Part shown: positions 1 to 64,000 of the stretch, piece by piece | Position numbering within the stretch: position 1 is the stretch's first letter | How the letters are laid out: the number at the start of each line of letters is the position of its first letter | NCBI GenBank assembly: GCA_024276995.1 | Contig: JAJRWB010000076.1 | Location: forward strand, 1-64,000 | Direction of reading: 5' to 3' | Source of the DNA: Candidatus Eiseniibacteriota bacterium | Lineage (GTDB): Bacteria > Orphanbacterota > Orphanbacteria > Orphanbacterales > Orphanbacteraceae | DNA length: 64,000 nt | The notes under the pieces: generated by a model | The model's database searches: none | The model's input: only the letters and a program-made list of their open reading frames with translations | What the model was told of the DNA's origin: nothing | Position numbers and translations under genes: made by a program

Positions 1-8
1 AGAGCGAC

Positions 9-1328
9 ATGTTCGAGGAGATCAGTGCCAGACTCGACGCCGCGTTCCGGAAGATGCGGGGAAAAGGAAAGCTGAGCGAGAAAGATGTCCGCGCCGGGCT
101 CCGGGAGATCCGCCTGGCGCTTCTCGAGGCGGACGTCCACTATAAGGTGGTCAAGGAGTTCCTCGCCGCGGTGAAGGAACGGGCCGTGGGGGAGGAGGTG
201 CTCCGGAGCATCACCCCCGCCCAGCAACTAGTGAAGGTGGTGCACGCCGAACTCGTCGCCCTACTCGGCACGAGCGCCGTCCCGCTGAGGCTCGCATCCC
301 AGCCCCCCACGGTGATTCTCCTCGCGGGGCTGCAGGGGAGTGGAAAGACCACCTTCGCGGCGAAGCTCGCCCGACGCTATGGAAAGAAGGGGAAACGTTC
401 CCGCCTCGTGGCGGCGGACGTCTATCGTCCCGCCGCGGCGGACCAGCTCGAACAGCTGGCGAAGGAGGTCGATTGCACGATCACCCGCGGGGAGGAAGGC
501 GAGCTTCCCGAGTCGATCGCCGCGAGGGCGGTCCGGAAGGCGCGCGGTGAACTGGCGGATCTCGTGATCGTCGATACCGCCGGGCGGCTCCACGTGGACG
601 ACGAGCTGATGGCGGAGATCGACCGGGTGAACGAGGCGGTGAAACCCCACGAGAAGCTCCTCGTCCTCGACGGGATGACCGGCCAGGACGCGGTAAACGT
701 GGCCGCTGCGTTCGAGGAGCGTATCGGCATCGACGGCTTCGTGCTCACCAAGATGGACGGCGACGCCCGGGGCGGTGCGGCGCTCTCGATCCGGCACGTC
801 ACCGGCAGGCCGGTCAAGTTCGTCGGCACCGGCGAGGGGGTGGACGCCCTCGAGGAGTTTCATCCCGACCGGATGGCCGGCCGGATCCTCGGCATGGGCG
901 ACGTGGTGAGCCTCGTGGAACGGGCGGAACAGAGCGTCGACAGGGAGAAAGCGGTTGAACTCGCTCAGAAACTGCGCCGGCGGGAGTTCACTCTCGACGA
1001 CTTCGCGGGGCAGCTGAAGAGCTTAAGAAATATGGGCCCCCTCGATCAGATCCTGGGGATGCTCCCCGGCGGGAACCGCCTGCCGAAGGGGGTCACTCCG
1101 GACGATCGGGCTCTCAGGAGAACGGAGGCGATCCTCTCCTCCATGACTCGACGCGAGCGTGGAGAGCCTGTGATTCTCAACGGGAGCAGGCGGAAAAGGA
1201 TCGCCGCCGGGAGCGGAACTTCGGTTCAGGAGGTGAATCAGCTCCTCAAGCAGTATGATATGATCCGAAAGATGATGAAGCGCGCCGGCAGGAAAGGCCG
1301 CCGGGGACGATTCCCCGTCGGTATGTGA
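9..1328 (+). CDS. ffh: Signal recognition particle protein Ffh (SRP54 GTPase)
   Basis: GTPase subunit of the bacterial signal recognition particle. It binds signal sequences of nascent membrane proteins with 4.5S RNA and docks on FtsY for co-translational insertion. The 439-residue protein has the N-terminal helical bundle (about 1-90), the GTPase G domain with P-loop GLQGSGKT (107-114), DTAGR (189-193) and TKMD (247-250), and a C-terminal M domain from about 320 beginning with the DFAGQLKSL...MGPL segment. Length is close to the usual 440-455. The ATG is 8 bases from the window edge, so its ribosome binding site is mostly outside. It leads the ffh-rpsP-rimM-trmD-rplS cluster in the order seen in many bacteria. 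No 4.5S RNA gene was seen nearby. Confidence 0.97.
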   Translation: MFEEISARLDAAFRKMRGKGKLSEKDVRAGLREIRLALLEADVHYKVVKEFLAAVKERAVGEEVLRSITPAQQLVKVVHAELVALLGTSAVPLRLASQPPTVILLAGLQGSGKTTFAAKLARRYGKKGKRSRLVAADVYRPAAADQLEQLAKEVDCTITRGEEGELPESIAARAVRKARGELADLVIVDTAGRLHVDDELMAEIDRVNEAVKPHEKLLVLDGMTGQDAVNVAAAFEERIGIDGFVLTKMDGDARGGAALSIRHVTGRPVKFVGTGEGVDALEEFHPDRMAGRILGMGDVVSLVERAEQSVDREKAVELAQKLRRREFTLDDFAGQLKSLRNMGPLDQILGMLPGGNRLPKGVTPDDRALRRTEAILSSMTRRERGEPVILNGSRRKRIAAGSGTSVQEVNQLLKQYDMIRKMMKRAGRKGRRGRFPVGM

Positions 1329-1401
1329 AAGCGCCGCTCGGCAGTAGATCGGAACAGGGAGGGCGCCCCGCAGGGGGCGGCCCCGTGAAGGAGAAGAATT
1401 C

Positions 1402-1953
1402 GTGTCCGTAAAGATACGCCTCGCAAGACATGGAAGAAAGAAACGCCCCTTTTACAGGATCGTCGTCGCCGATTCCCGTTCCCCCAGGGACGGACGGTTC
1501 ATCGAAGTGCTCGGCACGTACAACCCGATCCAGAACCCGGTACGCGTATCGGTCGATCAGTCGAAGGCATTCCGCTGGCTCGGGGAAGGCGCCGAGATGA
1601 GCACAACGGTGAAGAGCATCTTCCAGAAGTCGGGAGTGCTCTCCCGCTTCGCCGCCGCCCGGGGCGGAGAAGAGCTGCGCGACGAGGAAAAGAAAGTGGT
1701 CCTCGAGATTTTCGGCCATGAACTCGATGGTCACGGTTCGAAGCGGAAGGGGAAGAGGAAGGTCGCGACCGGACCGGCCGATGAAGCGACTCCTGTCGAG
1801 GCCGCGGGCGGGACCGAGTCGCCCGCCGAGCCGGCAGGCGAATCATCGGCGGCGGAAGCGCCGGCGGAAACCGCCCCGGAAACTCCGGCGGAAGGCGGTG
1901 AATCTTCAGCGGAGAGTGCGGCCGGTGATGAAGAGAAATCCTCAGACGAATAG
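1402..1953 (+). CDS. rpsP: 30S ribosomal protein S16 with long acidic C-terminal tail
   Basis: Small-subunit ribosomal protein S16, an assembly protein of the 16S rRNA body. The conserved core (SVKIRLARHGRKKRPFYRIV, RFIEVLGTYNP) fills about residues 1-85. The protein is 183 residues, roughly twice the usual 80-90. A basic linker near 114-122 is followed by about 60 residues made almost only of Ala, Glu, Pro, Ser, Gly and Thr, presumably disordered. The start is GTG at 1402, with AGGAGAAG about 6 bases upstream. It lies 73 bases after ffh and 7 bases before the KH-domain gene. Core identity is certain; the role of the tail is unknown. Confidence 0.96.
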   Translation: MSVKIRLARHGRKKRPFYRIVVADSRSPRDGRFIEVLGTYNPIQNPVRVSVDQSKAFRWLGEGAEMSTTVKSIFQKSGVLSRFAAARGGEELRDEEKKVVLEIFGHELDGHGSKRKGKRKVATGPADEATPVEAAGGTESPAEPAGESSAAEAPAETAPETPAEGGESSAESAAGDEEKSSDE

Positions 1954-1960
1954 GGAACAG

Positions 1961-2191
1961 ATGAAGGAAATGATCGAACACGTCGCCCGGATGCTGGTGG
2001 ATGATCCGGAAAAAGTAGTCGTGCAGGAGAAGAAGCGGGAGGATCTTACCGTGTTCGAGCTGCGCGTGGACAAGCAGGATCTCGGAAGGGTGATCGGAAA
2101 GAACGGGCGCACCGCCCACGCGATCCGGTCGCTCCTCGGTATCCTTTCCGCGCGCGCCGGGGAACGGGCGCTGCTCGAAATCGTCGAGTAA
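1961..2191 (+). CDS. khpA: KH-domain RNA-binding protein KhpA (YlqC family)
   Basis: Small single-KH RNA-binding protein of 76 residues, the usual size for KhpA/YlqC, which in Gram-positive bacteria pairs with KhpB to bind RNAs. The KH signature is visible as GRVIGKNGRTAHAIRSLL (GxxG loop GKNG) at about residues 42-59. The ATG at 1961 follows the rpsP stop by 7 bases; a second in-frame ATG at 1970 is possible. A longer open frame starts at 1718 inside rpsP, but its extra residues are only Arg/Pro-rich read-through of that gene. Position between rpsP and rimM is the standard synteny for this family. Confidence 0.93.
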   Translation: MKEMIEHVARMLVDDPEKVVVQEKKREDLTVFELRVDKQDLGRVIGKNGRTAHAIRSLLGILSARAGERALLEIVE

Positions 2192-2203
2192 GAGAGCCCT
2201 TCG

Positions 2204-2731
2204 ATGAGCACCGGGGATTGGATCGAAATCGGGGTGGTTGGGCGGCCGCACGGTGTGCGCGGCGAAATCCGGATTCACGTGTCACCCCGTTTTCGCGGGG
2301 CCGCCGCGCGACTCGATAGGCTCGCTCTGACTTCCGGCGAAGAGGGGAATTTCACGGCGGCGAAGATCGAATCGATCCGTGCCCATAACGATCTTTATCT
2401 CGTCGTTCTTGATATCGCCCCGGACAGGACGGCCGCCGCGGCGTTCACCGGCGCGGCGATCTTCGCCCGCGCCCCGGATCTCGAACGTGCAGGGGCGCGC
2501 GGACCCTTTCCGGAGCAACTCGTCGGTCTGGCGGTGCGCACCGAATCGGGTGAGCGGGTGGGAAGCGTCGACCGGATCGACGACTATCCGGCGGGCGATA
2601 TGCTCGTCGTCCGCGACGGGGAGAAGGAGCATCTCATCCCGTCGGTCCCACAGATCGTCCTTTCCATCGATGTCGAGAAGGGTGAGGTCGTGATCCGGCC
2701 GATCCCCGGCCTTCTCGACCTTTCCTCCTGA
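2204..2731 (+). CDS. rimM: Ribosome maturation factor RimM
   Basis: Assembly factor for the 30S head that binds S19 and helps 16S rRNA processing. The 175-residue length fits. The N-terminal barrel opens with the typical GVVGRPHGVRGEIRIHV motif (residues 9-25). The C-terminal PRC-barrel domain holds EQLVGLAVRTESGERVGSVD and the conserved HLIPSVPQIVLSIDVEKGEV stretch. ATG start at 2204 with a purine-rich AAGAGAG 6-8 bases upstream. It sits 12 bases after khpA and 19 before trmD, so the three are most likely co-transcribed. Confidence 0.96.
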   Translation: MSTGDWIEIGVVGRPHGVRGEIRIHVSPRFRGAAARLDRLALTSGEEGNFTAAKIESIRAHNDLYLVVLDIAPDRTAAAAFTGAAIFARAPDLERAGARGPFPEQLVGLAVRTESGERVGSVDRIDDYPAGDMLVVRDGEKEHLIPSVPQIVLSIDVEKGEVVIRPIPGLLDLSS

Positions 2732-2750
2732 AAAGACGGCGGAGCGGGTG

Positions 2751-3449
2751 ATGCGATTCCACGTGGTAACGATTTTCCCCGAGATCTTTCCCGGTCCTCT
2801 CGCGGCGGGGGTGACCGGCAGGGCGATCGAATCGGGCGGAGTGACCATCGTGCCCGTCGACCTGAGAGAGTTCACCGACGACAAGCACAGAACGGTGGAC
2901 GACACCCCCTACGGTGGCGGGCCGGGGATGGTGCTCAAGGTGGAGCCTCTCTTCCGCGCGGTGGAATCGATACGCCGGCGGACCGGCGCCGAAACGCCGG
3001 TGATCCTGATGACGCCGCAAGGGGAACCGCTCACCCATCGGATCGTTGCGGAGATCTCCTCGGGGGAGGAGTGGATTCTCGTCTGCGGGCGATACCGGGG
3101 CGTAGACCGGCGTTTCCGAGACGCCCTGGTCGACCGGGAGATCTCGGTGGGCGACTTCGTTCTTTCCGGCGGGGAGATCCCCGCCCTGGCACTGATCGAC
3201 GCCGCGATCCGCCTTCTTCCCGGCGCGCTCGGCAACGACGATTCGTCGCGAGAAGACTCCTTCGCCCGGGAGGGGGGAGGACTCGATGGAGCGTGCTACA
3301 CCCGGCCGGCGGAATACAGGGGCCGGAAAGTGCCGGGCGTTCTTCTCACGGGAAACCACGGAGAGATCGCCCGATGGCGCCGGGAGGAGGCGGCAGGGGA
3401 GACCCGCCGTCGCCGCCCCGATCTCGCTTTTCCCAAAGATGAAGATTGA
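2751..3449 (+). CDS. trmD: tRNA (guanine-N1)-methyltransferase TrmD
   Basis: SAM-dependent SPOUT methyltransferase making m1G37 next to the anticodon, which prevents +1 frameshifting. 232 residues. Visible are the N-terminal FHVVTIFPEIF, the DDTPYGGGPGMVLKVEP loop, the trefoil-knot cofactor site (LVCGRYRGVDRRFRD and ISVGDFVLSGGEIPALALID), and the C-terminal YTRPAEYRG...VPGVLLTGNHGEI. ATG at 2751 is preferred: GGAG lies 6 bases upstream; the in-frame GTG at 2748 is the alternative. Its stop codon overlaps the -35 element of the rplS promoter. Confidence 0.97.
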   Translation: MRFHVVTIFPEIFPGPLAAGVTGRAIESGGVTIVPVDLREFTDDKHRTVDDTPYGGGPGMVLKVEPLFRAVESIRRRTGAETPVILMTPQGEPLTHRIVAEISSGEEWILVCGRYRGVDRRFRDALVDREISVGDFVLSGGEIPALALIDAAIRLLPGALGNDDSSREDSFAREGGGLDGACYTRPAEYRGRKVPGVLLTGNHGEIARWRREEAAGETRRRRPDLAFPKDED

Positions 3450-3474
3450 CACGGCGAGGGGACCGGTCTAGAAT
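3446..3474 (+). promoter_or_regulatory. Sigma-70-type promoter for rplS
   Basis: TTGACA (3446-3451), a 17-base spacer and TAGAAT (3469-3474). The -35 hexamer is a perfect consensus match and shares bases with the trmD stop codon. The start of transcription would be near 3481, giving a leader of about 40 bases to rplS. It suggests L19 is transcribed independently of the upstream operon. Confidence 0.75.
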
Positions 3475-3519
3475 GAAATGCTCGTTTGGGGATCGGTTCC
3501 CCGGTAAGGATGGTGAATC

Positions 3520-3879
3520 ATGGATATTCTGAGACAACTCGAATCGGACACTTTTCGGTCCGACCTGCCCGACTTCGGCCCGGGCGATACGGTGAAAATC
3601 GGTGTGCGCGTGCGGGAGGGCGACAAGGAAAGGAAGCAGGTCTTCCAGGGGATCGTGATCCAGCGGCGCGGCGCGGGCCACTCCGAGACGTTCACGGTGC
3701 GGAAGATGAGCGGCGGTATCGGCGTGGAGCGCGTTTTTCCTCTCCAGTCGCCCACGGTGGCGTCCCTCGAAGTGGTGCGCCGCGGAAAGGTTCGAAGGGC
3801 GAAACTCTTCTACCTTCGCGATCGCGTCGGCAAGAAGGCCCGCGTGAAGGAGAAGAGAGGGAGTGCCCCGAGAGGCTGA
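3520..3879 (+). CDS. rplS: 50S ribosomal protein L19
   Basis: Large-subunit protein at the 30S-50S interface. 119 residues, matching the family (about 115). Typical blocks are [56 protein letters not shown] and the basic C-terminal [26 protein letters not shown]. It has its own promoter just upstream (3446-3474). The 3' end overlaps the start of rnhB by 17 bases, so ribonuclease HII is probably translationally coupled to it. Confidence 0.97.
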
Positions 3880-4639
3880 TTTCTCTCTTCCCGATCGGAT
3901 CGTGACCCGGCTTGTCGGGGCGATCGATCGCGAGGCGGAGGGACTTCCGCCGCGAAGGCGGCCGGCCCGGCGGTTTTTTCACCCCCCCTGCATGGAGGAT
4001 CTTCTCCGGCGGAGGGGGTTTTCTTTTGTGGCGGGCGTGGATGAAGCGGGCCGCGGTCCCCTCGCCGGACCGGTGGTGGCGGCCGCCGTGGTACTCGATC
4101 CGGAGCGGCCGGTCGACGGCATCCGGGATTCGAAGAAGCTTACCCCCGTCGCGCGCCTCCGTCTTTGCCGCGAAATCCGCTCCGCCGCCCTCGGCGTCGG
4201 TATCGGCATGGTGGACGCCGAAGGGATCGACCGGTGGAACATCCTGTGCGCCACCGAAGAGGCGATGCGCCGCGCCGTGGAAGGTCTCGGCCGTCCGGTC
4301 GACTGGGTACTCGTCGACGGCGTTCGGCTCCGCCGTTTCCCCTACCGGCAGATCGCTCTCACCGGGGGCGACCGGCGCGTCCCGTCGATCGCCGCCGCCT
4401 CGATCGTGGCGAAGACGGTCCGCGACCGGCTGGTGGAAAGCTACCACCGTCTCTTTCCCATCTATCGATTCGATCGGCACAAAGGTTACCCCACCGGGGA
4501 ACACGGCCGCGCCGTTCTCCGGCATGGGCCGTCCCCGATTCACAGGAAATCGTTTCACGTACCGGGTGAGGAGGAGGAGAAGGAATGGGGAGAAACGAAA
4601 TCGGAAGACGGGGGGAAACGATCGCCGCGGCATACCTGA
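3863..4639 (+). CDS. rnhB: Ribonuclease HII
   Basis: Endonuclease that removes ribonucleotides and RNA primers from RNA-DNA hybrids. 258 residues. The active-site acidic residues are in [16 protein letters not shown] (Asp, Glu), VLVDG (Asp) and [18 protein letters not shown] (Asp near the conserved HKGYPT). DSKKLT and [13 protein letters not shown] are also family hallmarks. The start is GTG at 3863 inside the rplS end; about 50 residues precede the core, so a later start such as Met44 is conceivable. The C-terminal tail overlaps yraN by 55 bases, an unusually long overlap. Confidence 0.95.
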
Positions 4640-4962
4640 GCCGTCTAGGATATATCATCGTCGAAAGGAATTTCCACTCCCGCCGGGGTGAAATCGATCT
4701 CGTGGCGACCGACGGCGACGAACTGGTTTTCGTGGAGGTTCGCTATCGATCGTCCGCGTGTCGCGGTTCGGCGCTGGAGACGGTCGATTTCCGAAAGAGG
4801 CGGAAGATCGTGAGCGCCGCGCGGTTCTATCTCGTCCGGCGCGGTGTCGGTCCGAAGCCGTGCCGTTTCGACGTGATCGCCCTTTCCCCGGGGGAAGAGG
4901 GGGCGGTCCGCGTGGAGCATCACCGGAATGCCTTCGACCGCGACGGACGGCCGTTCGGTTGA
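4585..4962 (+). CDS. yraN: YraN-family (UPF0102) endonuclease-like protein
   Basis: Member of the YraN/UPF0102 family, a small protein with a PD-(D/E)xK nuclease-like fold and no settled role, commonly next to rnhB. 125 residues. The N-terminal [17 protein letters not shown] helix and the catalytic-type RRGEIDLVATDGDELVFVEVRYR (E/D...ExR) are clear, followed by RKIVSAARFYL and CRFDVIAL. ATG at 4585 has GAGGAGGAGAAGGA directly upstream, inside rnhB, so the long overlap with rnhB looks real. Confidence 0.93.
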   Translation: MGRNEIGRRGETIAAAYLSRLGYIIVERNFHSRRGEIDLVATDGDELVFVEVRYRSSACRGSALETVDFRKRRKIVSAARFYLVRRGVGPKPCRFDVIALSPGEEGAVRVEHHRNAFDRDGRPFG

Positions 4963-5138
4963 GAAGCGAGGAGGCGGGTGGTGGCCGGGCCGACGTCGGG
5001 CGGCTCGGCCGACTCCTTCTCTACCGACGGCTCCGGCGGCCGATAAGAGCGAAAGGGGAGGAAGATAGGGTATGCCGGATGGGGGGGATCGTGGTAAGAT
5101 AGGGCGGCAGGTATGGTTATCTCCCCGATGGTGGACAA

Positions 5139-5795
5139 ATGCTTCCTTTTGCAAAGATGACGGGGACCGTTCTTTTCGCCGGCGCGCTATTGGTGACGGG
5201 GTGTTCGAAGAGCGGTACGACCGATCCGGGTGATGGAGGAGGCGGTGGTGAGACGCGCGACGCCGCGTACTACGTCGACCAGGGATGGGCGAGCTATGAC
5301 GCCGGCGACTTCATCGACGCCCGATCGCAGTTCGAGAGGGCGCTCAACCTGGATTCCACCTATGTGCCGGCCATCTCCGGGGGGGCGTGGACGAGCATCG
5401 AACTCGGTTACACCGGGTTGTCGCAAAGTGAATTCGAACGGGCCATCGCGGAGAGCAGCGGTTATATCCCCGCCCATGGCGGCCGGGCGGTTACCTCTCA
5501 CGCCGAGGCGCTCAACATCCCGCAGCTCGCTGCGGAACGCCTTCCGGTCACTATCGAGGCGGCGTCGAAAGTGCTCGAACTCGGCGGGGAGAACTGGCAG
5601 TTCGATCGAATCGAGTCGATCGATGCCCGGCATATGAGAGTACTTTTGGCGCTCACCTATTTCGAGATGGCGAAATACTCCGATGCCCAGGCGCAGATCG
5701 ACATCCTCGATCCGGGGAACGGCCTCAACCCGGGCGATCCCGACTACACCCGCCTCCTTCTGATCGAGATCGAGAACGAAAGGGACCAGCTTTGA
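5139..5795 (+). CDS. TPR-containing lipoprotein, partner of the LVIVD protein
   Basis: Predicted lipoprotein of 218 residues. A short signal peptide ends in the lipobox LVTGC (Cys22), followed by a Gly/Asp-rich linker and a tetratricopeptide-type helical region (AAYYVDQGWASYDAGDFIDARSQFERALNLD, then further helices). It probably sits on the periplasmic side of a membrane. Met7 is a possible alternative start. Its stop codon overlaps the TTG start of the next gene (TTGA), so the two are almost certainly one transcription unit. No specific function can be assigned. The 176 bases upstream hold no gene; a possible -10 near 5094 is not supported by a -35. Confidence 0.85.
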   Translation: MLPFAKMTGTVLFAGALLVTGCSKSGTTDPGDGGGGGETRDAAYYVDQGWASYDAGDFIDARSQFERALNLDSTYVPAISGGAWTSIELGYTGLSQSEFERAIAESSGYIPAHGGRAVTSHAEALNIPQLAAERLPVTIEAASKVLELGGENWQFDRIESIDARHMRVLLALTYFEMAKYSDAQAQIDILDPGNGLNPGDPDYTRLLLIEIENERDQL

Positions 5796-8700
5796 ATCGG
5801 CGGGGTCCCGGTTTCGCCCTCCTGGCGTATCTCGTCCTCCTCCTTCCCGGGACGGCGGCGTCGGCGCCGGCCGCGGACGACACGGTGGCCGTGATCGGTA
5901 TCGATCTTTACAACTCCCCGGTCGGTTCGGCCGAGAAAGACAGCGTCGATTTCGTCCTCTTCCCGGAAGGACTCACCCTTCTCGATATCGCGTCGGTCCG
6001 CTCTCCCGATTCGCTCATGCAGATCCCCCTTCCCGGCTCGGGAGGGGATGTCCGTGTTGTGGGAAATTACATGTATGTTGCCCGGGGGGAAGCGGGGCTT
6101 TTCACATTCGACATCACCGACCCTCGCGCCCCCTTTCCGGTGGACACGTTGGTGCCGGCGGGTACGCTCGGCGAAATCGCGACGGGGAACGGCAGGCTCT
6201 ACGTCCTGGACGGCAGTGGTCTTCTCTCCATCGGAATCGGAACACCGGACGCCCCGGTGTTGCAGTCCCGCTACGATCTTTCCGGCGACGTGGTGCACGG
6301 TCTCGCCGTGCGGGATACGGTCGCGCTGATCGGACTGGAAAGGGCGGGCCTGGTGCTTCTCAACGTTTCTCATCCGTCGATGACCTTCCTGTCCGATCTC
6401 GAACTCGAGGGGATCGCCGCCCTCGGCGTGAGCGGGAACACCCTTTTCGTCGCCCTCGGCGCGGAGGGTCTCGTCACGGTCGATCTTGCCGATCCCGCCG
6501 CACCCGCCCTCGGTTCCGACGCCCATGTCACGGGCGATACGGTCACCGCTCTCGCGCCGGTCGACTCGCTCCTCGTCGCCGCGACGGGGAGTCGCCGCAT
6601 CAGTCTGTTCAAGGGGGACGATCTCGCCGCGGGATCGATCGTGGATGTGGACGTCGACGGCGCCGTGAGTCGACTCCTCCCGATCGACGGGGTCGTTCAC
6701 GCCATGATCAGCGGGAGGGGAATCACCTTCATCGACGTGGTGGAACCGGAGGGGAGCACCTTCCTTTCGCTTTACGATGCTCCGAACTTGTGGATTCAGT
6801 CGGTCACCGCGTCGGGAGACACCCTCTTCGCCCCCGCCGGCGTGGACGGCGTTCAGATTCTGTCGGTGGCCGATCCGAGGAACATCGATTCCCTCGGCGT
6901 CGTATCTACGCCCGAAGGGGGGTTCGCCGCATCGGTCGCTGTTGTCGATTCGTTCCTCTGTGTGGCCGAGGGGAACAGCGGTATCGGCGTGTACCGTCGC
7001 ACCGACGGAACGGAGGTCGCGCGGACGGGGATGAGCGGATCCGCGTCCCGGTTGATCATCGTGGAACAGACGTTGTATGCAACCTATGGATCGGCGGGAC
7101 TGCTCACCGTGGATCTTTCCGATCCGATGGCGCCGATCGTCACCGATACCCTCGCCCCGTTCGCGGAGGACGGCGTTTTCCAGAATGTTTCCGCGGGCGG
7201 CGGCTTTCTTTTCAGCGCCGAGGGGGCGGGAGGTATCGGCGTGATCGAGATTTCCGATCCATTGCACCCGGTGACCGTCGGAAGCTGGCAGAGCAGTTCC
7301 TTCATCTCGGAAGTGGAGTACGCCTCGGGAACCGTTTTCGCGCTGCTGAGTGGGGAAGGCGTCGTGTCGATCGATATATCTGTACCCGGAACGCCGGTGG
7401 CCGTCGATACGGTCGCGATCGACGCGACCTTCCTTCGTTCCCTTTACATCTCGGGTGATCTCGCCTACGTCCTCGATTGGCGTGGCCCGTCCGAGCCGGG
7501 TCTAGGCTATCTCGTCTCCGTGACCGACCCGGCGGCGTTGCGCCTCTCGGGCACGTTCGAACTGGAGGGACCTCCCTCGGACGTCCTCTTCGCCGGAACG
7601 ATCGCCCTCATATCCGAATCCGAGGTGGGCATCGAGGTGTTCACTACATTCGATGATTTCTCCGCCGTCCCGGTGGGCGATTTCGTGATGAGCTGGAACG
7701 TCTCCGCCGTGGCGACGTCGGAGCAGCGGATCCTCACCGCCGACAACGGGGGAACCGTCCGGTCGTACGTCGTCTTCCAGGGAGACTCTCTCGCGCGGCG
7801 CGCCTCGGTGAACCTGGGGGGGACGGTGACCGATCTGGTCACCGATGACCGGCGGGCCTTCGCTCTTCTCGACGATGGAAGGATCGCGCAGCTCGATGTG
7901 TCCAACAGTTTCGCCATCGCCCTCGACCGATGGATCGACGCCGGCGAGTCCCCTTCCGGGCTTTTCCTCGCCGACTCGCTCCTTTACGTCGCGGCCCGCG
8001 GCGAAGGGTTGATGATCTATGACGTATCGCCAGCCGACTCCGCGGTGCGCGTGGGCACGTATCTCGCCGGAGGGGAGGGGGACGGCGACCTGGGGAGCGC
8101 GAAGGCTCGTCGCGTCGTGGTGCAGGACAGTATCGCCTACGTCGTCACCCGCGACGTGACGAACACACTCTTTCTGATCGATGTTTCCGATCCGAGTCAC
8201 CCGCTGTTCCTCTCGACCTTCGGCAACGGGTCGAAAAGGGCGTTCGATGTGGCGGTCTACAAGGGCTACGCCTATCTCGCCCGCCGGGCGGCGGGAATCT
8301 CGGTGGTCGATGTGAGGACGCCGGAAACGCCCTTGGCCACCGCCGATCTCAACACATCGGTCAATTCGATACGCCTTCTCGCGGTGGACGACATCCTCTT
8401 CGTCGCCGACAGGATGGACGGCGTGTCGTTCGTGAGCATCCGGGACGTGTCGAATATCACCGAGGTACGCGAGGAAGACACCCCCGGCAACGCCAGGGAT
8501 CTCGCCCTGTTCGGTACCTATCTTTGCGAGGTGGACGGAAGTTCTTTCCGTGTCTATCTGCAAAGCTTCGCCAACGTCGACGACATCCCGCCGACATACG
8601 GCATCGGCGTCCTCCAGAGCACCTTCCTGAACGCCTACCTCGACTTCATCATCGTCGGTTCCGAAGTGCTCGCCGAGAGGCCGGAGATCCGTTTCGAGAT

Positions 8701-9538
8701 GGGAGATATCGATTCGCTTCTCACCACTCTCAACGTGGACGTACAGAGGAATACGTTTCACGCCACGTACAGGCTCACCTCCGTCGGCACGGGAAAGGTG
8801 ACCGTCAACGGGGAGGACCTGTCGGGGAACAAGTCGGAGGCGAGCAAGAATTTCTCCGTATCGATCGCCCGCGGAGCGAAGGGGGGGACGATCACAGCCT
8901 CTTCCGCGAAGCTGATGATCACCGTGCCTCCCGGGGCGACGTCGAAAGATACCTATATCACCCTCGTGCCGGTGGCGCTCGATGAACTGCCTCCGGGCGA
9001 CGCGCCCGCCGTCGACGTGGCCGGCGGGCCGTTTCGCCTTTCTCTGGGCGCGGCCGAAGGGGGCGCGCGACTCGCCTGGTCCGGCTTCGACGATCCGCCG
9101 GCGGGAAAAGAGCCGCGCCTCCACCTTCTCGGGAGTTCGACCTGGACGCCTGTGGAAGGTGTTTTCGACGCCGCGACCGGGACGCTTCGGGCGACCCTTC
9201 CCGGGTCGTCCACGTTTCTCGTGTCGTACGGTGCCGCGACCGGGACGCTCCCGGTCCCCTTGGCGATCCGGCTCGACCGGAACAGGCCGAATCCATTCAA
9301 CCCGGTCACGACGATCGACTTCCACCTGACGCGTCGCGCGGTGGTGCGTCTCGAGATCTATGACATCACCGGAAGGATCGTCCGCCGCCTCGTGGACGGC
9401 ACCGTCCCCGCCGGCACGACGAGCGTCGTCTGGGACGGACGCGACCGATCCGGCCGCCCGGCGCAAAGCGGCGTTTACTTCTCCCGCCTTCGCGTGGAAA
9501 ACCAGAGCCGTACGGGAAAGCTGATCTTGATCCGATAG
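5792..9538 (+). CDS. Giant secreted LVIVD-repeat protein with FlgD-like C-terminal domain
   Basis: Exported protein of 1248 residues. A signal peptide (FALLAYLVLLLPGTAASAPA) precedes about 20 LVIVD-type propeller repeats that fill residues 30-930, seen as pairs of hydrophobic strands ending in VDLADPAAP, VDLSDPMAP, IEISDPLHP or IDVSDPSHP. Beyond the repeats is an Ig-like/ZU5-like stretch (SSAKLMITVPPGATSKDTYITL). A FlgD-type Ig fold closes the protein (NRPNPFNPVTTIDFHL ... GKLILIR). Such tails often mark cell-surface or secreted proteins. TTG start at 5792, overlapping the upstream lipoprotein stop. Role unknown; cell-surface scaffold or binding protein is the best guess. Confidence 0.88.
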   Translation: MNRRGPGFALLAYLVLLLPGTAASAPAADDTVAVIGIDLYNSPVGSAEKDSVDFVLFPEGLTLLDIASVRSPDSLMQIPLPGSGGDVRVVGNYMYVARGEAGLFTFDITDPRAPFPVDTLVPAGTLGEIATGNGRLYVLDGSGLLSIGIGTPDAPVLQSRYDLSGDVVHGLAVRDTVALIGLERAGLVLLNVSHPSMTFLSDLELEGIAALGVSGNTLFVALGAEGLVTVDLADPAAPALGSDAHVTGDTVTALAPVDSLLVAATGSRRISLFKGDDLAAGSIVDVDVDGAVSRLLPIDGVVHAMISGRGITFIDVVEPEGSTFLSLYDAPNLWIQSVTASGDTLFAPAGVDGVQILSVADPRNIDSLGVVSTPEGGFAASVAVVDSFLCVAEGNSGIGVYRRTDGTEVARTGMSGSASRLIIVEQTLYATYGSAGLLTVDLSDPMAPIVTDTLAPFAEDGVFQNVSAGGGFLFSAEGAGGIGVIEISDPLHPVTVGSWQSSSFISEVEYASGTVFALLSGEGVVSIDISVPGTPVAVDTVAIDATFLRSLYISGDLAYVLDWRGPSEPGLGYLVSVTDPAALRLSGTFELEGPPSDVLFAGTIALISESEVGIEVFTTFDDFSAVPVGDFVMSWNVSAVATSEQRILTADNGGTVRSYVVFQGDSLARRASVNLGGTVTDLVTDDRRAFALLDDGRIAQLDVSNSFAIALDRWIDAGESPSGLFLADSLLYVAARGEGLMIYDVSPADSAVRVGTYLAGGEGDGDLGSAKARRVVVQDSIAYVVTRDVTNTLFLIDVSDPSHPLFLSTFGNGSKRAFDVAVYKGYAYLARRAAGISVVDVRTPETPLATADLNTSVNSIRLLAVDDILFVADRMDGVSFVSIRDVSNITEVREEDTPGNARDLALFGTYLCEVDGSSFRVYLQSFANVDDIPPTYGIGVLQSTFLNAYLDFIIVGSEVLAERPEIRFEMGDIDSLLTTLNVDVQRNTFHATYRLTSVGTGKVTVNGEDLSGNKSEASKNFSVSIARGAKGGTITASSAKLMITVPPGATSKDTYITLVPVALDELPPGDAPAVDVAGGPFRLSLGAAEGGARLAWSGFDDPPAGKEPRLHLLGSSTWTPVEGVFDAATGTLRATLPGSSTFLVSYGAATGTLPVPLAIRLDRNRPNPFNPVTTIDFHLTRRAVVRLEIYDITGRIVRRLVDGTVPAGTTSVVWDGRDRSGRPAQSGVYFSRLRVENQSRTGKLILIR

Positions 9539-9601
9539 ATAACAGTCCGGTGAAGGGCTTTTCGTCCGGCGGCGCCCCGCCGTGGGAGATAGGAAAAGCG
9601 A

Positions 9602-9636
9602 ACGGGCGCGGCCGGTGGAGTCCCGGCCGCGCCCGT
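9602..9636 (-). terminator. Hairpin terminator, probably bidirectional
   Basis: Perfect 14-bp inverted repeat (9602-9615 with 9623-9636) around a 7-base loop, between two converging genes. On the minus strand it follows the cytochrome-barrel gene and is followed by a short T-rich TTCGCTTTT. The plus-strand side has no T-run. It is most likely the intrinsic terminator of the minus-strand gene. Confidence 0.7.
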
Positions 9637-9660
9637 GTCATTGCAAAGATACGTTCCCGG

Positions 9661-10941
9661 CTACTGGAGCCAGATGAAACGGACCTGGAAGTTGTCGTCC
9701 TTGACGTCGTCCAAGGAGCCGCCCCGTTTCTGCTGGACGTGCTTGAACTCGGTGATCACCTGGAAGCCATCGTTGAACGGATGGTTCACGAAGAGCGTGG
9801 CGCCCCACTTCTCGTTGTCGTCGACATCGGAAGACGGGTCGTACCAATCGTAGCGGCCGCCCACCGTGGTGATCTCGGTCGGATGGAAATCGGCCTCGCC
9901 GAAGAATCCCTGGCTGGTGAACGTCTCGGTGTTGGCGTCCGCATCGGTCGGATAGTCGTCCTGGCCCCAGGCGAATCCGCCCTGCGCCTCGAACTTCGGC
10001 GTAAGAGCGTACGAGCCGTAGGCGGCGACCCGCTGGAAGCCGTTCTCGTAGCTCGTCGCGACGGCGTTCTTCGCGAGAGTATTCGGAAGATCCATCTTCC
10101 CGTAGTAGTAGTAGAGGGACAGTCCCGAGCCGGCGTCATCGAGCGCATGGTTGACGAAGAGCTGGATATCCTTCGAGTCCTGGTTCTCGGAGCCCGCAGG
10201 CTTCTGGAGATGACCGCCGGCGGCCGGGAAGGCCTTCCCGTCGGCCTCGTCGTAGTAGATCCCATTGAACACGGTGGCGGAGAACGAAGTGTGGTTCTTC
10301 ACGTACGCCAGTTCGACGCCGGCCTGGTCGAATCCCCACATCTTGAAGTAGGTCGACTCGGTGCCGTTGTTCGATGTCGAGCCCTGGAAGAAGGGACGGC
10401 TGAGCGAAAACGGACGATCGGAAGCACCATACCCTTCGAAGGGATGGAAAATACCGACCCGCCCGGAAAACCACTCATTCTCGGTCCCGCGGGTGTAGCG
10501 AAAATAGGCATTCTCGATTTCGACGAAGTCCTCATTCGCCATCGACATCTCGACGAGAGAACCGTAGTTCTTTCCGAACGAGCCGGAAAGGGGATAGACG
10601 GTCACCTCGTGAAGAGTGAGCTGGTTCGAAGTCGTCGCATCGGTGTCCCCGCCCATGTCCCGGCGCTTCACGTCGTACCGTGCCTGGACGCGCGCCGAGT
10701 AGACGTCGGCGTAGTTGAAGTCGCCGAGTTCCTTACCGATGTCGCTCGGGTCGCGGAACCCGGCCTTGCGGTAATTGAACCCGTACTCGTTCAGCCGCGG
10801 GACGGTCGTGTGGCAAAGGGCGCAGTCGGCCTTCTCCTTGCGCGCAAACGAGGGAATCGACCACGCGTTTCGGGGAGTGAATACCCCGAGCGTGAGCAGC
10901 ACCAGGAACATCGATCCTGCCAGTTTCCACCTGGTTTTCAT
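9661..10941 (-). CDS. Outer-membrane beta-barrel protein with N-terminal monoheme c-type cytochrome motif
   Basis: 426-residue exported protein. The signal peptide (about 1-28, ending NAWS) is followed at once by a single heme c site CALCH (Cys40, Cys43, His44) in the context IPSFARKEKADCALCHTTVP, then LNEYGFNYRKAGF. From about residue 70 on, alternating amphipathic strands rich in Tyr, Phe, Trp and Gly end in VRFIWLQ, as in a porin of 14-16 strands. This fused layout resembles porin-cytochromes such as Cyc2, which carry electrons across the outer membrane; homology to Cyc2 itself is not shown. AAGGAGGT lies about 8 bases before the ATG. A promoter is at 11123-11150 and a terminator at 9602-9636, so it is monocistronic. 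Electron donor unknown. Confidence 0.83.
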   Translation of the reverse strand: MKTRWKLAGSMFLVLLTLGVFTPRNAWSIPSFARKEKADCALCHTTVPRLNEYGFNYRKAGFRDPSDIGKELGDFNYADVYSARVQARYDVKRRDMGGDTDATTSNQLTLHEVTVYPLSGSFGKNYGSLVEMSMANEDFVEIENAYFRYTRGTENEWFSGRVGIFHPFEGYGASDRPFSLSRPFFQGSTSNNGTESTYFKMWGFDQAGVELAYVKNHTSFSATVFNGIYYDEADGKAFPAAGGHLQKPAGSENQDSKDIQLFVNHALDDAGSGLSLYYYYGKMDLPNTLAKNAVATSYENGFQRVAAYGSYALTPKFEAQGGFAWGQDDYPTDADANTETFTSQGFFGEADFHPTEITTVGGRYDWYDPSSDVDDNEKWGATLFVNHPFNDGFQVITEFKHVQQKRGGSLDDVKDDNFQVRFIWLQ

Positions 10942-11439
10942 CTAAGGTACCTCCTTGCCCGAAAGAGTGCGGGCCTTTCTGGAAGACAGGGAGACGTCGG
11001 CCCGGCCGACCGTGGATTCCGGGAAAACCCGCCAGCACCCCCGATCGTTGGGACCCTGTCGGGCCGGACGCTCCCACTCCGATGATGGACGGTTCCATCC
11101 ATCTACTTAACTATCTCGAATCAAGTTAGGATATTGCCGACGTATGTCAAGGTAAAAGCATCGCTAATCCTGGATACTTTCCTCCCGGAAATAGCTAATA
11201 TACTGCAATAAGATAATCCCCCCGCGGCGGGCGCCCATTTTTTCCCGCATTGTGTGAAGGCAAGGCGATGGTGCATAATGCCCGGGCGGGTCGACGCGCC
11301 CCTCACGAGGAACGCCGGTGATCGATGCCGGGGGGCGGGATCGGACGTCCGGGCCGATTCGCTCGGAGGGAGATCACCCCTTACCCGCCGTTCCCCGACC
11401 CGGGGGACGGAGCCGAGCCTTTCGCAGACAGGTACACGA
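10942..11439. other. Divergent intergenic region
   Basis: About 500 bases between the cytochrome-barrel gene (minus) and the membrane aminopropyltransferase-like gene (plus). It holds the minus-strand promoter at 11123-11150 and therefore a leader of about 170 bases for the minus gene. That leader has a 7-bp GTCGGCC/GGCCGAC hairpin and a short GCCCG/CGGGC hairpin just before the ribosome binding site; I recognise no riboswitch class. The open frame from 11254 to 11439 runs into the next gene but looks like untranslated leader. Confidence 0.6.
11123..11150 (-). promoter_or_regulatory. Promoter of the cytochrome-barrel gene
   Basis: Read on the minus strand: TTGACA (11150-11145), a 16-base spacer, TAACTT (11128-11123). 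The surrounding 100 bases are much more AT-rich than the rest of the window, as expected of a promoter zone. The start site would be near 11116. Confidence 0.65.
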
Positions 11440-13875
11440 ATGATTCCTTGCTTCGCCGCGCTTTTCCTTATCTCCTTCAGCACGCTCCTGGTGGAACTCG
11501 CCATGACGAGGGTGCTCGACGTGATTCTCACGTCGAACATGTCGTATCTCATTCTCACGTCGGCGATCTTCGCCTTCGGACTCGCCGGCATTGTGAATAC
11601 ACTCGGATCGGCGGGGAAGGAGAGGTCGGGCCTTCCCACGGCACGCATCGCCTTGCTCTTCTCTTTGTCGATCGCGGTGATCCTCCCCGCCTTCAACGTG
11701 ATCCCCTTCGATTTCGATGATCTCACCGACGATCTCGTGAAGCAGCTGATCTCCTTCGGCCTGATGTACGTCGTTCTCTTCCTCCCGTTCTTCCTTTCCG
11801 GGCTGATGATCATCCGGATCTTCGCCGCCTTCCCATCCCGGATCCAGGTGCTCTATTTCTTCGATCTCGTCGGCGCCGCCGTCGGATGTGTCGCGGTGGT
11901 TCCCTTCGTCCCTCTCATCGGACCGGGCGGAATCCTCTTTCTCGCTTCCGCGCTGGCGATGGTCACCGCCGCCGTGTTCACACGGCGGAAGATTCGTGCC
12001 GTCGCGATGGCGGCGGCGGCCGTTCTTCTCGCGATCCTCCCCTTCCAGAAGCGGCCCGCGTACTACGACTTCCACGAGCATACCGACAAGAGGGGGGTCC
12101 GCTACGCGCGGGAGCATTCGAGAATCGAGCGGACCGTGTGGGATCCGGTTTCGAAAATCGATGTTCTCGAATACGACGAAACGAGGAAGCATATCGCCTA
12201 CGACGGGGGAACCCAGAGCAGTACGATCACCCGGTTCGACGGCAACCTCGAGAAGCTGCGCTCGCGGATCGATCGCTATATCGACGCCGATACGAAAGAT
12301 TCCTCCTCGGGCGACAATATCATCCGAAGGCATTTCTGGTTCGCCGGCGTGCTGGCGGCCCACTACCTGAAACGGGACAGCGGCCAGGAAGTGCTGATCA
12401 TCGGGAGCGCGGGGGGACAGGAGACGAAGGCCGCCCTCGTCTACGGCGCGAAGAGCGTCGACGCGGTGGAGATGGTCGGCGCGGTGATGGACCTCGGCCG
12501 GCGACGGTACGCCGACTACAACGGGAATATCTTCAACAATCCCCGCGTACATCCCCGGGTCGACGAGGGGCGGAGCTTCCTGCGCTCGTCGGGGAAGAAG
12601 TACGACATCATCCAGATCTTCAGCAACCACACGTCGTCGAGCATCGCCTCGGGCACCGGTGCGGTGGCCACGACGTACCTGCAGACTTCGGACGCGTACA
12701 GGGAATACTTCAGCCACCTGAAGGAGGACGGCATCCTGCAGGTGAATCACCACATCTTCCCCAAGATGATCACCACCGCCGCGCTCGGTTGGAAATCGAT
12801 GGGGCGAACGGGTTTCAGGGACCACGTGGTGGTGTACGTGAGGAAGGACAGGAATGACACGCTCCCCACGTTCCTGGTGAAGATGACACCGTGGACCGCT
12901 TCGGAGATGTCGGATTTGGCGAGGCTGTTCGAGGGGGACCGCCCGGCGGATTCCGACCGGTTCGAGTTGGTTGAGAACCCTCTCGATCAGGACGGAAGCT
13001 ATCTCTCCGATGAGTTCTACAGCGGCGACTTCCCGAGGGAATTGGCGGCGACGATTCCGTACCGCGTGTCGCCGTCCACCGATGACAGGCCGTATTTCAA
13101 CACTCTTCGCAAGAGGTTCGGCGTCATGAGCGAGGACGGAAGGAACTTCGTAGACCACTCGACGGCGATGATCCTCAACTCGCAGCTGAGAAAGGGGATT
13201 CCCATGGACGTGGCCCACCTCTTTCTCCTCGGCGCGGTCTCCGTCGTTGCGGCGTTCGCATTCATCTTCGTCCCCTTGTTCGGTTCGAAGGCGGGGAGGA
13301 CCGGGTGGGAGAGGAAGAACAGCTCGCTCGCCTATTTCTCGTGTCTCGGGGCGGGGTTCATCATCTTGGAGGTCGTCTATATCCAGTTGTTCATGCGGTT
13401 CATCGGTCCCCCGTTGCACACCTTCTCGACGGTCGTGTTCTCCCTCCTTTTCGCGGCGGGAACGGGGAGCTATTTTTCGAAGGGACTCCGCGTCGATTCG
13501 CCCGGCCGGTGGCCCTGGCCGTTCCTGGCGATCATCGGGTACGGTCTTCTCCTCCTTCTCCTCGGTCCGGGCCTGTTCGACCTTTTCCTCGGCGCGGACC
13601 GGGGGGTGCGCATAGGGATATCGTTCCTTCTCCTATTCCCGATCGGCTTCTTCCTCGGGATGCCTTTTCCCATGGGGATCCTCTTTCTCGAGAAGAAACC
13701 GGCCGGGGCGATCGCCTGGGCGTGGGGGATGAACGGACTGTTCACCGTGGTCGGCGGGCTGGCGTGCATGGGTGTTTCCATCTTCTACGGATTCCGGGCC
13801 ACCCTCCTCATGGCGCTGGCGATCTACGCCCTCGCCCTCGTCCTGTACTCCCGGCTGAGAGGCTCAGGCGCCTGA
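11440..13875 (+). CDS. Multipass membrane protein with spermidine-synthase-like domain
   Basis: 811 residues from ATG 11440. An open frame extends 62 codons further upstream but is low-complexity Arg/Gly. Layout: about seven membrane helices (residues 1-215), a soluble Rossmann methyltransferase/aminopropyltransferase-like domain (about 220-580) with nucleotide-binding motif VLIIGSAGGQETKAALVYGAKSVDAVEM and YDIIQIFSNHTSS, then six to seven more helices to the C terminus. Similar fused proteins are annotated as 'spermidine synthase-like' or MFS/spermidine synthase. The usual catalytic Asp of spermidine synthase (in the D-x-x-D loop) is not evident after the IQIF strand, so polyamine synthesis is doubtful. 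Substrate unknown. A related gene lies at 21953-25156. Confidence 0.82.
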   Translation: MIPCFAALFLISFSTLLVELAMTRVLDVILTSNMSYLILTSAIFAFGLAGIVNTLGSAGKERSGLPTARIALLFSLSIAVILPAFNVIPFDFDDLTDDLVKQLISFGLMYVVLFLPFFLSGLMIIRIFAAFPSRIQVLYFFDLVGAAVGCVAVVPFVPLIGPGGILFLASALAMVTAAVFTRRKIRAVAMAAAAVLLAILPFQKRPAYYDFHEHTDKRGVRYAREHSRIERTVWDPVSKIDVLEYDETRKHIAYDGGTQSSTITRFDGNLEKLRSRIDRYIDADTKDSSSGDNIIRRHFWFAGVLAAHYLKRDSGQEVLIIGSAGGQETKAALVYGAKSVDAVEMVGAVMDLGRRRYADYNGNIFNNPRVHPRVDEGRSFLRSSGKKYDIIQIFSNHTSSSIASGTGAVATTYLQTSDAYREYFSHLKEDGILQVNHHIFPKMITTAALGWKSMGRTGFRDHVVVYVRKDRNDTLPTFLVKMTPWTASEMSDLARLFEGDRPADSDRFELVENPLDQDGSYLSDEFYSGDFPRELAATIPYRVSPSTDDRPYFNTLRKRFGVMSEDGRNFVDHSTAMILNSQLRKGIPMDVAHLFLLGAVSVVAAFAFIFVPLFGSKAGRTGWERKNSSLAYFSCLGAGFIILEVVYIQLFMRFIGPPLHTFSTVVFSLLFAAGTGSYFSKGLRVDSPGRWPWPFLAIIGYGLLLLLLGPGLFDLFLGADRGVRIGISFLLLFPIGFFLGMPFPMGILFLEKKPAGAIAWAWGMNGLFTVVGGLACMGVSIFYGFRATLLMALAIYALALVLYSRLRGSGA

Positions 13876-13911
13876 GGGGGTGGGGCGGGTCGCGCGGGCC
13901 GGCCAAATCGT

Positions 13912-13939
13912 TTGCACATGTCGCCGATGCTGCTACAAT
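13912..13939 (+). promoter_or_regulatory. Promoter for the recD2-like gene
   Basis: TTGCAC (13912-13917), a 16-base spacer and TACAAT (13934-13939). The predicted start is near 13946, about 50 bases before the ATG. It lies in the 122-base gap after the upstream gene. Confidence 0.6.
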
Positions 13940-13997
13940 GCCGGGGCGGCCTGCCGCGCAACCGTCTTTGCAGATCCCCAAGAAGACCAGGCAATCA

Positions 13998-16166
13998 ATG
14001 GAATCACTGGAAGGCACATTCGAACGGATCGTTTTCCGGAACCGGGAGAACGCATGGACCGTGGGGCGTCTCCGCGAAGAGGGAACCGAGAGGCTTCTCA
14101 CCGTGACGGGACGGCTCCCGGGTGTCGCGGTGGGCGCTTTCCTCCGCGTCCACGGGAAGTGGGTGGACAACCCGAAGTTCGGAAGGCAGTTCGACGTCGC
14201 CTCCTTCGAAGAGCGCGCGCCCGTCACCGAGAGCGGCATCGAGAAATATCTCGCGTCCGGCCTGGTGAAGGGGATCGGGCCGGAGCTGGCGAAGAGGGTG
14301 GTCGGTCGCTTCGGCGAGAAGACGCTCGACATGATCGATTCCCATCCGGAAAAACTGCTCGCCGTCGACGGGATCGGGAAGAAGAGGCTCGCGCTGATCC
14401 GGGAAGGGTGGAGCGAGCAACGGAATGTCCGCGAGATCATGGTCTTCTTGAGCGATCTCCCCATCGGCGGCGCCATGGCGGGACGGATCTACGAGAAGTA
14501 CGGAGAGTCGACCGTGGAGGTGATCCGCACCGATCCGTACCTCCTCGCCGAGGAGGTGTTCCTCCTCGGTTTTCAGACCGCCGACCGGATCGCCCGGGCC
14601 GTCGGGATCGATATCGATTCACCCCGCCGGGCGGAAGCGGGGCTGCTCCATCTTCTCGCGAGGCTCGGCCAGTCGGGCCACGTCTGCTATCCGAAGGAGG
14701 AGCTGGTCCGCCGGGCGGCGGCGTTCCTCGAGATCGACGAGCTGCCGGCGCAGGAGGCGGTCGACCGGCTCCGGGAGAAAGGGGCGGTCGTCGTGGACGA
14801 CGTGGACGGCGACGAAGAGGCGGTCTACCGCGTCGAGATGGCGGAAGCGGAGGAGACGGTGGCGCGCCGCCTCGCCCGCCTCCTCCGTGCCGGGAAAGGG
14901 GATCGCCCGATCGATTCGTTCGAGGCGATCCGCTGGGCGGGCGAGGCGCTCGGCCTCGATCTCGGGGATGAGCAGAAAGAGGCGGTCGAAGCGGCGATCG
15001 AGGGTCGCGTCACGGTGGTCACCGGCGGCCCCGGCACGGGGAAGACGACGCTCGTTCGGTCGCTCGTGGCGATCCTGAGACGGAGCGGCGACGAAGTGCT
15101 CCTGTGCGCCCCCACCGGTCGGGCGGCGAAGAAGATGGAGGAGGCGACCGGTTCCCCCGCGAGCACGATCCATCGCCTCCTCGAATTCGATCCGAGGAGC
15201 GGCGAGTTCCAGAGGAACGAGAAGAGTCCTCTCACCGCGGGAACCCTCATTGTGGATGAAGTGTCGATGGTCGATCTGTTGCTGATGCACAGCCTACTCG
15301 CCGCGCTTCCCGGGGAGTGCCGTCTCGTCCTCGTGGGCGACGTCGACCAACTCCCGTCGGTGGGACCGGGGAACGTTCTCCGCGACCTGATCCGTTCGAA
15401 GCGACTGAAGACGGTTCGCCTGACGCGGATCTACCGGCAGGCGCGGGAGAGCGCCATCGTGGTGAACGCCCACCTGGTGAACGCCGGCGAGATGCCCCGC
15501 CTCTCCGAGAGCGGGGGGGACTTCCACTTCATCGAGGTGGCCGACGCGGATGAGGCGCTCGAGAGGATCAAGCGCCTTCTTTCGCGGGAGATCTACGAGC
15601 GATGGGGATTCGACGTGATCCGCGACGTCCAGGTGCTCACCCCGATGAATAAGGGGAAGGCGGGGGTGCACAACCTGAACCGTGAACTGCAGGCGCTCCT
15701 CAACCCGCGCGGACCGGAGGTGCGCCGCGACGAGAAGATCCTTCGGCTCGGCGACAAGGTGATGCAGATTCGGAACAACTACGAGAAGGAGGTCTTCAAC
15801 GGAGACGTCGGCCGAATCATGGAGATCGACCCGGGGAAAAGCGAAATGGCGATCCGTTTCGGCCGCCGCCGCGTCGATTATCCCTTCGGCCATCTCGACG
15901 AGCTGACCCTCGCCTACGCCGCGTCGGTGCACAAGTCGCAGGGGAGCGAATACCGGGGGGTGGTGATTCCTCTCCTGGGGGAGCATTTCCCCTTGCTCCA
16001 GAGGAATCTCCTCTACACCGCACTCACCCGGGGGAGGGAGATGGTGATCCTTCTCGGCACGAAAAGGACGGTGGCGATGGCGGTGCGAAACAACCAGATC
16101 CACAGGCGGTACTCCTTCCTCCGCGAGAGGATCCGTCGGGCGGTGGATGCCGGGGCGCCGTGCTGA
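13998..16166 (+). CDS. recD2: RecD2-type DNA helicase (SF1B)
   Basis: 5'-3' DNA helicase of the RecD2/RecD-like family, found in bacteria lacking RecBC. 722 residues. The N-terminal OB-like region (about 1-75, FVRVHGKWVDNPKFGRQF type) is followed by helix-hairpin-helix repeats (LVKGIGPELAKRVV, LLAVDGIGKKRLALI). The helicase core has Walker A GGPGTGKTT (about 343), APTGRAAKKM, DEVSMVD (Walker B), VGDVDQLPSVGPGNVL, RIYRQ and C-terminal YAASVHKSQGSEY (UvrD_C_2). ATG at 13998 starts the family-typical MESLEGTFERI; the ribosome binding site is weak. AddAB at 27-33 kb supplies break resection, so RecD2 here probably works outside a RecBCD complex. Confidence 0.93.
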   Translation: MESLEGTFERIVFRNRENAWTVGRLREEGTERLLTVTGRLPGVAVGAFLRVHGKWVDNPKFGRQFDVASFEERAPVTESGIEKYLASGLVKGIGPELAKRVVGRFGEKTLDMIDSHPEKLLAVDGIGKKRLALIREGWSEQRNVREIMVFLSDLPIGGAMAGRIYEKYGESTVEVIRTDPYLLAEEVFLLGFQTADRIARAVGIDIDSPRRAEAGLLHLLARLGQSGHVCYPKEELVRRAAAFLEIDELPAQEAVDRLREKGAVVVDDVDGDEEAVYRVEMAEAEETVARRLARLLRAGKGDRPIDSFEAIRWAGEALGLDLGDEQKEAVEAAIEGRVTVVTGGPGTGKTTLVRSLVAILRRSGDEVLLCAPTGRAAKKMEEATGSPASTIHRLLEFDPRSGEFQRNEKSPLTAGTLIVDEVSMVDLLLMHSLLAALPGECRLVLVGDVDQLPSVGPGNVLRDLIRSKRLKTVRLTRIYRQARESAIVVNAHLVNAGEMPRLSESGGDFHFIEVADADEALERIKRLLSREIYERWGFDVIRDVQVLTPMNKGKAGVHNLNRELQALLNPRGPEVRRDEKILRLGDKVMQIRNNYEKEVFNGDVGRIMEIDPGKSEMAIRFGRRRVDYPFGHLDELTLAYAASVHKSQGSEYRGVVIPLLGEHFPLLQRNLLYTALTRGREMVILLGTKRTVAMAVRNNQIHRRYSFLRERIRRAVDAGAPC

Positions 16167-16182
16167 GCGGGGGCGCCGTGCG

Positions 16183-17781
16183 ATGAGCCGCCGCAGCGCC
16201 GCCGTGCTCCTCGCGGTGATCGTCCTTCTCCGGTTCGTCTCGATGGGAGCGCCTCCTCTCTTCGACAAGACCGAGGGACGCTACGGCGAGATCGGCAGGG
16301 AGATGGCCGTCTCAGGCGACTGGATCACCCCGACGCTTCACGGGGGGGAGCCTTTCTGGGGGAAGCCTCCCCTTCATTTCTGGGCGACCGCCCTGTCGTT
16401 TCGTCTCTTCGGCGTGAACGAAACAGCGGCGCGCCTCCCCGGTTTTCTTGCCGGAATCGGAATATTGATCATAACTTACCGGCTCGCCCTCATGTTGTTT
16501 CGAGATCCTCCCGCCGCCCGGACCGCCGTCGTTCTCCTCGCCTCCTCGATGCTCCACTTCCTTCTCGGCGGCCAGGTTCTCCTCGACGGTACGTTCACCC
16601 TCACCCTCACCGGCGCCCTGGCGTCCTTCGGGAGGATCGTCGCGGGTGACCGCCGCAGGAGCGTCGGTCTCCTCTTTTTCGCGTTTCTCGGACTCGCCCT
16701 TCTCGCCAAGGGACCGATCGGCCCGGTGCTCGTGTTCCTCGCCGTGGCGATCCACGCCGCCTGGTCGAGGAGCACCGCCGCTTTTCGCGGGCTCCCTCTC
16801 CTGGCCGGTCCGATCGTCACCCTCCTCATCGCCGCCCCCTGGTACGTGCTCGCCGAACGGCGCACCCCCGGCTTCCTTCGCTATTTCTTCGTGAATGAAC
16901 ACCTGCTCCGCTACACGAAGAGCGATTACGGCGACCTGTACGGCCACGGCCACGTGGCGCCCTACGGCATGATCTGGCTTCTCGCCGCCGCCGCGTTCCT
17001 CCCGTGGACACCGCTTCTTGCCGTGCGCGCGTGGGGCGCGCTTCGCACCCCCCGGCGCGCGACGGACAGGACGATCGACGACACCGAGTGCTTCTTATGG
17101 GCATGGGCGCTTGCCCCGCTCCTTTTCTTCACCCTCTCCCGTTCCCTCTCCTTCCCGTACATCTTCCCCGCCCTCCCCCCGTTCGCCCTCCTCGTGGTGC
17201 GCCGCTTCCGCGCGCCGTCGCGCGCCGTCACGCTCGGCGCCGGTATCACCGTCGCCCTTCTCCTCGCCGGTGCAGTGTACGGCGCCATCGATTTCGCGCC
17301 GCCGGCGCACGACACGGTACTCCTCGTCGCGCCGCTCCTGCTCATCGCTCTCGCCTTGGTCGTCGCCGGCCGTTTGCGCAACCGGTCGACGGCGCTGATC
17401 ACCGCCGCCATGGTGATCCCGGCGGCGGTCACGCAACTCAGCCTCTTCTGGAGCGACGAGATCGGTGCGCAAAAGTCGACGCGTATCCTTGCCGACACGG
17501 TCGCACGGGACTGGGAGGAAGGCGATGTACTCTTCTTCGACGGTCTCCCCCTTTCGGCGGAGTTCTATTTCCGCGGCGCGGCGCGCGATCTTCATGGCGA
17601 CGCCGCCGCCTTGGAAGAGGAAGCCGCCGCCGGGTGGGAGGAGAAGATTCTCTTTGTGCGAAAAGGCCGCGTGGAGTATCTTTCCTCGGCCGGATCATCC
17701 TTTCTCGAAAGGGAAGGAGAGGTCGGCCGGTACGTCCGGTACCGGTTCCGCGCGCCTGTGGGCGGTGCCCAAGAGGAGTGA
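16183..17781 (+). CDS. ArnT-like GT39/GT-C family glycosyltransferase
   Basis: Polytopic membrane glycosyltransferase of the PMT/ArnT superfamily, using polyprenyl-phosphate sugars on the outer face of the inner membrane. 532 residues. The first periplasmic loop has the ArnT-type DKTEGRYGEIGREM (acidic/Arg pair) and GEPFWGKPPLHFWATALSFRLFG; about 11-12 hydrophobic helices follow, and a soluble C-terminal domain of about 90 residues. ATG at 16183 (MSRRSAAV) is chosen over the frame start at 16147, which overlaps recD2. It lies 16 bases after recD2 and precedes a PAP2-family enzyme, consistent with lipid or lipid-A modification. Acceptor unknown. Confidence 0.88.
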   Translation: MSRRSAAVLLAVIVLLRFVSMGAPPLFDKTEGRYGEIGREMAVSGDWITPTLHGGEPFWGKPPLHFWATALSFRLFGVNETAARLPGFLAGIGILIITYRLALMLFRDPPAARTAVVLLASSMLHFLLGGQVLLDGTFTLTLTGALASFGRIVAGDRRRSVGLLFFAFLGLALLAKGPIGPVLVFLAVAIHAAWSRSTAAFRGLPLLAGPIVTLLIAAPWYVLAERRTPGFLRYFFVNEHLLRYTKSDYGDLYGHGHVAPYGMIWLLAAAAFLPWTPLLAVRAWGALRTPRRATDRTIDDTECFLWAWALAPLLFFTLSRSLSFPYIFPALPPFALLVVRRFRAPSRAVTLGAGITVALLLAGAVYGAIDFAPPAHDTVLLVAPLLLIALALVVAGRLRNRSTALITAAMVIPAAVTQLSLFWSDEIGAQKSTRILADTVARDWEEGDVLFFDGLPLSAEFYFRGAARDLHGDAAALEEEAAAGWEEKILFVRKGRVEYLSSAGSSFLEREGEVGRYVRYRFRAPVGGAQEE

Positions 17782-17792
17782 TCATTCGGTAT

Positions 17793-18839
17793 ATGACGGG
17801 AATCGAATCAGCGGAAAAGGAATTCCCCCGCCCCCGCTGGAGAGCGATCGGCCGGGTGCTCGGCGTCGTGCGCCGTCTCCGGGCGGAGGAGTTCCTCTTC
17901 ACCCTCCTTTTTCTTCCCTCCACGGTGATCACGCTGAAGGCGAATTTCGACCTCCACCAGACGGGTATTCATTCTCGGAAGATCGAAGGGGGCCTTCTCC
18001 GGCTCGCCGTCGTCGTTTTCGTGGCGCTTCTCGTTCCGTTTCTCCACCGAGTGAAAGGGAGGATGAAGAGGGGCGCGGCCAGGGAGATCGTCCTCTTCTT
18101 CCGGACGTTCCTCCCTTTCGTCCTTTGCTCCGCCATCTACACGAACCTTCACGACACGATTCGCTACGTCAATCCCCACGACATCCATGACAAGCTCGTC
18201 GCCATCGAGGGATGGCTCTTCGGCGGCCAGCCGGTGGTGTGGGCGGAGCGGTTCATCACGCCGGCGCGAACCGATTTCTTCAGTTTCTTCTACACCAATT
18301 TCTTCCTCCTCACGATCATCGTACCGGTGGTGCTCTGGTTCACCGGCCGCCGCCGCGAAGCGCGGCAGGCGCAGCTCGGGATCATCATCTGTTTCTACAC
18401 GGGGTATATCTTCTATATCCTCTTTCCCGCGGCGCCGCCGAGGCTCTATCTCGAGTCGCTCGGTGCGTTCTCCGTCGACCTGAAAGGAGGGGCGCTCACC
18501 ACGTTTCAGCACGCCCTCGTGGAGATGATGCCGAACCATGCCTCGCGGGCGGCCTTTCCGAGCCTCCACACCGCCGTGAGCCTCGTGGTGCTCACGTACG
18601 CGTGGAAATACACAAGGAAGCTCTTCCTCCCGCTCCTCCTCTTCGTGATCGGCCTGCTCGCATCGACGATCTACCTGAGACATCATTACGTGGTCGACTT
18701 GATCGCGGGGGCCGCCCTCGTGCCGTGGGCCTTTTGGATCACCCCCCACTTCGACCGGTGGTGGCGGGGCGGCCGACCGCCGTACGATCTCGGCGACGAG
18801 GAGGGCGGCGGCGTTGACATCGGCGTCACGCCTTCCTAA
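17793..18839 (+). CDS. PAP2-superfamily membrane phosphatase/transferase (PAP2_3, inositolphosphotransferase-like)
   Basis: Integral membrane enzyme of 348 residues with six or more helices. It carries the C2 motif FPSLHTAVSL and C3-like STIYLRHHYVVDLIAG, with FPAAPPRLYLESLG in place of the classical KxxxxxxRP motif. That is the pattern of the PAP2_3 branch, which includes inositol-phosphoryl-ceramide synthase-like proteins. These act on lipid phosphates or exchange lipid head groups. ATG at 17793 is used; an in-frame GTG at 17778 overlaps the upstream stop but sits too close to its GAGGAG. Coupled to the upstream ArnT-like gene, suggesting a shared lipid-modification task. The trxA promoter lies in its last codons. 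Confidence 0.85.
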   Translation: MTGIESAEKEFPRPRWRAIGRVLGVVRRLRAEEFLFTLLFLPSTVITLKANFDLHQTGIHSRKIEGGLLRLAVVVFVALLVPFLHRVKGRMKRGAAREIVLFFRTFLPFVLCSAIYTNLHDTIRYVNPHDIHDKLVAIEGWLFGGQPVVWAERFITPARTDFFSFFYTNFFLLTIIVPVVLWFTGRRREARQAQLGIIICFYTGYIFYILFPAAPPRLYLESLGAFSVDLKGGALTTFQHALVEMMPNHASRAAFPSLHTAVSLVVLTYAWKYTRKLFLPLLLFVIGLLASTIYLRHHYVVDLIAGAALVPWAFWITPHFDRWWRGGRPPYDLGDEEGGGVDIGVTPS

Positions 18840-18842
18840 ACT
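18814..18842 (+). promoter_or_regulatory. Sigma-70-type promoter for trxA
   Basis: TTGACA (18814-18819), a 17-base spacer and TAAACT (18837-18842). The element overlaps the 3' end and stop codon of the PAP2 gene. A start near 18849 gives a leader of about 70 bases ahead of the thioredoxin GTG. Confidence 0.75.
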
Positions 18843-18918
18843 CTCTGTGGATCGTTTGACGGGACGATCCCCGTTACCGGCGCGCGCCGGAGTCCGCGGC
18901 TAACGAAAGGAGACTTCT

Positions 18919-19251
18919 GTGGCTTCCGAATACGTGATCGACGTCACCGACGGCGATTTCCAGGAGAAGGTCGTATCTTCCGAGGTGCCGATTATCGCCG
19001 ATTTCTGGGCGGAATGGTGCGGGCCGTGCAAGCGGATCGGCCCCGTGCTCGAAGAGGTGGCCGGCGAGTACGGCGGGAAAATCATGGTGGCGAAAGTCGA
19101 TGTCGACTCGAATCCGGGCACGGCATCGAGTTTCGGCATCCGGAGCATACCGACGCTCCTCTTCTTCCGGAATGGAGAGGTGGTGGACACCGTGATCGGC
19201 GCCGTCGGCAAGGACGAGATCACGAAGAAGATCGACAAGATTCTCGAATGA
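18919..19251 (+). CDS. trxA: Thioredoxin
   Basis: Cytoplasmic thiol-disulfide reductant. 110 residues, the standard size. The active site WCGPC (Cys34, Cys37) lies in IIADFWAEWCGPCKRIGP, and the cis-proline loop reads RSIPTLLFFRNGEVVDTVIGA. GTG start at 18919 with GAAAGGAGA 6 bases upstream. It has its own promoter (18814-18842) and a strong terminator (19284-19318), so it is a single-gene unit. It is a plausible electron donor for thiol peroxidases such as the AhpD-like selenoprotein at 44 kb. Confidence 0.97.
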   Translation: MASEYVIDVTDGDFQEKVVSSEVPIIADFWAEWCGPCKRIGPVLEEVAGEYGGKIMVAKVDVDSNPGTASSFGIRSIPTLLFFRNGEVVDTVIGAVGKDEITKKIDKILE

Positions 19252-19283
19252 CCCTTCCCGGGCCGCTCGAACCGTCCGGCCGG

Positions 19284-19318
19284 TCCGCTCCCGCAGCAGG
19301 CGGGGGCGGATCTTTTTT
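19284..19318 (+). terminator. Intrinsic terminator after trxA
   Basis: 11-bp GC-rich stem (19284-19294 with 19300-19310, one G-U pair) with loop AGCAG, followed directly by TCTTTTTT (19311-19318). A textbook rho-independent terminator, 32 bases after the trxA stop. Confidence 0.88.
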
Positions 19319-19341
19319 CCGGGCCTGAAAGGGACCGCCTC

Positions 19342-19914
19342 TTGGACCCGCTCGAGGAACTCCATCGTGGCGCCTTGGCGTGCCGGCGGTGCGCCCTGGC
19401 GAAAACCCGCGGCCGCGTCGTCTTCGGGAGTGGCCATGCCGGAGCGTCGATCCTTCTGATCGGCGAGGCGCCGGGGGCGAACGAGGATCGGGGGGGACTC
19501 CCTTTCATCGGACAGGCGGGCAAGTTGCTCGACCGGGCGCTCGCCGAAGCGGCCCTTCGCCGGGAGGATCTGTACATCGCCAATGTGCTGAAGTGCAGGC
19601 CCCCGGGGAACAGGAACCCGAAGAGAGACGAGATCGAGCAGTGCCGGCCGTGGCTCGAAGGGCAGATCGAGGCGATCGACCCGGGGGTGATCGTGCCGAT
19701 GGGGAACTTCGCGCTCAAACTCTTCGCCGGCGCGTCGATCACTATCGGGAAGGCCCGCGGGAAGCGTTTCGGCCATGGCGGCCGTGCGGTGCTTCCGATC
19801 TACCATCCCGCGGCGCTGCTCTACAACCGGTCTCTTCTCCCCCTCTTCCACGAGGATATGCGGAGCGTGGCCGCACTCGCCGCGTGCACCGAGCAGGGCG
19901 CCGGCGGAGGATGA
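19342..19914 (+). CDS. Family 4 (Fe-S) uracil-DNA glycosylase
   Basis: Removes uracil from DNA in base-excision repair. 190 residues. The four cluster cysteines of family 4 are present: Cys14 and Cys17 (ACRRCAL), Cys85 (VLKCRPPGNRNP) and Cys101 (EQCRPWL). Active-site segments are LLIGEAPGANEDRGGLPF, the Phe-containing GLPFIGQAG stretch and PIYHPAALLYN. TTG start at 19342 with AAGGGA 8 bases upstream is the only sensible start. It follows the trxA terminator and overlaps the prepilin peptidase region by at most a few bases. Confidence 0.92.
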   Translation: MDPLEELHRGALACRRCALAKTRGRVVFGSGHAGASILLIGEAPGANEDRGGLPFIGQAGKLLDRALAEAALRREDLYIANVLKCRPPGNRNPKRDEIEQCRPWLEGQIEAIDPGVIVPMGNFALKLFAGASITIGKARGKRFGHGGRAVLPIYHPAALLYNRSLLPLFHEDMRSVAALAACTEQGAGGG

Positions 19915-19922
19915 CAACGGGT

Positions 19923-20708
19923 ATGACGGAACCGGACGGGCTGATTCTCTTCTTCGCTTTCCTCTTCGGGCTGAACATCGGCAGCTTCCTGAACGTCTGC
20001 ATCTATCGCCTCCCCCGTGGGAAGTCGATCGTCTCGCCCCCCTCGTCGTGCCCGCGCTGCTCGAAGCGGATCGCCTGGCGGGACAACATCCCGGTGCTCG
20101 GTTACCTCTTCCTCCGCGGCCGCTGCCGGCATTGCGCCGCGTCGATTTCGCCGCGCTACCCTGCGGTGGAGATCGCCACGGCGCTCCTCTTCCTCTTCGT
20201 CGCCCTCCGTTTTCCCCTCGACTGGCGGATCGTCTTTCCCCTCTACTACGGGTCGGTGCTCCTCGTGGTCACCCTCACCGACTTCGACCTGAAGCTGATT
20301 CCCGACTCGCTCACACTGCCGGGCATCGTGGTCGGGCTGATCTTTCACGGCTGGCTCGGCGGCGCATGGCTCGACTCGATCCTCGGCGTCCTCGCCGGGG
20401 GCGGCACTCTCTTCCTCATCGCCGAGATCTACCTCCGCCTGAGGAAGCGGGAGGGGATGGGTGGGGGGGATGTGAAACTCGCCGCCATGATGGGCGCCTT
20501 CCTCGGATGGAAGGTCGTCTTCATCGTTCTGTTCCTATCTTCTTTTCTTGGAGGGCTTTTCGGAGCAGCTCTCATGTTATTCCAGAAGAAGAGCGGTGGT
20601 GCGGAGATCCCCTTCGGCGTTTTCCTCGCCCCCGTCGGTTTCCTCGCACTCTTCTGGGGAGAAGCGTGGATCGCCTGGTATATCGGCGCTTTCGTCATTC
20701 CCCGCTGA
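19923..20708 (+). CDS. pilD: Prepilin peptidase/N-methyltransferase (A24 family)
   Basis: Bifunctional inner-membrane aspartic protease that cleaves and N-methylates type IV prepilins and pseudopilins. 261 residues. Order: N-terminal helix with GLNIGSFLNVCIYRLPRG, the zinc tetracysteine site CPRC...CRHC (DNIPVLGYLFLRGRCRHC), then the catalytic Asp motifs LTDFDLKLIPD and GMGGGDVKLAAMMG. ATG 19923 is preferred because GGAGG lies 12 bases upstream; an in-frame ATG at 19911 overlaps the udg stop (ATGA) but leaves no space for that site. No pilin genes are nearby. The 3' end overlaps rlmE on the opposite strand by 14 bases. Confidence 0.94.
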   Translation: MTEPDGLILFFAFLFGLNIGSFLNVCIYRLPRGKSIVSPPSSCPRCSKRIAWRDNIPVLGYLFLRGRCRHCAASISPRYPAVEIATALLFLFVALRFPLDWRIVFPLYYGSVLLVVTLTDFDLKLIPDSLTLPGIVVGLIFHGWLGGAWLDSILGVLAGGGTLFLIAEIYLRLRKREGMGGGDVKLAAMMGAFLGWKVVFIVLFLSSFLGGLFGAALMLFQKKSGGAEIPFGVFLAPVGFLALFWGEAWIAWYIGAFVIPR

Positions 20709-21309
20709 CGTCCGCCCTCTCTCCGATCAAGCCGATGCCGACCAGAAAGATCTCCACACTCCGTTTCCGCGAACTCTTCGGCTTCGATTCGACGAGCTTT
20801 CGAAACGCCGGGAGCACCTCGGCGCGGAAAGGGGGATAGTCCTCGCCCTGGAAGACCTTCGCCACCCAGGTTCCCCCCGGGCGGAGGAGGAGGCGGGCGA
20901 TTTCGAAGGAACGGCGCGCCAACTCGACCGAGCGGGCGTGGTCCGCCCAGGCGACGCCGGTGGTGGCGGGCGCCGCATCGGAGATCACCCGGTCGAAACG
21001 GTTCGCCACGGCGCGAAGCCGTTCGAGATCGAGGTCGTACAGGTCGGCGCGGATCACCGTGACCCATCCGGGGAGGTCGATCTTCACATCTGAAAGATCG
21101 ACGCCCGCCACGACGCCGGAGGGACCGACGCGCCGGGCGGCGTACTGGAGCCACGAGCCGGGCGCGCAGCCGAGGTCGAGCACGCTCTGTCCCGGCCGGA
21201 AGAGGCGGTGTTTCCTGTCGATTTCGCGGAGCTTGTAGACCGAACGGGCGGCGAATCCCTCGCGCTTCGCGCGGCGGAACCAGGGGTCCTCCTTATTGAA
21301 CCGACTCAC
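20695..21309 (-). CDS. rlmE: 23S rRNA (uridine-2'-O)-methyltransferase RlmE (FtsJ)
   Basis: Methylates the 2'-O of U2552 in the 23S A-loop, a late 50S assembly step. 204 residues. SAM site VLDLGCAPGSWLQYAARRV, then GVDLSD and the catalytic K-D-K-E tetrad visible as Lys26 (ARSVYKL), Asp in DRVISDAAP, Lys in WVAKVFQGED and Glu near RSVEIFLVG. Opening residues with DPWFRRAKREGFAARSVYKL are typical. Its ATG overlaps the ptsN stop by 3-4 bases, so they form one minus-strand unit. Confidence 0.95.
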   Translation of the reverse strand: MSRFNKEDPWFRRAKREGFAARSVYKLREIDRKHRLFRPGQSVLDLGCAPGSWLQYAARRVGPSGVVAGVDLSDVKIDLPGWVTVIRADLYDLDLERLRAVANRFDRVISDAAPATTGVAWADHARSVELARRSFEIARLLLRPGGTWVAKVFQGEDYPPFRAEVLPAFRKLVESKPKSSRKRSVEIFLVGIGLIGERADVSGE

Positions 21310-21770
21310 GTCTTCGCTTCGATCAGAATCCGCGCGACCGACTCGGGGTCTTTCGCGCCGAGAAGGTCGGACTGCACCTTCTCCTGTTTGAGAAGACGCG
21401 CCATGGTGGCGAGCGCTTGGACATGCGCGGCGGTCGCGTCTTTCGGCGAGACGAGGAGGAAAATGAAGCGGCTCGGCGCACCATCGGGGGCATCGAAGTC
21501 GATGCCGTCGGGAACGAGGGCGAACGAGGCGGAAAGCCGCTCCGACCCGGCGGTCCTGCAGTGGGGCACCGCCACGCCGTGCTCGAGTCCCGTCCCCTTC
21601 TCCTTTTCACGGGAGATGAGATCGGAGAGCGCCTTGCGTGGATCCTTCAGCTGTCCGTCCGCCGCCAGAGTGTCGATCATCTCCCGAAGGAGGTCGAACT
21701 TCTCCTTCGACGAAGGGGCGACGAGCACTGCTTTCTTATCGAGAAAATCTTCTATCTGCACGTGATTCAC
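21306..21770 (-). CDS. ptsN: PTS EIIA-type (PtsN/fructose family) regulatory protein
   Basis: EIIA domain of the fructose/nitrogen PTS, 154 residues. The phosphorylatable His is His70 in GVAVPHCRT, preceded by EKGTGLEHG; FIFLLVSPKDATAAHVQALATMARLL is the usual C-terminal half. With no EIIB/EIIC partner in the window, a regulatory role like that of PtsN is likelier than sugar uptake. The start is GTG at 21770 with CAGGAGAA upstream. Operon with rlmE. Confidence 0.9.
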   Translation of the reverse strand: MNHVQIEDFLDKKAVLVAPSSKEKFDLLREMIDTLAADGQLKDPRKALSDLISREKEKGTGLEHGVAVPHCRTAGSERLSASFALVPDGIDFDAPDGAPSRFIFLLVSPKDATAAHVQALATMARLLKQEKVQSDLLGAKDPESVARILIEAKT

Positions 21771-21952
21771 TTCTCCTGCCGCGAAGGCGCTTCCGCCCGT
21801 TATCTCGCCGGGTTGTCGGTTCGGATATGCCCTGCTAGACTGGTAGGGCCGTCCGGGAATGGTACGTCGCGGGCGGTGAATATGGCAAGATCATTATCCG
21901 TTCGCATCCGGGGGGCGCTTCCGCTCCGGATGGATGAGGCGGCACGCTTCTT

Positions 21953-24900
21953 ATGGATGATCGGAAACGCTCCCGATGGATCGGCCCGCTTTCCCTTCTT
22001 CTCGCCGGGGTAGGGGGGAGTCTCGTCGCGCCTGTACTCTTCCGGGAGGTGCGCGCCTCGTTCGGCGCCACGTCCGGCGTGATCGGTCCCCTGTGGGCTT
22101 TCTTCTTCGCCGGCGCGGCGGCGGGGACGTTTTCCTACCGGCTCGGCGCCCGAGGGAGATGGCCCTTCTCTTTCGGACTCATGCCGCTGTTCGGCGTGCT
22201 TCTCCCTTTCCTTCCCTCTATCGGAGCGACCGGCGCGCCGTACATTCTTCTCCTGATCGTCCTTTGTTTCGCCGGGTTCATCTTCTCCCGGTTCGCCGCA
22301 TCGGCGGCGACCGGGGATGTCGGCGTGCTTTCTCCGGCATCTCTCGCGGCGGGAGTTTTTCTCGGATCGATCTTCGCTCTCAGGTTCCTTCCGGCATGGG
22401 GGAACAGGCCCGTTCTCGTCGCGGCGTGGGTCGCTCTCGCCGGAGCATCGATCGCCGCCTCCTCGTCGCGCCGGACGGCGAGGGAAAGGGACGTCACCCT
22501 TTCCGTCGACCGACCGGAGACGGAAGGGGAGATTCCCTTTTTTCCGGCGCTCCTCGTGCTTGCGGGCGTGGCGATCGGACTCTTCCTTGTCGGCGCGGGC
22601 AGGGTGCTCGACATGGTATGCGGCGCCACGATGCGGATGGAGCTGATCGAAGCGGCCGCCGCGGCGGGAGGGATCGCCGCCGGTTTCCTGGCGGCCGGCT
22701 CGGCGGCGCGCAGAAGCGGCCCGATCCTCTTCGCTCCCGCCGCGATCCTCGCCGCCGCGGCGGCGGCGGGGATCGTCTCTCTTCACGGCGCGTTTCCAGG
22801 CCTCTTCGTCGATCTTTCGGGGGGACACGGCTACCGTTTCGAGGCGCTTCTCCGGGCGAAGGAGATCGTCGCGGCGTTGATCATCGCCCCGTGCGCCTTC
22901 TTCGCCGCCGCCTCCGTCGCTCTCGGCGCGCGGGGCGTCGTCGCCGTCTCCGGGACACGGCGTTTCGCCGCGGCGGCGGCCGGTCTCGCCGTCGCCTTCG
23001 CCGCGGCGCCGTCGCTCATCGTGCGGGCGACCCTCCCGGGGGATCTCCTTTTCGGGACGCTCCTCTTTTTCCTCATCGCGGTGATCGGCGTCTCCCGCCG
23101 GAGTGGACGGAAGGCGAAGGCCGCGGTGCGGGCCGTCGCGCTGCTCGGTTTCGCCGCGACACTTCTTGCCCTCGTCCAGCCGGTGGAGTGGCAAAGCGCC
23201 CGGCTCGCATCGGGGGCGTATCGCCGGATCAACACGATACTCAAGCAGCGCGCGTCGGAAGGGGGCGAGCAGCCGCCCGATTCGCTCCTCTACTATGGGG
23301 AGGGGAGAAGCAGCACGTATGCCGTCGCTTCGACCCCCCTCGGCCCGACGCTCCTGAAAAACGGTTCGGACGACACGGGCGACGGACTCTATTCATCGGT
23401 CGATATTCTCCTCGGGAGACTTCCCCTCCTCTTTCGCCCGGCACCGCCCCGCATCCTTCTCCTCGGGGCCGGTCGCGGGATCACCGCCGGATCGCTTCTC
23501 GAGATGGAAGTCGACTCCGTCCTCGTGGTGGAACCGGAGGAGGAGCGTATCGACGCCACCCGCGCGCTGGGCGAGCAAAACGGCGAGTACTGGACCGACC
23601 GGAGATTCCACCTGATCCGGAGCGATCCGGGCCGGTTCCTCGGTACGTCGACCGGAGAATTCGAGCTGATCATCGCGCAGCCGTACGACGTGTGGAGCAT
23701 CACCGGCGCCGTTCGGGGGACGGAGGACTTCTACCGGAAGGTGAAGGGCCGTCTCGCGAAGGGGGGAATCTTCTCCGCGTGGGTGCCGCTCATCGGTGTG
23801 GGCGAGGACGACGTGAAATCGATGCTCGCGACGATCGCGGCGGTCTTCCCGCGGATCGTGGCGTTCCAGGCGGCCCGCCATGACGGGCTCGTGGTGCTCG
23901 CGGGGGAAGAGCCGTTCCGTCTCCGTGTCGAGGCGCTCGTCAATCGATGGCGGGGAACCGGCTTCGGCGACGAGTTCGCCACCGCCGGTATCAGCGCCGC
24001 CGCGGACCTGATGCCGTTCGCCCGCTTCGACGAGACGGCCGGCGCGACGCTCTTCGGTGCGGCGCGGTTGAACGACCGGCGGAAAACCCCGGTGGAGTTC
24101 GGGGCGGAGATGGCGCTTGCCGACCTTTCCGGAAGAAACTATCTCGATCTGATCCGCTCGGTCCCCTGGGACGGGCGATCGATTCTCGATTTCGAAGGGC
24201 TCGACGATGAGACGAAGGCCGATTTCCTCTACCGGGCGGGACGCGCTTTCCGCCGGACCGCCGATCCGGAGCATGGATACCCGTTCGCCGAAGAGGCGTA
24301 TCGACTCGCCCCCTCCACCGGCAGAGCGCTCCTGCTCGCCTATTTCGTGAAGGTGCTCGACGGCGACATGGAGCGAGTGCTCTCCATCGAGGAGGAGGCG
24401 CTCCGGCGCGACCCCGACAACGGGATGATGATCCGGAACTACGCGGACGATCTCTTCGTCGCAGGGAGGTACGAAAAGTGCATCGCGTACATGACCGACG
24501 TGATCGACCGCGGATTCGAACCTCCATGGTGCTACCTGATCCGGGGGAAAGCGTACACCATGCTCGACCGGCTTGACGAGGCGATCCGGGACATCGGCAA
24601 GGCGAAGGAACTCGACCGTCTCCAAGACAGACGGGGCAACATCAACTATTTTCTCGGTATGGCCTATAAGAGGCGGGGCGATCTCGAGAAATCGAATTAT
24701 TACCTGTCAAGGGCGATCGGGACGAACCCGAGGCACTACAACGCCCGCTACAATTTCGGAGAGAACAAGGTGAAGCTCGGGAAGCTCGCCCGCGACGAGT
24801 TCGAGGCGAACTACTACGCGCCATTCAACCGATCGCGCGCCGATTCTCTCTACCGGCTCGCGTCCGCCGATTTCTTCCGGCCCGAGAAGGCCGCCCAGGT

Positions 24901-25156
24901 GGAGCGGGATCTGGTGCTGATCATCAACACGACACCGAACCATATGGGCGCGTATCTGCTGCTCGCCGAGTTCTACTGGCGCGCCGGGAATGATGCGAAG
25001 GAAGGGGAAGCGATCAGCCGGATGGTGTCCCATTTCCAGGGGAGCGCCAAGTGTCTCGCCCTTCTCGACAACTATCTGGCGCGGACCGGGGGGCCGGAGA
25101 AGCGCGCCCGGTACCGCCGGATCATCCATGATGTGCTGAGCCGGGCCGGTTCGTGA
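21953..25156 (+). CDS. Membrane spermidine-synthase-like protein with C-terminal TPR domain
   Basis: 1067-residue three-part protein: 12 or so membrane helices (residues 1-405, MFS-like, very Ala/Gly-rich), a spermidine-synthase-like Rossmann domain (about 420-690; RILLLGAGRGITAGSLLEM, VLVVEPEEERI, FELIIAQPYDVWS), and tetratricopeptide repeats (about 760-1060; WCYLIRGKAYTMLDRLDEAIRDIGKAKEL, INYFLGMAYKRRGDLEKSNYYLSRAI). The strand after the cofactor site ends IIAQPYD rather than the IIxDxxD of true spermidine synthases, so the polyamine chemistry is questionable. Such fusions are common in uncultured phyla and have no established role. ATG at 21953 has only a weak ribosome binding site. It converges on the PIG-L gene with a 25-base gap. 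Confidence 0.83.
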   Translation: MDDRKRSRWIGPLSLLLAGVGGSLVAPVLFREVRASFGATSGVIGPLWAFFFAGAAAGTFSYRLGARGRWPFSFGLMPLFGVLLPFLPSIGATGAPYILLLIVLCFAGFIFSRFAASAATGDVGVLSPASLAAGVFLGSIFALRFLPAWGNRPVLVAAWVALAGASIAASSSRRTARERDVTLSVDRPETEGEIPFFPALLVLAGVAIGLFLVGAGRVLDMVCGATMRMELIEAAAAAGGIAAGFLAAGSAARRSGPILFAPAAILAAAAAAGIVSLHGAFPGLFVDLSGGHGYRFEALLRAKEIVAALIIAPCAFFAAASVALGARGVVAVSGTRRFAAAAAGLAVAFAAAPSLIVRATLPGDLLFGTLLFFLIAVIGVSRRSGRKAKAAVRAVALLGFAATLLALVQPVEWQSARLASGAYRRINTILKQRASEGGEQPPDSLLYYGEGRSSTYAVASTPLGPTLLKNGSDDTGDGLYSSVDILLGRLPLLFRPAPPRILLLGAGRGITAGSLLEMEVDSVLVVEPEEERIDATRALGEQNGEYWTDRRFHLIRSDPGRFLGTSTGEFELIIAQPYDVWSITGAVRGTEDFYRKVKGRLAKGGIFSAWVPLIGVGEDDVKSMLATIAAVFPRIVAFQAARHDGLVVLAGEEPFRLRVEALVNRWRGTGFGDEFATAGISAAADLMPFARFDETAGATLFGAARLNDRRKTPVEFGAEMALADLSGRNYLDLIRSVPWDGRSILDFEGLDDETKADFLYRAGRAFRRTADPEHGYPFAEEAYRLAPSTGRALLLAYFVKVLDGDMERVLSIEEEALRRDPDNGMMIRNYADDLFVAGRYEKCIAYMTDVIDRGFEPPWCYLIRGKAYTMLDRLDEAIRDIGKAKELDRLQDRRGNINYFLGMAYKRRGDLEKSNYYLSRAIGTNPRHYNARYNFGENKVKLGKLARDEFEANYYAPFNRSRADSLYRLASADFFRPEKAAQVERDLVLIINTTPNHMGAYLLLAEFYWRAGNDAKEGEAISRMVSHFQGSAKCLALLDNYLARTGGPEKRARYRRIIHDVLSRAGS

Positions 25157-25181
25157 GCGGTCCGCGCCCGGACGACCGGCG

Positions 25182-25970
25182 TCAGCGACGATCGCCGGGA
25201 GGCTCCGACCGATCCGTTCCGGCGAAGGCGGCGCCGTCGATTCCGTCGAACAGATCGGTGACGACCGGGCCGGCCGCCCCGCCGCGCCGGTCGATCCGCT
25301 CGAAGAACTCGCGCGACGTGGCGTCCCGGTAGTCGCCGAACCACTCCTTGAGCTGGCCGAAGAATTCGATCTGTGTTTCATGCCGCTCGATGGCGTCGAT
25401 CTTCCGGTCCATCGCATCGCGGGGAATGTCGATCACCGCGGCCACTTCCGAATCGTCCGCCGCGTAGATTTTCCGTTCCCCCCGGTAGATGTGGAGTCTC
25501 GATTCGAGAATGCACCAGCCGAAAAGGCGCCGCGGCCGGTCGTCGCCCGCGAGGGCGAACGCCCGGCGGACGAAGCGGTAGACCGCCTTGTGGTCGGCAT
25601 GGCCGGAAACGCCCTCCCTGTGGAAGGTGATCACCACGTGGGGGCGGATCTCGCGGATCGCCCCGAGCACGATGCGGGCGCCCTTCTCTTCGTCGATCCT
25701 CTCGAGGCCCCCGTCCGGCTCGCCGACGATCCGACAGCTCGCGAGGCCGAGCGCATCGGCCGCGCCGTGCAACTCCTCCCGCCGTCGCCGGCAGAGTTCA
25801 TCGGGGGGGAGGGTCTTCGACACGCCGATCGAACCCGCTTCGCCGCAGGTGAACGTGATCATGTGCACGTCGGCGCCGAGGATCGCGTACTTGGCGAGAG
25901 TGCCGCCCGGCCCGTACGCTTCGTCGTCGGGATGGGCGAAGACCGCCAGAAGGGTCGGTTTCGGTTTCAT
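25182..25970 (-). CDS. PIG-L/LmbE-family zinc deacetylase
   Basis: Metal-dependent N-deacetylase of the GlcNAc-PI/BshB/MshB family, 262 residues. The zinc site is VFAHPDDEAYGPGGTLAKYA (HPDDE) plus HREGVSGHADHKAV (HxxH). Met at 25970 is chosen since MKPKPTLLAVFAHPDDE is the standard opening; the longer frame to 26063 would place transcripts across the yhaM promoter. Possible substrates are N-acetylated sugars of cell-wall or low-molecular-weight thiols; BshB cannot be claimed without a bshA or bshC nearby. Confidence 0.9.
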   Translation of the reverse strand: MKPKPTLLAVFAHPDDEAYGPGGTLAKYAILGADVHMITFTCGEAGSIGVSKTLPPDELCRRRREELHGAADALGLASCRIVGEPDGGLERIDEEKGARIVLGAIREIRPHVVITFHREGVSGHADHKAVYRFVRRAFALAGDDRPRRLFGWCILESRLHIYRGERKIYAADDSEVAAVIDIPRDAMDRKIDAIERHETQIEFFGQLKEWFGDYRDATSREFFERIDRRGGAAGPVVTDLFDGIDGAAFAGTDRSEPPGDRR

Positions 25971-26053
25971 CTTTTTGAAGATAGCCCGGCGCGCGGTGCG
26001 GGTCAAACGCTCCCGTGCGGCCGGGGCGCCGGCCGTTCTTCCCCCCGGCGGGA

Positions 26054-26082
26054 TGGACAGCACGGCAATGGACGGGTATACT
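26054..26082 (+). promoter_or_regulatory. Promoter for yhaM-addB-addA, possibly leaderless
   Basis: TGGACA (26054-26059), a 17-base spacer and TATACT (26077-26082). The expected start of transcription, 26088-26090, is only a few bases before the ATG at 26093, and there is no Shine-Dalgarno in that space. The yhaM mRNA may be leaderless. Confidence 0.7.
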
Positions 26083-26092
26083 CCGATCCGCC

Positions 26093-27118
26093 ATGGATGA
26101 GTTCAGAAAAATGCATCGCGGACAGTTCATCGACACCCTTGCCGAAGGGGACCGGGTGCTCGAGTATTACCGTGTCGCCCGGAAGAGCGTGCGACAGACC
26201 CGCAGGGGCGATCTCTATCTCGATCTCACCCTCGCCGACAGGACGGGGATGATCGCAGCGCGTCTTTTCGGCGATCGTGACGGTGTTCACGACAGGGTCA
26301 CCTCGTATGCGGCGCAATTCAAGCCGGGGGATGTGATCCGTGTGGACGGCAGGGTCGACCGGTTCCAGGGGAAGCTGCAGCTCCTCATCGACCGCCTTCG
26401 GGTAAGCGAGAACGGCGAGGTCGACGGCGCGCTCTTCGAAAAGTCGAGCGACCGACCCTTCGAGGAGATGGAGAGGGAACTCGCCGAGAAAATCGAAGCA
26501 ATCGAGAATCGATATCTGAAGAAACTCGTGGAGTCGGTTTTCGGTTCCGGCGAAATCAAGGAGCGGTTTCTCGTCGCCCCGGCGGCGACGCGGATTCATC
26601 ACGCCTACCGGCACGGCTTGCTCGAACACACCCTATCGATGATTGCCGGCGCAGAGGCGCTACACCCGCTCTACCCGGAACTCGATCTCGATTTGCTGCG
26701 TGCGGCGATTCTCTTCCACGACGTCGGGAAAACGGCGGAACTGGGTGAGAAGGCGGGTGACGACTACACCGTCGAAGGGACGCTTGAAGGACATATCTAC
26801 ATCGGCGCCCGCTGGGTGGACGAGGCGGCGGGAAAGATCGACGGTTTTCCAGGCGAATTGCGCCTCCAGTTGATCCACCTGATTCTCAGCCACCACGGGG
26901 AGAGGGAATACGGTGCTCCGGTGGTGCCCGCCACGAGGGAGGCCGTCTTCCTTCATCAGCTCGACAATCTCGACGCCAAGCTCGCGAACGTCCGCCAGAC
27001 GATCGCCGCCGACAGGAACAGCCAATCGCCTTTCACCGATCCCGCCGCATCGGGTCCGATCTACCGCCGTTACTACAAGGGCGCGTCTTCCGGTTCGAAA
27101 GATCATGGAGGGGCGTGA
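26093..27118 (+). CDS. yhaM: YhaM-like 3'-5' exoribonuclease (OB fold plus HD domain)
   Basis: 341 residues. N-terminal OB-fold nucleic-acid-binding domain (about 15-110, DLYLDLTLADRTGMIAARLF, FKPGDVIRVDGRVDRFQGKLQL) and a C-terminal HD phosphohydrolase domain: HHAYRHGLLEHTLSM, ILFHDVGKTAEL (HD pair) and LILSHHGEREYG. This is the architecture of YhaM/CBF1, a metal-dependent 3'-5' exonuclease acting on RNA and single-stranded DNA. ATG at 26093 lies almost at the predicted transcription start. It overlaps addB by 14 bases, so the nuclease may share a repair-linked operon with AddAB. Confidence 0.9.
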   Translation: MDEFRKMHRGQFIDTLAEGDRVLEYYRVARKSVRQTRRGDLYLDLTLADRTGMIAARLFGDRDGVHDRVTSYAAQFKPGDVIRVDGRVDRFQGKLQLLIDRLRVSENGEVDGALFEKSSDRPFEEMERELAEKIEAIENRYLKKLVESVFGSGEIKERFLVAPAATRIHHAYRHGLLEHTLSMIAGAEALHPLYPELDLDLLRAAILFHDVGKTAELGEKAGDDYTVEGTLEGHIYIGARWVDEAAGKIDGFPGELRLQLIHLILSHHGEREYGAPVVPATREAVFLHQLDNLDAKLANVRQTIAADRNSQSPFTDPAASGPIYRRYYKGASSGSKDHGGA

Positions 27119-30089
27119 CCGTCCGGTCCGCATCCTACTCACCGGGCCGCCCCGGTCGGGCAAGACCTCCGAAGCGGCCCGCCTCTTCCGCGAACGAAGC
27201 GGTTCTCCTGTCGGGGCGCGCGGCCTCGCCCTCCTGCCCGACGCCGGCGCGGTGGAACAGTTCCGTCTCCTCGTCGCCGGTGGGAGCGAGCGGGGGGGGT
27301 GCTTCGACGACGGGATCACCACCTTCGAGGAGTATGCCGCCCGGCTACTCGGCGTCGATCGGGAAGAGCTGACCCTTCCCGAGGAGGAATCGCTCCTCCT
27401 CTTCGCCATCCGCTCGCGTCTCCCGTCGCCGCCGGCGGAGCGGATCGCGGCCCCGGGGTACAGAGGGGCGCTCCTCCAATGGATCGCCGATCTTCGCGAG
27501 GCGCTCATCGACGCGCCCGCCATGGACGATCTGCTCGCCGTCCTCGAAGGGCCGCAGCCGCGACTGCGCGCCCTTCGCGACTTCGCACGCGCCTTCCACC
27601 GCGCCGCACGGAGGCGCTCCTTCCGTTTCCGCTCGCTCCTCCCCGCCGAGGCGGCGCGCCGCATCGAGGAAGACGACCTTCCCGGCCCTCCCCTCGCTCT
27701 TCTCGTGGTCGATGGATTCCACCGCTTCTCTCCCGTGCGGCTCGCCTTTCTCGAGGCGCTCGCGAAGCGGATTCCCGAAGTATTGATCACCCTTCCGTCG
27801 GCGGACGGCGAGGAAGAATGGTCGGACGAGGCGATCGCCATGGCGGCGTCCTCCCTCGCCGAGCTTTTCGATCTCACCGAGGAGAAGCTCGAGGCGCCGC
27901 CGTCCCGGCGGGCCGTCGTTTTCATGGGCGGCGCTTCCCGGGAAGAGGAAATCGAAAGGATCGGCAGGGAAATCGTGAAGAGCTGTGCCGACGAGGGGAG
28001 GGCGCCCGGCGATCATGCCATCCTCTTCCGATCGATCGGTTCGTACCGGGAAGCGGTCGAGTCGGTATTCCGGCGGTTCGCCATCCCGTACACGGCACGA
28101 TTCCAGGTCCCCCTCGCGTCGAGCGGAGCCGGGAGGAGTCTTCTCGACATGACCGGTCTCGTCACCGAAGGAGTCTCCCGCAGCGCCCTCGAGCCGATCG
28201 TGAAGAACCGGATATTCGGCGCCGCCGTCGATCGGGCCGACGAGGTGATCGGGCGATGGAGGCGACTCCCTGCGCCGGGCGATCCCGCGTTTCCCGACCG
28301 CGACGCGGATGTGTTCGAGAGGGGGTTCCTGAGCGAGTCGGTCGAGCCTTTCATCCGGATGGCCCGGGATGCGCGCGCCCTGCGGGGGGGGGACGTCGTG
28401 CGTCTCCTTCGCGAAACATGGCGCGAGCTGATCGGCGCCTTTCCTCCGGTGGACCGGCTCCTTCCAAGGGACGCGGCGCTTCTCGGAGCGTCGATCGCGA
28501 GGGCGGACCTTCTCCTCGAACGATCGGCGCGCCTCTTCGACGATCTTCCCGCGCTCCGCCGCTTGGCGGCGGCGCGTGTCTGCTCCCTTCTCGCGGATGA
28601 GATCCACAGGGCGCGCTTCTCCTTTCTCTCGGGCGACGGGGGAGGTGTGCGCATCGACGACTATCGCCACGGAGAGAATCTTTCTCTCCCCGTGGTCTTC
28701 CTCGCGGGCCTCTCCCACGACGCCGTCCCGCGCCCGTGGCGGCCCGGTTCATTCTGGAACGACACCGACAGGGAACGCCTCGGCGAAACAGGGCAGTTTC
28801 GCATCCCCTGCAGGGCGTCGCACCGCGCCGAGGAGCGTTTTCTCTTCCGGCGGGCTTTCACCAGGGCGTCGGATATCGTTTATCTATCAATGAGAGCTTT
28901 CGACTCCGCCGGCAGGGAGCTTACGGAATCCCCTTTTCGCGAGGAGATCCGCGAGAGCGAGCAGGCGCGCCCGCTCGACGATCGCCGGCTGCTCGAGCGG
29001 TTCGACCATGTCGACTCGATGGCGCGCCCGGCGGACGTGCTCCCCTTCATCGCCCGGAGCATCGAATCGTCGCGGCGCCGGTCGGCCGATCTGTCCCTCG
29101 CCGCCGCTTTGGTCGACTGCCTCGGACTCGTGCCGCCGCCGCGTCCACGGGACTTTCGCGACACGGTGAACCTGGGCGCTCTCCGGGAGTTTCGTGCCTG
29201 GGCCGGCGGGAAGAGTCGGTTTTCCGTCAGCGAACTCGAGGAGTACCGCACCTGCCCCTGGCGCTATCTCTCCCGCCACGTTCTTCGTCTCGCCGACAGG
29301 GAGGAGACGCCGGAGTTCGCCTTCTCCCCATCGGTGGAAGGGGAGGTGATGCACGCCGTGCTCGAGGAGGTTCTCCGCGATGGGGGGGGGATCGACGGGA
29401 AGATCACCGCGCGCTTCGAGAGCGCCCGGAGCGGTTTTCCCGAAAGACCGGCGCACAGGCTCGCCCGCGAGGAATTGCGCTCGGCGCTCCACGAACTTCT
29501 GGCGCAGGACGGTCTCTTCCGGCGACGCTCCGGCTGGACGGTCCGCGACGTCGAGGTTCGTTTCGGCGGCGATTCCGGCAACGGTGTGAAAGCGGGCACG
29601 ATTCTCCTGGGAGGTCGGATCGACCGGATCGACACGGTGAAGAAAGACGGGTCCGCGGTGGTGGTGATCGACTACAAGCGGACCGCTCCCTCGCCGCGTG
29701 CCCTGTCGGCGGCGCTCGAGAGCGGCGCGCACCTCGCTCTTCCCATCTATCTTCTCGCTGCCAAGGCGCACGCGGCGGCGGATGCCGTCGGGGCGTTTCT
29801 CCTCGGTGTCCGCTCGGGGGGGCGTGTCGGCTTCGTCCGGCGCTCGGCGGTCGACGCCGGGCGGTTTTCCGAAGAAGACCTGGATAGACGAAAAATCAGT
29901 GTATTGAAGGATGATCGTTTCGACGCCCTCACGGCGTACGCGCTGAAAGAGGCGGTGCGGATCGCCCGGTCGGCCGTGAAGGGTTCCTTTCCCGTCGAGC
30001 CGGCCGACGCCGACACGTGCGCGAAGCTCACCTGCCCGTTCGGCGATTTCTGTCGCGTCGTTCTCGCCGCTCGGGAGGAGAAGAAGTGA
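27105..30089 (+). CDS. addB: ATP-dependent nuclease subunit B (AddB/RexB)
   Basis: One half of the AddAB helicase-nuclease that resects double-strand breaks for RecA loading. 994 residues. N-terminal P-loop TGPPRSGKTSE (about 13-23), a degenerate UvrD-like helicase region, and a C-terminal RecB-type nuclease: SVSELEEYRTCPWRYLSRHVL, EGEVMHAVLEEVL, GGRIDRIDTV and VVVIDYKRT. Cysteines in YRTCPWRY and the C-terminal CAKLTCPFGDFC (C-x4-C-x5-C) fit the iron-sulfur staple known in AddB. ATG at 27105 overlaps yhaM; the stop overlaps the addA start (GTGA). Confidence 0.92.
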   Translation: MEGRDRPVRILLTGPPRSGKTSEAARLFRERSGSPVGARGLALLPDAGAVEQFRLLVAGGSERGGCFDDGITTFEEYAARLLGVDREELTLPEEESLLLFAIRSRLPSPPAERIAAPGYRGALLQWIADLREALIDAPAMDDLLAVLEGPQPRLRALRDFARAFHRAARRRSFRFRSLLPAEAARRIEEDDLPGPPLALLVVDGFHRFSPVRLAFLEALAKRIPEVLITLPSADGEEEWSDEAIAMAASSLAELFDLTEEKLEAPPSRRAVVFMGGASREEEIERIGREIVKSCADEGRAPGDHAILFRSIGSYREAVESVFRRFAIPYTARFQVPLASSGAGRSLLDMTGLVTEGVSRSALEPIVKNRIFGAAVDRADEVIGRWRRLPAPGDPAFPDRDADVFERGFLSESVEPFIRMARDARALRGGDVVRLLRETWRELIGAFPPVDRLLPRDAALLGASIARADLLLERSARLFDDLPALRRLAAARVCSLLADEIHRARFSFLSGDGGGVRIDDYRHGENLSLPVVFLAGLSHDAVPRPWRPGSFWNDTDRERLGETGQFRIPCRASHRAEERFLFRRAFTRASDIVYLSMRAFDSAGRELTESPFREEIRESEQARPLDDRRLLERFDHVDSMARPADVLPFIARSIESSRRRSADLSLAAALVDCLGLVPPPRPRDFRDTVNLGALREFRAWAGGKSRFSVSELEEYRTCPWRYLSRHVLRLADREETPEFAFSPSVEGEVMHAVLEEVLRDGGGIDGKITARFESARSGFPERPAHRLAREELRSALHELLAQDGLFRRRSGWTVRDVEVRFGGDSGNGVKAGTILLGGRIDRIDTVKKDGSAVVVIDYKRTAPSPRALSAALESGAHLALPIYLLAAKAHAAADAVGAFLLGVRSGGRVGFVRRSAVDAGRFSEEDLDRRKISVLKDDRFDALTAYALKEAVRIARSAVKGSFPVEPADADTCAKLTCPFGDFCRVVLAAREEKK

Positions 30090-33000
30090 GCGCCCCGAAG
30101 GGAGGGGAGAGGCTCACGGGGGTGCAAGAGCGGGCGGTCCGTGCCGGGGATCGCGATCTGTGGCTTACCGCCGGCGCCGGTTCCGGAAAGACGAGGGTGC
30201 TCACCGAGCGTTATCTCCACCTTCATCTGGCCCGCTCCATCCCGCTCCAACAGATCTTGGCGGTGACCTTCACCGAGAAGGCGGCGGGCGAGATGCGCGG
30301 TCGCATCGCCCGAAGGCTGCGCGAAGCGGGTCGTCGCGATTCTCTCCGCGACCTCCCCCATGCACCGATCGGTACGATCGATTCGTTCTGCCTCTCCCTG
30401 GCGCGGGAGTACGCCGATCGGGGGGGAATCGATCCGTCGCTTCGTGTTCTCGATCCTGTGGAGGCGGCCGAGTGGGAAGAGGAGGTGTGGGCCGACGTGC
30501 TCGATACATGGTGGGCGAAGAGAAGGCGCGATAGCATCCTTCTTCTGGGCGCACTGCCATGGAATACGGGCCTTCGCCATGTCGGGGGCATCGATCCGGC
30601 GCCGCTCCTCTCGCTCGTGAGGCGGATCCGGACCGCCGGCGTCGACCCGCGGAGTGTTTCATTCGAGGTGGACGGCGAGGCGCTCGTGTCGCGGATCTGG
30701 GAGGAAGCGCCTCCCCTCCTTACGCGGGTGCGCCGGCTGATCGACGCCGGGCAGACGAAAAAGACGACCGAGAAACTGGAACAGCTTCTCCGTCTCGGCG
30801 AGGGGGCGTCCCTTTCCGGCGAGGAAAAAGCGCGTCTTGCCGGACGAGTCCGCGAGGCGGTGAGTCTCCGCGTGGGCGCCGCCGCCAGGGAAACCGTGCG
30901 GGAGGGGATCGCCCTGCTCGACCGCCTCCGTCTCGCCGGGAACGAAATCGCTCTCGGTCGTGCCCGGGCTTTCCTGGGTGAACTTCTCCTCGATTTCCAC
31001 CGTCGCTTCTCGTCGAGGAAGGAGCGCGCGGCGGCGGCCGATTTCCTTGATATCGAAGAGATCGCCGCCCGGCTTCTCGCCGATCGGGATGTGCGCCGGG
31101 ATGTGCGCGGGAGGCGGCGCTACCTTCTCCTCGACGAATGCCAGGATACGAATGCCCTTCAGCTCGACATCGTCCGCCGCCTGCGAAGCCCGGGCCGATT
31201 CCTCGCGGTGGGCGACGCGAAGCAGTCGATCTACCGCTTCCGCGACGCCGACGTCACGGCATTCGTTGAAATGGGAAGGAGCCTCGGACCGACCGCCGAC
31301 AGGCTCGATCTCAGCGAGAACTTCAGGAGCCGCGGGGCGATTCTCGACTGGGTGAACCGCTTCTTCCCATTGATCTGGAAGGAGAACGACGGGATGGGCG
31401 TCCCCTTCGAGCCTCTCGAGTCGGCGAGGGACGATTTTCCCGCCAAGGCGGAGCCGTCGGTCGAGTTCCTCCGCGTCATCGGGAACGGAGGTGCCGGCGG
31501 TGCCAGGGAGGAGGAGGCGGCTCTTCTCGCCGAAAGGCTCGCCGCGCTCGACCGGGAGGGAATCGACGATCTCGGCTACGGCGACATGGCGATCCTCTTC
31601 CGCAGCGCCGCGGGGATGGCCGTGTTCGAGCGGGCGCTCCGGGAGAGGGGGATCCCCGCCGTGGTGGCGGTGGGCCGCGGATTCTTCCAGTCGAGGGAGG
31701 TGGCCGATCTTCTCACCGGTCTGCGGCTCGTGGACGATTGCCGTTCCGATATCGATGTCGCCGCGGCGCTCCGCTCTCCGCTCGCGTCCGTCGGCGACGA
31801 CGATATCGCCCGTCTCCTCCTGGAGAGGGGGGAGGAGCCGCTCATCGCCCGGCTCGGGAAGCGCGAAGCGCTCTCCTCGCTCACCGACGAGGGTGCCGCG
31901 CGGGCCGGTCGTTTCGGGCGTCTCCTCCGCCAGCTCCGGGAACTGCGCGGTCTTCTTCCGGCGGGGCGTCTTCTGGAGATGCTCGCCGCGGAGACCGGTT
32001 TTCTCGATTCCCTTCTCACGAGCCGCGGAGGCCGACGGCGGTACGCCAACAGCGTGAAGCTGATCGAAATCGCGCGCGACATCGACCGCCGCGGCGATCT
32101 TTCGCTCCCCGAAACGATCGCGGCGCTCCAGCGCTACCGCGTCACGCGGCTGAGGGAACCGGAGTCGGCCACCGACGAGGAGCGGTTCGCCGTCAGGCTC
32201 ATGACGATCCACGGCGCCAAAGGGATGCAATTTCCCCTCGTGGCGGTGGCCGACATCGGAAGGCGAAGCGCCCCCTCCCGCCGTCCGTTCCTTTTCCGGC
32301 GGGGCGAAGTGGTGGGAATTCGAGGCCGCCACGCCGAAACATACACATACAGGGAGCTTCTCGAACGGGAAAAAGACGAAGAGAAGGCGGAGGAAGCGCG
32401 GCTCTTCTATGTCGCCGTCACCCGGGCGGAGCGTCATCTCATCGTGTCGGGAAGCCGCACCGGAAGGAGCGCCGCCTGGCTCGATCTCCTCGAGAAGAGC
32501 GGTGTCCCGTTCGATACGCCGGGCGGCGGGATCCACTGCGGTGTCCCGGTGAACATCATCGACCCGTCCGCCGCCGCGCCGCGCCGCACCGGGCGGCGTC
32601 TCACGTTGAGCCGTTTCCTCGCCGACACGTCGCGCCGCGCCGCGAAGGCGGATGGACCGAAAGTGGAGAAGATCATCCGCCGGCTCACAGCCGTCCTGCC
32701 TGCCGCGTCCCCCGCCGCAGGGCGGACGGTCACTGCCGTCGATCTCTTCCGGCGGTGCGCGGAGAAGTATCGGCTCTCCCGTCTCTTTCTCCCTCCCGGT
32801 GAGATGGGGGAAGTTTCCCCTGAAGAAGGGGGGGGGCGCGAGAGCGGCCTCGGCGGCGCCGAGGAGGGGACGCTCTTTCACTCCGCCATGGAGGCGGCGA
32901 TGCGCCGCCGCGCGTCGGGCCCACCGGCGGAAGAGTCGCCGGCGTTGTCGCCGAAGATTGCCGCGTGGCGCGACGCCGTGCTTGCGCTTCCGGCGATGAA

Positions 33001-33427
33001 GAAGATTCTCGCCGGTGCCGATGTCGACGCGGAACGGTCGTTCGCGGTGATCATCGAAGGGGCGCTCCTGAGGGGGAAGGTCGATCTCCTCGCGCGCTCC
33101 GCCGACGGCTGGCACGTGATCGACTACAAGACCGACCGCGCCGCCCCGGAGGAGATCGCCGCCCGTCACGCGACGGCGCTCGCTCTCTACAGACTCGCCC
33201 TCTCTCGTCTTGCGGGGGAACGGATCGCCGTGCGCGCGTCGATCGTGGCAGTGAGGGCCCGCCTCCTCCTGCCTGTGCCGGAGGAGGCCGACCTCGAGGC
33301 GCTCGATTCCCTCCGACGATTCGATCGGGCGGTCAGGGCGGAGCGGTTCGATCCCCCGCCTGCGCCGCCGTGCGCTTCTTGCGAATACCGCTTCGCATGC
33401 AGGAAGAGGCGCTCCAACGGCCGCTAG
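30086..33427 (+). CDS. addA: ATP-dependent helicase/nuclease subunit A (AddA)
   Basis: Motor and nuclease subunit of AddAB. 1113 residues. UvrD-type helicase: LTAGAGSGKTRVLTERYL (Walker A, 29-36), AVTFTEKAAGEMRGRI, LLLDECQDTN, VGDAKQSIYRFRDAD, LSENFRSRGAILDWVN, MTIHGAKGMQFPLVAV, FYVAVTRAERHLIVSG. C-terminal RecB nuclease: EGTLFHSAMEAAMRR, LRGKVDLLARSADGWHVIDYKTDRA. A Cys quartet (FRRCAEKYRL and CASCEYRFAC) resembles the Fe-S staple, which is unusual in AddA. GTG at 30086 has GGGAGGAG 5 bases upstream and overlaps the addB stop, so the subunits are translationally coupled. Confidence 0.94.
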   Translation: MSAPKGGERLTGVQERAVRAGDRDLWLTAGAGSGKTRVLTERYLHLHLARSIPLQQILAVTFTEKAAGEMRGRIARRLREAGRRDSLRDLPHAPIGTIDSFCLSLAREYADRGGIDPSLRVLDPVEAAEWEEEVWADVLDTWWAKRRRDSILLLGALPWNTGLRHVGGIDPAPLLSLVRRIRTAGVDPRSVSFEVDGEALVSRIWEEAPPLLTRVRRLIDAGQTKKTTEKLEQLLRLGEGASLSGEEKARLAGRVREAVSLRVGAAARETVREGIALLDRLRLAGNEIALGRARAFLGELLLDFHRRFSSRKERAAAADFLDIEEIAARLLADRDVRRDVRGRRRYLLLDECQDTNALQLDIVRRLRSPGRFLAVGDAKQSIYRFRDADVTAFVEMGRSLGPTADRLDLSENFRSRGAILDWVNRFFPLIWKENDGMGVPFEPLESARDDFPAKAEPSVEFLRVIGNGGAGGAREEEAALLAERLAALDREGIDDLGYGDMAILFRSAAGMAVFERALRERGIPAVVAVGRGFFQSREVADLLTGLRLVDDCRSDIDVAAALRSPLASVGDDDIARLLLERGEEPLIARLGKREALSSLTDEGAARAGRFGRLLRQLRELRGLLPAGRLLEMLAAETGFLDSLLTSRGGRRRYANSVKLIEIARDIDRRGDLSLPETIAALQRYRVTRLREPESATDEERFAVRLMTIHGAKGMQFPLVAVADIGRRSAPSRRPFLFRRGEVVGIRGRHAETYTYRELLEREKDEEKAEEARLFYVAVTRAERHLIVSGSRTGRSAAWLDLLEKSGVPFDTPGGGIHCGVPVNIIDPSAAAPRRTGRRLTLSRFLADTSRRAAKADGPKVEKIIRRLTAVLPAASPAAGRTVTAVDLFRRCAEKYRLSRLFLPPGEMGEVSPEEGGGRESGLGGAEEGTLFHSAMEAAMRRRASGPPAEESPALSPKIAAWRDAVLALPAMKKILAGADVDAERSFAVIIEGALLRGKVDLLARSADGWHVIDYKTDRAAPEEIAARHATALALYRLALSRLAGERIAVRASIVAVRARLLLPVPEEADLEALDSLRRFDRAVRAERFDPPPAPPCASCEYRFACRKRRSNGR

Positions 33428-33444
33428 CGCGTTTCCCTCGGGGA

Positions 33445-33473
33445 AAAGCCCCGTGCTCCGGGCCCGGGGCTTT
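33445..33473. terminator. Hairpin terminator between convergent addA and PQQ genes
   Basis: 9-bp stem (AAAGCCCCG 33445-33453 with CGGGGCTTT 33465-33473) and an 11-base loop. Runs of A and T on both flanks allow action in both directions. Confidence 0.65.
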
Positions 33474-33500
33474 GGAAAACGATCGATCGGCCGTCCCCGA

Positions 33501-35975
33501 TCAGCGAAGCAGCATGAGCTTCCCTGTTCGGCTGAATCGGTCGCTCCGGATCCGGCAGAAATACGTGCCGCTCGCCGCCGGAACACCCGCCATATTCTCA
33601 CCGTTCCAAACAACGCTGTGCGTATTCTTTTTCCTGAAACCGTCGACAAGTGTGCGAACGAGTCTGCCGTTGACATCATAGATGCTGAGATTTACCCAGG
33701 AATCACTTGCAAGGGAGTATTCGATCGTGGTGACCGGATTGAAAGGATTCGGATAGTTGCGAACCAAAGCATTCCGGGGTATTTCGGTCTCGCCCGACCC
33801 GTCATCGGGGACGGACGTGAAGATCTGCTTTTTCGAGCCGATCCCGTACAGGCTTCCACCGTAGGAACCCACGTAGATCGTTCCGTCGGGACCGATTGCC
33901 GGTGATGAATACACGAACCCGCCCGTATCGTAGTGCCACAATTCGGTCCCGTCCGGATCGATCGCGTAGATGTTGCCGTCTATCGATCCCACGTAGATCG
34001 TGCCGTCGGCACTGACTGCCGGGGACGAGTGCACATCATTCCCCATGGTGAAGTGCCACCTCTCGGTGCCATTGTCCGGGTCGATCGCATAGAGATTATT
34101 GTCGTCCGATCCTACGTAGATCGTGCCGTCGCTTCCCAGCGCCGGGGAAGAACCGACGTTCCCGCCGGTGGGGAAGCGCCACTGTTCGACGCCGGCGGGG
34201 CTGACGGCGTAGAGGTTGCCATCTCCCGATCCCACGTAGACTGTGCCGTCGCTTCCCAGTGCCGGGGAAGAACTCACGGAGCTTCCCGCAGTAAAATGCC
34301 ATCGTTCCGTGCCGTCGGGGTTGATCGCGTAAAGATTATGGTCGCTCGATCCCACGTAGATCACGCCGTCCCCGTCCAGCGCCGGGGAAGATTGTATCCC
34401 CGCTATTCCCCCGGTGGGAAAGCGCCACCGTTCCGTTCCGTTGGGATTGATCGCATAGAGGTTGCCGTCCTTCGAACCCACGTAGACCGTGCCGCCCATA
34501 CTTACAACCGGAGAGGATTCCACATCAGATCCGGTGGCGAAACGCCACCGCTCGGTACCGTCTGGGTTGATCGCATAGAGAGTGTCGTCGGCCGATCCAA
34601 CGTAGATCGTGCCGTCGGCAGCCACGGCGGGAGACGATCTGACCCAGCCTCCGGTCGGGAAGCGCCACCGCTCCGAACCGTCGGGGTTGACCGCATAGAG
34701 GTTGTTATCTCCCGATCCCACATAGATCGTGCCGTTGTAGATCACCGACGGGGAAGAGAACGTGAAAACCGCGGCGGCGAAGTCCCATTGCAGGTCCGGT
34801 GTCCTGGCGCCCAGGTGGGGGCTATGTCCGGAATGCCCGCCGTCACGGCGGAACATGGGCCAGTGATCCTCCCCGAGAGCGCAAAGGTAACCTTCCCCCG
34901 CTCCGACGTAGACGGTGCCGCCGTAGCCGAGTACCGGCGAAGAGTCGACGTGAATCCCCGCGGTGAGTTCCCAGCGCCACAGCCTCGTACCGTCTGCGTT
35001 GAGAGCGTAGACATACCCATCCCACGAGCCAATATAGATCGTGCCGTCGGCGCCGATCGCCGGTGAAGAATAAACCGGTCCTCCGGTGGTGTAGTGCCAC
35101 TTCTCGGTGCCGCCGGCGTCAAGCGCGTAGACGTATCCATTTCCCGATCCGATGTAGATCGTGCGGTCGGAACCGACCGCCGGGGAAGACCTGACCAGCC
35201 CCCCGGTCTGGAAGTGCCACCGCTCTGTGCCGTCCGCGTTGACGGCGTACACCCTGCCGTTCCCCGACCCCACATAGAGTGTGCTGTCGGAACCGATCGC
35301 GGGGGACGAATACACGCCTCCTCCAGCGTCGAAACGCCATTGCTCGACACCGGCGGAATTGATCGCGTACAGATAGTTGTCTTCCGATCCCACGTAGATG
35401 ATGCCGTCGGTTCGAATGGCCGGGGAAGAATTGACAGCGTCTCCCGTGACGAAGCGCCACTGCTCGGTGCCGTCCGGGTTGATGGCGTACAGGTTGCCGT
35501 CCCACGAGCCGACATAGATCGTGCCGTCCGCACCGATCGCCGGGGAAGATCTGACATCATCCCCGGTGGTGAAGCGCCATCGCTCGGTGCCGTCTGGATT
35601 GACGGCATAGAGATTGCCGTCCTGCGCCCCCACATAGATCGTGCCGTCGGCGCCGATCGCCGGGGAAGACTCTCCTGTCGATCCGATGTTATATTGCCAG
35701 CGGAGCGTGCCATCGGGTTCATAGGCGTAGACATATGTGGAAGCGGCGATATAGATGGCGCCGTCGGAACCGACCGCCGGGGAGGAGGCCACGGGATCTG
35801 CTCCGATGAGCTTGCTCCATTTCAAGTCGGATGTCCGGGTACCTTGGTAGGAACTTTGCCCGGTGTGCGACAGGCCATGCCGAAACAGGGGCCAGGGGCC
35901 TTCGTCCGATTGAGCAAAAACGGTGGTCGCAACAGCAAGAGTAACGGCAAGCGCGATACAAGTGGATGCTCTCAT
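33501..35975 (-). CDS. Secreted double PQQ-type beta-propeller protein with FlgD-like tail
   Basis: 824-residue exported protein. Signal peptide (CIALAVTLAVATTVFAQ), then 16 near-identical 40-residue PQQ-like blades of the form SSPAIGADGTIYVGSxDGNLYAINPDGTERWRF. They form two groups of eight, each group opening with a header (WPLFRHGLSHTG near residue 30; WPMFRRDGGHSG after blade 8). A FlgD-like domain (NYPNPFNPVTTIEYSL ... GKLMLLR) ends it. No cofactor-binding or catalytic residues of quinoprotein dehydrogenases are evident, so it is more likely a structural or adhesive propeller than an enzyme. ATG at 35975 is chosen because GAGGTGAG lies 4 bases upstream; the frame extends three codons to a GTG at 35984. 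Confidence 0.87.
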   Translation of the reverse strand: MRASTCIALAVTLAVATTVFAQSDEGPWPLFRHGLSHTGQSSYQGTRTSDLKWSKLIGADPVASSPAVGSDGAIYIAASTYVYAYEPDGTLRWQYNIGSTGESSPAIGADGTIYVGAQDGNLYAVNPDGTERWRFTTGDDVRSSPAIGADGTIYVGSWDGNLYAINPDGTEQWRFVTGDAVNSSPAIRTDGIIYVGSEDNYLYAINSAGVEQWRFDAGGGVYSSPAIGSDSTLYVGSGNGRVYAVNADGTERWHFQTGGLVRSSPAVGSDRTIYIGSGNGYVYALDAGGTEKWHYTTGGPVYSSPAIGADGTIYIGSWDGYVYALNADGTRLWRWELTAGIHVDSSPVLGYGGTVYVGAGEGYLCALGEDHWPMFRRDGGHSGHSPHLGARTPDLQWDFAAAVFTFSSPSVIYNGTIYVGSGDNNLYAVNPDGSERWRFPTGGWVRSSPAVAADGTIYVGSADDTLYAINPDGTERWRFATGSDVESSPVVSMGGTVYVGSKDGNLYAINPNGTERWRFPTGGIAGIQSSPALDGDGVIYVGSSDHNLYAINPDGTERWHFTAGSSVSSSPALGSDGTVYVGSGDGNLYAVSPAGVEQWRFPTGGNVGSSPALGSDGTIYVGSDDNNLYAIDPDNGTERWHFTMGNDVHSSPAVSADGTIYVGSIDGNIYAIDPDGTELWHYDTGGFVYSSPAIGPDGTIYVGSYGGSLYGIGSKKQIFTSVPDDGSGETEIPRNALVRNYPNPFNPVTTIEYSLASDSWVNLSIYDVNGRLVRTLVDGFRKKNTHSVVWNGENMAGVPAASGTYFCRIRSDRFSRTGKLMLLR
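33835..35793 (-). repeat. Tandem 120-bp coding repeats (16 blades, 8+8)
   Basis: The stretch is built of units of about 120 bases, each encoding one propeller blade. Many neighbours are nearly identical, such as the recurring GTGCCGTCGG, ATCGCCGGGGA and CACGTAGATCGTG segments. A spacer of about 20 codons near 34790-34870 (the second header) divides the run into two sets of eight. Such repeats are prone to recombination and to assembly collapse. Confidence 0.85.
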
Positions 35976-36511
35976 TTTTCTCACCTCACAGCGGGTTGTT
36001 GCTGAAAGTCACCGCTAAACGGTTTCCTTTGCCGGAGTACTCCGGTGCCCGGGGGCAGGCGGGCATTCGCTGCGGATATTCTCGGCGTGAGCGCCTTAGA
36101 ATAATCTTGATGTGTAATGTGTCCGAATAGCACTTAGCAGCGATCTCATTCGACATCGCCTTTCTGAAACCACTATACAAGAAATTCGTAATTCCGGCAA
36201 GTATCAGCCGAGTTACATATGGAATCTCGCAACAGAGCATTGACAAGCGAAATGAACGAAGCCGGCGAGATGCCGAAAGCAGATACGCCCCCGCACGTCC
36301 GCCTACTTCAGCCTTGCCTAATGCGCCCCGACACGTTTCTTGCACGAGTACCCGATCCGTATGTCCGAAAAAGCGCCCACCTATGCCGGAATCCGCATAG
36401 ATCCGCCGACTTTTTTCGTTTCACATCGATTCTGCGGGAACCGGGCACATCGTTAAAAAGTTAAGTATAGTAAGAATAGGACCTGCTCCCCGCAGGAAAG
36501 GGGAAGACGTC
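35976..36511. other. Intergenic region, AT-rich, no supported gene
   Basis: About 535 bases between divergent genes. Base composition is clearly more AT-rich than the neighbourhood. A 14-bp perfect palindrome (36032-36045, centred on GTAC) lies 57 bases upstream of the PQQ gene and could be an operator. Short open frames exist on both strands (for example 35986-36345 minus, 36219-36464 plus) but lack coding bias, ribosome sites or known motifs. I saw no tRNA or known riboswitch. Confidence 0.5.
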
Positions 36512-37120
36512 ATGGAGGCGGGAACCTTGAAGCTCAGGTCGGAACAGCTGATCCGCAATCGCTTATGGCGCCATTCGGTCCTCATCCCGCCCGACGCCGG
36601 AGCGGGAGAGATCGCCGGTGTGCTCGAAACCCTTCTGGCCGGTTTGAAAGAGTCGGCCGATTCACCGCTCCACCCGTACATCGTCCTCCCCGCCGACGCG
36701 GTCGATCTCCCCTATCTCCGTGCCGTGGAAAGGGGAGAGTGCCCCCGTTATCCCGTCATGGGCGATTTCCGGTCGGTCGCCGACGGAGAAGAGAGGAACG
36801 CCCCTTTCGTCTTCCGGCCCGCCGAGCACCGGCTGATCGAGCGGTTCGTCTCCGGTTTCTGGGGGAACGATCGGTTTGCCCTCTTCCTTTCCCCTCTCGA
36901 GCCTCTTCCGTTCTTCCGTGTTCTCGCCCGGTTCCCCCTGGTTCGGAGGAAAGGCGGAGCCCTGATCTGGTCGCCCTTCTGGGAAAGGCACACTTTCGAG
37001 AGGCGGATCTGCGAATCGACCGCGTCGGAAGGAGCCGGTATTTTCCGGTGGATCCGCTACTACGTCGGTGAAGGAGGGAAGGGGAGAACGATCCGGATCT
37101 ATTCGGCGGGAACCGACTAA
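36512..37120 (+). CDS. Hypothetical protein
   Basis: 202 residues, family not recognised. It has no signal peptide or membrane helix. Composition is rich in Arg, Phe, Trp and Pro, with a predicted helix at the start (LKLRSEQLIRNRLW), a central FRPAEHRLIERFVSGFWGNDRFALFLSPLEPLPFF and a basic C-terminal part (RRKGGALIWSPFWERHTFERRICE, GIFRWIRYYV). GC-rich codon use matches neighbouring genes, and GGAAAGGGGAAG lies about 6 bases before the ATG, so it is probably real. It stands alone between two minus-strand genes. Function unknown. Confidence 0.65.
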   Translation: MEAGTLKLRSEQLIRNRLWRHSVLIPPDAGAGEIAGVLETLLAGLKESADSPLHPYIVLPADAVDLPYLRAVERGECPRYPVMGDFRSVADGEERNAPFVFRPAEHRLIERFVSGFWGNDRFALFLSPLEPLPFFRVLARFPLVRRKGGALIWSPFWERHTFERRICESTASEGAGIFRWIRYYVGEGGKGRTIRIYSAGTD

Positions 37121-37387
37121 CATCGGTCGTCGCCGAATCGTCCGACCGGGCAAAGAAAGGGGTGGGAGCTGAAAAGAAAATCGGCCCGCCTCGAGTCCTG
37201 CAGTCCCTATCGGGAGAAATCTCGAAGTAAGTCGTTTCCTTTCGAAGAACTCCCACCCTTGGTGGCATTCAGAACTATAGACTCATCAAACGAGGGTGAC
37301 AAGAAAAAAAGACGGCGAGGCGGTAAAAAACATTCTTCCTCTCCCGCCCGCGGGATTGGGCTTCAAGTCGTTTCTCGCGTGATCGAT
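37121..37387. other. Intergenic region with possible structured RNA
   Basis: 267 bases between convergent genes. A 9-bp inverted repeat (GGGTGGGAG 37160-37168 with CTCCCACCC 37250-37258) encloses an AT-richer segment of about 80 bases with a further small hairpin (TTCGAA-type near 37223-37247). This could be a long terminator-like structure or a small RNA. It does not match 4.5S, 6S, tmRNA or RNase P RNA as far as I can see. Confidence 0.3.
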
Positions 37388-39370
37388 CTATTGCATTGAA
37401 TCCTGGCTTGTTATCTGCTTGGAATCCGGCGGGATCGAGAGAGTGGTATCGTGCTTCGCCACCTCCTCGAGAAGTTCCTCGGCGTCGGGATAGTCGGGGT
37501 CGAGGCGAAGCGCTTCCCTGAGGGCGACCGCCGCCGGGGCGTACTGACCGCTCCTGGCGAAAAGAAGACCGACGTTGAAATGGAGCTTGGGGTCGTCGGG
37601 CGCGAGCCGAAGCGCCTCCCGGTATTCCGCGAGTGCTTCGGTGGGGCGGCCCTCTCTCGCGAGGAGCGATCCGAGGTTCGTGTGCGCTTCCTTCCGGTCG
37701 GGATCGATGCCGATGATCGCCCGGTATTCCGCTTCCGCGGCGTCGTTCTCCCCTTTCGCTTCCAGTTCGAGACCCAGATTGTACCGGGCGTCGACGTGGG
37801 TCGAATCGTTTTCGATCAGGCCCCTGTAGATCGCCATCGCCTCTTCGTGCTCCCCGAGAGCGCCGAGGCTCAGGGCGAGACCGAATTTCGCTCTCTCCAT
37901 GTCGGGGATCATCGAGAGCGCCTGTCGGAATGCCGGTTCCGCTCCGGCGAAGTCACCCATCTTGTATTGCGCGTAGCCGAGGTTCGCCAGCGCCCACGGG
38001 GTGGGTAGGAACGCCACGTAGCGCGGATCGAGGGCGAGGGAGGAGCGGAAGAGGCCGACCGCGTCGGTATAGGCTCCGTTCTGGTACGCGGCGTAGCCGA
38101 GCATATAGCGCGCTTCCGGCGCGTAGGCGTTCTTCCGGAGCGTGTCGGTGAAGAGCGTTCGGTCGTCCTTCCAGACGGCGTTCCGTGACACCGTGGCGAA
38201 GCCGAGGAGGAGTGCGAGCGCCCCGGTTACGATCACCCCCGGTTCGAGCCCGGCGCGTTTCTCCCTGCCGACGAACCAGGCGCCCCACTCTTCGAGAAGC
38301 GCACCCGCCACGAGGAGGAATCCGGCGGAGGGGAGATAGAGAAGGCGTTCGGCCCTGAAATGGAGAAGGGGGACGATATTCAGAAAAGGAAGCATCGCGA
38401 CGGCGATCCACGCGCCGCCGAAGGCGATCTCCCTTCTTCCTTTCCCGATCCGCCGGGCGCCGTAGATCGCCGCCCCGATGAAGGCGAGCGCGAAAAGCGC
38501 CCGGCTGTCGAACGGGCCGGTCGACAGGAGCACCGCGTCATTCGTGTGCTGTGGGAAGGGGATAAGAAGGAGTCTGAAGTAACCGCCGAGCACTCGCAGC
38601 ATGGTCGGGATGAGCACGGAGAAGGGGATCGCCGCGGTGCTTCCGGTGCCGAACGCACCGAGCGCTCCGTGGCGGAGGAAGAGGTAGAGCGGCACGATGA
38701 GAAGATGGGGCGTGAGCGCGAGAAAGGAGGCCTTGCGTTTTCCCTTGTCCGGGGTGAAAAGGGCGATCGCCGCAAGGAGAAGGGGCGTGACGAGGGCGAC
38801 CTCTTTCGCGCCGAGGGCGAAGGCGAAAGCGGCGGTGCTCCCGGCGATGCGCAGCGGCTTTCCCCCGGCGCGGGCATGGAGAAGGAGCGAGAGAAACATG
38901 CCGAATGCGGCGAGCAGCCCGGTGCGGCCCGAGATCCAGGATACCGCCTCGGTGTGGATCGGGTGGACCGCGAAGAGGAGCGCCGCGAGGAAGGGCGCTT
39001 TCGACCGTGGGAAGAGCGTGGCGAACAGGAGGAAGAGGAGGACGCTGTTCGCGCAATGGAGGAGGATGTTGGTCACATGGTAGCCGGCCGGCTGGTCGCC
39101 GAAAAGGAGGTGGTCGAGGGTGTAGGAGATCGACACCACCGGGCGGTAGTACCCCCCCTTTCCCGTGGAGCCGCCGGCGAAGCTCCAGAGCGGTTTCGTG
39201 AACACCCTTCTCCACTCGTCCGCGCCGTGCAGGATGCCGTTCCCTTCGACGATGATCGTGTGATCCGCCCAGACGAAGTCGCCGCCCACGCTGTTGGCGA
39301 ACACCGCGAGCGCGGCCGCGGCGATGATGAGCATCGGGATGAGATGCCTGCGGATTCCCGCCGTTTCCAT
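37388..39370 (-). CDS. TMTC-like membrane glycosyltransferase (GT-C) with C-terminal TPR domain
   Basis: 660 residues. The N-terminal 400 residues form about 10 membrane helices with the TMTC/PMT-like first loop GDFVWADHTIIVEGNG, YYRPVVSISYTLDHLLFG, GYHVTNILLHCANSVLLF, and FAVHPIHTEAVSWISGRTGLLA. The C-terminal 250 residues are five or six TPR units (ARYMLGYAAYQNGAYTDAVGLFRSSLALDP, HTNLGSLLAREGRPTEALAEYREALRLAPDD). Eukaryotic TMTC proteins are O-mannosyltransferases; bacterial homologues are mostly uncharacterised. The last residues are Ser/Thr/Gln-rich. It stands alone on its strand; the ATG at 39370 follows a purine-rich GGGAGGAATCGA. Confidence 0.85.
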   Translation of the reverse strand: METAGIRRHLIPMLIIAAAALAVFANSVGGDFVWADHTIIVEGNGILHGADEWRRVFTKPLWSFAGGSTGKGGYYRPVVSISYTLDHLLFGDQPAGYHVTNILLHCANSVLLFLLFATLFPRSKAPFLAALLFAVHPIHTEAVSWISGRTGLLAAFGMFLSLLLHARAGGKPLRIAGSTAAFAFALGAKEVALVTPLLLAAIALFTPDKGKRKASFLALTPHLLIVPLYLFLRHGALGAFGTGSTAAIPFSVLIPTMLRVLGGYFRLLLIPFPQHTNDAVLLSTGPFDSRALFALAFIGAAIYGARRIGKGRREIAFGGAWIAVAMLPFLNIVPLLHFRAERLLYLPSAGFLLVAGALLEEWGAWFVGREKRAGLEPGVIVTGALALLLGFATVSRNAVWKDDRTLFTDTLRKNAYAPEARYMLGYAAYQNGAYTDAVGLFRSSLALDPRYVAFLPTPWALANLGYAQYKMGDFAGAEPAFRQALSMIPDMERAKFGLALSLGALGEHEEAMAIYRGLIENDSTHVDARYNLGLELEAKGENDAAEAEYRAIIGIDPDRKEAHTNLGSLLAREGRPTEALAEYREALRLAPDDPKLHFNVGLLFARSGQYAPAAVALREALRLDPDYPDAEELLEEVAKHDTTLSIPPDSKQITSQDSMQ

Positions 39371-39554
39371 TCGATTCCTCCCGGCGCTCCATCGGATCGG
39401 CGCCGAGGGTTGAGTTTACCCGTACCGACGCCGACCATCAAGGAAAGGACGAAAGGATGCGGTGTCGCTTCACGCCGGTGCGCCGCAAAGGACTCACACC
39501 GCGGTTTCCCGTGTGATACGATCGTCCGGTCCGTGCAAAGAGCCATGGAGAAGG

Positions 39555-40862
39555 ATGGAAAAGCCGACGATGAAAACCGCTCTGCTCCTCGCCGGTCTCG
39601 CCGCGGCGCCCGCTGCGGCGGTCTCCCGCCCTTCGGCCGCGCTCCCCCCCGTACCTTCCTCCGGGGCCGGTGTGGGAGTGGTGATGCGCGCCGGTCCCGA
39701 AACGCTGCAGGGGAAGATCTACGATCTCACGGGTACCGGTGCCGGCGGCGCTCTGCCCGACGGTTGCCGTCTCGTTCTGGCGCCGGGGGAGTACAGCATC
39801 AAGCCGGACCGCTACACCGACGGAACGTGCGGCAACTGCGACGATCCGGTGACGCCCGTCGAAGCGACCGTCGGGCTGAGAATCTCGGGCAAGGGGATCG
39901 TCATCGAGGGGGTGGGCACCACGCCGGAAGAAGTGGTGATCCTCACCCACTCCGGCTACGGAATCCTCTTCGAGGAGTGCGTCGATTGCTCGCTGCGGAA
40001 CCTGACGATCACCGGCGGCGTGCGGGACGTGGACGGACGGGCCACCGACGGCGCGGTGGTGGTGAAGCATGGCTCGGTCACCATCGAGAACTGCCGGATC
40101 GAAGGAAACATCGGCGACAGCGCCGTGATCGCCTCCACCGTGGTGGGGATCGCCGGCATCGTCGGGCGCGAGGGCGCGACGATCGCGGCTCGGGGAAACC
40201 GGATTATGCGCAATTCGTGGGACGGCATTGTCCTTTACCGGGGCGCGTCGGGTATTCTCGAAGAGAATGTGATCGACGGTGTGGATTGGGCGAAGGGGAG
40301 GAGCACCGGGGGGGGGCGCGGTGTGGGCATCGGCGTCACGTGGGATGGAGAAGCGACGATCCGGCGGAACCTGGTCCGCCGCTACTGGAAGGGGATCGGC
40401 GTGTTCGTCGACGCGAAGTGCGACGTCAGGGAGAACGTGGTGGAAGAGATGCTGGCCTGGGGAATCTCCCTGTGGGACGCGGGGAAGGGCGCCCCCTCGG
40501 CGCGGATCGAGAGGAACATCGTGTTCGATACGGGCGCGTGCGGCATCTCGATCACCCGGGAGAGGGAAGACGGTCCGCCGCCGGGCTCGTGCAGGGGGAA
40601 TCTCGTCATCCGGAGCGGCCAGAACCCGGAGTACGACTCGGCGAAGACGTATTGCCGCCAGACACCGGTGGCGGTGGCGGCACGCCCGGAAAGCTTCGAT
40701 CTCGGCGGGAATCTCTTCAGCGCGAACCGGAGAAGCGCCTTCGCCCTGCTAGACGACGATTTGCCGAGGGAACTCCTGCGCGAGCGGTCCGAGGGCTTGG
40801 TCGCCGATCTATCGGCCGTGCCCTCCCTCAGGGGGGCGGAGGTCTTCGAATGGCTTCGCTAG
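39555..40862 (+). CDS. Secreted right-handed parallel beta-helix protein
   Basis: 435 residues. Signal peptide (MKTALLLAGLAAAPAAAVS), then PbH1-type repeats typical of pectate-lyase-like or polysaccharide-binding beta helices: GIVIEGVGTTPEEVVILTHS, GILFEECVDCSLRNLTITGG, VTIENCRIEGNIGDS, TIAARGNRIMRNSWDGIVLY, SGILEENVIDGV, ATIRRNLVRRYWKGIGVFVD, CDVRENVVEEMLAWGISLWD. No clear catalytic triad. Met at 39555 is used (GGAG 4 bases upstream); 39570 is the alternative and gives the neater signal peptide. Its last 13 bases overlap the phosphodiesterase lipoprotein gene, so the pair is coupled. Confidence 0.85.
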   Translation: MEKPTMKTALLLAGLAAAPAAAVSRPSAALPPVPSSGAGVGVVMRAGPETLQGKIYDLTGTGAGGALPDGCRLVLAPGEYSIKPDRYTDGTCGNCDDPVTPVEATVGLRISGKGIVIEGVGTTPEEVVILTHSGYGILFEECVDCSLRNLTITGGVRDVDGRATDGAVVVKHGSVTIENCRIEGNIGDSAVIASTVVGIAGIVGREGATIAARGNRIMRNSWDGIVLYRGASGILEENVIDGVDWAKGRSTGGGRGVGIGVTWDGEATIRRNLVRRYWKGIGVFVDAKCDVRENVVEEMLAWGISLWDAGKGAPSARIERNIVFDTGACGISITREREDGPPPGSCRGNLVIRSGQNPEYDSAKTYCRQTPVAVAARPESFDLGGNLFSANRRSAFALLDDDLPRELLRERSEGLVADLSAVPSLRGAEVFEWLR

Positions 40863-42289
40863 AGCAGCCCTCCGCGGGGAACACGGTTCAAACTCTAATA
40901 TATAAATTATGGTTCACGCCGCTTATGGCGGCGCTCCTGATCGGCGCCCTTCTCGGCGGCTGTTCCCGGGAGAAGAGCGCCGGCGCGACCGACCGGCCGA
41001 GGATCGTTCTCTTCGCCGTCGACGGTTTCGAGTGGGACGTGGCCCTTCCCCTCCTCCGCGAGGGACGCCTTCCCCATCTCGCCGCCCTCGCGGAGCGCGG
41101 GGTCTACGGCCGGATCCGGTCGATCGTCCCCACCGTCTCCCCCGCGGTGTGGACCACGGCGGCCACCGGGAAGGGGATCGAAAAGCACGGCATCTATCAT
41201 TTCCGCAGAAGGGACGGCGGACCGGGCGCGGAGTCTCTCTTCAACAGCACCCACAGGAAGACGAAGGCGTTCTGGAACATCCTGACCGACTACGGCCTGC
41301 GCATCCACTCGATCGGCTGGTTCCTCACCTACCCGGTGGAGCCGATCAACGGCGTGATGATCTCCCACGCCCAGGGGATCGGGAAACCGGAGTGGGTGAA
41401 GACGAAACGCTCTCCCGAGGGGAAGCTCATCGAGGGGATGAAGGGACAGGTGTGGCCGGTGGAGCGCGAGCGGGAGATGTTCGACTGCCTGCGGCGAAGC
41501 GACGAGAAGATGCCGGAGCTGATCGAGACGATTTTCGGCGAGAGACTCGACTCCCTCGACGAGGTCGGTTCGCGCCTTTTCCGGGCGAGCCGGTGGGCGT
41601 TCCGGAACGATGAGACGTACGTGGCGATCGCCGAAAAGCTCGCCGTCGAGGGGCCGTTCGACCTGATGACCGTCTACATGGGGGGGACCGACGTGGCGGG
41701 ACACCGGTTCTGGCGGTACTATCGTCCCGATCGGTACGACCATCCCCCGTCCGAGGGCGAGTTGAAGAAGCTCGCGCGGATCATCCCATCGTACTATGTC
41801 CACGTGGACGACGTGATCGGACGCCTGGAGACGCTTCTAGGCGACAGCACGACGGTGGTCGTCCTTTCCGATCACGGTATGCGCTCCGCCCAGGAGACGA
41901 GCCGTTTCGAGCCGGCCGATCCGTCGAAACTGGTGTCGGGACGGCACACGACGAACGCCGTTTTCTTCGCCGCCGGACCCGCCGTGCGCCGCGCCGCGAG
42001 AAGCGCGTCGTGGGACGGCGTGGAGGTGGACGATCTTCCCGTGCTGGGCGACATGGTCGACATCACGCCCACCCTTCTTTCCCTTCTTCAGATCCCGGTG
42101 GGGCGCGACATGGACGGCAAGGCGCTCGACACGGTGATCGATCCCGCCTACGCCCGACAACACCCTACCCGCTTCATCGACACCCACGATACGAAGGAGT
42201 GGCTCGAAATGCGCCGCGCCGCGGCGAAGATCCTTCCCGGGCGGGAGGAGCGCTGGGAAGAACTCCGCGCTCTCGGGTACCTCGACTGA
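40850..42289 (+). CDS. Type I phosphodiesterase/nucleotide pyrophosphatase-like lipoprotein
   Basis: 479 residues of the alkaline phosphatase superfamily. Predicted lipobox LLGGC (Cys38) after an unusually long N-terminal segment; Met26 (40925) would give a shorter signal peptide. Metal and catalytic residues: FAVDGFEWDV, TVSPAVWTTAATGK (Thr nucleophile region), GGTDVAGHRFW, VVLSDHGM and SGRHTTNAVFF. It hydrolyses phosphodiester or related bonds in the periplasm; substrate unknown. ATG at 40850 with GGGGCGGAGG 7 bases upstream, overlapping the beta-helix gene by 13 bases. Confidence 0.87.
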   Translation: MASLEQPSAGNTVQTLIYKLWFTPLMAALLIGALLGGCSREKSAGATDRPRIVLFAVDGFEWDVALPLLREGRLPHLAALAERGVYGRIRSIVPTVSPAVWTTAATGKGIEKHGIYHFRRRDGGPGAESLFNSTHRKTKAFWNILTDYGLRIHSIGWFLTYPVEPINGVMISHAQGIGKPEWVKTKRSPEGKLIEGMKGQVWPVEREREMFDCLRRSDEKMPELIETIFGERLDSLDEVGSRLFRASRWAFRNDETYVAIAEKLAVEGPFDLMTVYMGGTDVAGHRFWRYYRPDRYDHPPSEGELKKLARIIPSYYVHVDDVIGRLETLLGDSTTVVVLSDHGMRSAQETSRFEPADPSKLVSGRHTTNAVFFAAGPAVRRAARSASWDGVEVDDLPVLGDMVDITPTLLSLLQIPVGRDMDGKALDTVIDPAYARQHPTRFIDTHDTKEWLEMRRAAAKILPGREERWEELRALGYLD

Positions 42290-42308
42290 CGAGGGTTCGA
42301 CGGAAGCC

Positions 42309-44048
42309 CTATCTTACCAGGGTGATCTTCACATGGTCCGAACGTTTGCCCGCCTCGAGCCGGGCGAAGTACGTTCCGGATGGGACACGGCCGTCCGGCG
42401 TCCAGGTGAAGAAGTGCGGACCGGCGCCGAGGCGCTCCGATATGAGCGTCTCGACGCGCCTCCCCGCGACGTCATAGATCGCGAGCGTCGCCCGCTCCTC
42501 CCCCTGAAGGCGGAACGAGAGCGTGGTGGCCGGGTTGAACGGGTTCGGCAGAGCCGTGAGATACGGTGGAAGGGAAGGGACGCCGCCGCTTTCCACCGGC
42601 GGTTCGCCGCCGCGGATGTCGAGCACGTGGGGGAGATGGTCGGACGCTCTTCTCGTGTCGTCCCGGCGCAGCCTCGAGCCGATGAGCATGCGCTCCTCGA
42701 GAAGAGGTGTATGAAGTATGAAGCTCTTCGCCACGTTGACCCGGCTGTCGGTGTAGCTGATCCTGTCGATGTGGCCCGGGCCGTACTCGTTCCGTTCGTC
42801 GTACCACGTGTAATCCTGGCGCACCGAGTTCTGCCTCGACAGGAGGGCCGTCAGATCGGTGCCGTCCCAATCGGGACGGAAGTCGGCGCCGTAGGCGGCG
42901 TTGTTTGCGATGTCTCCCGTCAGAAGCGTCTTCACCTGGCGGGAGTCGCCGTACATATTCGCATCTCCCACGAGGATGATCGCCGTGTTCCTCCCGATTT
43001 TCGCGTCGCTCCCCCCTTCACGGGCGTCTCGCACGAACGCCATCACCTCGTCGATCTGTTGCTGCCTCGCGCCGTCGTTGGAACAGCACGACAGGTGCAT
43101 GTTGATGAGAAGCAGGTCGTTCTCGAATCGATCGGGGAGGTCGATCAGCGTCGCCCACGCCCGCCCGGGGCTCGCCACCCACGCGCCGATGAAAGGGAAC
43201 CGCGACACCGTGTGGAGCTGTCCGCCGTCCCACGCTTGGTACCATCTCCCCCTCAGCCGAGAAGCGACACGGCTCTTCGTTTCGTTTCCCGTGTGATTGT
43301 AGATCTCCTGGAAGGCGATGATGTCCGGATCGAGGGCGTCGAAGATCCGGTTGTACTCGGCGTAGCGGATCCAGGGACTGTCGCGGAGGACGTTGTACGT
43401 CAGGATCCTCACGTCGGTCGCCTTCTCCCTGGCGATGGGAATCGGTTCGGCGTCGAAGGGGATCGTCTCGTCGAAGGTGTATTCCACCGACGCATCATCG
43501 TCGGGTATCCGGTCGCCGCCGGCAAGATCACGCATCGCCAGGCGGATCGTTTTCGAGGAAAAAATCGGCGAGCCTCCCACCGTCGCGTTCCGGGGGATGG
43601 AGATTTCGAATTCCTTCGCCGAATGGGCGGGCGCCGTGATGATACCGGCGTCGACCCAGTGGAGCATGGTGTCGAAGAAAAGCCCCCGCCGCTCGCCGAA
43701 ACTCCACGAGAACTCCGCCCCCATGTCGCCCGTGGCGCCGTCGAAGTCGCCGTCGATGTAGAGGGTGAGTCGGTTCGCCTCCTGGAGCACCAACTCGCGC
43801 CTCAGCTTCACACGGATGTACAGGTTTCGCCTGTCGTTCGCCACGCCGAGGGAGATCAGATCGATCCCACCCCTCCCGGCGTCGCCCGCCGGGTCGGAGG
43901 CCGATACGCGCAGGCCGTCCCACTCCTCGGTTACACCGTCCACGGCGATCGGCGCGGCGCGTCCGTCGGCGGTGGGCGAGTCGATCGCCAGCATCGCCGG
44001 CAGGAGGAGGAAGGGGGGAGAAAGGAATCGGAACGCGCTGCGGAGCAC
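42309..44048 (-). CDS. Secreted endonuclease/exonuclease/phosphatase-family protein with FlgD-like tail
   Basis: 579 residues. Signal peptide; an N-terminal CBM9/DOMON-like sandwich (about 30-170; PIAVDGVTEEWDGL, NLYIRVKLRRE, LTLYIDGDFDGATGD); the EEP catalytic domain (about 205-480) with LTYNVLRDSP, IIAFQEIYN, LLINMHLSCC, ILVGDANMYGD and RASDHLPHVLDI (D-H pair); and a FlgD-like Ig fold ending SDHVKITLVR with ALPNPFNPATTLSFRL. Such proteins are secreted nucleases or phosphoesterases. The start is GTG at 44048, 1 base from the preceding stop, with GGAGG upstream. Last gene of the minus-strand set that begins upstream with the OmpA-like gene. Confidence 0.86.
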   Translation of the reverse strand: MLRSAFRFLSPPFLLLPAMLAIDSPTADGRAAPIAVDGVTEEWDGLRVSASDPAGDAGRGGIDLISLGVANDRRNLYIRVKLRRELVLQEANRLTLYIDGDFDGATGDMGAEFSWSFGERRGLFFDTMLHWVDAGIITAPAHSAKEFEISIPRNATVGGSPIFSSKTIRLAMRDLAGGDRIPDDDASVEYTFDETIPFDAEPIPIAREKATDVRILTYNVLRDSPWIRYAEYNRIFDALDPDIIAFQEIYNHTGNETKSRVASRLRGRWYQAWDGGQLHTVSRFPFIGAWVASPGRAWATLIDLPDRFENDLLLINMHLSCCSNDGARQQQIDEVMAFVRDAREGGSDAKIGRNTAIILVGDANMYGDSRQVKTLLTGDIANNAAYGADFRPDWDGTDLTALLSRQNSVRQDYTWYDERNEYGPGHIDRISYTDSRVNVAKSFILHTPLLEERMLIGSRLRRDDTRRASDHLPHVLDIRGGEPPVESGGVPSLPPYLTALPNPFNPATTLSFRLQGEERATLAIYDVAGRRVETLISERLGAGPHFFTWTPDGRVPSGTYFARLEAGKRSDHVKITLVR

Positions 44049-44049
44049 T

Positions 44050-44574
44050 TCATTCCTCCAACTCGATGCCGAGGCCGTCGGCGATGCGGTTCACGAAGGC
44101 GAAGTAGGCGGTGATGGCGCAGATATCGTGGATCGTCCGATCGTCGAAACCGGCGGCGCGCAGGGCGAGCGCGTCTTCGGCGCCGACATCGCCCGGCGCG
44201 AGGGTGAGGCGACCGGCGTAGTCGAGCATCGCCCGTTCGTCATCGCGGAGGTCGGCCTTCGTATAGTCCGATTCGAGCGCCTCCACGAGGGAGTCGCCCC
44301 GTGGATCGCCCTCTTTCTTAAGCGCCGCACGGAGACCCGCCCCGTGATGCACCGTTCAGTAGCGGCAGCCGTTCAGCCCCGACACGGTGAGGGCGATCAT
44401 CTCCCGGCGGCTCCTGGCGAGGGGGCCGGGGCGGTGCATGAGGGTGACGTAGAAATCGTAATGATTCTTCATCACCGGCGGGTTCACGCCGTGGACCCGG
44501 ATGATGTTGTCCCTGTCGGGCACGCGGTGGCGTTCGGGGATTTCCTCGTTAGGTGTGTACCGGATGAACGCCAC
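44050..44574 (-). CDS. AhpD-like peroxidase selenoprotein (in-frame UGA = Sec73)
   Basis: Reading through the UGA at 44358-44356 gives a 174-residue carboxymuconolactone-decarboxylase/AhpD-fold protein of the peroxidase-related type. The UGA falls in ALTVSGLNGC-R-Y-U-TVHHGAGLRA. The residues fit the AhpD proton-relay set: Glu58, Cys70, Sec73 and His77, with the spacing I recall for Glu118/Cys130/Cys133/His137 of mycobacterial AhpD. So Sec replaces the peroxidatic Cys. Both halves are typical (MAFIRYTPNE at the start, ITAYFAFVNRIADGLGIELEE at the end). Just after the UGA lies a SECIS-like stem-loop. Start GTG 44574 with GAGG close upstream, 2 bases after the CYTH gene stop. Standard tools see two truncated ORFs (44356-44712 and 44050-44352). 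Thioredoxin may reduce it. Confidence 0.85.
44322..44352 (-). promoter_or_regulatory. SECIS element downstream of the Sec UGA
   Basis: On the minus strand, from base 10 after the UGA, CACGG pairs with CCGUG around a 9-base loop GGCGGGUCU; a second, weaker pairing (GUGC/GCGC-type) continues the stem below. The GGUCU motif bound by SelB in E. coli fdhF lies at bases 19-23 after the UGA in both cases, just before the 3' strand of the stem. The position is therefore what a bacterial SECIS requires. Confidence 0.75.
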
Positions 44575-44576
44575 GG

Positions 44577-45107
44577 TTACCTCGCCTCCCCCGCGCCGCG
44601 CCGGCCGAAGCCGAGGAGGTCGGAGTACGACGATCCCACCACGGCACCGGTGGCGCCGGAAAAGCGACGCGCGAGTTCCTTCACTTTCGCCCACGCCTGC
44701 CCGTCGGTGCACTCGTCGTCCACCACCGCTTCGAACTCGATGAACGCGCCGAGCCCTTCCACGCGGTCGATATGGATCCTCACATTGTCATGGATATAGA
44801 GAAGTCTCGTCTTACGGACGACGCCGATCACACCGAGGGTGGAGGCGAGCGCCTCGTGGAGCGGCCCGGCATCGACCGGCACCACCACGTAGTCGCTCCC
44901 TCTTGCCGCCGCGTCGTCGGGCCGAATGTAGGCGATCAGTTCCGCCCCGCCCGCCGTTTTCCGGATCTTGAGCCGTCCCTCGGTGGAACGGAAGTACGTG
45001 TCGGTCTGCGCCAGTTCGGCGGTGCATGGCCCCGCGATCTCCCCGGCGATGCGGAGAGCGCGGTCGAGGTCGATGCACCGCGCCTTCCACTCGATGTTCC
45101 TGTTCAT
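44577..45107 (-). CDS. CYTH-domain protein (class IV adenylate cyclase/thiamine triphosphatase-like)
   Basis: 176 residues. CYTH tunnel fold: N-terminal NIEWKARCIDLDRAL (in place of the usual ExExK), QTDTYFRSTEGRLKIRKTAGG, LIAYIRPDDAAARGSDY, VVRKTRLLYIHDNVRIHIDRVEGLGAFIEFEAVV. These strands supply the charged residues of the triphosphate tunnel. Members are class IV cyclases, tripolyphosphatases or thiamine triphosphatases; the choice cannot be made from sequence. Stop codon is followed after 2 bases by the selenoprotein start, so the two are probably co-transcribed. Confidence 0.87.
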   Translation of the reverse strand: MNRNIEWKARCIDLDRALRIAGEIAGPCTAELAQTDTYFRSTEGRLKIRKTAGGAELIAYIRPDDAAARGSDYVVVPVDAGPLHEALASTLGVIGVVRKTRLLYIHDNVRIHIDRVEGLGAFIEFEAVVDDECTDGQAWAKVKELARRFSGATGAVVGSSYSDLLGFGRRGAGEAR

Positions 45108-45148
45108 CGCTCTTCCCCCCTCACCGCACCGCCACGCCGATTCCCCGT

Positions 45149-45841
45149 CTAGGGAACCGGCTCGATCGACGCCTCGCCGCTCGAAGCGACCGGCAGATCC
45201 TCCATCACCGGGCCGATAACGATCACCACGCGGCGGTTCATCGCCCGTCCCTCGGGTATGGCGTTGTCCGCCACGGGGCGGTATTCGCCGTACCCCACCG
45301 CGGCAAGCCTGTTCGGCGGGACGTTGTAATTCTCTCGCATGTAATGGAGCGCCGAGTTCGCGCGGGCGGATGACAGCTCCCAGTTCGACTTATAGCGATC
45401 CCGGAACTGGGGAGCGATCTGCACGTTGTCGGTATGTCCTTCCACGAGAATCTCCCTATCGGGATACCTGTCGATCACGTCGCCGATCCTGCCGAGGATC
45501 TCCTTCCCCGTATCGGTGAGCGTGGTGCCGCCCGAGCGGAAGAGCGCCGCATCGGACACGGTGATGATCGACTTCGTCGAGATCCGGTCGAGAAGAACCT
45601 GCTTCTCCTCGCGATAGTCCGCCAGCGATCGCTCGAGCTCTCCCGAAAGCCGGTCGGCCCTTTGCTTTTCGGCGTTCCACTTCGTCTCCATCGCCGAGAG
45701 TCGTCCCTGGAGCGATGTGATCTCCATCCGTTGCTGTTCGATCAGCTGCTTCCTGCCCGAGCACCCGGGCGACGACAGTACGACGGTGACCGCCGCGGCG
45801 AAGATTGCCGCAGTCGGCGCACGCTTCACGATTCGTCTCAT
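45149..45841 (-). CDS. OmpA-family peptidoglycan-binding lipoprotein
   Basis: 230 residues from ATG 45841. Signal peptide with lipobox SSPGC (Cys27), a coiled-coil stretch (about 30-85; EQQRMEITSLQGRLSAMETKWNAEKQRADRL) and a C-terminal OmpA/MotB domain (ALFRSGGTTLTDTGKEILGRIGDVID, EILVEGHTDNVQIAP, NWELSSARANSALHYM, PPNRLAAVGYGEYRPVADN, NRRVVIVI). It tethers the outer membrane to peptidoglycan. The frame runs upstream to 45946 but that part resembles noise. A 41-base gap separates it from the CYTH gene. Confidence 0.9.
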   Translation of the reverse strand: MRRIVKRAPTAAIFAAAVTVVLSSPGCSGRKQLIEQQRMEITSLQGRLSAMETKWNAEKQRADRLSGELERSLADYREEKQVLLDRISTKSIITVSDAALFRSGGTTLTDTGKEILGRIGDVIDRYPDREILVEGHTDNVQIAPQFRDRYKSNWELSSARANSALHYMRENYNVPPNRLAAVGYGEYRPVADNAIPEGRAMNRRVVIVIGPVMEDLPVASSGEASIEPVP

Positions 45842-45970
45842 TTCCGATTCCACCTTGTTCCGGTTTCCCCGCACAGCCTGACGCAATGCACCTGTTTTCG
45901 ACAAGCCTCCATGAAGAGCATTAGTCGAAAGAATACGGTCCGTCAAGCGGGAATGAGACGTGCGGACGCG

Positions 45971-46561
45971 CTATTCCGGCGCGCACCGCTTCGCGCATCT
46001 TACCTGTTCATATCGGAAGCAATCGACGGTGTGGTCGTTCACCATGCCCGCCGCCTGCATGTAGGCATAGCAGATCGTGCTTCCGACGAAGGAGAAACCC
46101 CGCTTCTTCATGTCGCGGCTCATGGCTTCCGACTCCGTCGTGCTCACCGGAATGTCGGCCTGCTCCTTCCACCGGTTCCGGATCGTCTTGCCGCCGGTGA
46201 AGCGCCAGATATATGCATCGAACGACCCGAACATGGTTTGGATATCAAGGAAGGCGCGGGCGTTCTTCACCGCGGAGCGCACTTTTAGGCGGTTCCGAAT
46301 GATCGCGCGGTTTCCCAGGAGCGACTCGATCTTCCGTTCGGTGAAGCGGGCCACTTTCTCCGGGTCGAACCGGGCGAACGCTTCGCGGTAACCGTCTCTC
46401 CTTTTCAGGATCGTCGCCCAGCTGAGGCCCGCCTGGGCGCCGTCGAGGATGATGTACTCGAAATGGGTGCGGTCGTCGTGAAGAGGAACGCCCCACTCGG
46501 TGTCGTGGTATTCCATTTCGAGCACGCTCCCCACGCACCATTCACACCGCTTCTTCTTCAT
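45971..46561 (-). CDS. tag: DNA-3-methyladenine glycosylase I
   Basis: Excises 3-methyladenine from alkylated DNA. 196 residues. The zinc site is Cys6 (KKRCEWC), His19 (EYHDTEWG) and the pair in MVNDHTVDCFRY; the catalytic-pocket Glu and Trp lie in FEYIILDGAQAGLSWATILKRR, and KNARAFLDIQ and GFSFVGSTICYAYMQAAGMVNDH are family signatures. ATG at 46561 is the standard start; the frame runs on to 46702 within lspA. It overlaps the lspA end by 20 bases. Confidence 0.95.
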   Translation of the reverse strand: MKKKRCEWCVGSVLEMEYHDTEWGVPLHDDRTHFEYIILDGAQAGLSWATILKRRDGYREAFARFDPEKVARFTERKIESLLGNRAIIRNRLKVRSAVKNARAFLDIQTMFGSFDAYIWRFTGGKTIRNRWKEQADIPVSTTESEAMSRDMKKRGFSFVGSTICYAYMQAAGMVNDHTVDCFRYEQVRCAKRCAPE

Positions 46562-47114
46562 TCCCGCCTCCTCCGCGTGCGCCGCCGCCGGGCGGAGCGT
46601 TTCGCGACGTATCGTTCGTGCCGACCTTTTCCCGCCGGAAATGCTGCAGGAGCAGCCAGCCGGCGCCCGCCATGATGAACGTGTCGGCGAAGTTGAACAC
46701 ACCGGTGCGGAGCGGACCGATCCCCATGTTCATGAAGTCGACCACGACGCCGTCGTAGAAGACCCTATCGAAAAGGTTGCTCACGCCGCCGCTCACCACG
46801 AGGGTGAGGGCGTTCCTGTAGACCGTTCCCTGGCCGCCGCGGAAGCCGAAGAAGGCGAGGAGAATGAGCCCCGCGGTGGAGACCACTACGAAGAGGAGGA
46901 ACCGTCCCCGCTCGGAAAGCCCCGCGCCGAGGCTGAGAAAACCGCCCCGGTTCTCGGCGTACTGGATGCGGAACGTGTCGCCGGCGAAGATCTTCGGCGG
47001 CGAGTGGGCGATCGTACGCCGGGCGATCTCCTTCGTACCTTGGTCGAAGGAAACGAGGAGAACGAGGAGAAGGACGTGGGGGACGATCGCGCGCGCGGGG
47101 CGGATACCTGTCAT
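46542..47114 (-). CDS. lspA: Lipoprotein signal peptidase (SPase II)
   Basis: Inner-membrane aspartic protease that removes prolipoprotein signal peptides. 190 residues, four membrane helices. Conserved regions SFDQGTKEIARRTI, RIQYAENRGGFLSLG, VSGGVSNLFDRVFYDGVVVDFMNMGIG (catalytic Asp) and TGVFNFADTFIMAG (second catalytic Asp). The C-terminal Gly/Glu-rich 25-residue tail is extra. It starts 4 bases inside the ferredoxin gene (ATGA). It processes the several lipoproteins predicted in this window. Confidence 0.94.
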   Translation of the reverse strand: MTGIRPARAIVPHVLLLVLLVSFDQGTKEIARRTIAHSPPKIFAGDTFRIQYAENRGGFLSLGAGLSERGRFLLFVVVSTAGLILLAFFGFRGGQGTVYRNALTLVVSGGVSNLFDRVFYDGVVVDFMNMGIGPLRTGVFNFADTFIMAGAGWLLLQHFRREKVGTNDTSRNAPPGGGARGGGGNEEEAV

Positions 47115-47335
47115 TTTACACCTTTATAATATCGGCCCGAAGCGGGGGCGAGCGCCGCCGCCGGACAGATGCGGAAACACTCGACGCACTTCGTGCACGT
47201 CTGGGAGTGAAAACGAAGTTCCATCCTCCTGAGAACGAGCGACTCGGGCAGGCACACCGCGATGCACGCGCCGCACCGGATACATCGTTCGTGAAGGATC
47301 TGGAGGAACGGGCGAAGCGTGGCGGCGGCGGTCAT
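47111..47335 (-). CDS. Two-cluster 4Fe-4S ferredoxin
   Basis: 74 residues. Two CxxCxxCxxxC sets: Cys18, 21, 24, 28 (CIRCGACIAVC) and Cys47, 50, 53, 57 (CTKCVECFRIC), typical of a bacterial 2[4Fe-4S] ferredoxin. ATG at 47335 overlaps the stop of the reductase gene by one base (TGATG), and its own stop overlaps lspA. The close coupling suggests it donates electrons to the adjacent geranylgeranyl-reductase-family flavoprotein. Leu in place of Pro after the first set is slightly atypical. Confidence 0.9.
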   Translation of the reverse strand: MTAAATLRPFLQILHERCIRCGACIAVCLPESLVLRRMELRFHSQTCTKCVECFRICPAAALAPASGRYYKGVK

Positions 47336-48540
47336 CAGAAGATCGTCCCCCTGTTCCGGTGGATGAGAGGGAGTATTGCGAGGAGGAGCGGCACGGGGAT
47401 GTGGAGGAGGCCCGCGGCGAACCGAAAGGGCCCGCCGCCTCCGCGCCGGTGTTCGAAGAGCTTCGCCGCGGTCCGGACGAGCTTCTCGAGCCGGTCGTCG
47501 TCGTAGCGATAGAGAATATTCGCCACCTTGAGATAACGGTCGTTCGCCTTTCCCGCCATACGGCGCCACTTTATCTCGTACATTCGAAGGGCGGCCGCCA
47601 GGTCTTCGCGACGACGCAGCGCCGCCCCGGCGATCGTCCCGACGAGGTCCCCCGATTCGAGGGCGTTCATGATGCCTCCCCCTGTGAGCGGATTCGCCTG
47701 GTGGGCGGCGTCGCCGGCGAGGGCCACCCCGTTGCCGATCACCGCCGGGAGCGAGCGCGAACGGCCCGCCGCACCGCCGCGCCGTTCGAGAAGAACGCAT
47801 TTCGGGTCGAACCGTTCGAACAGCTTCTCGGCGAACAGCTGCGCCGGTCTCCGTGCCGCGCGCTCCGGTTCGATACCGACGCCGACATTCCACTCGCCGT
47901 TCCCCTTCGGAAACGCCCACCCGTAGCCTCCCGGGGCCACTTCACGACCGAAGTAGAATTCGAGGTAGCCGTCGCACGGCTTGTCGCTTCTCAGTCGCGC
48001 CTCGTAACAGCTGAACGTCTCGGCCGCCTTCCAGCCGGACGCGAGGTTCGCCCACCTGCCGAGCACCGACTCGACGCCGTCGGCGCCGAGCACGAACCGG
48101 CACCGCGCGCTCCACGTCTTTCCGCCTTCGAGAAACCGAACCCCCCGGACCGCCTCCCCTTCCGTGACGAGACCGACCGCCTCGCAGCCGACCCGCACTT
48201 CGGCGCCCCTCGCCTCCGCTTCCTCCGCGAGGCCGGCGTCGAACTTCTCCCTGTCGAGCATCACCCCCGCGCCGGCAAACGTCCCGGCGGCCACCGCGCC
48301 GCGCGGGCCGAAGATCCTCGCGCCTTCGATCCTCGCGGTGATCCAGCCCGGCCGGATCGGCGTGAACTGCTCGATCTCGCCGGCCGGACCGGTCGCCTCG
48401 GCGCAGCGCACCGGCGAGCCGACGGTATCGCGCTTCTCCGCCAGGAGCACGCGAATCCCCGCCCGCGCCAGGGCGATCGCCGCGGCGCTCCCCGCCGGAC
48501 CGGCGCCCACCACGATGGCGTCGTATTCATCTCGTCCCAT
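47335..48540 (-). CDS. Geranylgeranyl reductase-family FAD oxidoreductase
   Basis: 401-residue flavoprotein. N-terminal FAD-binding DAIVVGAGPAGSAAAIALARAG, then SPVRCAEATG, the second nucleotide motif region (LGADGVESVLGRW) and GVALAGDAAHQANPLTGGGIMNALESGDLV (the GD and PLxGGG motif of this family). Homologues reduce polyprenyl double bonds in archaeal lipids, chlorophyll side chains or menaquinone. Here the next gene is a ferredoxin, the usual donor for such reductases. Substrate unknown; menaquinone or polyprenol saturation is an inference. First gene of the ggr-fdx-lspA-tag operon. Confidence 0.87.
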   Translation of the reverse strand: MGRDEYDAIVVGAGPAGSAAAIALARAGIRVLLAEKRDTVGSPVRCAEATGPAGEIEQFTPIRPGWITARIEGARIFGPRGAVAAGTFAGAGVMLDREKFDAGLAEEAEARGAEVRVGCEAVGLVTEGEAVRGVRFLEGGKTWSARCRFVLGADGVESVLGRWANLASGWKAAETFSCYEARLRSDKPCDGYLEFYFGREVAPGGYGWAFPKGNGEWNVGVGIEPERAARRPAQLFAEKLFERFDPKCVLLERRGGAAGRSRSLPAVIGNGVALAGDAAHQANPLTGGGIMNALESGDLVGTIAGAALRRREDLAAALRMYEIKWRRMAGKANDRYLKVANILYRYDDDRLEKLVRTAAKLFEHRRGGGGPFRFAAGLLHIPVPLLLAILPLIHRNRGTIF

Positions 48541-48662
48541 GAACCGCCGGTCCCCTCCCCGCTGCGGACGTGGTTCTCCGCATTATAGGAGAGGTTGTCC
48601 GGCGCCACAAGAGGGGCCGGCGCCCCGCGGATATCGATTCAGGAGAAAAATAAAAAAAACCG

Positions 48663-48690
48663 TTGACAGAAATCGAAGGAGGCTTAGTAT
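48663..48690 (+). promoter_or_regulatory. Sigma-70-type promoter for the ABC operon
   Basis: TTGACA (48663-48668), a 16-base spacer and TAGTAT (48685-48690), followed by a T-run. Predicted start near 48697, giving a leader of about 57-70 bases. It is the only good promoter in the 213-base gap between the divergent operons. Confidence 0.72.
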
Positions 48691-48753
48691 TTTTTCCGGA
48701 ACCGGGGCGAGGTCCCGCGCGTTTTTGTCATACCCCTGTTTTTCGTATAAGCA

Positions 48754-49707
48754 GTGAACGAGACGATGATCGAAGTCAGGCACCTGTCGAAGCATTTCGG
48801 CGCCACCGTCGCGGTGGATGACGTCTCTTTCAATGTCAGTCGCGGCGAGGTGCTCGGTTTCCTCGGTCCGAACGGCGCCGGGAAGTCGACCACCATGCGG
48901 GTGCTCACCGGCTACATCCCGCCCACGAGCGGGTCGGCCCACGTGGCGGGGCTCGACCTCCGAAGCGACTCCCTCTCGGTGCGCCGCCGGATCGGCTACC
49001 TCCCGGAGAGCGCCCCCCTCTACGGCGACATGGAAGTGATCGATTTCCTCCGGTTCATCGCGTCGGTCAGGGGGATCCCCGCCGGCGAGACGACCGACCG
49101 GATCGGTCGAATGGTGCGGCGATGCGGTCTCGAAAAGGTGATCGGCCGGCCGATCCATCATCTTTCGAAGGGGTATCGCCAGCGTGTCGGACTCGCCCAG
49201 GCGATGATCCACGACCCGGACCTCCTCGTGCTCGACGAACCGACCACCGGTCTCGATCCGAACCAGATCATCGAGATCCGCGAACTGATCCGCGAACTCG
49301 GCCGTGAGAAGACGGTAATCCTCTCCACGCATATTCTTCCCGAGGTGGAAGCGACATGCGGAAGAGTGCTGATCATCAACGACGGAAAGATCGTCGCCTC
49401 CGGAACACCGGGCGAACTCGCCCAGGGGGAAGGGAAGGAGACGGTTCATCTTTCGGTGCGCGCTCCCTCGCGCGAGGCGGTGGAGGAGAAGCTCGGTACG
49501 GGCGAGCTGGTGGAGAAGGTCTCGTGGAAGGGGAACGGCGGCGAGGGGATTCACCGGTTCGTCATCACGGGGCCTTCGGGGAAGGGACTCGGCGAGGCGC
49601 TCTTCCACGCGGCGGTGGAGAGCGGATGGACGATCTCCGAACTGAGGCCGGAGAGGGCGAACCTCGAGGATGTGTTCCACAGGCTGACCCGGAGGGACGG
49701 ACCGTGA
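48754..49707 (+). CDS. ABC transporter ATP-binding protein (GldA-like)
   Basis: 317 residues. Walker A GPNGAGKST (38-46), Q-loop region LPESAPLYGDM, signature LSKGYRQRVGLAQAM, Walker B LLVLDEPTTGLDPNQI and switch His in ILSTHILPE. A C-terminal 80-residue extension resembles the DUF4162-type tail of ABC-2 ATPases. It pairs with the ABC-2 permease and GldG-like protein downstream. The start is GTG at 48754 or ATG at 48766 (MIEVRHLSK); both lack a strong ribosome site. Substrate unknown. Confidence 0.9.
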   Translation: MNETMIEVRHLSKHFGATVAVDDVSFNVSRGEVLGFLGPNGAGKSTTMRVLTGYIPPTSGSAHVAGLDLRSDSLSVRRRIGYLPESAPLYGDMEVIDFLRFIASVRGIPAGETTDRIGRMVRRCGLEKVIGRPIHHLSKGYRQRVGLAQAMIHDPDLLVLDEPTTGLDPNQIIEIRELIRELGREKTVILSTHILPEVEATCGRVLIINDGKIVASGTPGELAQGEGKETVHLSVRAPSREAVEEKLGTGELVEKVSWKGNGGEGIHRFVITGPSGKGLGEALFHAAVESGWTISELRPERANLEDVFHRLTRRDGP

Positions 49708-50420
49708 GCAACATCAAGGCGATCACGGCGAAGGAGTTCAGGAGCTACTTCGACTCCCCCGTGGCGTATATCTATATCACATTCTTTCTCGTCCTCTCGT
49801 CGTGGCTCTTCCTGCGCGGCTTCTTCCTCATCGGCCAAGCGTCGATGCGCGGCTTCTTCGGTCTCCTCCCGTGGCTCCTCCTCTTCTTCGTTCCCGCGGT
49901 GACCATGCGGCTCTGGGCGGAAGAGAAGAAACTCGGCACCATCGAGCTGCTCATGACGCTGCCGATCCGGGATCACGAAGCGGTGATCGGGAAGTTCCTC
50001 GCCAGCTTTCTCTTTCTCACTCTCACGCTGGTGCTCTCCGTTTCCATTCCGCTGATGATCGCACTCGTCGGCGACCCCGATCCCGGCCCGATCATCGGGG
50101 GATACATCGGCGCCGTCCTACTCGGCGCGGCCTATCTCTCCATCGGACTGTTCGTTTCGAGCCTGACGGAGAACCAGATCATCGCGTTCATCATCGGCGT
50201 GGTGGCGACCTTCGCCCTCTTCATCGTGGGCGAGGAGTTCGTGGTGTACAGCGCCCCCCACGCGCTCGTTCCGGTTCTCAAGTTCATCGGCATGGGCGCC
50301 CATTTCGACTCGATCGGCAGGGGGGTGGTCGATTCGCGCGACGTGATCTACTACCTCTCGGTGATCGGCTTCTTTCTCTATTTGAATGTGCGCTCCCTCG
50401 AGAGCAGGAGCTGGAAGTAG
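49704..50420 (+). CDS. ABC-2 type permease (GldF-like)
   Basis: 238 residues, six membrane helices. MSNIKAITAKEFRSYFDSPVAYIYITFFLVLSS is the characteristic GldF opening; EEKKLGTIELLMTLPIRDHEAVIGKFLA and LSIGLFVSSLTENQIIAFIIG follow. GTG at 49704 overlaps the ATPase stop (GTGA), with GGAGGGA 6 bases upstream. Forms the membrane half of the transporter with the GldG-like protein starting 1 base later. In Bacteroidetes GldAFG supports gliding; here gliding is not shown. Confidence 0.9.
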   Translation: MSNIKAITAKEFRSYFDSPVAYIYITFFLVLSSWLFLRGFFLIGQASMRGFFGLLPWLLLFFVPAVTMRLWAEEKKLGTIELLMTLPIRDHEAVIGKFLASFLFLTLTLVLSVSIPLMIALVGDPDPGPIIGGYIGAVLLGAAYLSIGLFVSSLTENQIIAFIIGVVATFALFIVGEEFVVYSAPHALVPVLKFIGMGAHFDSIGRGVVDSRDVIYYLSVIGFFLYLNVRSLESRSWK

Positions 50421-52052
50421 ATGGACACGGGAAAGACAGCGCGCGGCACGAATTCCGTTCTGCTCGTGGGAATCGTTCTCGCGCTGCTCGTGCTGGTGAA
50501 CCTCGTCGCCCAGCGTCATTTCTTCCGCCTCGACTTGACCGCGGACAAGCAGTTCACCCTCACCGCCGCGACGAAGAACGTGCTGGGCGATCTCGATGAC
50601 GTCGTGAATATCAAGGTTTACTTCTCGAACGATCTTCCCACGTACCTGGTGACGCTGCGGCAGCAGATCAAGGATATGCTCGACGAGTACCGGGCCTGGG
50701 GGGGGGAGAACCTTCTCATCGAGTGGGAAGATCCGGGCGACGATCCGCAGCTCGCCCAGCGGTGCCGGCTTCTCGGAATCCCGCAGGTGCAGCTCAATAT
50801 CATCGAAAAAGACAAGGCGCAGGTGGCGAATGCCTACCTCGGCATCGCGATCCTCTACGAGGACCGGAGTGAAGTGCTCCCGGTGGTGCAGAACGTCGAT
50901 AATCTCGAATACGATCTCACCGCGGCGCTGCTCAAGGTCTACCGGAACGAACAGCCGACGGTCGGTGTCTACGGCGGGACGGAAGATCTCGACACCGGGA
51001 ACGGTCTTTCGAAAATGGCGGAACTTCTCGGAAAGCAGTACAACGTGATCGACGTCGACCCGACGTCGGGCGAGGCGATTCCCACCGATGTGCGCACCCT
51101 CGTGGTGGTGCGGCCCGACCGGCTTTCGCCGCGGGGGCAGTTCGAGATCGACCAGTTCATCATGAGGGGGGGCAATCTTCTCCTCTTCCACGATCCGGTG
51201 AACATGACCGAGCAGTCGATGTACGCGTCCGCCCGCGAATCGGGAATGCACGAGATGCTCGAGAACTACGGCATCGACGTGGGAAGAAACCTCCTGCTCG
51301 ACAGGGTGAACAGCCCCGCGGCATTCAGCCAAGGTTTCATGACGTTCAGCATCCCCTATCCCTTCTGGCCGAAATTCGTCTCCGAGGGGGTGAGCCGCAC
51401 GAACCCGATGGTGAACCAGGTGGAGGGAATCGTGCTCCCATGGACGTCCACCGTGTCGGCGGCGGGAACGGTGCCCGATTCGGTGACGGTGGACACATTG
51501 CTCAGCTCGTCGCATTACGGGTGGACCATGACGAAGCGGTTCGACCTGAACCCGCAGCAACCTTTCGCCGACCGGCCGAGGTCGCCCGTCGATCCTCTCC
51601 CCGCGGCGGTCGTGGCGAGCGGCCGGTTTCCGAGCTTCTTCGCGGGGAAGGATGTTCCCCCGGTGGAACCGGCGGTGGGTGGAGATGTGGGGACGATCGC
51701 GCCGGTGGCGGACGAGGACCGCGAGGTCGTTCCGTCGGGAATCGCCGACGCCCGAATCGTCGTGTTCGGCTCCGCCAACGCCGTGCTCGACGACATGATC
51801 GGGCGGTTCCAGGCGAATTCACTTTTGCTGCAGAACGCCGTCGACTGGCTTACCCTGGGCGATGAACTGATCGGTATCCGTTCGCGGGGCGCCACCGACA
51901 GGCCGCTCGGCGAGCTTTCCGAGGGACGGAAAACGGTGCTCCGTTTCCTCGTCACTTTCGGCGTGCCGATCCTCGTGATCCTCTTCGGACTGATCCGGTC
52001 GGTGCAGATCCGCAACCGCCGATCTGCGGTGAAGGAAGGAGCGGCCTGGTGA
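50421..52052 (+). CDS. GldG-like ABC-associated protein
   Basis: 543 residues. One N-terminal membrane helix (about 13-31), a large extracytoplasmic domain of the GldG/ABC_transp_aux type (LTAATKNVLGDLDDVVNIKVYFSNDLPTYL, LLIEWEDPGDDP, TVGVYGGTEDL, LVVVRPDRLSPRGQFEIDQFIMRGGNLLLFHDP) and a C-terminal helix (LRFLVTFGVPILVILFGLI). It starts directly after the permease stop (TAG-ATG). It is thought to assist substrate handling by the ABC-2 transporter. Confidence 0.88.
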   Translation: MDTGKTARGTNSVLLVGIVLALLVLVNLVAQRHFFRLDLTADKQFTLTAATKNVLGDLDDVVNIKVYFSNDLPTYLVTLRQQIKDMLDEYRAWGGENLLIEWEDPGDDPQLAQRCRLLGIPQVQLNIIEKDKAQVANAYLGIAILYEDRSEVLPVVQNVDNLEYDLTAALLKVYRNEQPTVGVYGGTEDLDTGNGLSKMAELLGKQYNVIDVDPTSGEAIPTDVRTLVVVRPDRLSPRGQFEIDQFIMRGGNLLLFHDPVNMTEQSMYASARESGMHEMLENYGIDVGRNLLLDRVNSPAAFSQGFMTFSIPYPFWPKFVSEGVSRTNPMVNQVEGIVLPWTSTVSAAGTVPDSVTVDTLLSSSHYGWTMTKRFDLNPQQPFADRPRSPVDPLPAAVVASGRFPSFFAGKDVPPVEPAVGGDVGTIAPVADEDREVVPSGIADARIVVFGSANAVLDDMIGRFQANSLLLQNAVDWLTLGDELIGIRSRGATDRPLGELSEGRKTVLRFLVTFGVPILVILFGLIRSVQIRNRRSAVKEGAAW

Positions 52053-53056
52053 TGAACCGGAATCCCGTGGTGCTCGCCGTTCTGTTCGCCGTCCTCGTCG
52101 GGTTGATCTACCTCGTCGCGAAACCGGGGGGGACGGGGAAGAAGAAGAGCGATGCTCCCGAGGTGCTCTTTGCGCAACTCGACACATCGAAAGTTGATTT
52201 CGTCACCATCCGGGACGGGGCCGACACCGTCGAACTGAAGCGGGGCGACGAGAGGTGGATGATCTCCTCGGACAGCGATTTTCCCGCCAACCGGGAAGGT
52301 GTGTCCCGGCTCCTCGCCGAATCCGCCGGTTTCACCACGGCGAACGTCGCCTCGCGGAAACCGGAGAAGTACGCGAAGTTCGAGGTCGATTCGGCCGCGG
52401 CGGTCGAGGTGGTGCTCTTGGCGGAAGGCGACACGACGGCGCACTTCTTCGTCGGCAAGACGGGACCCGACCGGACCAGCAATTTCGTCCGTGCCGCCGG
52501 GAGGGACGAGGTGTTCCTCGAAGCGGGCCGCGTGAAAAGCGCTTTTCAGAAGCCGGCAAACTCGTGGCGGAACCGGTTGGTGATGGAACTGGAAACCGAC
52601 GAGATCCGGACCCTCGAAGTGGTGCGGCGCGAAGACCGGCTCCTTTTCGAATCGGACCAAGAGGGCAACTGGTCGGTGGTCGAACCGAAGGGGTACACGC
52701 CGGTGAACGCCCTCGTGGTCGCCATGTCCCGCGTGCTGAGCCGTCTCACGGCGTCCGGTTTCCCGGACGAGGGGGATTCGACCGGCACCGGGCTCGACGA
52801 ACCCGAGATCACGGTGAACGCCACGCTCTTCAACGGCACGGTCTACACCCTCGAGATCGGTGCCGAGCAGGAGGGGAAAGGGGGACGGTTCGTCCGAAAA
52901 AAGGGGGACGACGTCGTCTACATCGTTCCCTCGTCGCGGCTGAACAATTTCACCCGTCCCGCCTCCGAGCTGATCGAGCCGGCTCCGGCCGACACGACCG
53001 GTGGCGACTCGACGGCCGTCCCGGCCGGATCGACCGGCGACGACACGTCCCGTTGA
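52049..53056 (+). CDS. DUF4340-domain membrane-anchored protein
   Basis: 335 residues. One N-terminal helix (VVLAVLFAVLVGLIYLVA), then a beta-rich DUF4340 region, including VDFVTIRDGADTVELKRGDERWMI, PANREGVSRLLAESAGFTTANV, LLAEGDTTAHFFVGKTGPD and RTLEVVRREDRLLFES. A Thr/Asp/Ser-rich low-complexity tail ends it. DUF4340 genes regularly follow GldG-like genes, suggesting a part of the same complex. GTG at 52049 overlaps the GldG stop; the ATG at 52052 is adjacent and equally likely. Confidence 0.87.
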   Translation: MMNRNPVVLAVLFAVLVGLIYLVAKPGGTGKKKSDAPEVLFAQLDTSKVDFVTIRDGADTVELKRGDERWMISSDSDFPANREGVSRLLAESAGFTTANVASRKPEKYAKFEVDSAAAVEVVLLAEGDTTAHFFVGKTGPDRTSNFVRAAGRDEVFLEAGRVKSAFQKPANSWRNRLVMELETDEIRTLEVVRREDRLLFESDQEGNWSVVEPKGYTPVNALVVAMSRVLSRLTASGFPDEGDSTGTGLDEPEITVNATLFNGTVYTLEIGAEQEGKGGRFVRKKGDDVVYIVPSSRLNNFTRPASELIEPAPADTTGGDSTAVPAGSTGDDTSR

Positions 53057-53532
53057 GGGAGCCCGGAATCCCGCCGAACCCCCGCCGCCCGGACGGACGG
53101 CCCGAAGAAGACTCCCGTCCCGACCGTCCTTATTTTCCCGAGATCTACATGAAAATGGCGTTCGAACTCGCCAAACGGAGCACGTGCGCCAGGCTCCAGG
53201 TAGGCACGGTGATCTCGTCGGTCGACTACCGGCGTATTCTCGCCGTCGGCTACAACGGCAACGCCACCGGCCTGGCGAACCGTTGCGACCGTACCGAGCC
53301 CGGCAACTGCGGTTGCCTCCATAGCGAGGAGAACGCCGCCATCAACTGCGTCGAACCGCGCGAAACGCCCAAAATCGTCCTCGTCACGCACCTTCCGTGC
53401 GTCCAGTGCGCAAAGCGGTTGCTCAACCTCGGCGGTGTTCGTCGCGTCTACTACGCCCACGAATACCGATCCGATGAATCGATCCGCATCTTCCGCGAAA
53501 CCGGTATCGAGGTGGAGCGGCTGAAGATCTGA
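53053..53532 (+). CDS. dCMP/cytidine deaminase-family zinc enzyme (ComEB-like)
   Basis: 159 residues. Zinc deaminase motif CGCLHSEENAA (HxE) and LPCVQCAK (PCxxC), in the order typical of dCMP deaminases, after FPEIYMKMAFELAKRSTCARLQVGTVI. It converts dCMP to dUMP for thymidylate synthesis or a related nucleotide. The start is TTG at 53053, overlapping the upstream stop (TTGA); it is needed because the family N-terminus RPYFPEIYMKMA lies upstream of the first Met. Cys43-Cys style extra cysteines hint at a second metal site. It is the last gene of the ABC operon, an unexpected position. Confidence 0.88.
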   Translation: MREPGIPPNPRRPDGRPEEDSRPDRPYFPEIYMKMAFELAKRSTCARLQVGTVISSVDYRRILAVGYNGNATGLANRCDRTEPGNCGCLHSEENAAINCVEPRETPKIVLVTHLPCVQCAKRLLNLGGVRRVYYAHEYRSDESIRIFRETGIEVERLKI

Positions 53533-53587
53533 ACACCCGACCGGACGCCGGCGGCGCAAACGCCGTTCCCTCGCCGGATCGATCCGT

Positions 53588-54607
53588 TCAGAACCTTCCC
53601 GGCAGCGTTTCGCCGCAGTCGGGGCAGCGGCCGTCGCGGAGGCGGTTCACGCGTACCGAGTGCCAGTCCCGCTCGATGAGAACTGCGCCGCACGATGCGC
53701 ACCGGGTGGCGGCGCCGTCGTCGTCGTGCACGTTGCCGACGTAGACGTGACGAACTCCGTGTTCGAGAGCGATCCCCCTGGCACGGCGGAGGGTGCCCGC
53801 CGGCGTACGCGACCGGCTGTGGAGCCGGAAGTCGGGGTGGAACGCGGTGAAGTGGAGCGGAACGTCGTCGCCGAGTCGCTCGACGATCCAGTCGCATTGG
53901 GCGGCGAGTTCGGCGTCCGAATCGTTGAGGCCTGGGATGAGCAGCGTGGTGATCTCGAGCCACACGTCCGTTTCATGTCTGAGCCAGACGAGTGTCTTCT
54001 TCACCGGTTCGATCGCGCCGAGCGTCATGGTTCGGTAGAATCGGTCGGTGAACGCTTTCAGATCGACATTCGCCGCATCGATGAATTCGAACAGTTCGCC
54101 CCGCGCTTCTTCCGTGACATAGCCGGCGGTGACCATCACATTGCGCAGGCCCGCTTCGCGGGCGCGGCGTGACACGTCGATGACGAATTCGCCGAAAATG
54201 ACCGGATCGTTGTAGGTGTAGGCGATCGAGTCGCAATGTTCACGCAGGGCGACCGCCACGATCTCATCCGGCGTCACGGCGATACTGTTGCGCGCATCGA
54301 TTCGCGCCTTCGACATGTGCCAGTTCTGGCAGAATCGGCATCCCAGGTTGCAGCCGGCGGTGCCGAAGGAGAGAACCGAGGTGCCCGGTAGAAAGTGATT
54401 GAGCGGCTTCTTCTCGATCGGATCGACCGCGAGAGCGGTGGGGCGGCCGTAGCCGAGAGAGACGAGTTCGTCCCCGTCGTTCCGGCGGATATGACAGAAG
54501 CCCGCCTGGCCGTCGCGAAGCCGGCAATACCGGGGGCACAACGTGCACACCACGCGTCCATCCGCGCCGGCGCGCCACCATTTCGCGCTCGCTTCGGATC
54601 GGGTCAC
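53588..54607 (-). CDS. amrS: AmmeMemoRadiSam system radical SAM enzyme (AmrS)
   Basis: 339 residues. N-terminal CTLCPRYCRLRDGQAGFC, the radical SAM cluster CNLGCRFCQNW (CxxxCxxC), SIAYTYNDPVIFGEF, NVDLKAFTDRFYR, and C-terminal double CxxC zinc-ribbon (CASCGAVLIERDW, CPDCGETLPGRF). The typical partners AMMECR1 and Memo are absent within the window. GTG at 54607 is used since AAGGA lies 7 bases upstream; the frame runs to 54676 without a better site. Substrate unknown. Converges on the dCMP deaminase gene. Confidence 0.9.
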   Translation of the reverse strand: MTRSEASAKWWRAGADGRVVCTLCPRYCRLRDGQAGFCHIRRNDGDELVSLGYGRPTALAVDPIEKKPLNHFLPGTSVLSFGTAGCNLGCRFCQNWHMSKARIDARNSIAVTPDEIVAVALREHCDSIAYTYNDPVIFGEFVIDVSRRAREAGLRNVMVTAGYVTEEARGELFEFIDAANVDLKAFTDRFYRTMTLGAIEPVKKTLVWLRHETDVWLEITTLLIPGLNDSDAELAAQCDWIVERLGDDVPLHFTAFHPDFRLHSRSRTPAGTLRRARGIALEHGVRHVYVGNVHDDDGAATRCASCGAVLIERDWHSVRVNRLRDGRCPDCGETLPGRF

Positions 54608-54714
54608 GGTCGCGTCCTTTCGTCCCGCATGCGCACTCCTTCGTAAAGCGTACTCCGCGCGCCCCGGCGGGGCCACTGAAAGGTGAACCGCCGCGCCCGG
54701 CCGGTAGAATTCGA

Positions 54715-54743
54715 TTGACGGCGCCGCGCGGCGTCATTACGAT
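54715..54743 (+). promoter_or_regulatory. Promoter of the lipoprotein gene
   Basis: TTGACG (54715-54720), a 17-base spacer and TACGAT (54738-54743). It precedes the lipoprotein ATG by about 60 bases. Likely the start of the lipoprotein/RAM-domain transcript. Confidence 0.55.
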
Positions 54744-54804
54744 CACCGGTGTGTATTTCACCTCGGAAACGGCCTTGACGGCGCACCTGACCGGGAGGTT
54801 TACG

Positions 54805-55407
54805 ATGCGTTCCTTTTATACTTCGAATACTCTGCGCGGCCTCTTCGCGGCGGCGGCTCTCGTCGTTCTCCTGGTCGGGTGCGGCATCCCCGCCGAGGAC
54901 TACGACATCACCGTCGAGGAAGAACCGGCGGGCGACGAGGCGGGCGTTCCGGTGGCGGAGACGGAAAGGGCGACGAGCGATTCGAGCGCGGATGACTACT
55001 ATCTCGACTCGTTCGCACGGCACAAGCACGCCACCATCAAGACCGACTTCGATACATACGACGTGCGCAACGTCGCTTTCAGCACCGGTCTCGGCTACGG
55101 GTCGAGCAACGCGCTCGCCGGCTACTATCTGAACACGAAGCTGGAGCTCGATATACGGTTCATTTCCGAGATCCGGGTGATCGGAAGGGTCTCCCTCAGC
55201 GACGCCCTCGCGGTGCCCCATCGCTACGACATGGTGGAAGAGCAGGATCTCAACTATATCTTCCGGACGGAACTGAAAAAAACCGACGGCGAGCGGATCG
55301 AGTACATCGTCCGGATCAACCAGATCGGCGGCAACCTCCAGGAAGGGGGGGGCTTCCGGCTCGATGGAGACGAACTGCAGACACTTCAGCGGATCGTCTT
55401 CTTCTGA
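54805..55407 (+). CDS. Predicted lipoprotein of unknown function
   Basis: 200 residues. Signal peptide with lipobox LLVGC (Cys26), an acidic Glu/Asp-rich linker (residues 34-60), then a mixed alpha/beta domain (YYLDSFARHKHATIKTDFDTYD, ISEIRVIGRVSLSDAL, RIEYIVRINQIGG). No family recognised. ATG at 54805 with GGGAGG 6 bases upstream. It is followed after 29 bases by the RAM-domain gene. The promoter and end at the terminator suggest a two-gene unit. Confidence 0.8.
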   Translation: MRSFYTSNTLRGLFAAAALVVLLVGCGIPAEDYDITVEEEPAGDEAGVPVAETERATSDSSADDYYLDSFARHKHATIKTDFDTYDVRNVAFSTGLGYGSSNALAGYYLNTKLELDIRFISEIRVIGRVSLSDALAVPHRYDMVEEQDLNYIFRTELKKTDGERIEYIVRINQIGGNLQEGGGFRLDGDELQTLQRIVFF

Positions 55408-55436
55408 CCGTCCGGCGGCGGACGGAGGAGGCTATC

Positions 55437-55670
55437 ATGGCGAAGGCGTACCTGAGGATCCATACCGATACGGGCAGCGAGGTGGAAGTCCGCGACGCCC
55501 TCCAGCGTATCGATGAGGTGCTTGCCGCCGACGTGACCGCCGGCGAGCAGGACATCATCTGCCTCGTGGAAGCGGATTCGGTGGCGGCGATCCTGGATAT
55601 GGTGGTGACGAAGGTCCGTGGGATCGAGGGAATCCAGGGGACCACCACGAACCTCGTTCTCGATTGGTGA
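55437..55670 (+). CDS. Lrp/AsnC ligand-binding (RAM) domain protein
   Basis: 77 residues, the stand-alone C-terminal RAM domain of Lrp/AsnC regulators without the DNA-binding part: KAYLRIHTDTGSEVEVRDALQRIDEVLAADVTAGEQDIICLVEADSVAAILDMVVTKVRGIEGIQGTTTNLVL. Stand-alone RAM proteins often bind amino acids as dimers or octamers and may modulate other regulators. ATG at 55437 follows GGAGGCTATC. Upstream a putative lipoprotein, downstream a terminator. Confidence 0.85.
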   Translation: MAKAYLRIHTDTGSEVEVRDALQRIDEVLAADVTAGEQDIICLVEADSVAAILDMVVTKVRGIEGIQGTTTNLVLDW

Positions 55671-55718
55671 GTGGAGCCGCCGCGCACGCGGCGGCGCGAC
55701 CAGGCGAAGGGAGAGAAA

Positions 55719-55754
55719 AGGCCGCCCGGCGACAAAGGCGGCCTATGGTTTTTT
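55719..55754 (+). terminator. Intrinsic terminator after the RAM-domain gene
   Basis: 8-bp stem AGGCCGCC (55719-55726) with GGCGGCCT (55737-55744), 10-base loop, followed by a run of six T (55749-55754). It ends the lipoprotein/RAM transcript just before the decayed GNAT gene. Confidence 0.75.
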
Positions 55755-55758
55755 CGGC

Positions 55759-56414
55759 ATGGAAATACGACCCCTCGACCCGACCGTGGACGGAGATGCG
55801 GCCCGAGCGATCTGGCATGAAGTCGGCTGGATCGACGATTCGAAGAATCATGCGGACGGCCTCGACAGTTTTCTCGCCTCCGGCGACGGCTGGGTGGCAA
55901 CGATCCGCGGCGGCGCCGAGTGTATCGTCACCACCGCCCGCGGGTCGATGGCGTACCTCGGCGCGACGATCCCGATGTCGTTCGTCACGTCGGTGACCAC
56001 GAGCCGTATCGCGCGAAAGAAGGGGTTCGCCGGGCGGCTCACGGCCCGGGCGCTCGCCGCCGACGCGGCGCGCGGCGCTCTCGTGTCGGCGCTGGGCATG
56101 TTCGAACAAGGATTCTACAATCGTCTCGGCTACGGCACGGGGGGATACGAACATATCGTCTCATTCGATCCCGCGAGCATCGCCCTCGAAGGGAAGACAG
56201 CCGTCCCGGTCCGACTCGGCATGGGCGACTACGAAAAGGTCCATCGCTCTCGTCTGAAAAGACGGCTCGGCCACGGCGCATGCCGTATCGACTCCCCGCC
56301 TTTACCCGGGCGGAGATGCTCCTGACGAAGGGCGGCTTCGGTCTCGGCGATCTCCTGGAAGAACTCGATACGGTGTTTCGCCTTCACGAGCCGCGTCCCG
56401 ACTGGCCTTTCTGA
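55759..56414 (+). pseudogene. Decayed Eis-type GNAT acetyltransferase gene
   Basis: Open frame from ATG 55759 encodes the N-terminal GNAT domain (RPLDPTVDGDAARAIWHEVGW, AYLGATIPMSFVTSVTTSRIARKKGFAGRLTARAL, GMFEQGFYNRLGYGTGGYEH). It ends at 56325 after about 188 codons with a non-homologous tail. The homologous continuation FTRAEMLLTKGGFGLG lies in another frame from about 56296, and jumps straight to DLLEELDTVFRLHEPRPDWPF, which resembles the C-terminal end of full-length proteins. So it has both a single-base deletion near 56296 and an internal deletion of about 180 codons near 56346. The start directly follows a terminator and lacks a ribosome site, as expected for a dead gene. Confidence 0.78.
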
Positions 56415-56649
56415 AGCGGCGCACCGGCCGTATGCAACAGGTGTCCGATGCGGCTCACCGAGTTCCTTGCCGGCCACGAAGTGACCGGCCATCCCCCACG
56501 GACTTGACATCTCCTTCCCGTTTCGTCCCGCCCGCTCCGTCTCGAACCGCTTTCCCTTCCTGAAGAAACGGTGATTCCCGACGATGCCCACTTTCCGGCA
56601 TGTCTTTTGCTGACTCGTGCGTCCGGCCACGAAACGGGAGGAGGCGGCC

Positions 56650-59600
56650 ATGGAATGTTTCCTGCTGACGAAGACCGGTGCGAGGCCGTTTCTCGCGGCA
56701 CTCGCTGTCACAACCTTTATCTTTATTCCGTGGCGGGCGGCGGCGGTATCGCCTCCGTCGCCCGAACTGTCCGCCGCGGCGGCGAAATGGGAGAGAGTGC
56801 TCGACATTCCGCGGGAAGATTACGGCCCGGTGGCGAAGAACGCGACAGGAGGTGAACTGCTCGTTCTTCTGTGTGACACCGATGACCGCCCCGCCGATCG
56901 GACGGTGAACTCCCGGGAGCGGTGGAACGATCTTTTTTTCGCCCCGCGCCGCTCGGTGGCGGCGCATTGGGAGGAGGCGACGAGGGGACGGGTCGTGTTC
57001 CGGGGGAGCGCGGCGGAATGGATTCGCCTCGATGGACGCTATGATGACTACCGGAGCGATCTCTCCCTCTTCGCCGCCCACGCGTTCGCCGCCCTCGCCG
57101 GCACGGTCGACTGGAGCCGCTACGACTGGGACGGCGACGGGCTCGCCGAGGGCGTGGTGATCGTTCACGCCGGCAGGGGGGGGGAGGAGACGGGCAGTAC
57201 GGGCGACATCTGGTCGCAGGCGCGCCGATTCGCCTCCCCGCCCGGGGGTTTCCCGGTGGAGGCGGCGGCGTTCGTTCCCGAGGACGGCCGGCTCGGGGTT
57301 TGCGCCCACGAAACGGGACATCTCCTCGGGCTTCCCGACCTATACGATCGATCACTCCGGTCGATGGGCCTGGGGATCTGGTCGCTCATGGCTTACGGCA
57401 CCTGGGCGGGCGGAGGAGACAGTCCGACGGGACTCGATGCGTGGTCTCTCTTCGCGCTCGGGCTCGGCGGTGAGGCGCCCGGCAGTGATGAAAACGGCGT
57501 CTGGACGATGCACTTGTTCGGCGATTCCCCCGGTCCCGTCCGGATCGTGACGGCGGCCGATCGGCGGGAATCATTCCTCCTCGGATGGCGGCGCCGCGCA
57601 GGGGTCGACTCGCTCCTGCCCGGTGGGGGACTCGAAATCTATCATATAAACGATCGATACCGGGGAAACAGCGCCCCCGATCACTACCACGTCGCCCTCG
57701 AACAGGCGGACGGTCTCTTCGACCTGGAGCGGTCGAGCGATTTTCGCGGATGGGGCGATGACGGAGATCTCTATCCCGGTTCGACGGGAAATGTCGCCTT
57801 CACGGCGTCGACTCTCCCGTCGAGCCGGCTGAGCGGCGGTCTTCGAAGCGGAATCGCGCTCGATATCGACACCTTCACCGCGGCGGAAGGGGTGACGATC
57901 ACCGGAACGGCACAGGCGCCTCTCGCGCCGGAACTCGAGGTGCAATCCGTCCATATTCTCGATGGCGGGGAGACCGACCGTCTTGTCACGGGACGGCGGT
58001 GTGTCGTGGAGGTCACCGTGCAGAACCGGGGGAACGCGGTGTCGCCGCCACGGGAGGTGACCGCCCTCGCGGAGGAGACCTTTCTCTCGGTGCCGTCCGG
58101 CCGGGCGCTGCTTCCGGAGCTGGCCGTAGGGGAGTGGAGCACCGCGGAGAACTCGCCCCGTTTCAAAATGGTCGTCGATTCGACGAAAACGGGGCCGGGT
58201 GCGGTCCATGTCGTCCTCTCGCCCGACTCGATCTGGCTCGGCGATCCGGCGCGGCTGGAGATCGGTTTCCTTCCCCCCGAGCGGCCCGGGTGGCCGGTGG
58301 CGGTGACCGAAGGGTGGGGTGTGGGCGAACCGTCGTTTCTCACCGCAGCCGGTGATACCGCCGGCGCCCTTCTCACCGGCGATCTCGCAGGACGGCTCTT
58401 CCGGATCGGTGAAGACGGTAGGAGGGAAATCCTCGCCGACGTGGGCGGACCGCCGGCGGGAAGATGCGCCGTGGCGGATATCGATGGCGACGGCGCCGAA
58501 GAGATCGCGCTCCTGACCGAGAAAGGAACACTCTATCTTCTCGGATCGGACGGAAGTGTTTTCGCCGGCTGGCCGGTGTCTCTCGACACGCCGGTGCCGG
58601 GGGGGCCTCTCCTGATGGAGGAGGTGGACCGCTCCTGGTCGGTGGTCGTCTCCGCCGGGACGGCGCTTCATCGTTTCGACCGTGGCGGAGCGGAGCGCGA
58701 CGGCTGGCCGGTTCGTTTCGGAAGCGAAATCACGGTGCCCGTACTCTTCGTCAACCGAAGAGAGGACGGTGTAGTGGTGATCGACGGCGAAGGGGCGGCC
58801 CACCTTCTCTCCCCCGCCGGTGTCGAGCGAAACGGATGGCCCGTTCCGCTGGGCTCGCCGGGCGTATCGGCGCCGGTGGTGGCGATGTTCGGATCGATCA
58901 CGCTCGTCGTCGCGTGTGAGGATGGAACGATTCACGGCCTCCGATGGGACGGAACACCGGCGCCGGGCTGGCCGGTCGACACGGGAGAACCGTCGTTTGG
59001 CACGGCGCTCGCTGTGGCGGATGTCGACGGCGATGGTTATGACGAGGTGGCGGTCGCCCCCTCGCACAGCTGCACACTGCTCGACCGCGGCGGCGTTCCT
59101 CTCGCCGGTTGGCCCGTGTCGACGCTTCCCGGGAGGAAGAGCGCCCTCCTCCTCGCCGATGTGGCGGGCGACGATCGCTTCGAAGTGATCGCCGGCAACC
59201 GCGACGCCGGGTGGTACGGGTGGGATTCACGAGGGCGTCCCCTCGCCGGCTGGCCCGTCCCGGCGGAGGGGTTCGCCGGCGTGTCCGCCCTCGCCGATCT
59301 CGACGGCGACGGCACGTGGGAGATCTATGCCGACGACTCAGCACGGGGCTGGCGGGCCTTCGACCTCGCCGGCGGAATCCGGAAGCGACCCGCCTGGACC
59401 CTTTCACGGGGAGACGCTGCGGCCACGGGAAACCTTCCCGCGCCGGCGGGTGGTCTTCCCGACCTCGAGGTGATATTTCCCGAACCGGGCATCTCCGATG
59501 AGCGTCTCTGGGCGGGCGATCCGGTGCGAATTCCGTTTCTTATCGTCAACCGGGGGGTGGGGGAGAGCGCCGCGACGCTCCTGCGAACATCGTGGCGAAC

Positions 59601-61320
59601 GGGATCGTCCGGCGGAGCGGCCGCGGTCGACTCGATGGTCGTCACCGCGATCCTTCCGGGGGACACGGTCCGCGTCGATCTCGACTCCCGGGTGCCGTAC
59701 GCGGAGGATGAAGGAACCGTTTTCGAAGCCCGCCTGGATCGATCGGGAAGCGAGACGGCTCTCGAAAACAACACCGCCGTCGTTTCGATCGGGAAAACCG
59801 TCCCGGGCGACCGACTCGAGTTTTCCGGCTATGGTATCGCCCCGACGGAAATCGCCTTGTGCGATGGGATGCTCTACCAGGTAGTGGCCGGTTTCGTGCT
59901 GCCCCGGGAGCTTCGAACCGGCACGGATCGAAACGATCTTGTCGTGGCGGGTCACGACCTGTCGGTATCGGTGAACGATTTCTTCGTGATCAGCGGGAAC
60001 CGGGTGGAGCGGGTCGATCTTCATTCGGGAATGAAGGAGTTCCTCACCGGTTCGTCGAACCTCCCCTGCTGTCCGTCGGCGGGGAACGAAGTTTCGATCT
60101 GGACGGAGAGCCAGTGCGGCGGAAGAAGCAGCATCGCCGTTTTCCACCGGTCCACGGGACGGATCGATTACATGCCGTGCAGGAATCAACCGGTCGGGAA
60201 GCCGGCGGCTGCGGGCGGCGTCGCGTACTGGGCCGAGTCGGACGGAGACGGGAGCGCGCTTCTGAGCGCGAATCTCGATACCGGGACGGTCCGGGAAATC
60301 TACTCGACAAGCGATCGAATCGGTCTTCTCGCGGCGGATTCGTCGGGCGCGCTGTTCGCCCTTTCCCCCGCCGGAGGCACGAGCCTCCTCTTCTATGACG
60401 GCGTCGCCGGTTCGGTGCGCCTTCTCGCCCGCCGTGACGGCGCGATCGAATCGATCGCCATGGCGAAAGGTCTCGCCGTATGGAGCGAAAGGATGGGGGG
60501 AGAGGCGGATCTCTTCGCCATGGAAATCGAAGGGGAAAGGATCTACCCGATCTGTCTCGCCGCCGGGGACCAGGGAAGCGTCTCCCTTTCGGGCGACACG
60601 ATCGTTTGGATCGATGCCCGGACCGCCCCCGCTGTCGCGAGGGGAATGCATGTGGAGCGGGATCTCTTCGATGACCGGTCGATGGGGGGGGAGGAAGGCG
60701 CCGGAAAACCGCAATTCACCGTGCGGTTTCTCCGCGCCGAAGTGCTTGGCGATTCGGTGCGCCTCGACTGGCGGGTGGTCGGCGAGGTTTCCGAAGGCGT
60801 TTTCAAGCTCCTTCGCACCGGGGCGGGAATCTCCCGGGCCGATCTCGCCGACTCGATCGCCGCCGGGCGGATACAGGGCGAAGGTTTCTACTCGTTCGTC
60901 GACCATCTCGCACCCGATCGAAAGAGGCCGGAATTCCTTTACTACTATATCGAGGCGAACGTGGGAAAGACACGTATCACCGCCGGGCCGCTCGCCGTTC
61001 GACCGCCGGCGGTTCCCGTCTCCTGGGTCGTGGAACCGCCCTATCCGAATCCGGCGTCGAAGACGGTGAGACTCGCTTTTTCGGTACCGTCCTTTGTCGT
61101 GCTCCCGGAAAAAAGGGAAACGATTCTCGAGGTGTTCGACATCCGCGGGAGGAGAGTTCGAAAGGAGCGGTTCGGTGTGGTTGGAAGGGGGAGGAGGAGT
61201 GTCGAATGGGATCTCCTAGACGGGAGCGGAAGGGACGTCCGGTCGGGGCTGTATTTCCTCCGCCTCGCCGTGGGGGACCGGCGGTTTCCCGCCAGGAAAG
61301 TGTTGGTGGTTCGGCGTTGA
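56650..61320 (+). CDS. Giant secreted M6-family metalloprotease with GWPV propeller and FlgD-like tail
   Basis: 1556 residues. Signal peptide (about 1-33), an M6/immune inhibitor A-type peptidase domain with the zinc motif HETGHLLGLPDLYDRS (His220; HExxH form) and SLMAYGTW, a CARDB-like Ig domain (ELEVQSVHILDGG...VTVQNRGN), seven GWPV-headed FG-GAP-like repeats (about 544-867; AGWPVSLDTPVPGG, DVDGDGYDEVAVA) forming a likely seven-bladed propeller, a second CARDB-like domain, a TolB-like region, and a FlgD-like tail (PYPNPASKTVRLAFSV ... ARKVLVVRR). A secreted protease that presumably degrades extracellular proteins. ATG at 56650 with GGGAGGAGG 5 bases upstream. Confidence 0.87.
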   Translation: MECFLLTKTGARPFLAALAVTTFIFIPWRAAAVSPPSPELSAAAAKWERVLDIPREDYGPVAKNATGGELLVLLCDTDDRPADRTVNSRERWNDLFFAPRRSVAAHWEEATRGRVVFRGSAAEWIRLDGRYDDYRSDLSLFAAHAFAALAGTVDWSRYDWDGDGLAEGVVIVHAGRGGEETGSTGDIWSQARRFASPPGGFPVEAAAFVPEDGRLGVCAHETGHLLGLPDLYDRSLRSMGLGIWSLMAYGTWAGGGDSPTGLDAWSLFALGLGGEAPGSDENGVWTMHLFGDSPGPVRIVTAADRRESFLLGWRRRAGVDSLLPGGGLEIYHINDRYRGNSAPDHYHVALEQADGLFDLERSSDFRGWGDDGDLYPGSTGNVAFTASTLPSSRLSGGLRSGIALDIDTFTAAEGVTITGTAQAPLAPELEVQSVHILDGGETDRLVTGRRCVVEVTVQNRGNAVSPPREVTALAEETFLSVPSGRALLPELAVGEWSTAENSPRFKMVVDSTKTGPGAVHVVLSPDSIWLGDPARLEIGFLPPERPGWPVAVTEGWGVGEPSFLTAAGDTAGALLTGDLAGRLFRIGEDGRREILADVGGPPAGRCAVADIDGDGAEEIALLTEKGTLYLLGSDGSVFAGWPVSLDTPVPGGPLLMEEVDRSWSVVVSAGTALHRFDRGGAERDGWPVRFGSEITVPVLFVNRREDGVVVIDGEGAAHLLSPAGVERNGWPVPLGSPGVSAPVVAMFGSITLVVACEDGTIHGLRWDGTPAPGWPVDTGEPSFGTALAVADVDGDGYDEVAVAPSHSCTLLDRGGVPLAGWPVSTLPGRKSALLLADVAGDDRFEVIAGNRDAGWYGWDSRGRPLAGWPVPAEGFAGVSALADLDGDGTWEIYADDSARGWRAFDLAGGIRKRPAWTLSRGDAAATGNLPAPAGGLPDLEVIFPEPGISDERLWAGDPVRIPFLIVNRGVGESAATLLRTSWRTGSSGGAAAVDSMVVTAILPGDTVRVDLDSRVPYAEDEGTVFEARLDRSGSETALENNTAVVSIGKTVPGDRLEFSGYGIAPTEIALCDGMLYQVVAGFVLPRELRTGTDRNDLVVAGHDLSVSVNDFFVISGNRVERVDLHSGMKEFLTGSSNLPCCPSAGNEVSIWTESQCGGRSSIAVFHRSTGRIDYMPCRNQPVGKPAAAGGVAYWAESDGDGSALLSANLDTGTVREIYSTSDRIGLLAADSSGALFALSPAGGTSLLFYDGVAGSVRLLARRDGAIESIAMAKGLAVWSERMGGEADLFAMEIEGERIYPICLAAGDQGSVSLSGDTIVWIDARTAPAVARGMHVERDLFDDRSMGGEEGAGKPQFTVRFLRAEVLGDSVRLDWRVVGEVSEGVFKLLRTGAGISRADLADSIAAGRIQGEGFYSFVDHLAPDRKRPEFLYYYIEANVGKTRITAGPLAVRPPAVPVSWVVEPPYPNPASKTVRLAFSVPSFVVLPEKRETILEVFDIRGRRVRKERFGVVGRGRRSVEWDLLDGSGRDVRSGLYFLRLAVGDRRFPARKVLVVRR

Positions 61321-61345
61321 TCGGGCAGGAGGGGGTCCGTCGAAG

Positions 61346-62893
61346 CTAGGGCGGTCCGATCGATTCCCGGAGCGTCCGTAGACGCTCGAGTTCCGCCTGA
61401 GCCGGGGCGAAGTCGGGTGCTTCCCTCAGAGCGTTTTCGCACGCCCGGATCGCCTCGTCGGTCCGACCGAGAGAGGAGTAAAAACTGGAGAGGTTCATAT
61501 AGATCAGAGGGAGCTCCGAGCGGTCGCCGTCGGCCACCGCCCTTCGGAACGACTCTTCGGCGAGGGTGATCTCTCCACGCCGCGCATGGAAGAGGGCGAT
61601 TTCCGTTTCCTGTTTCGCGAAACCGTGGTGCCTGGCGATCGAAGAGATGCCTAGGACAATCATGACGGCGGCGAGGAGGAGGGAGAGAAGAATGTCGCGC
61701 ACCGCCCGGCGGCCGATGAAAGTCGCCAGGAGAAAGATGCCGTGCGCGGCGAACGGGATCATTCCGATCACGATCGGCAGGCGGTAGCGGGAGGTGATGT
61801 AGAAGACGAGAAGAGAGAAGAAGTAGGCACATACGAACAGGTGAAGATGCCCGATCCGGCGCCACCGCTTCATGCCGAAGAAGAAGCCGATCGCGGCGAA
61901 CGGCGAGATCGAGAGGAACGACGGGAGGAAACCGCTGAAAAGGGGAGAGATCCTGGCGAAGTAGTATTGGTTGTAATTGTCCGGGACCTCGTAGCCGTTG
62001 AGAGCGAGGCGGAACTTGAGGAGGATCAGACGAAGTTCCTTCCCCGGATGGGTGACGGCGAAGCGGACCGCCCTGCGGATCCAGAAAGAGGAGACTTCCG
62101 AAGGCCTGAGACTCCTTCCTTCGATCGATTCGGCATATCTGCGGGCGTCTTCCTCTTCGTGTTCCGGGACGCTTCGCACTTCGGGCGGCGGTGAGTGGAT
62201 TCCCGACGCGCCCGGGTGATTTCCCACGTAGAGATTGATACCGGCGTCCGATTCGGTGAGAACCCAGTCTCCCGCGACAAGCCGGTTTCGGGTGGTAACG
62301 GGGGCTATGGCGAACGCGGCTCCGACGAGAAAGAGAACGGCTTCACGAAGAGCCCTCCCCCGGCCGGGACGTTCCACCCTGAAAACGATCCATAAGGCGA
62401 GAAGTGGAAGGGCGAAGAGGAGATTGCCGCGGCCGCACACGGCGATACCGAGAAGGAGTCCCGCCTGCGCGAAATGAGTCTTCTTTCCGCTTTCGAGGGC
62501 ATGGGTGAGGCGAAGGAGCGCGCCGGCGAGAAAGGGAAAAACGATCACCGATTTCAGGATCATGGCGTCCTGGAAAACGAGTGTCCCGTAGAGCGATGCG
62601 ATCAGCCCGGCGAGGATTCCCTCGCGCCTGGAGAAGAGCTCGCGCGTCAGGAAGTAGAGGAGGACGCACGTGAGAGATCCGATCAGCGCCTGGACGACGC
62701 GTACCGCCATCAGGTCGCGGCCGAGGAGCGCATAGAGGGAGCCGAGAAAATAAGGGTAGAGCGGCGCCTGATAGAAAACGGTGTCGCCGGCCAGGTCGCC
62801 CGCCGCGATCCGTCCCGCCCATCGATCGTACGAGGCGGCATCGATCATCAGGTCGTCGAAGTAGGGCGAGTGGCGGAAATCGGAGAGGAACAA
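61346..62893 (-). CDS. GT39-family membrane glycosyltransferase with C-terminal TPR, N-terminus displaced
   Basis: 515 residues in the open frame. Motif DLMIDAASYDRWAGRIAAGD and QAPLYPYFLGSLYALLG, about 10 helices, and two TPR units at the end (LIYMNLSSFYSSLGRTDEAIRACENALREAP). The frame starts at a TTG (62893) and lacks the first helix. In-frame codons upstream, to a TGA at about 62967, encode that helix (KKIDWIAALLVFSIALGTRLLFLS) but offer no start. An ATG at 62981 or 62993 is out of frame by one base, the boundary lying at an A-run (62947-62950 on the plus strand). So either an indel (real or sequencing) or a non-standard start exists. Confidence 0.75.
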   Translation of the reverse strand: MFLSDFRHSPYFDDLMIDAASYDRWAGRIAAGDLAGDTVFYQAPLYPYFLGSLYALLGRDLMAVRVVQALIGSLTCVLLYFLTRELFSRREGILAGLIASLYGTLVFQDAMILKSVIVFPFLAGALLRLTHALESGKKTHFAQAGLLLGIAVCGRGNLLFALPLLALWIVFRVERPGRGRALREAVLFLVGAAFAIAPVTTRNRLVAGDWVLTESDAGINLYVGNHPGASGIHSPPPEVRSVPEHEEEDARRYAESIEGRSLRPSEVSSFWIRRAVRFAVTHPGKELRLILLKFRLALNGYEVPDNYNQYYFARISPLFSGFLPSFLSISPFAAIGFFFGMKRWRRIGHLHLFVCAYFFSLLVFYITSRYRLPIVIGMIPFAAHGIFLLATFIGRRAVRDILLSLLLAAVMIVLGISSIARHHGFAKQETEIALFHARRGEITLAEESFRRAVADGDRSELPLIYMNLSSFYSSLGRTDEAIRACENALREAPDFAPAQAELERLRTLRESIGPP

Positions 62894-63257
62894 GAGCCTC
62901 GTGCCGAGGGCGATGGAGAAGACGAGGAGCGCTGCGATCCAATCGATTTTCTTCTGCCGGTTCGTGTCTCAACTGCTCCATGTGCGGCGTCATATGGTTA
63001 TCGCACCCGGAACCGACCGATCGGTCATCGCGGTCGGCAGAGAGGAGGTGCGGACGGCCACGAGGAAGATAGCCGCCGGCAGGGGCGGAAGTCAATCGGC
63101 CCGTCCCGGAGCGTTGGCGACGACACGAAACCGGGTGGCCGTTCATGTAGATTCGCCCCGGCACGGTCTGTCCATCGCTTTCTCGACCCGCCTTCGAAGG
63201 GTGTTCTGAAGATTCTCGGTCCCGAACCGCCCGGTGGCGAACCGAATGGGAGGTTTC
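62894..63257. other. Divergent intergenic region
   Basis: 364 bases between the glycosyltransferase/TPR and comM genes. It contains the likely N-terminal coding part of the glycosyltransferase (62894-62993 on the minus strand). The remainder has no recognised gene or RNA. A TAGATT near 63150 could be a -10 for comM, but no matching -35 is clear. Confidence 0.5.
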
Positions 63258-64000
63258 ATGCTTTCAAGAGTACTGTCCGGGGCGTTGCACGGCGTGGACG
63301 CGATCCTCATCCAGGTGGAGGCGGATCTCGCGGGAGGGCTTCCCGCGTTCACCGTCGTCGGATTGCCGGACGCGGCGGTTCGCGAGTCGAGGGAGCGCGT
63401 CGCGGCGGCGCTCAAGAACTCCTCTTTCTCTTTCCCGGCGAGGAGGATCACGATCAACCTGGCGCCCGCCGGCGTAAGGAAGGAGGGAGCCCTCTATGAT
63501 CTTCCCATCGCGCTCGGCCTTCTCGTCTCGTCGGAACAGATCGAACCGTTCGCCATGGAGAAGACGCTCGTCGTCGGCGAACTTTCACTGGACGGCAGGC
63601 TACGCCCTGTGCGGGGCGTACTCCCGATGACGATTTGCGCGCGCACTTCCGGGCTAGATGCCGTGATCGTTCCTGAAGAGAACGCCGAGGAGGCCGCCGC
63701 AGTGGAAGGGATCAACATATGGCCCGCCCGTTCTCTTCTCGACGTGGTAGAGCGATTCCGTTCACCGAACGGCTCGAAGCCCTATTCCGCCGCCCGGGGG
63801 AAGAAGGACGTTTCGTCGCGGTGCGCCGATCTATCCGAGGTGAGGGGCCATGAGCACGCCCGCCGCGCCGTGGAGGTCGCCGCGGCGGGGGGACATAATA
63901 TCCTCTTCGTCGGTCCGCCCGGTTCGGGGAAGACGATGATCGCCCGCCGGCTGCCCTCGATCCTTCCCGACCTGACTCGCGACGAGGCGCTCGCCGTGAC
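63258..64000 (+). CDS. comM: ComM/YifB-family Mg-chelatase-like ATPase (partial, runs off window)
   Basis: First 247 residues visible. N-terminal Lon-protease-like ring domain (SGALHGVDAILIQVEADLAGGLPAFTVVGLPDAAVRESRERV, RITINLAPAGVRKEGALYDLPIALGLLVSSEQI) and the start of the AAA+ domain (DLSEVRGHEHARRAVEVAAAGGHNILFVGPPGSGKTM). ComM is a helicase-like ATPase that extends branch migration in natural transformation. ATG at 63258 with GGGAGGT upstream. The 3' end lies beyond the window. Confidence 0.94.
   Translation, partial: MLSRVLSGALHGVDAILIQVEADLAGGLPAFTVVGLPDAAVRESRERVAAALKNSSFSFPARRITINLAPAGVRKEGALYDLPIALGLLVSSEQIEPFAMEKTLVVGELSLDGRLRPVRGVLPMTICARTSGLDAVIVPEENAEEAAAVEGINIWPARSLLDVVERFRSPNGSKPYSAARGKKDVSSRCADLSEVRGHEHARRAVEVAAAGGHNILFVGPPGSGKTMIARRLPSILPDLTRDEALAV

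What the first reader, a model, noticed from the sequence alone, without database searches (positions are those of the whole stretch)
44050..44574. AhpD-like peroxidase encoded as a selenoprotein (CRYU)
Two adjacent ORFs separated only by an in-frame UGA join into a complete AhpD/CMD peroxidase-related protein. The UGA sits exactly at the peroxidatic Cys position (C70-x-x-U73, with Glu58 and His77 at AhpD spacing). A stem-loop with GGUCU at bases 19-23 after the UGA is in the same register as the E. coli fdhF SECIS. AhpD-like selenoproteins with CxxU have been reported from metagenomes, so the family is rare but not new; a gene with a readable fdhF-like SECIS is a strong case and would be misannotated by routine pipelines.
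Basis: partly seen in the sequence, partly recalled or inferred. Interest (0 to 1): 0.88.

Follow-up and report, generated by a model that had tools for sequence, protein, structure and literature searches.

The report
AhpD-like selenoprotein with CxxU site
A bacterial gene that looks broken by a stop codon really codes for a selenium-containing relative of the antioxidant protein AhpD, a kind of selenoprotein known since 2005 and here found in a little-studied bacterial lineage.

Summary
On the minus strand at 44574–44050, one in-frame UGA (44358–44356) splits a complete TIGR01926 "peroxidase-related" AhpD-family protein at the second cysteine of its CxxC site. The UGA is read as selenocysteine with high confidence. 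It is conserved in 38 sequences (window plus 37 loci from about a dozen phyla); close relatives without UGA have Cys there, never TAA or TAG. tRNA-Sec is found in 31 of 37 genomes with the UGA form and in 0 of 4 with the Cys form. The window's own genome has tRNA-Sec, SelB, SelD (with its own UGA) and SelA, though SelA is frameshifted in this assembly. An AlphaFold model (pLDDT 97.7) matches solved relatives at Z about 24. The window's SECIS hairpin fits the published bacterial model, but alone it is no better than synonymous shuffles. The SECIS evidence is the family: compensatory changes, with the loop in one of two registers, +17–21 (window) or +25–30. CxxU AhpD-like selenoproteins of TIGR01926 are already catalogued. 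New member of a known kind; peroxidase or thiol-reductase activity is inferred.

The parts
44050..44574 (-). AhpD-like selenoprotein gene, 174 aa, GTG start at 44574, terminal UGA stop 44052-44050
   Evidence: TIGR01926 123 bits against a cut-off of 81.8; homologs align from the same start, MA.I.Y
44356..44358 (-). in-frame UGA read as selenocysteine 73 (C-R-Y-U)
   Evidence: TGA in 38 of 42 aligned sites, otherwise TGC/TGT
44365..44367 (-). Cys70 codon, partner (resolving) cysteine of CxxU
   Evidence: Invariant in A6
44401..44403 (-). Glu58 codon, proton-relay residue
   Evidence: Invariant in A1 and A6; corresponds to Glu118 of M. tuberculosis AhpD by spacing (PMC3141380)
44344..44346 (-). 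His77 codon, proton-relay residue
   Evidence: Invariant in A1 and A6
44321..44353 (-). predicted SECIS hairpin, +3 to +35 after the UGA: 5-bp lower stem, 2x2 internal loop, 7-bp upper stem (44346-44340 with 44334-44328), loop CGGGU (44339-44335)
   Evidence: MFE -17.1 kcal/mol; upper stem covaries in relatives
44577..45107 (-). CYTH-domain gene directly upstream, 2 nt from the GTG; neighbour conserved in three genera, functional link unknown
   Evidence: PF01928; synteny

Best explanation
The gene encodes a 174-residue all-helical AhpD-family protein (TIGR01926) whose active site is Cys70-x-x-Sec73. Ribosomes insert selenocysteine at the UGA with Sec-tRNA, SelB and a stem-loop directly downstream, and stop at the second UGA, which ends the gene. 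By analogy with Cys homologs, the selenol of Sec73, activated by the Glu58/His77 relay, would attack a peroxide or disulfide-type substrate. Cys70 would then resolve it as a Cys-Sec bond, which a cellular dithiol donor reduces. Sec insertion is strongly supported. The chemistry, substrate and electron donor are inferred. The confidence given is for Sec insertion in an AhpD-family protein, not for the chemistry.
For: UGA conserved across the window and 37 loci from about a dozen phyla, with Cys at the same site in close relatives that lack it. tRNA-Sec in 31/37 UGA genomes vs 0/4 Cys genomes, Fisher p 0.002 on non-independent genomes. Own genome: tRNA-Sec at 71 bits, SelB 359 bits, SelD 380 bits with its own UGA, SelA, and a peroxiredoxin gene with UGA at its active site. 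SECIS covariation: register I 92% paired with 2 compensated pairs, register II 6 of 7 pairs compensated, 0/500 shuffles. Orthologs with UGA in the same gene order in two other genera. AlphaFold pLDDT 97.7; Z about 24 to TIGR01926-type structures, 12 to M. tuberculosis AhpD.
Against: SelA in this assembly is split by a frameshift; four other members of the phylum have it in one frame, so an assembly error is likely but not proven. The window's hairpin alone is not stronger than synonymous shuffles. 6 of 37 UGA genomes showed no tRNA-Sec, possibly through incomplete MAGs. No expression data.
Confidence: 0.94

Rival explanations
1. The UGA is a true stop: either the gene is a pseudogene or the UGA is a sequencing error for TGC/TGT.
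For: The organism is a draft assembly with at least one frameshift, in selA. Cys homologs exist.
Against: The same UGA occurs in independently assembled genomes of many phyla, and both halves stay conserved. Members of the same phylum have it in the same gene order.
Confidence: 0.03
2. UGA is reassigned or generally suppressed in this organism, inserting Trp or another residue.
For: The frame is open if UGA is read as any residue.
Against: This gene and several neighbours end in TGA. Homologs have Cys, not Trp, at the site. Only one window TGA is flanked by real coding sequence on both sides.
Confidence: 0.01
3. Selenoprotein, but not mainly a peroxidase: a reductase adaptor for a peroxiredoxin or OsmC, or a reductive enzyme like the debrominase Bmp8, which shares the fold. 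(Compatible with Sec insertion; it rivals only the peroxidase chemistry.)
For: M. tuberculosis AhpD passes electrons to AhpC (PMC8945050). Bmp8 has the same fold at Z 19. PA0269 is only a weak peroxidase (PMC3141380). The genome also encodes a Sec peroxiredoxin.
Against: The D. radiodurans AhpD-like protein, a TIGR01926-type relative, protects against H2O2 and needs its CxxC for full effect (PMC8945050). No neighbouring gene points to a partner.
Confidence: 0.35

Closest known systems
AhpD-like CxxU selenoprotein of the Sargasso Sea and GOS surveys (PMC1088965, PMC2398784; listed as TIGR01926, MCB9421940.1, in PMC13188914)
   Same: Same family model, same CxxU motif, UGA plus downstream hairpin
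   Different: Here in a genome of a small phylum, with full genomic context. I could not align the exact published sequences, which were not held.
TIGR01926-type Cys proteins: D. radiodurans AhpD-like (6k40), D. geothermalis 2oyo, R. eutropha 2prr
   Same: Fold (Z about 24) and E/C/x/x/C/H relay positions
   Different: Cys instead of Sec; about 30-32% identity
M. tuberculosis AhpD (1knc, 1gu9)
   Same: Core helical hairpin with Glu118/Cys130/Cys133/His137 spacing
   Different: Different subfamily (TIGR00777 only 15 bits, cut-off 192), about 10% identity, Cys not Sec
NF041238 AhpD_rel_CFYUT (seleno)protein
   Same: CxxU AhpD-like site
   Different: 357-position family model; the window protein scores 55 bits against a cut-off of 175

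Membership tests
TIGR01926 peroxidase-related (AhpD-like) | Score above the curated cut-off (81.8 bits) | tested here: met
   123 bits; all 35 members of A6 match the model
TIGR01926 peroxidase-related (AhpD-like) | AhpD fold with Glu, CxxC/U and His relay positions | tested here: met
   Model and Z about 24 matches; invariant E58, C70, U/C73, H77
TIGR01926 peroxidase-related (AhpD-like) | Peroxidase or reductase activity | not testable with these tools
   Needs an enzyme assay
Bacterial selenoprotein gene | In-frame UGA aligned with Cys of homologs | tested here: met
   38 TGA and 4 TGC/TGT at the site
Bacterial selenoprotein gene | bSECIS: 3-9 nt apical loop, 4-16 bp upper stem, G in the first two loop positions, loop 16-37 nt after the UGA, MFE <= -7.5 (PMC13188914) | tested here: met
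   Loop CGGGU (G at position 2), 7-bp stem, 16 nt between UGA and loop, -8.4 kcal/mol for the upper hairpin, -17.1 for the whole; family covariation
Bacterial selenoprotein gene | selA, selB, selC, selD in the genome | tested here: met
   All four found; caveat: selA is frameshifted in the assembly
Bacterial selenoprotein gene | Selenium in the protein | not testable with these tools
   Needs 75Se labelling or mass spectrometry
Canonical AhpD (TIGR00777) | Score above 191.95 bits | tested here: not met
   15.4 bits

The most novel reading that the evidence does not exclude
In this AhpD subfamily the Sec form is the usual, perhaps ancestral, state across many phyla. The SECIS loop has moved by about 8 nt (loop +17-21 to +25-30) within the same protein segment, giving a natural series for studying how SECIS elements shift inside a constrained coding region. 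The Cys forms in Bacteroidota would then be losses.
Probability: 0.4. Interest if true: 0.45.

Novelty: new member of a known kind. Interest (0 to 1): 0.3.

Why it matters
Standard annotation would call two broken ORFs and miss an intact redox enzyme. The related set in the tree (44 Sec and 7 Cys rows) shows that CxxU AhpD-like proteins of the TIGR01926 type occur across many poorly cultured phyla, and gives two SECIS registers for one protein site. It does not add a new selenoprotein family.

Tried and rejected
Rfam scan of the window at gathering thresholds: no hits. Single-sequence SECIS significance by synonymous shuffles: not significant for the window, so I did not rely on it. A second window TGA with coding-like flanks (12749, minus) is antisense to a real 873-aa gene. 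My contiguous-helix SECIS scan gave no hit for L064, L065 and L081, which may use a bulged or different structure. One origin of Sec vs several: the tree needs 2 changes, with weak deep support, so the direction is open. No functional partner emerged from the neighbourhood; CYTH, ompA, tag and lspA are syntenic only.

Full report
What is there. The feature lies on the minus strand. Two ORFs in one frame (44712–44356 and 44352–44050) are separated only by UGA at 44358–44356. From the GTG at 44574, two bases after the stop of a CYTH-domain gene and preceded by GAGG, the read-through product has 174 residues and ends at a second UGA (44052–44050). The UGA is residue 73 in NGCRY-U-TVHHGAGLR. Glu58, Cys70, U73 and His77 have the spacing of the AhpD proton relay (E, 12 on C, 3 on C, 4 on H; PMC3141380).

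Family. The read-through protein scores 123 bits against TIGR01926 (cut-off 81.8) and passes Pfam CMD. It scores far below canonical AhpD TIGR00777 and below NF041238. Its closest solved relatives by sequence are peroxidase-related proteins such as 2oyo and 6k40. An AlphaFold model from 35 homologs has pLDDT 97.7 and matches 3c1l, 6k40, 2prr and 2oyo at Z about 24, rmsd 1.4–1.7 over 163–168 residues. M. tuberculosis AhpD matches at Z 12.

Conservation of the UGA. A first search of 116 genomes found UGA at the same place in two other genera of the same small phylum, at 58–59% identity. One of these records is labelled Candidatus Eisenbacteria (contig matched by length to G001). A scan of 84,980 species genomes gave 42 loci. 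In 41 of them plus the window the site could be read: 38 TGA, 3 TGC, 1 TGT, no TAA or TAG. The patterns used for that scan avoid the Sec position, but the query was made of Sec members, so the Sec:Cys ratio is biased toward Sec. Record titles name Chloroflexota, Planctomycetota, Gemmatimonadota, KSB1, Acidobacteriota, Zixiibacteriota, Cloacimonadota, Armatimonadota, Acidimicrobiia, Poribacteria and others. In the tree, six Cys members form one supported clade among Sec members and one more Cys row is a long branch; deep branches are weak, so I claim no direction.

Machinery. The window's genome (81 contigs, 96% complete) has tRNA-Sec with anticodon TCA, SelB, and SelD with a UGA near its N-terminus, in its active-site loop. 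It also has a peroxiredoxin gene with UGA at the TPTU site. SelA is present in two overlapping frames with a shift near C12:39050. Four other members of the phylum have SelA in one frame, and six of seven, the window's genome included, have tRNA-Sec. I read the shift as a probable assembly error; it is the main open caveat. Across the loci, tRNA-Sec was found in 31 of 37 UGA genomes and 0 of 4 Cys genomes.

SECIS. The window's downstream RNA folds into a 5-bp lower stem, an internal loop, and a 7-bp upper stem with loop CGGGU, starting 17 nt after the UGA; MFE −17.1 kcal/mol, z −1.75 against dinucleotide shuffles. It satisfies the published bSECIS constraints (PMC13188914; tested). Against synonymous-codon shuffles, which keep the protein, it is unremarkable (P 0.31 and 0.44); summed over 38 family members the fold is modestly more stable than the null (z −2.9). 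The stronger evidence is covariation. In 24 sequences sharing the window's register the six-pair stem is 92% paired, against 26–51% when slid, with two pairs compensated. In 12 sequences of a second register, with the loop at +25 to +30, six of seven pairs show compensatory changes, exceeding all 500 shuffles. The registers were assigned by which stem pairs better, which favours high pairing in each group but not compensatory change as such. The window's GGUCU at +19 to +23 is shared by six of 24 register-I members (the window included) and is not the loop itself in the predicted fold.

Neighbourhood. lspA, tag, ompA, CYTH and ahpD keep their order in three genera, so the gene is an inherited chromosomal locus. 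No neighbour suggests an electron donor.

How it likely works. Shown: conserved UGA, Sec machinery in the genome, SECIS-type stem with family support, AhpD fold and relay residues. Inferred: Sec73 is the attacking residue, Cys70 resolves, and a dithiol donor recycles the enzyme. A D. radiodurans AhpD-like protein needs its CxxC for full protection from H2O2 (PMC8945050). PA0269, in another subfamily, is a weak peroxidase (PMC3141380), and AhpD can instead feed electrons to AhpC. The substrate is therefore left open.

Known status. AhpD-like CxxU selenoproteins were reported in 2005 (PMC1088965) and counted in hundreds in GOS data (PMC2398784). They are listed under TIGR01926 in a 2026 review (PMC13188914). 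This is a new member, with a better-documented family and two SECIS registers as the only additions.

Noticed in passing
G000 C12:38616-39982 (loci L012, L013): selA of the window's genome is split into two overlapping frames; four relatives have it in one frame. Probable assembly error, but worth a read-level check.
   Followed up: partly
L098 (G000 C64:50246-50623, minus): A peroxiredoxin gene in the same genome has an in-frame UGA at its active site (DFTPT-U).
   Followed up: partly
L038 (G054 C2:30522-30935): An AhpD-like UGA gene has Ser instead of the partner Cys (S-S-H-U), so Sec would act without a resolving cysteine at that place. The same genome holds several further AhpD-like UGA genes (L025, L042, L045).
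   Followed up: no
L059, L062, L066, L070, L072-L074, L076, L077, L079, L081, L086: Relatives place the SECIS loop about 8 nt further from the UGA than the window gene does, with strong compensatory changes.
   Followed up: yes
window 12749, minus strand: A TGA with coding-like flanks in the codon-usage scan; it is antisense to a real 873-aa gene and matches no Pfam family.
   Followed up: yes
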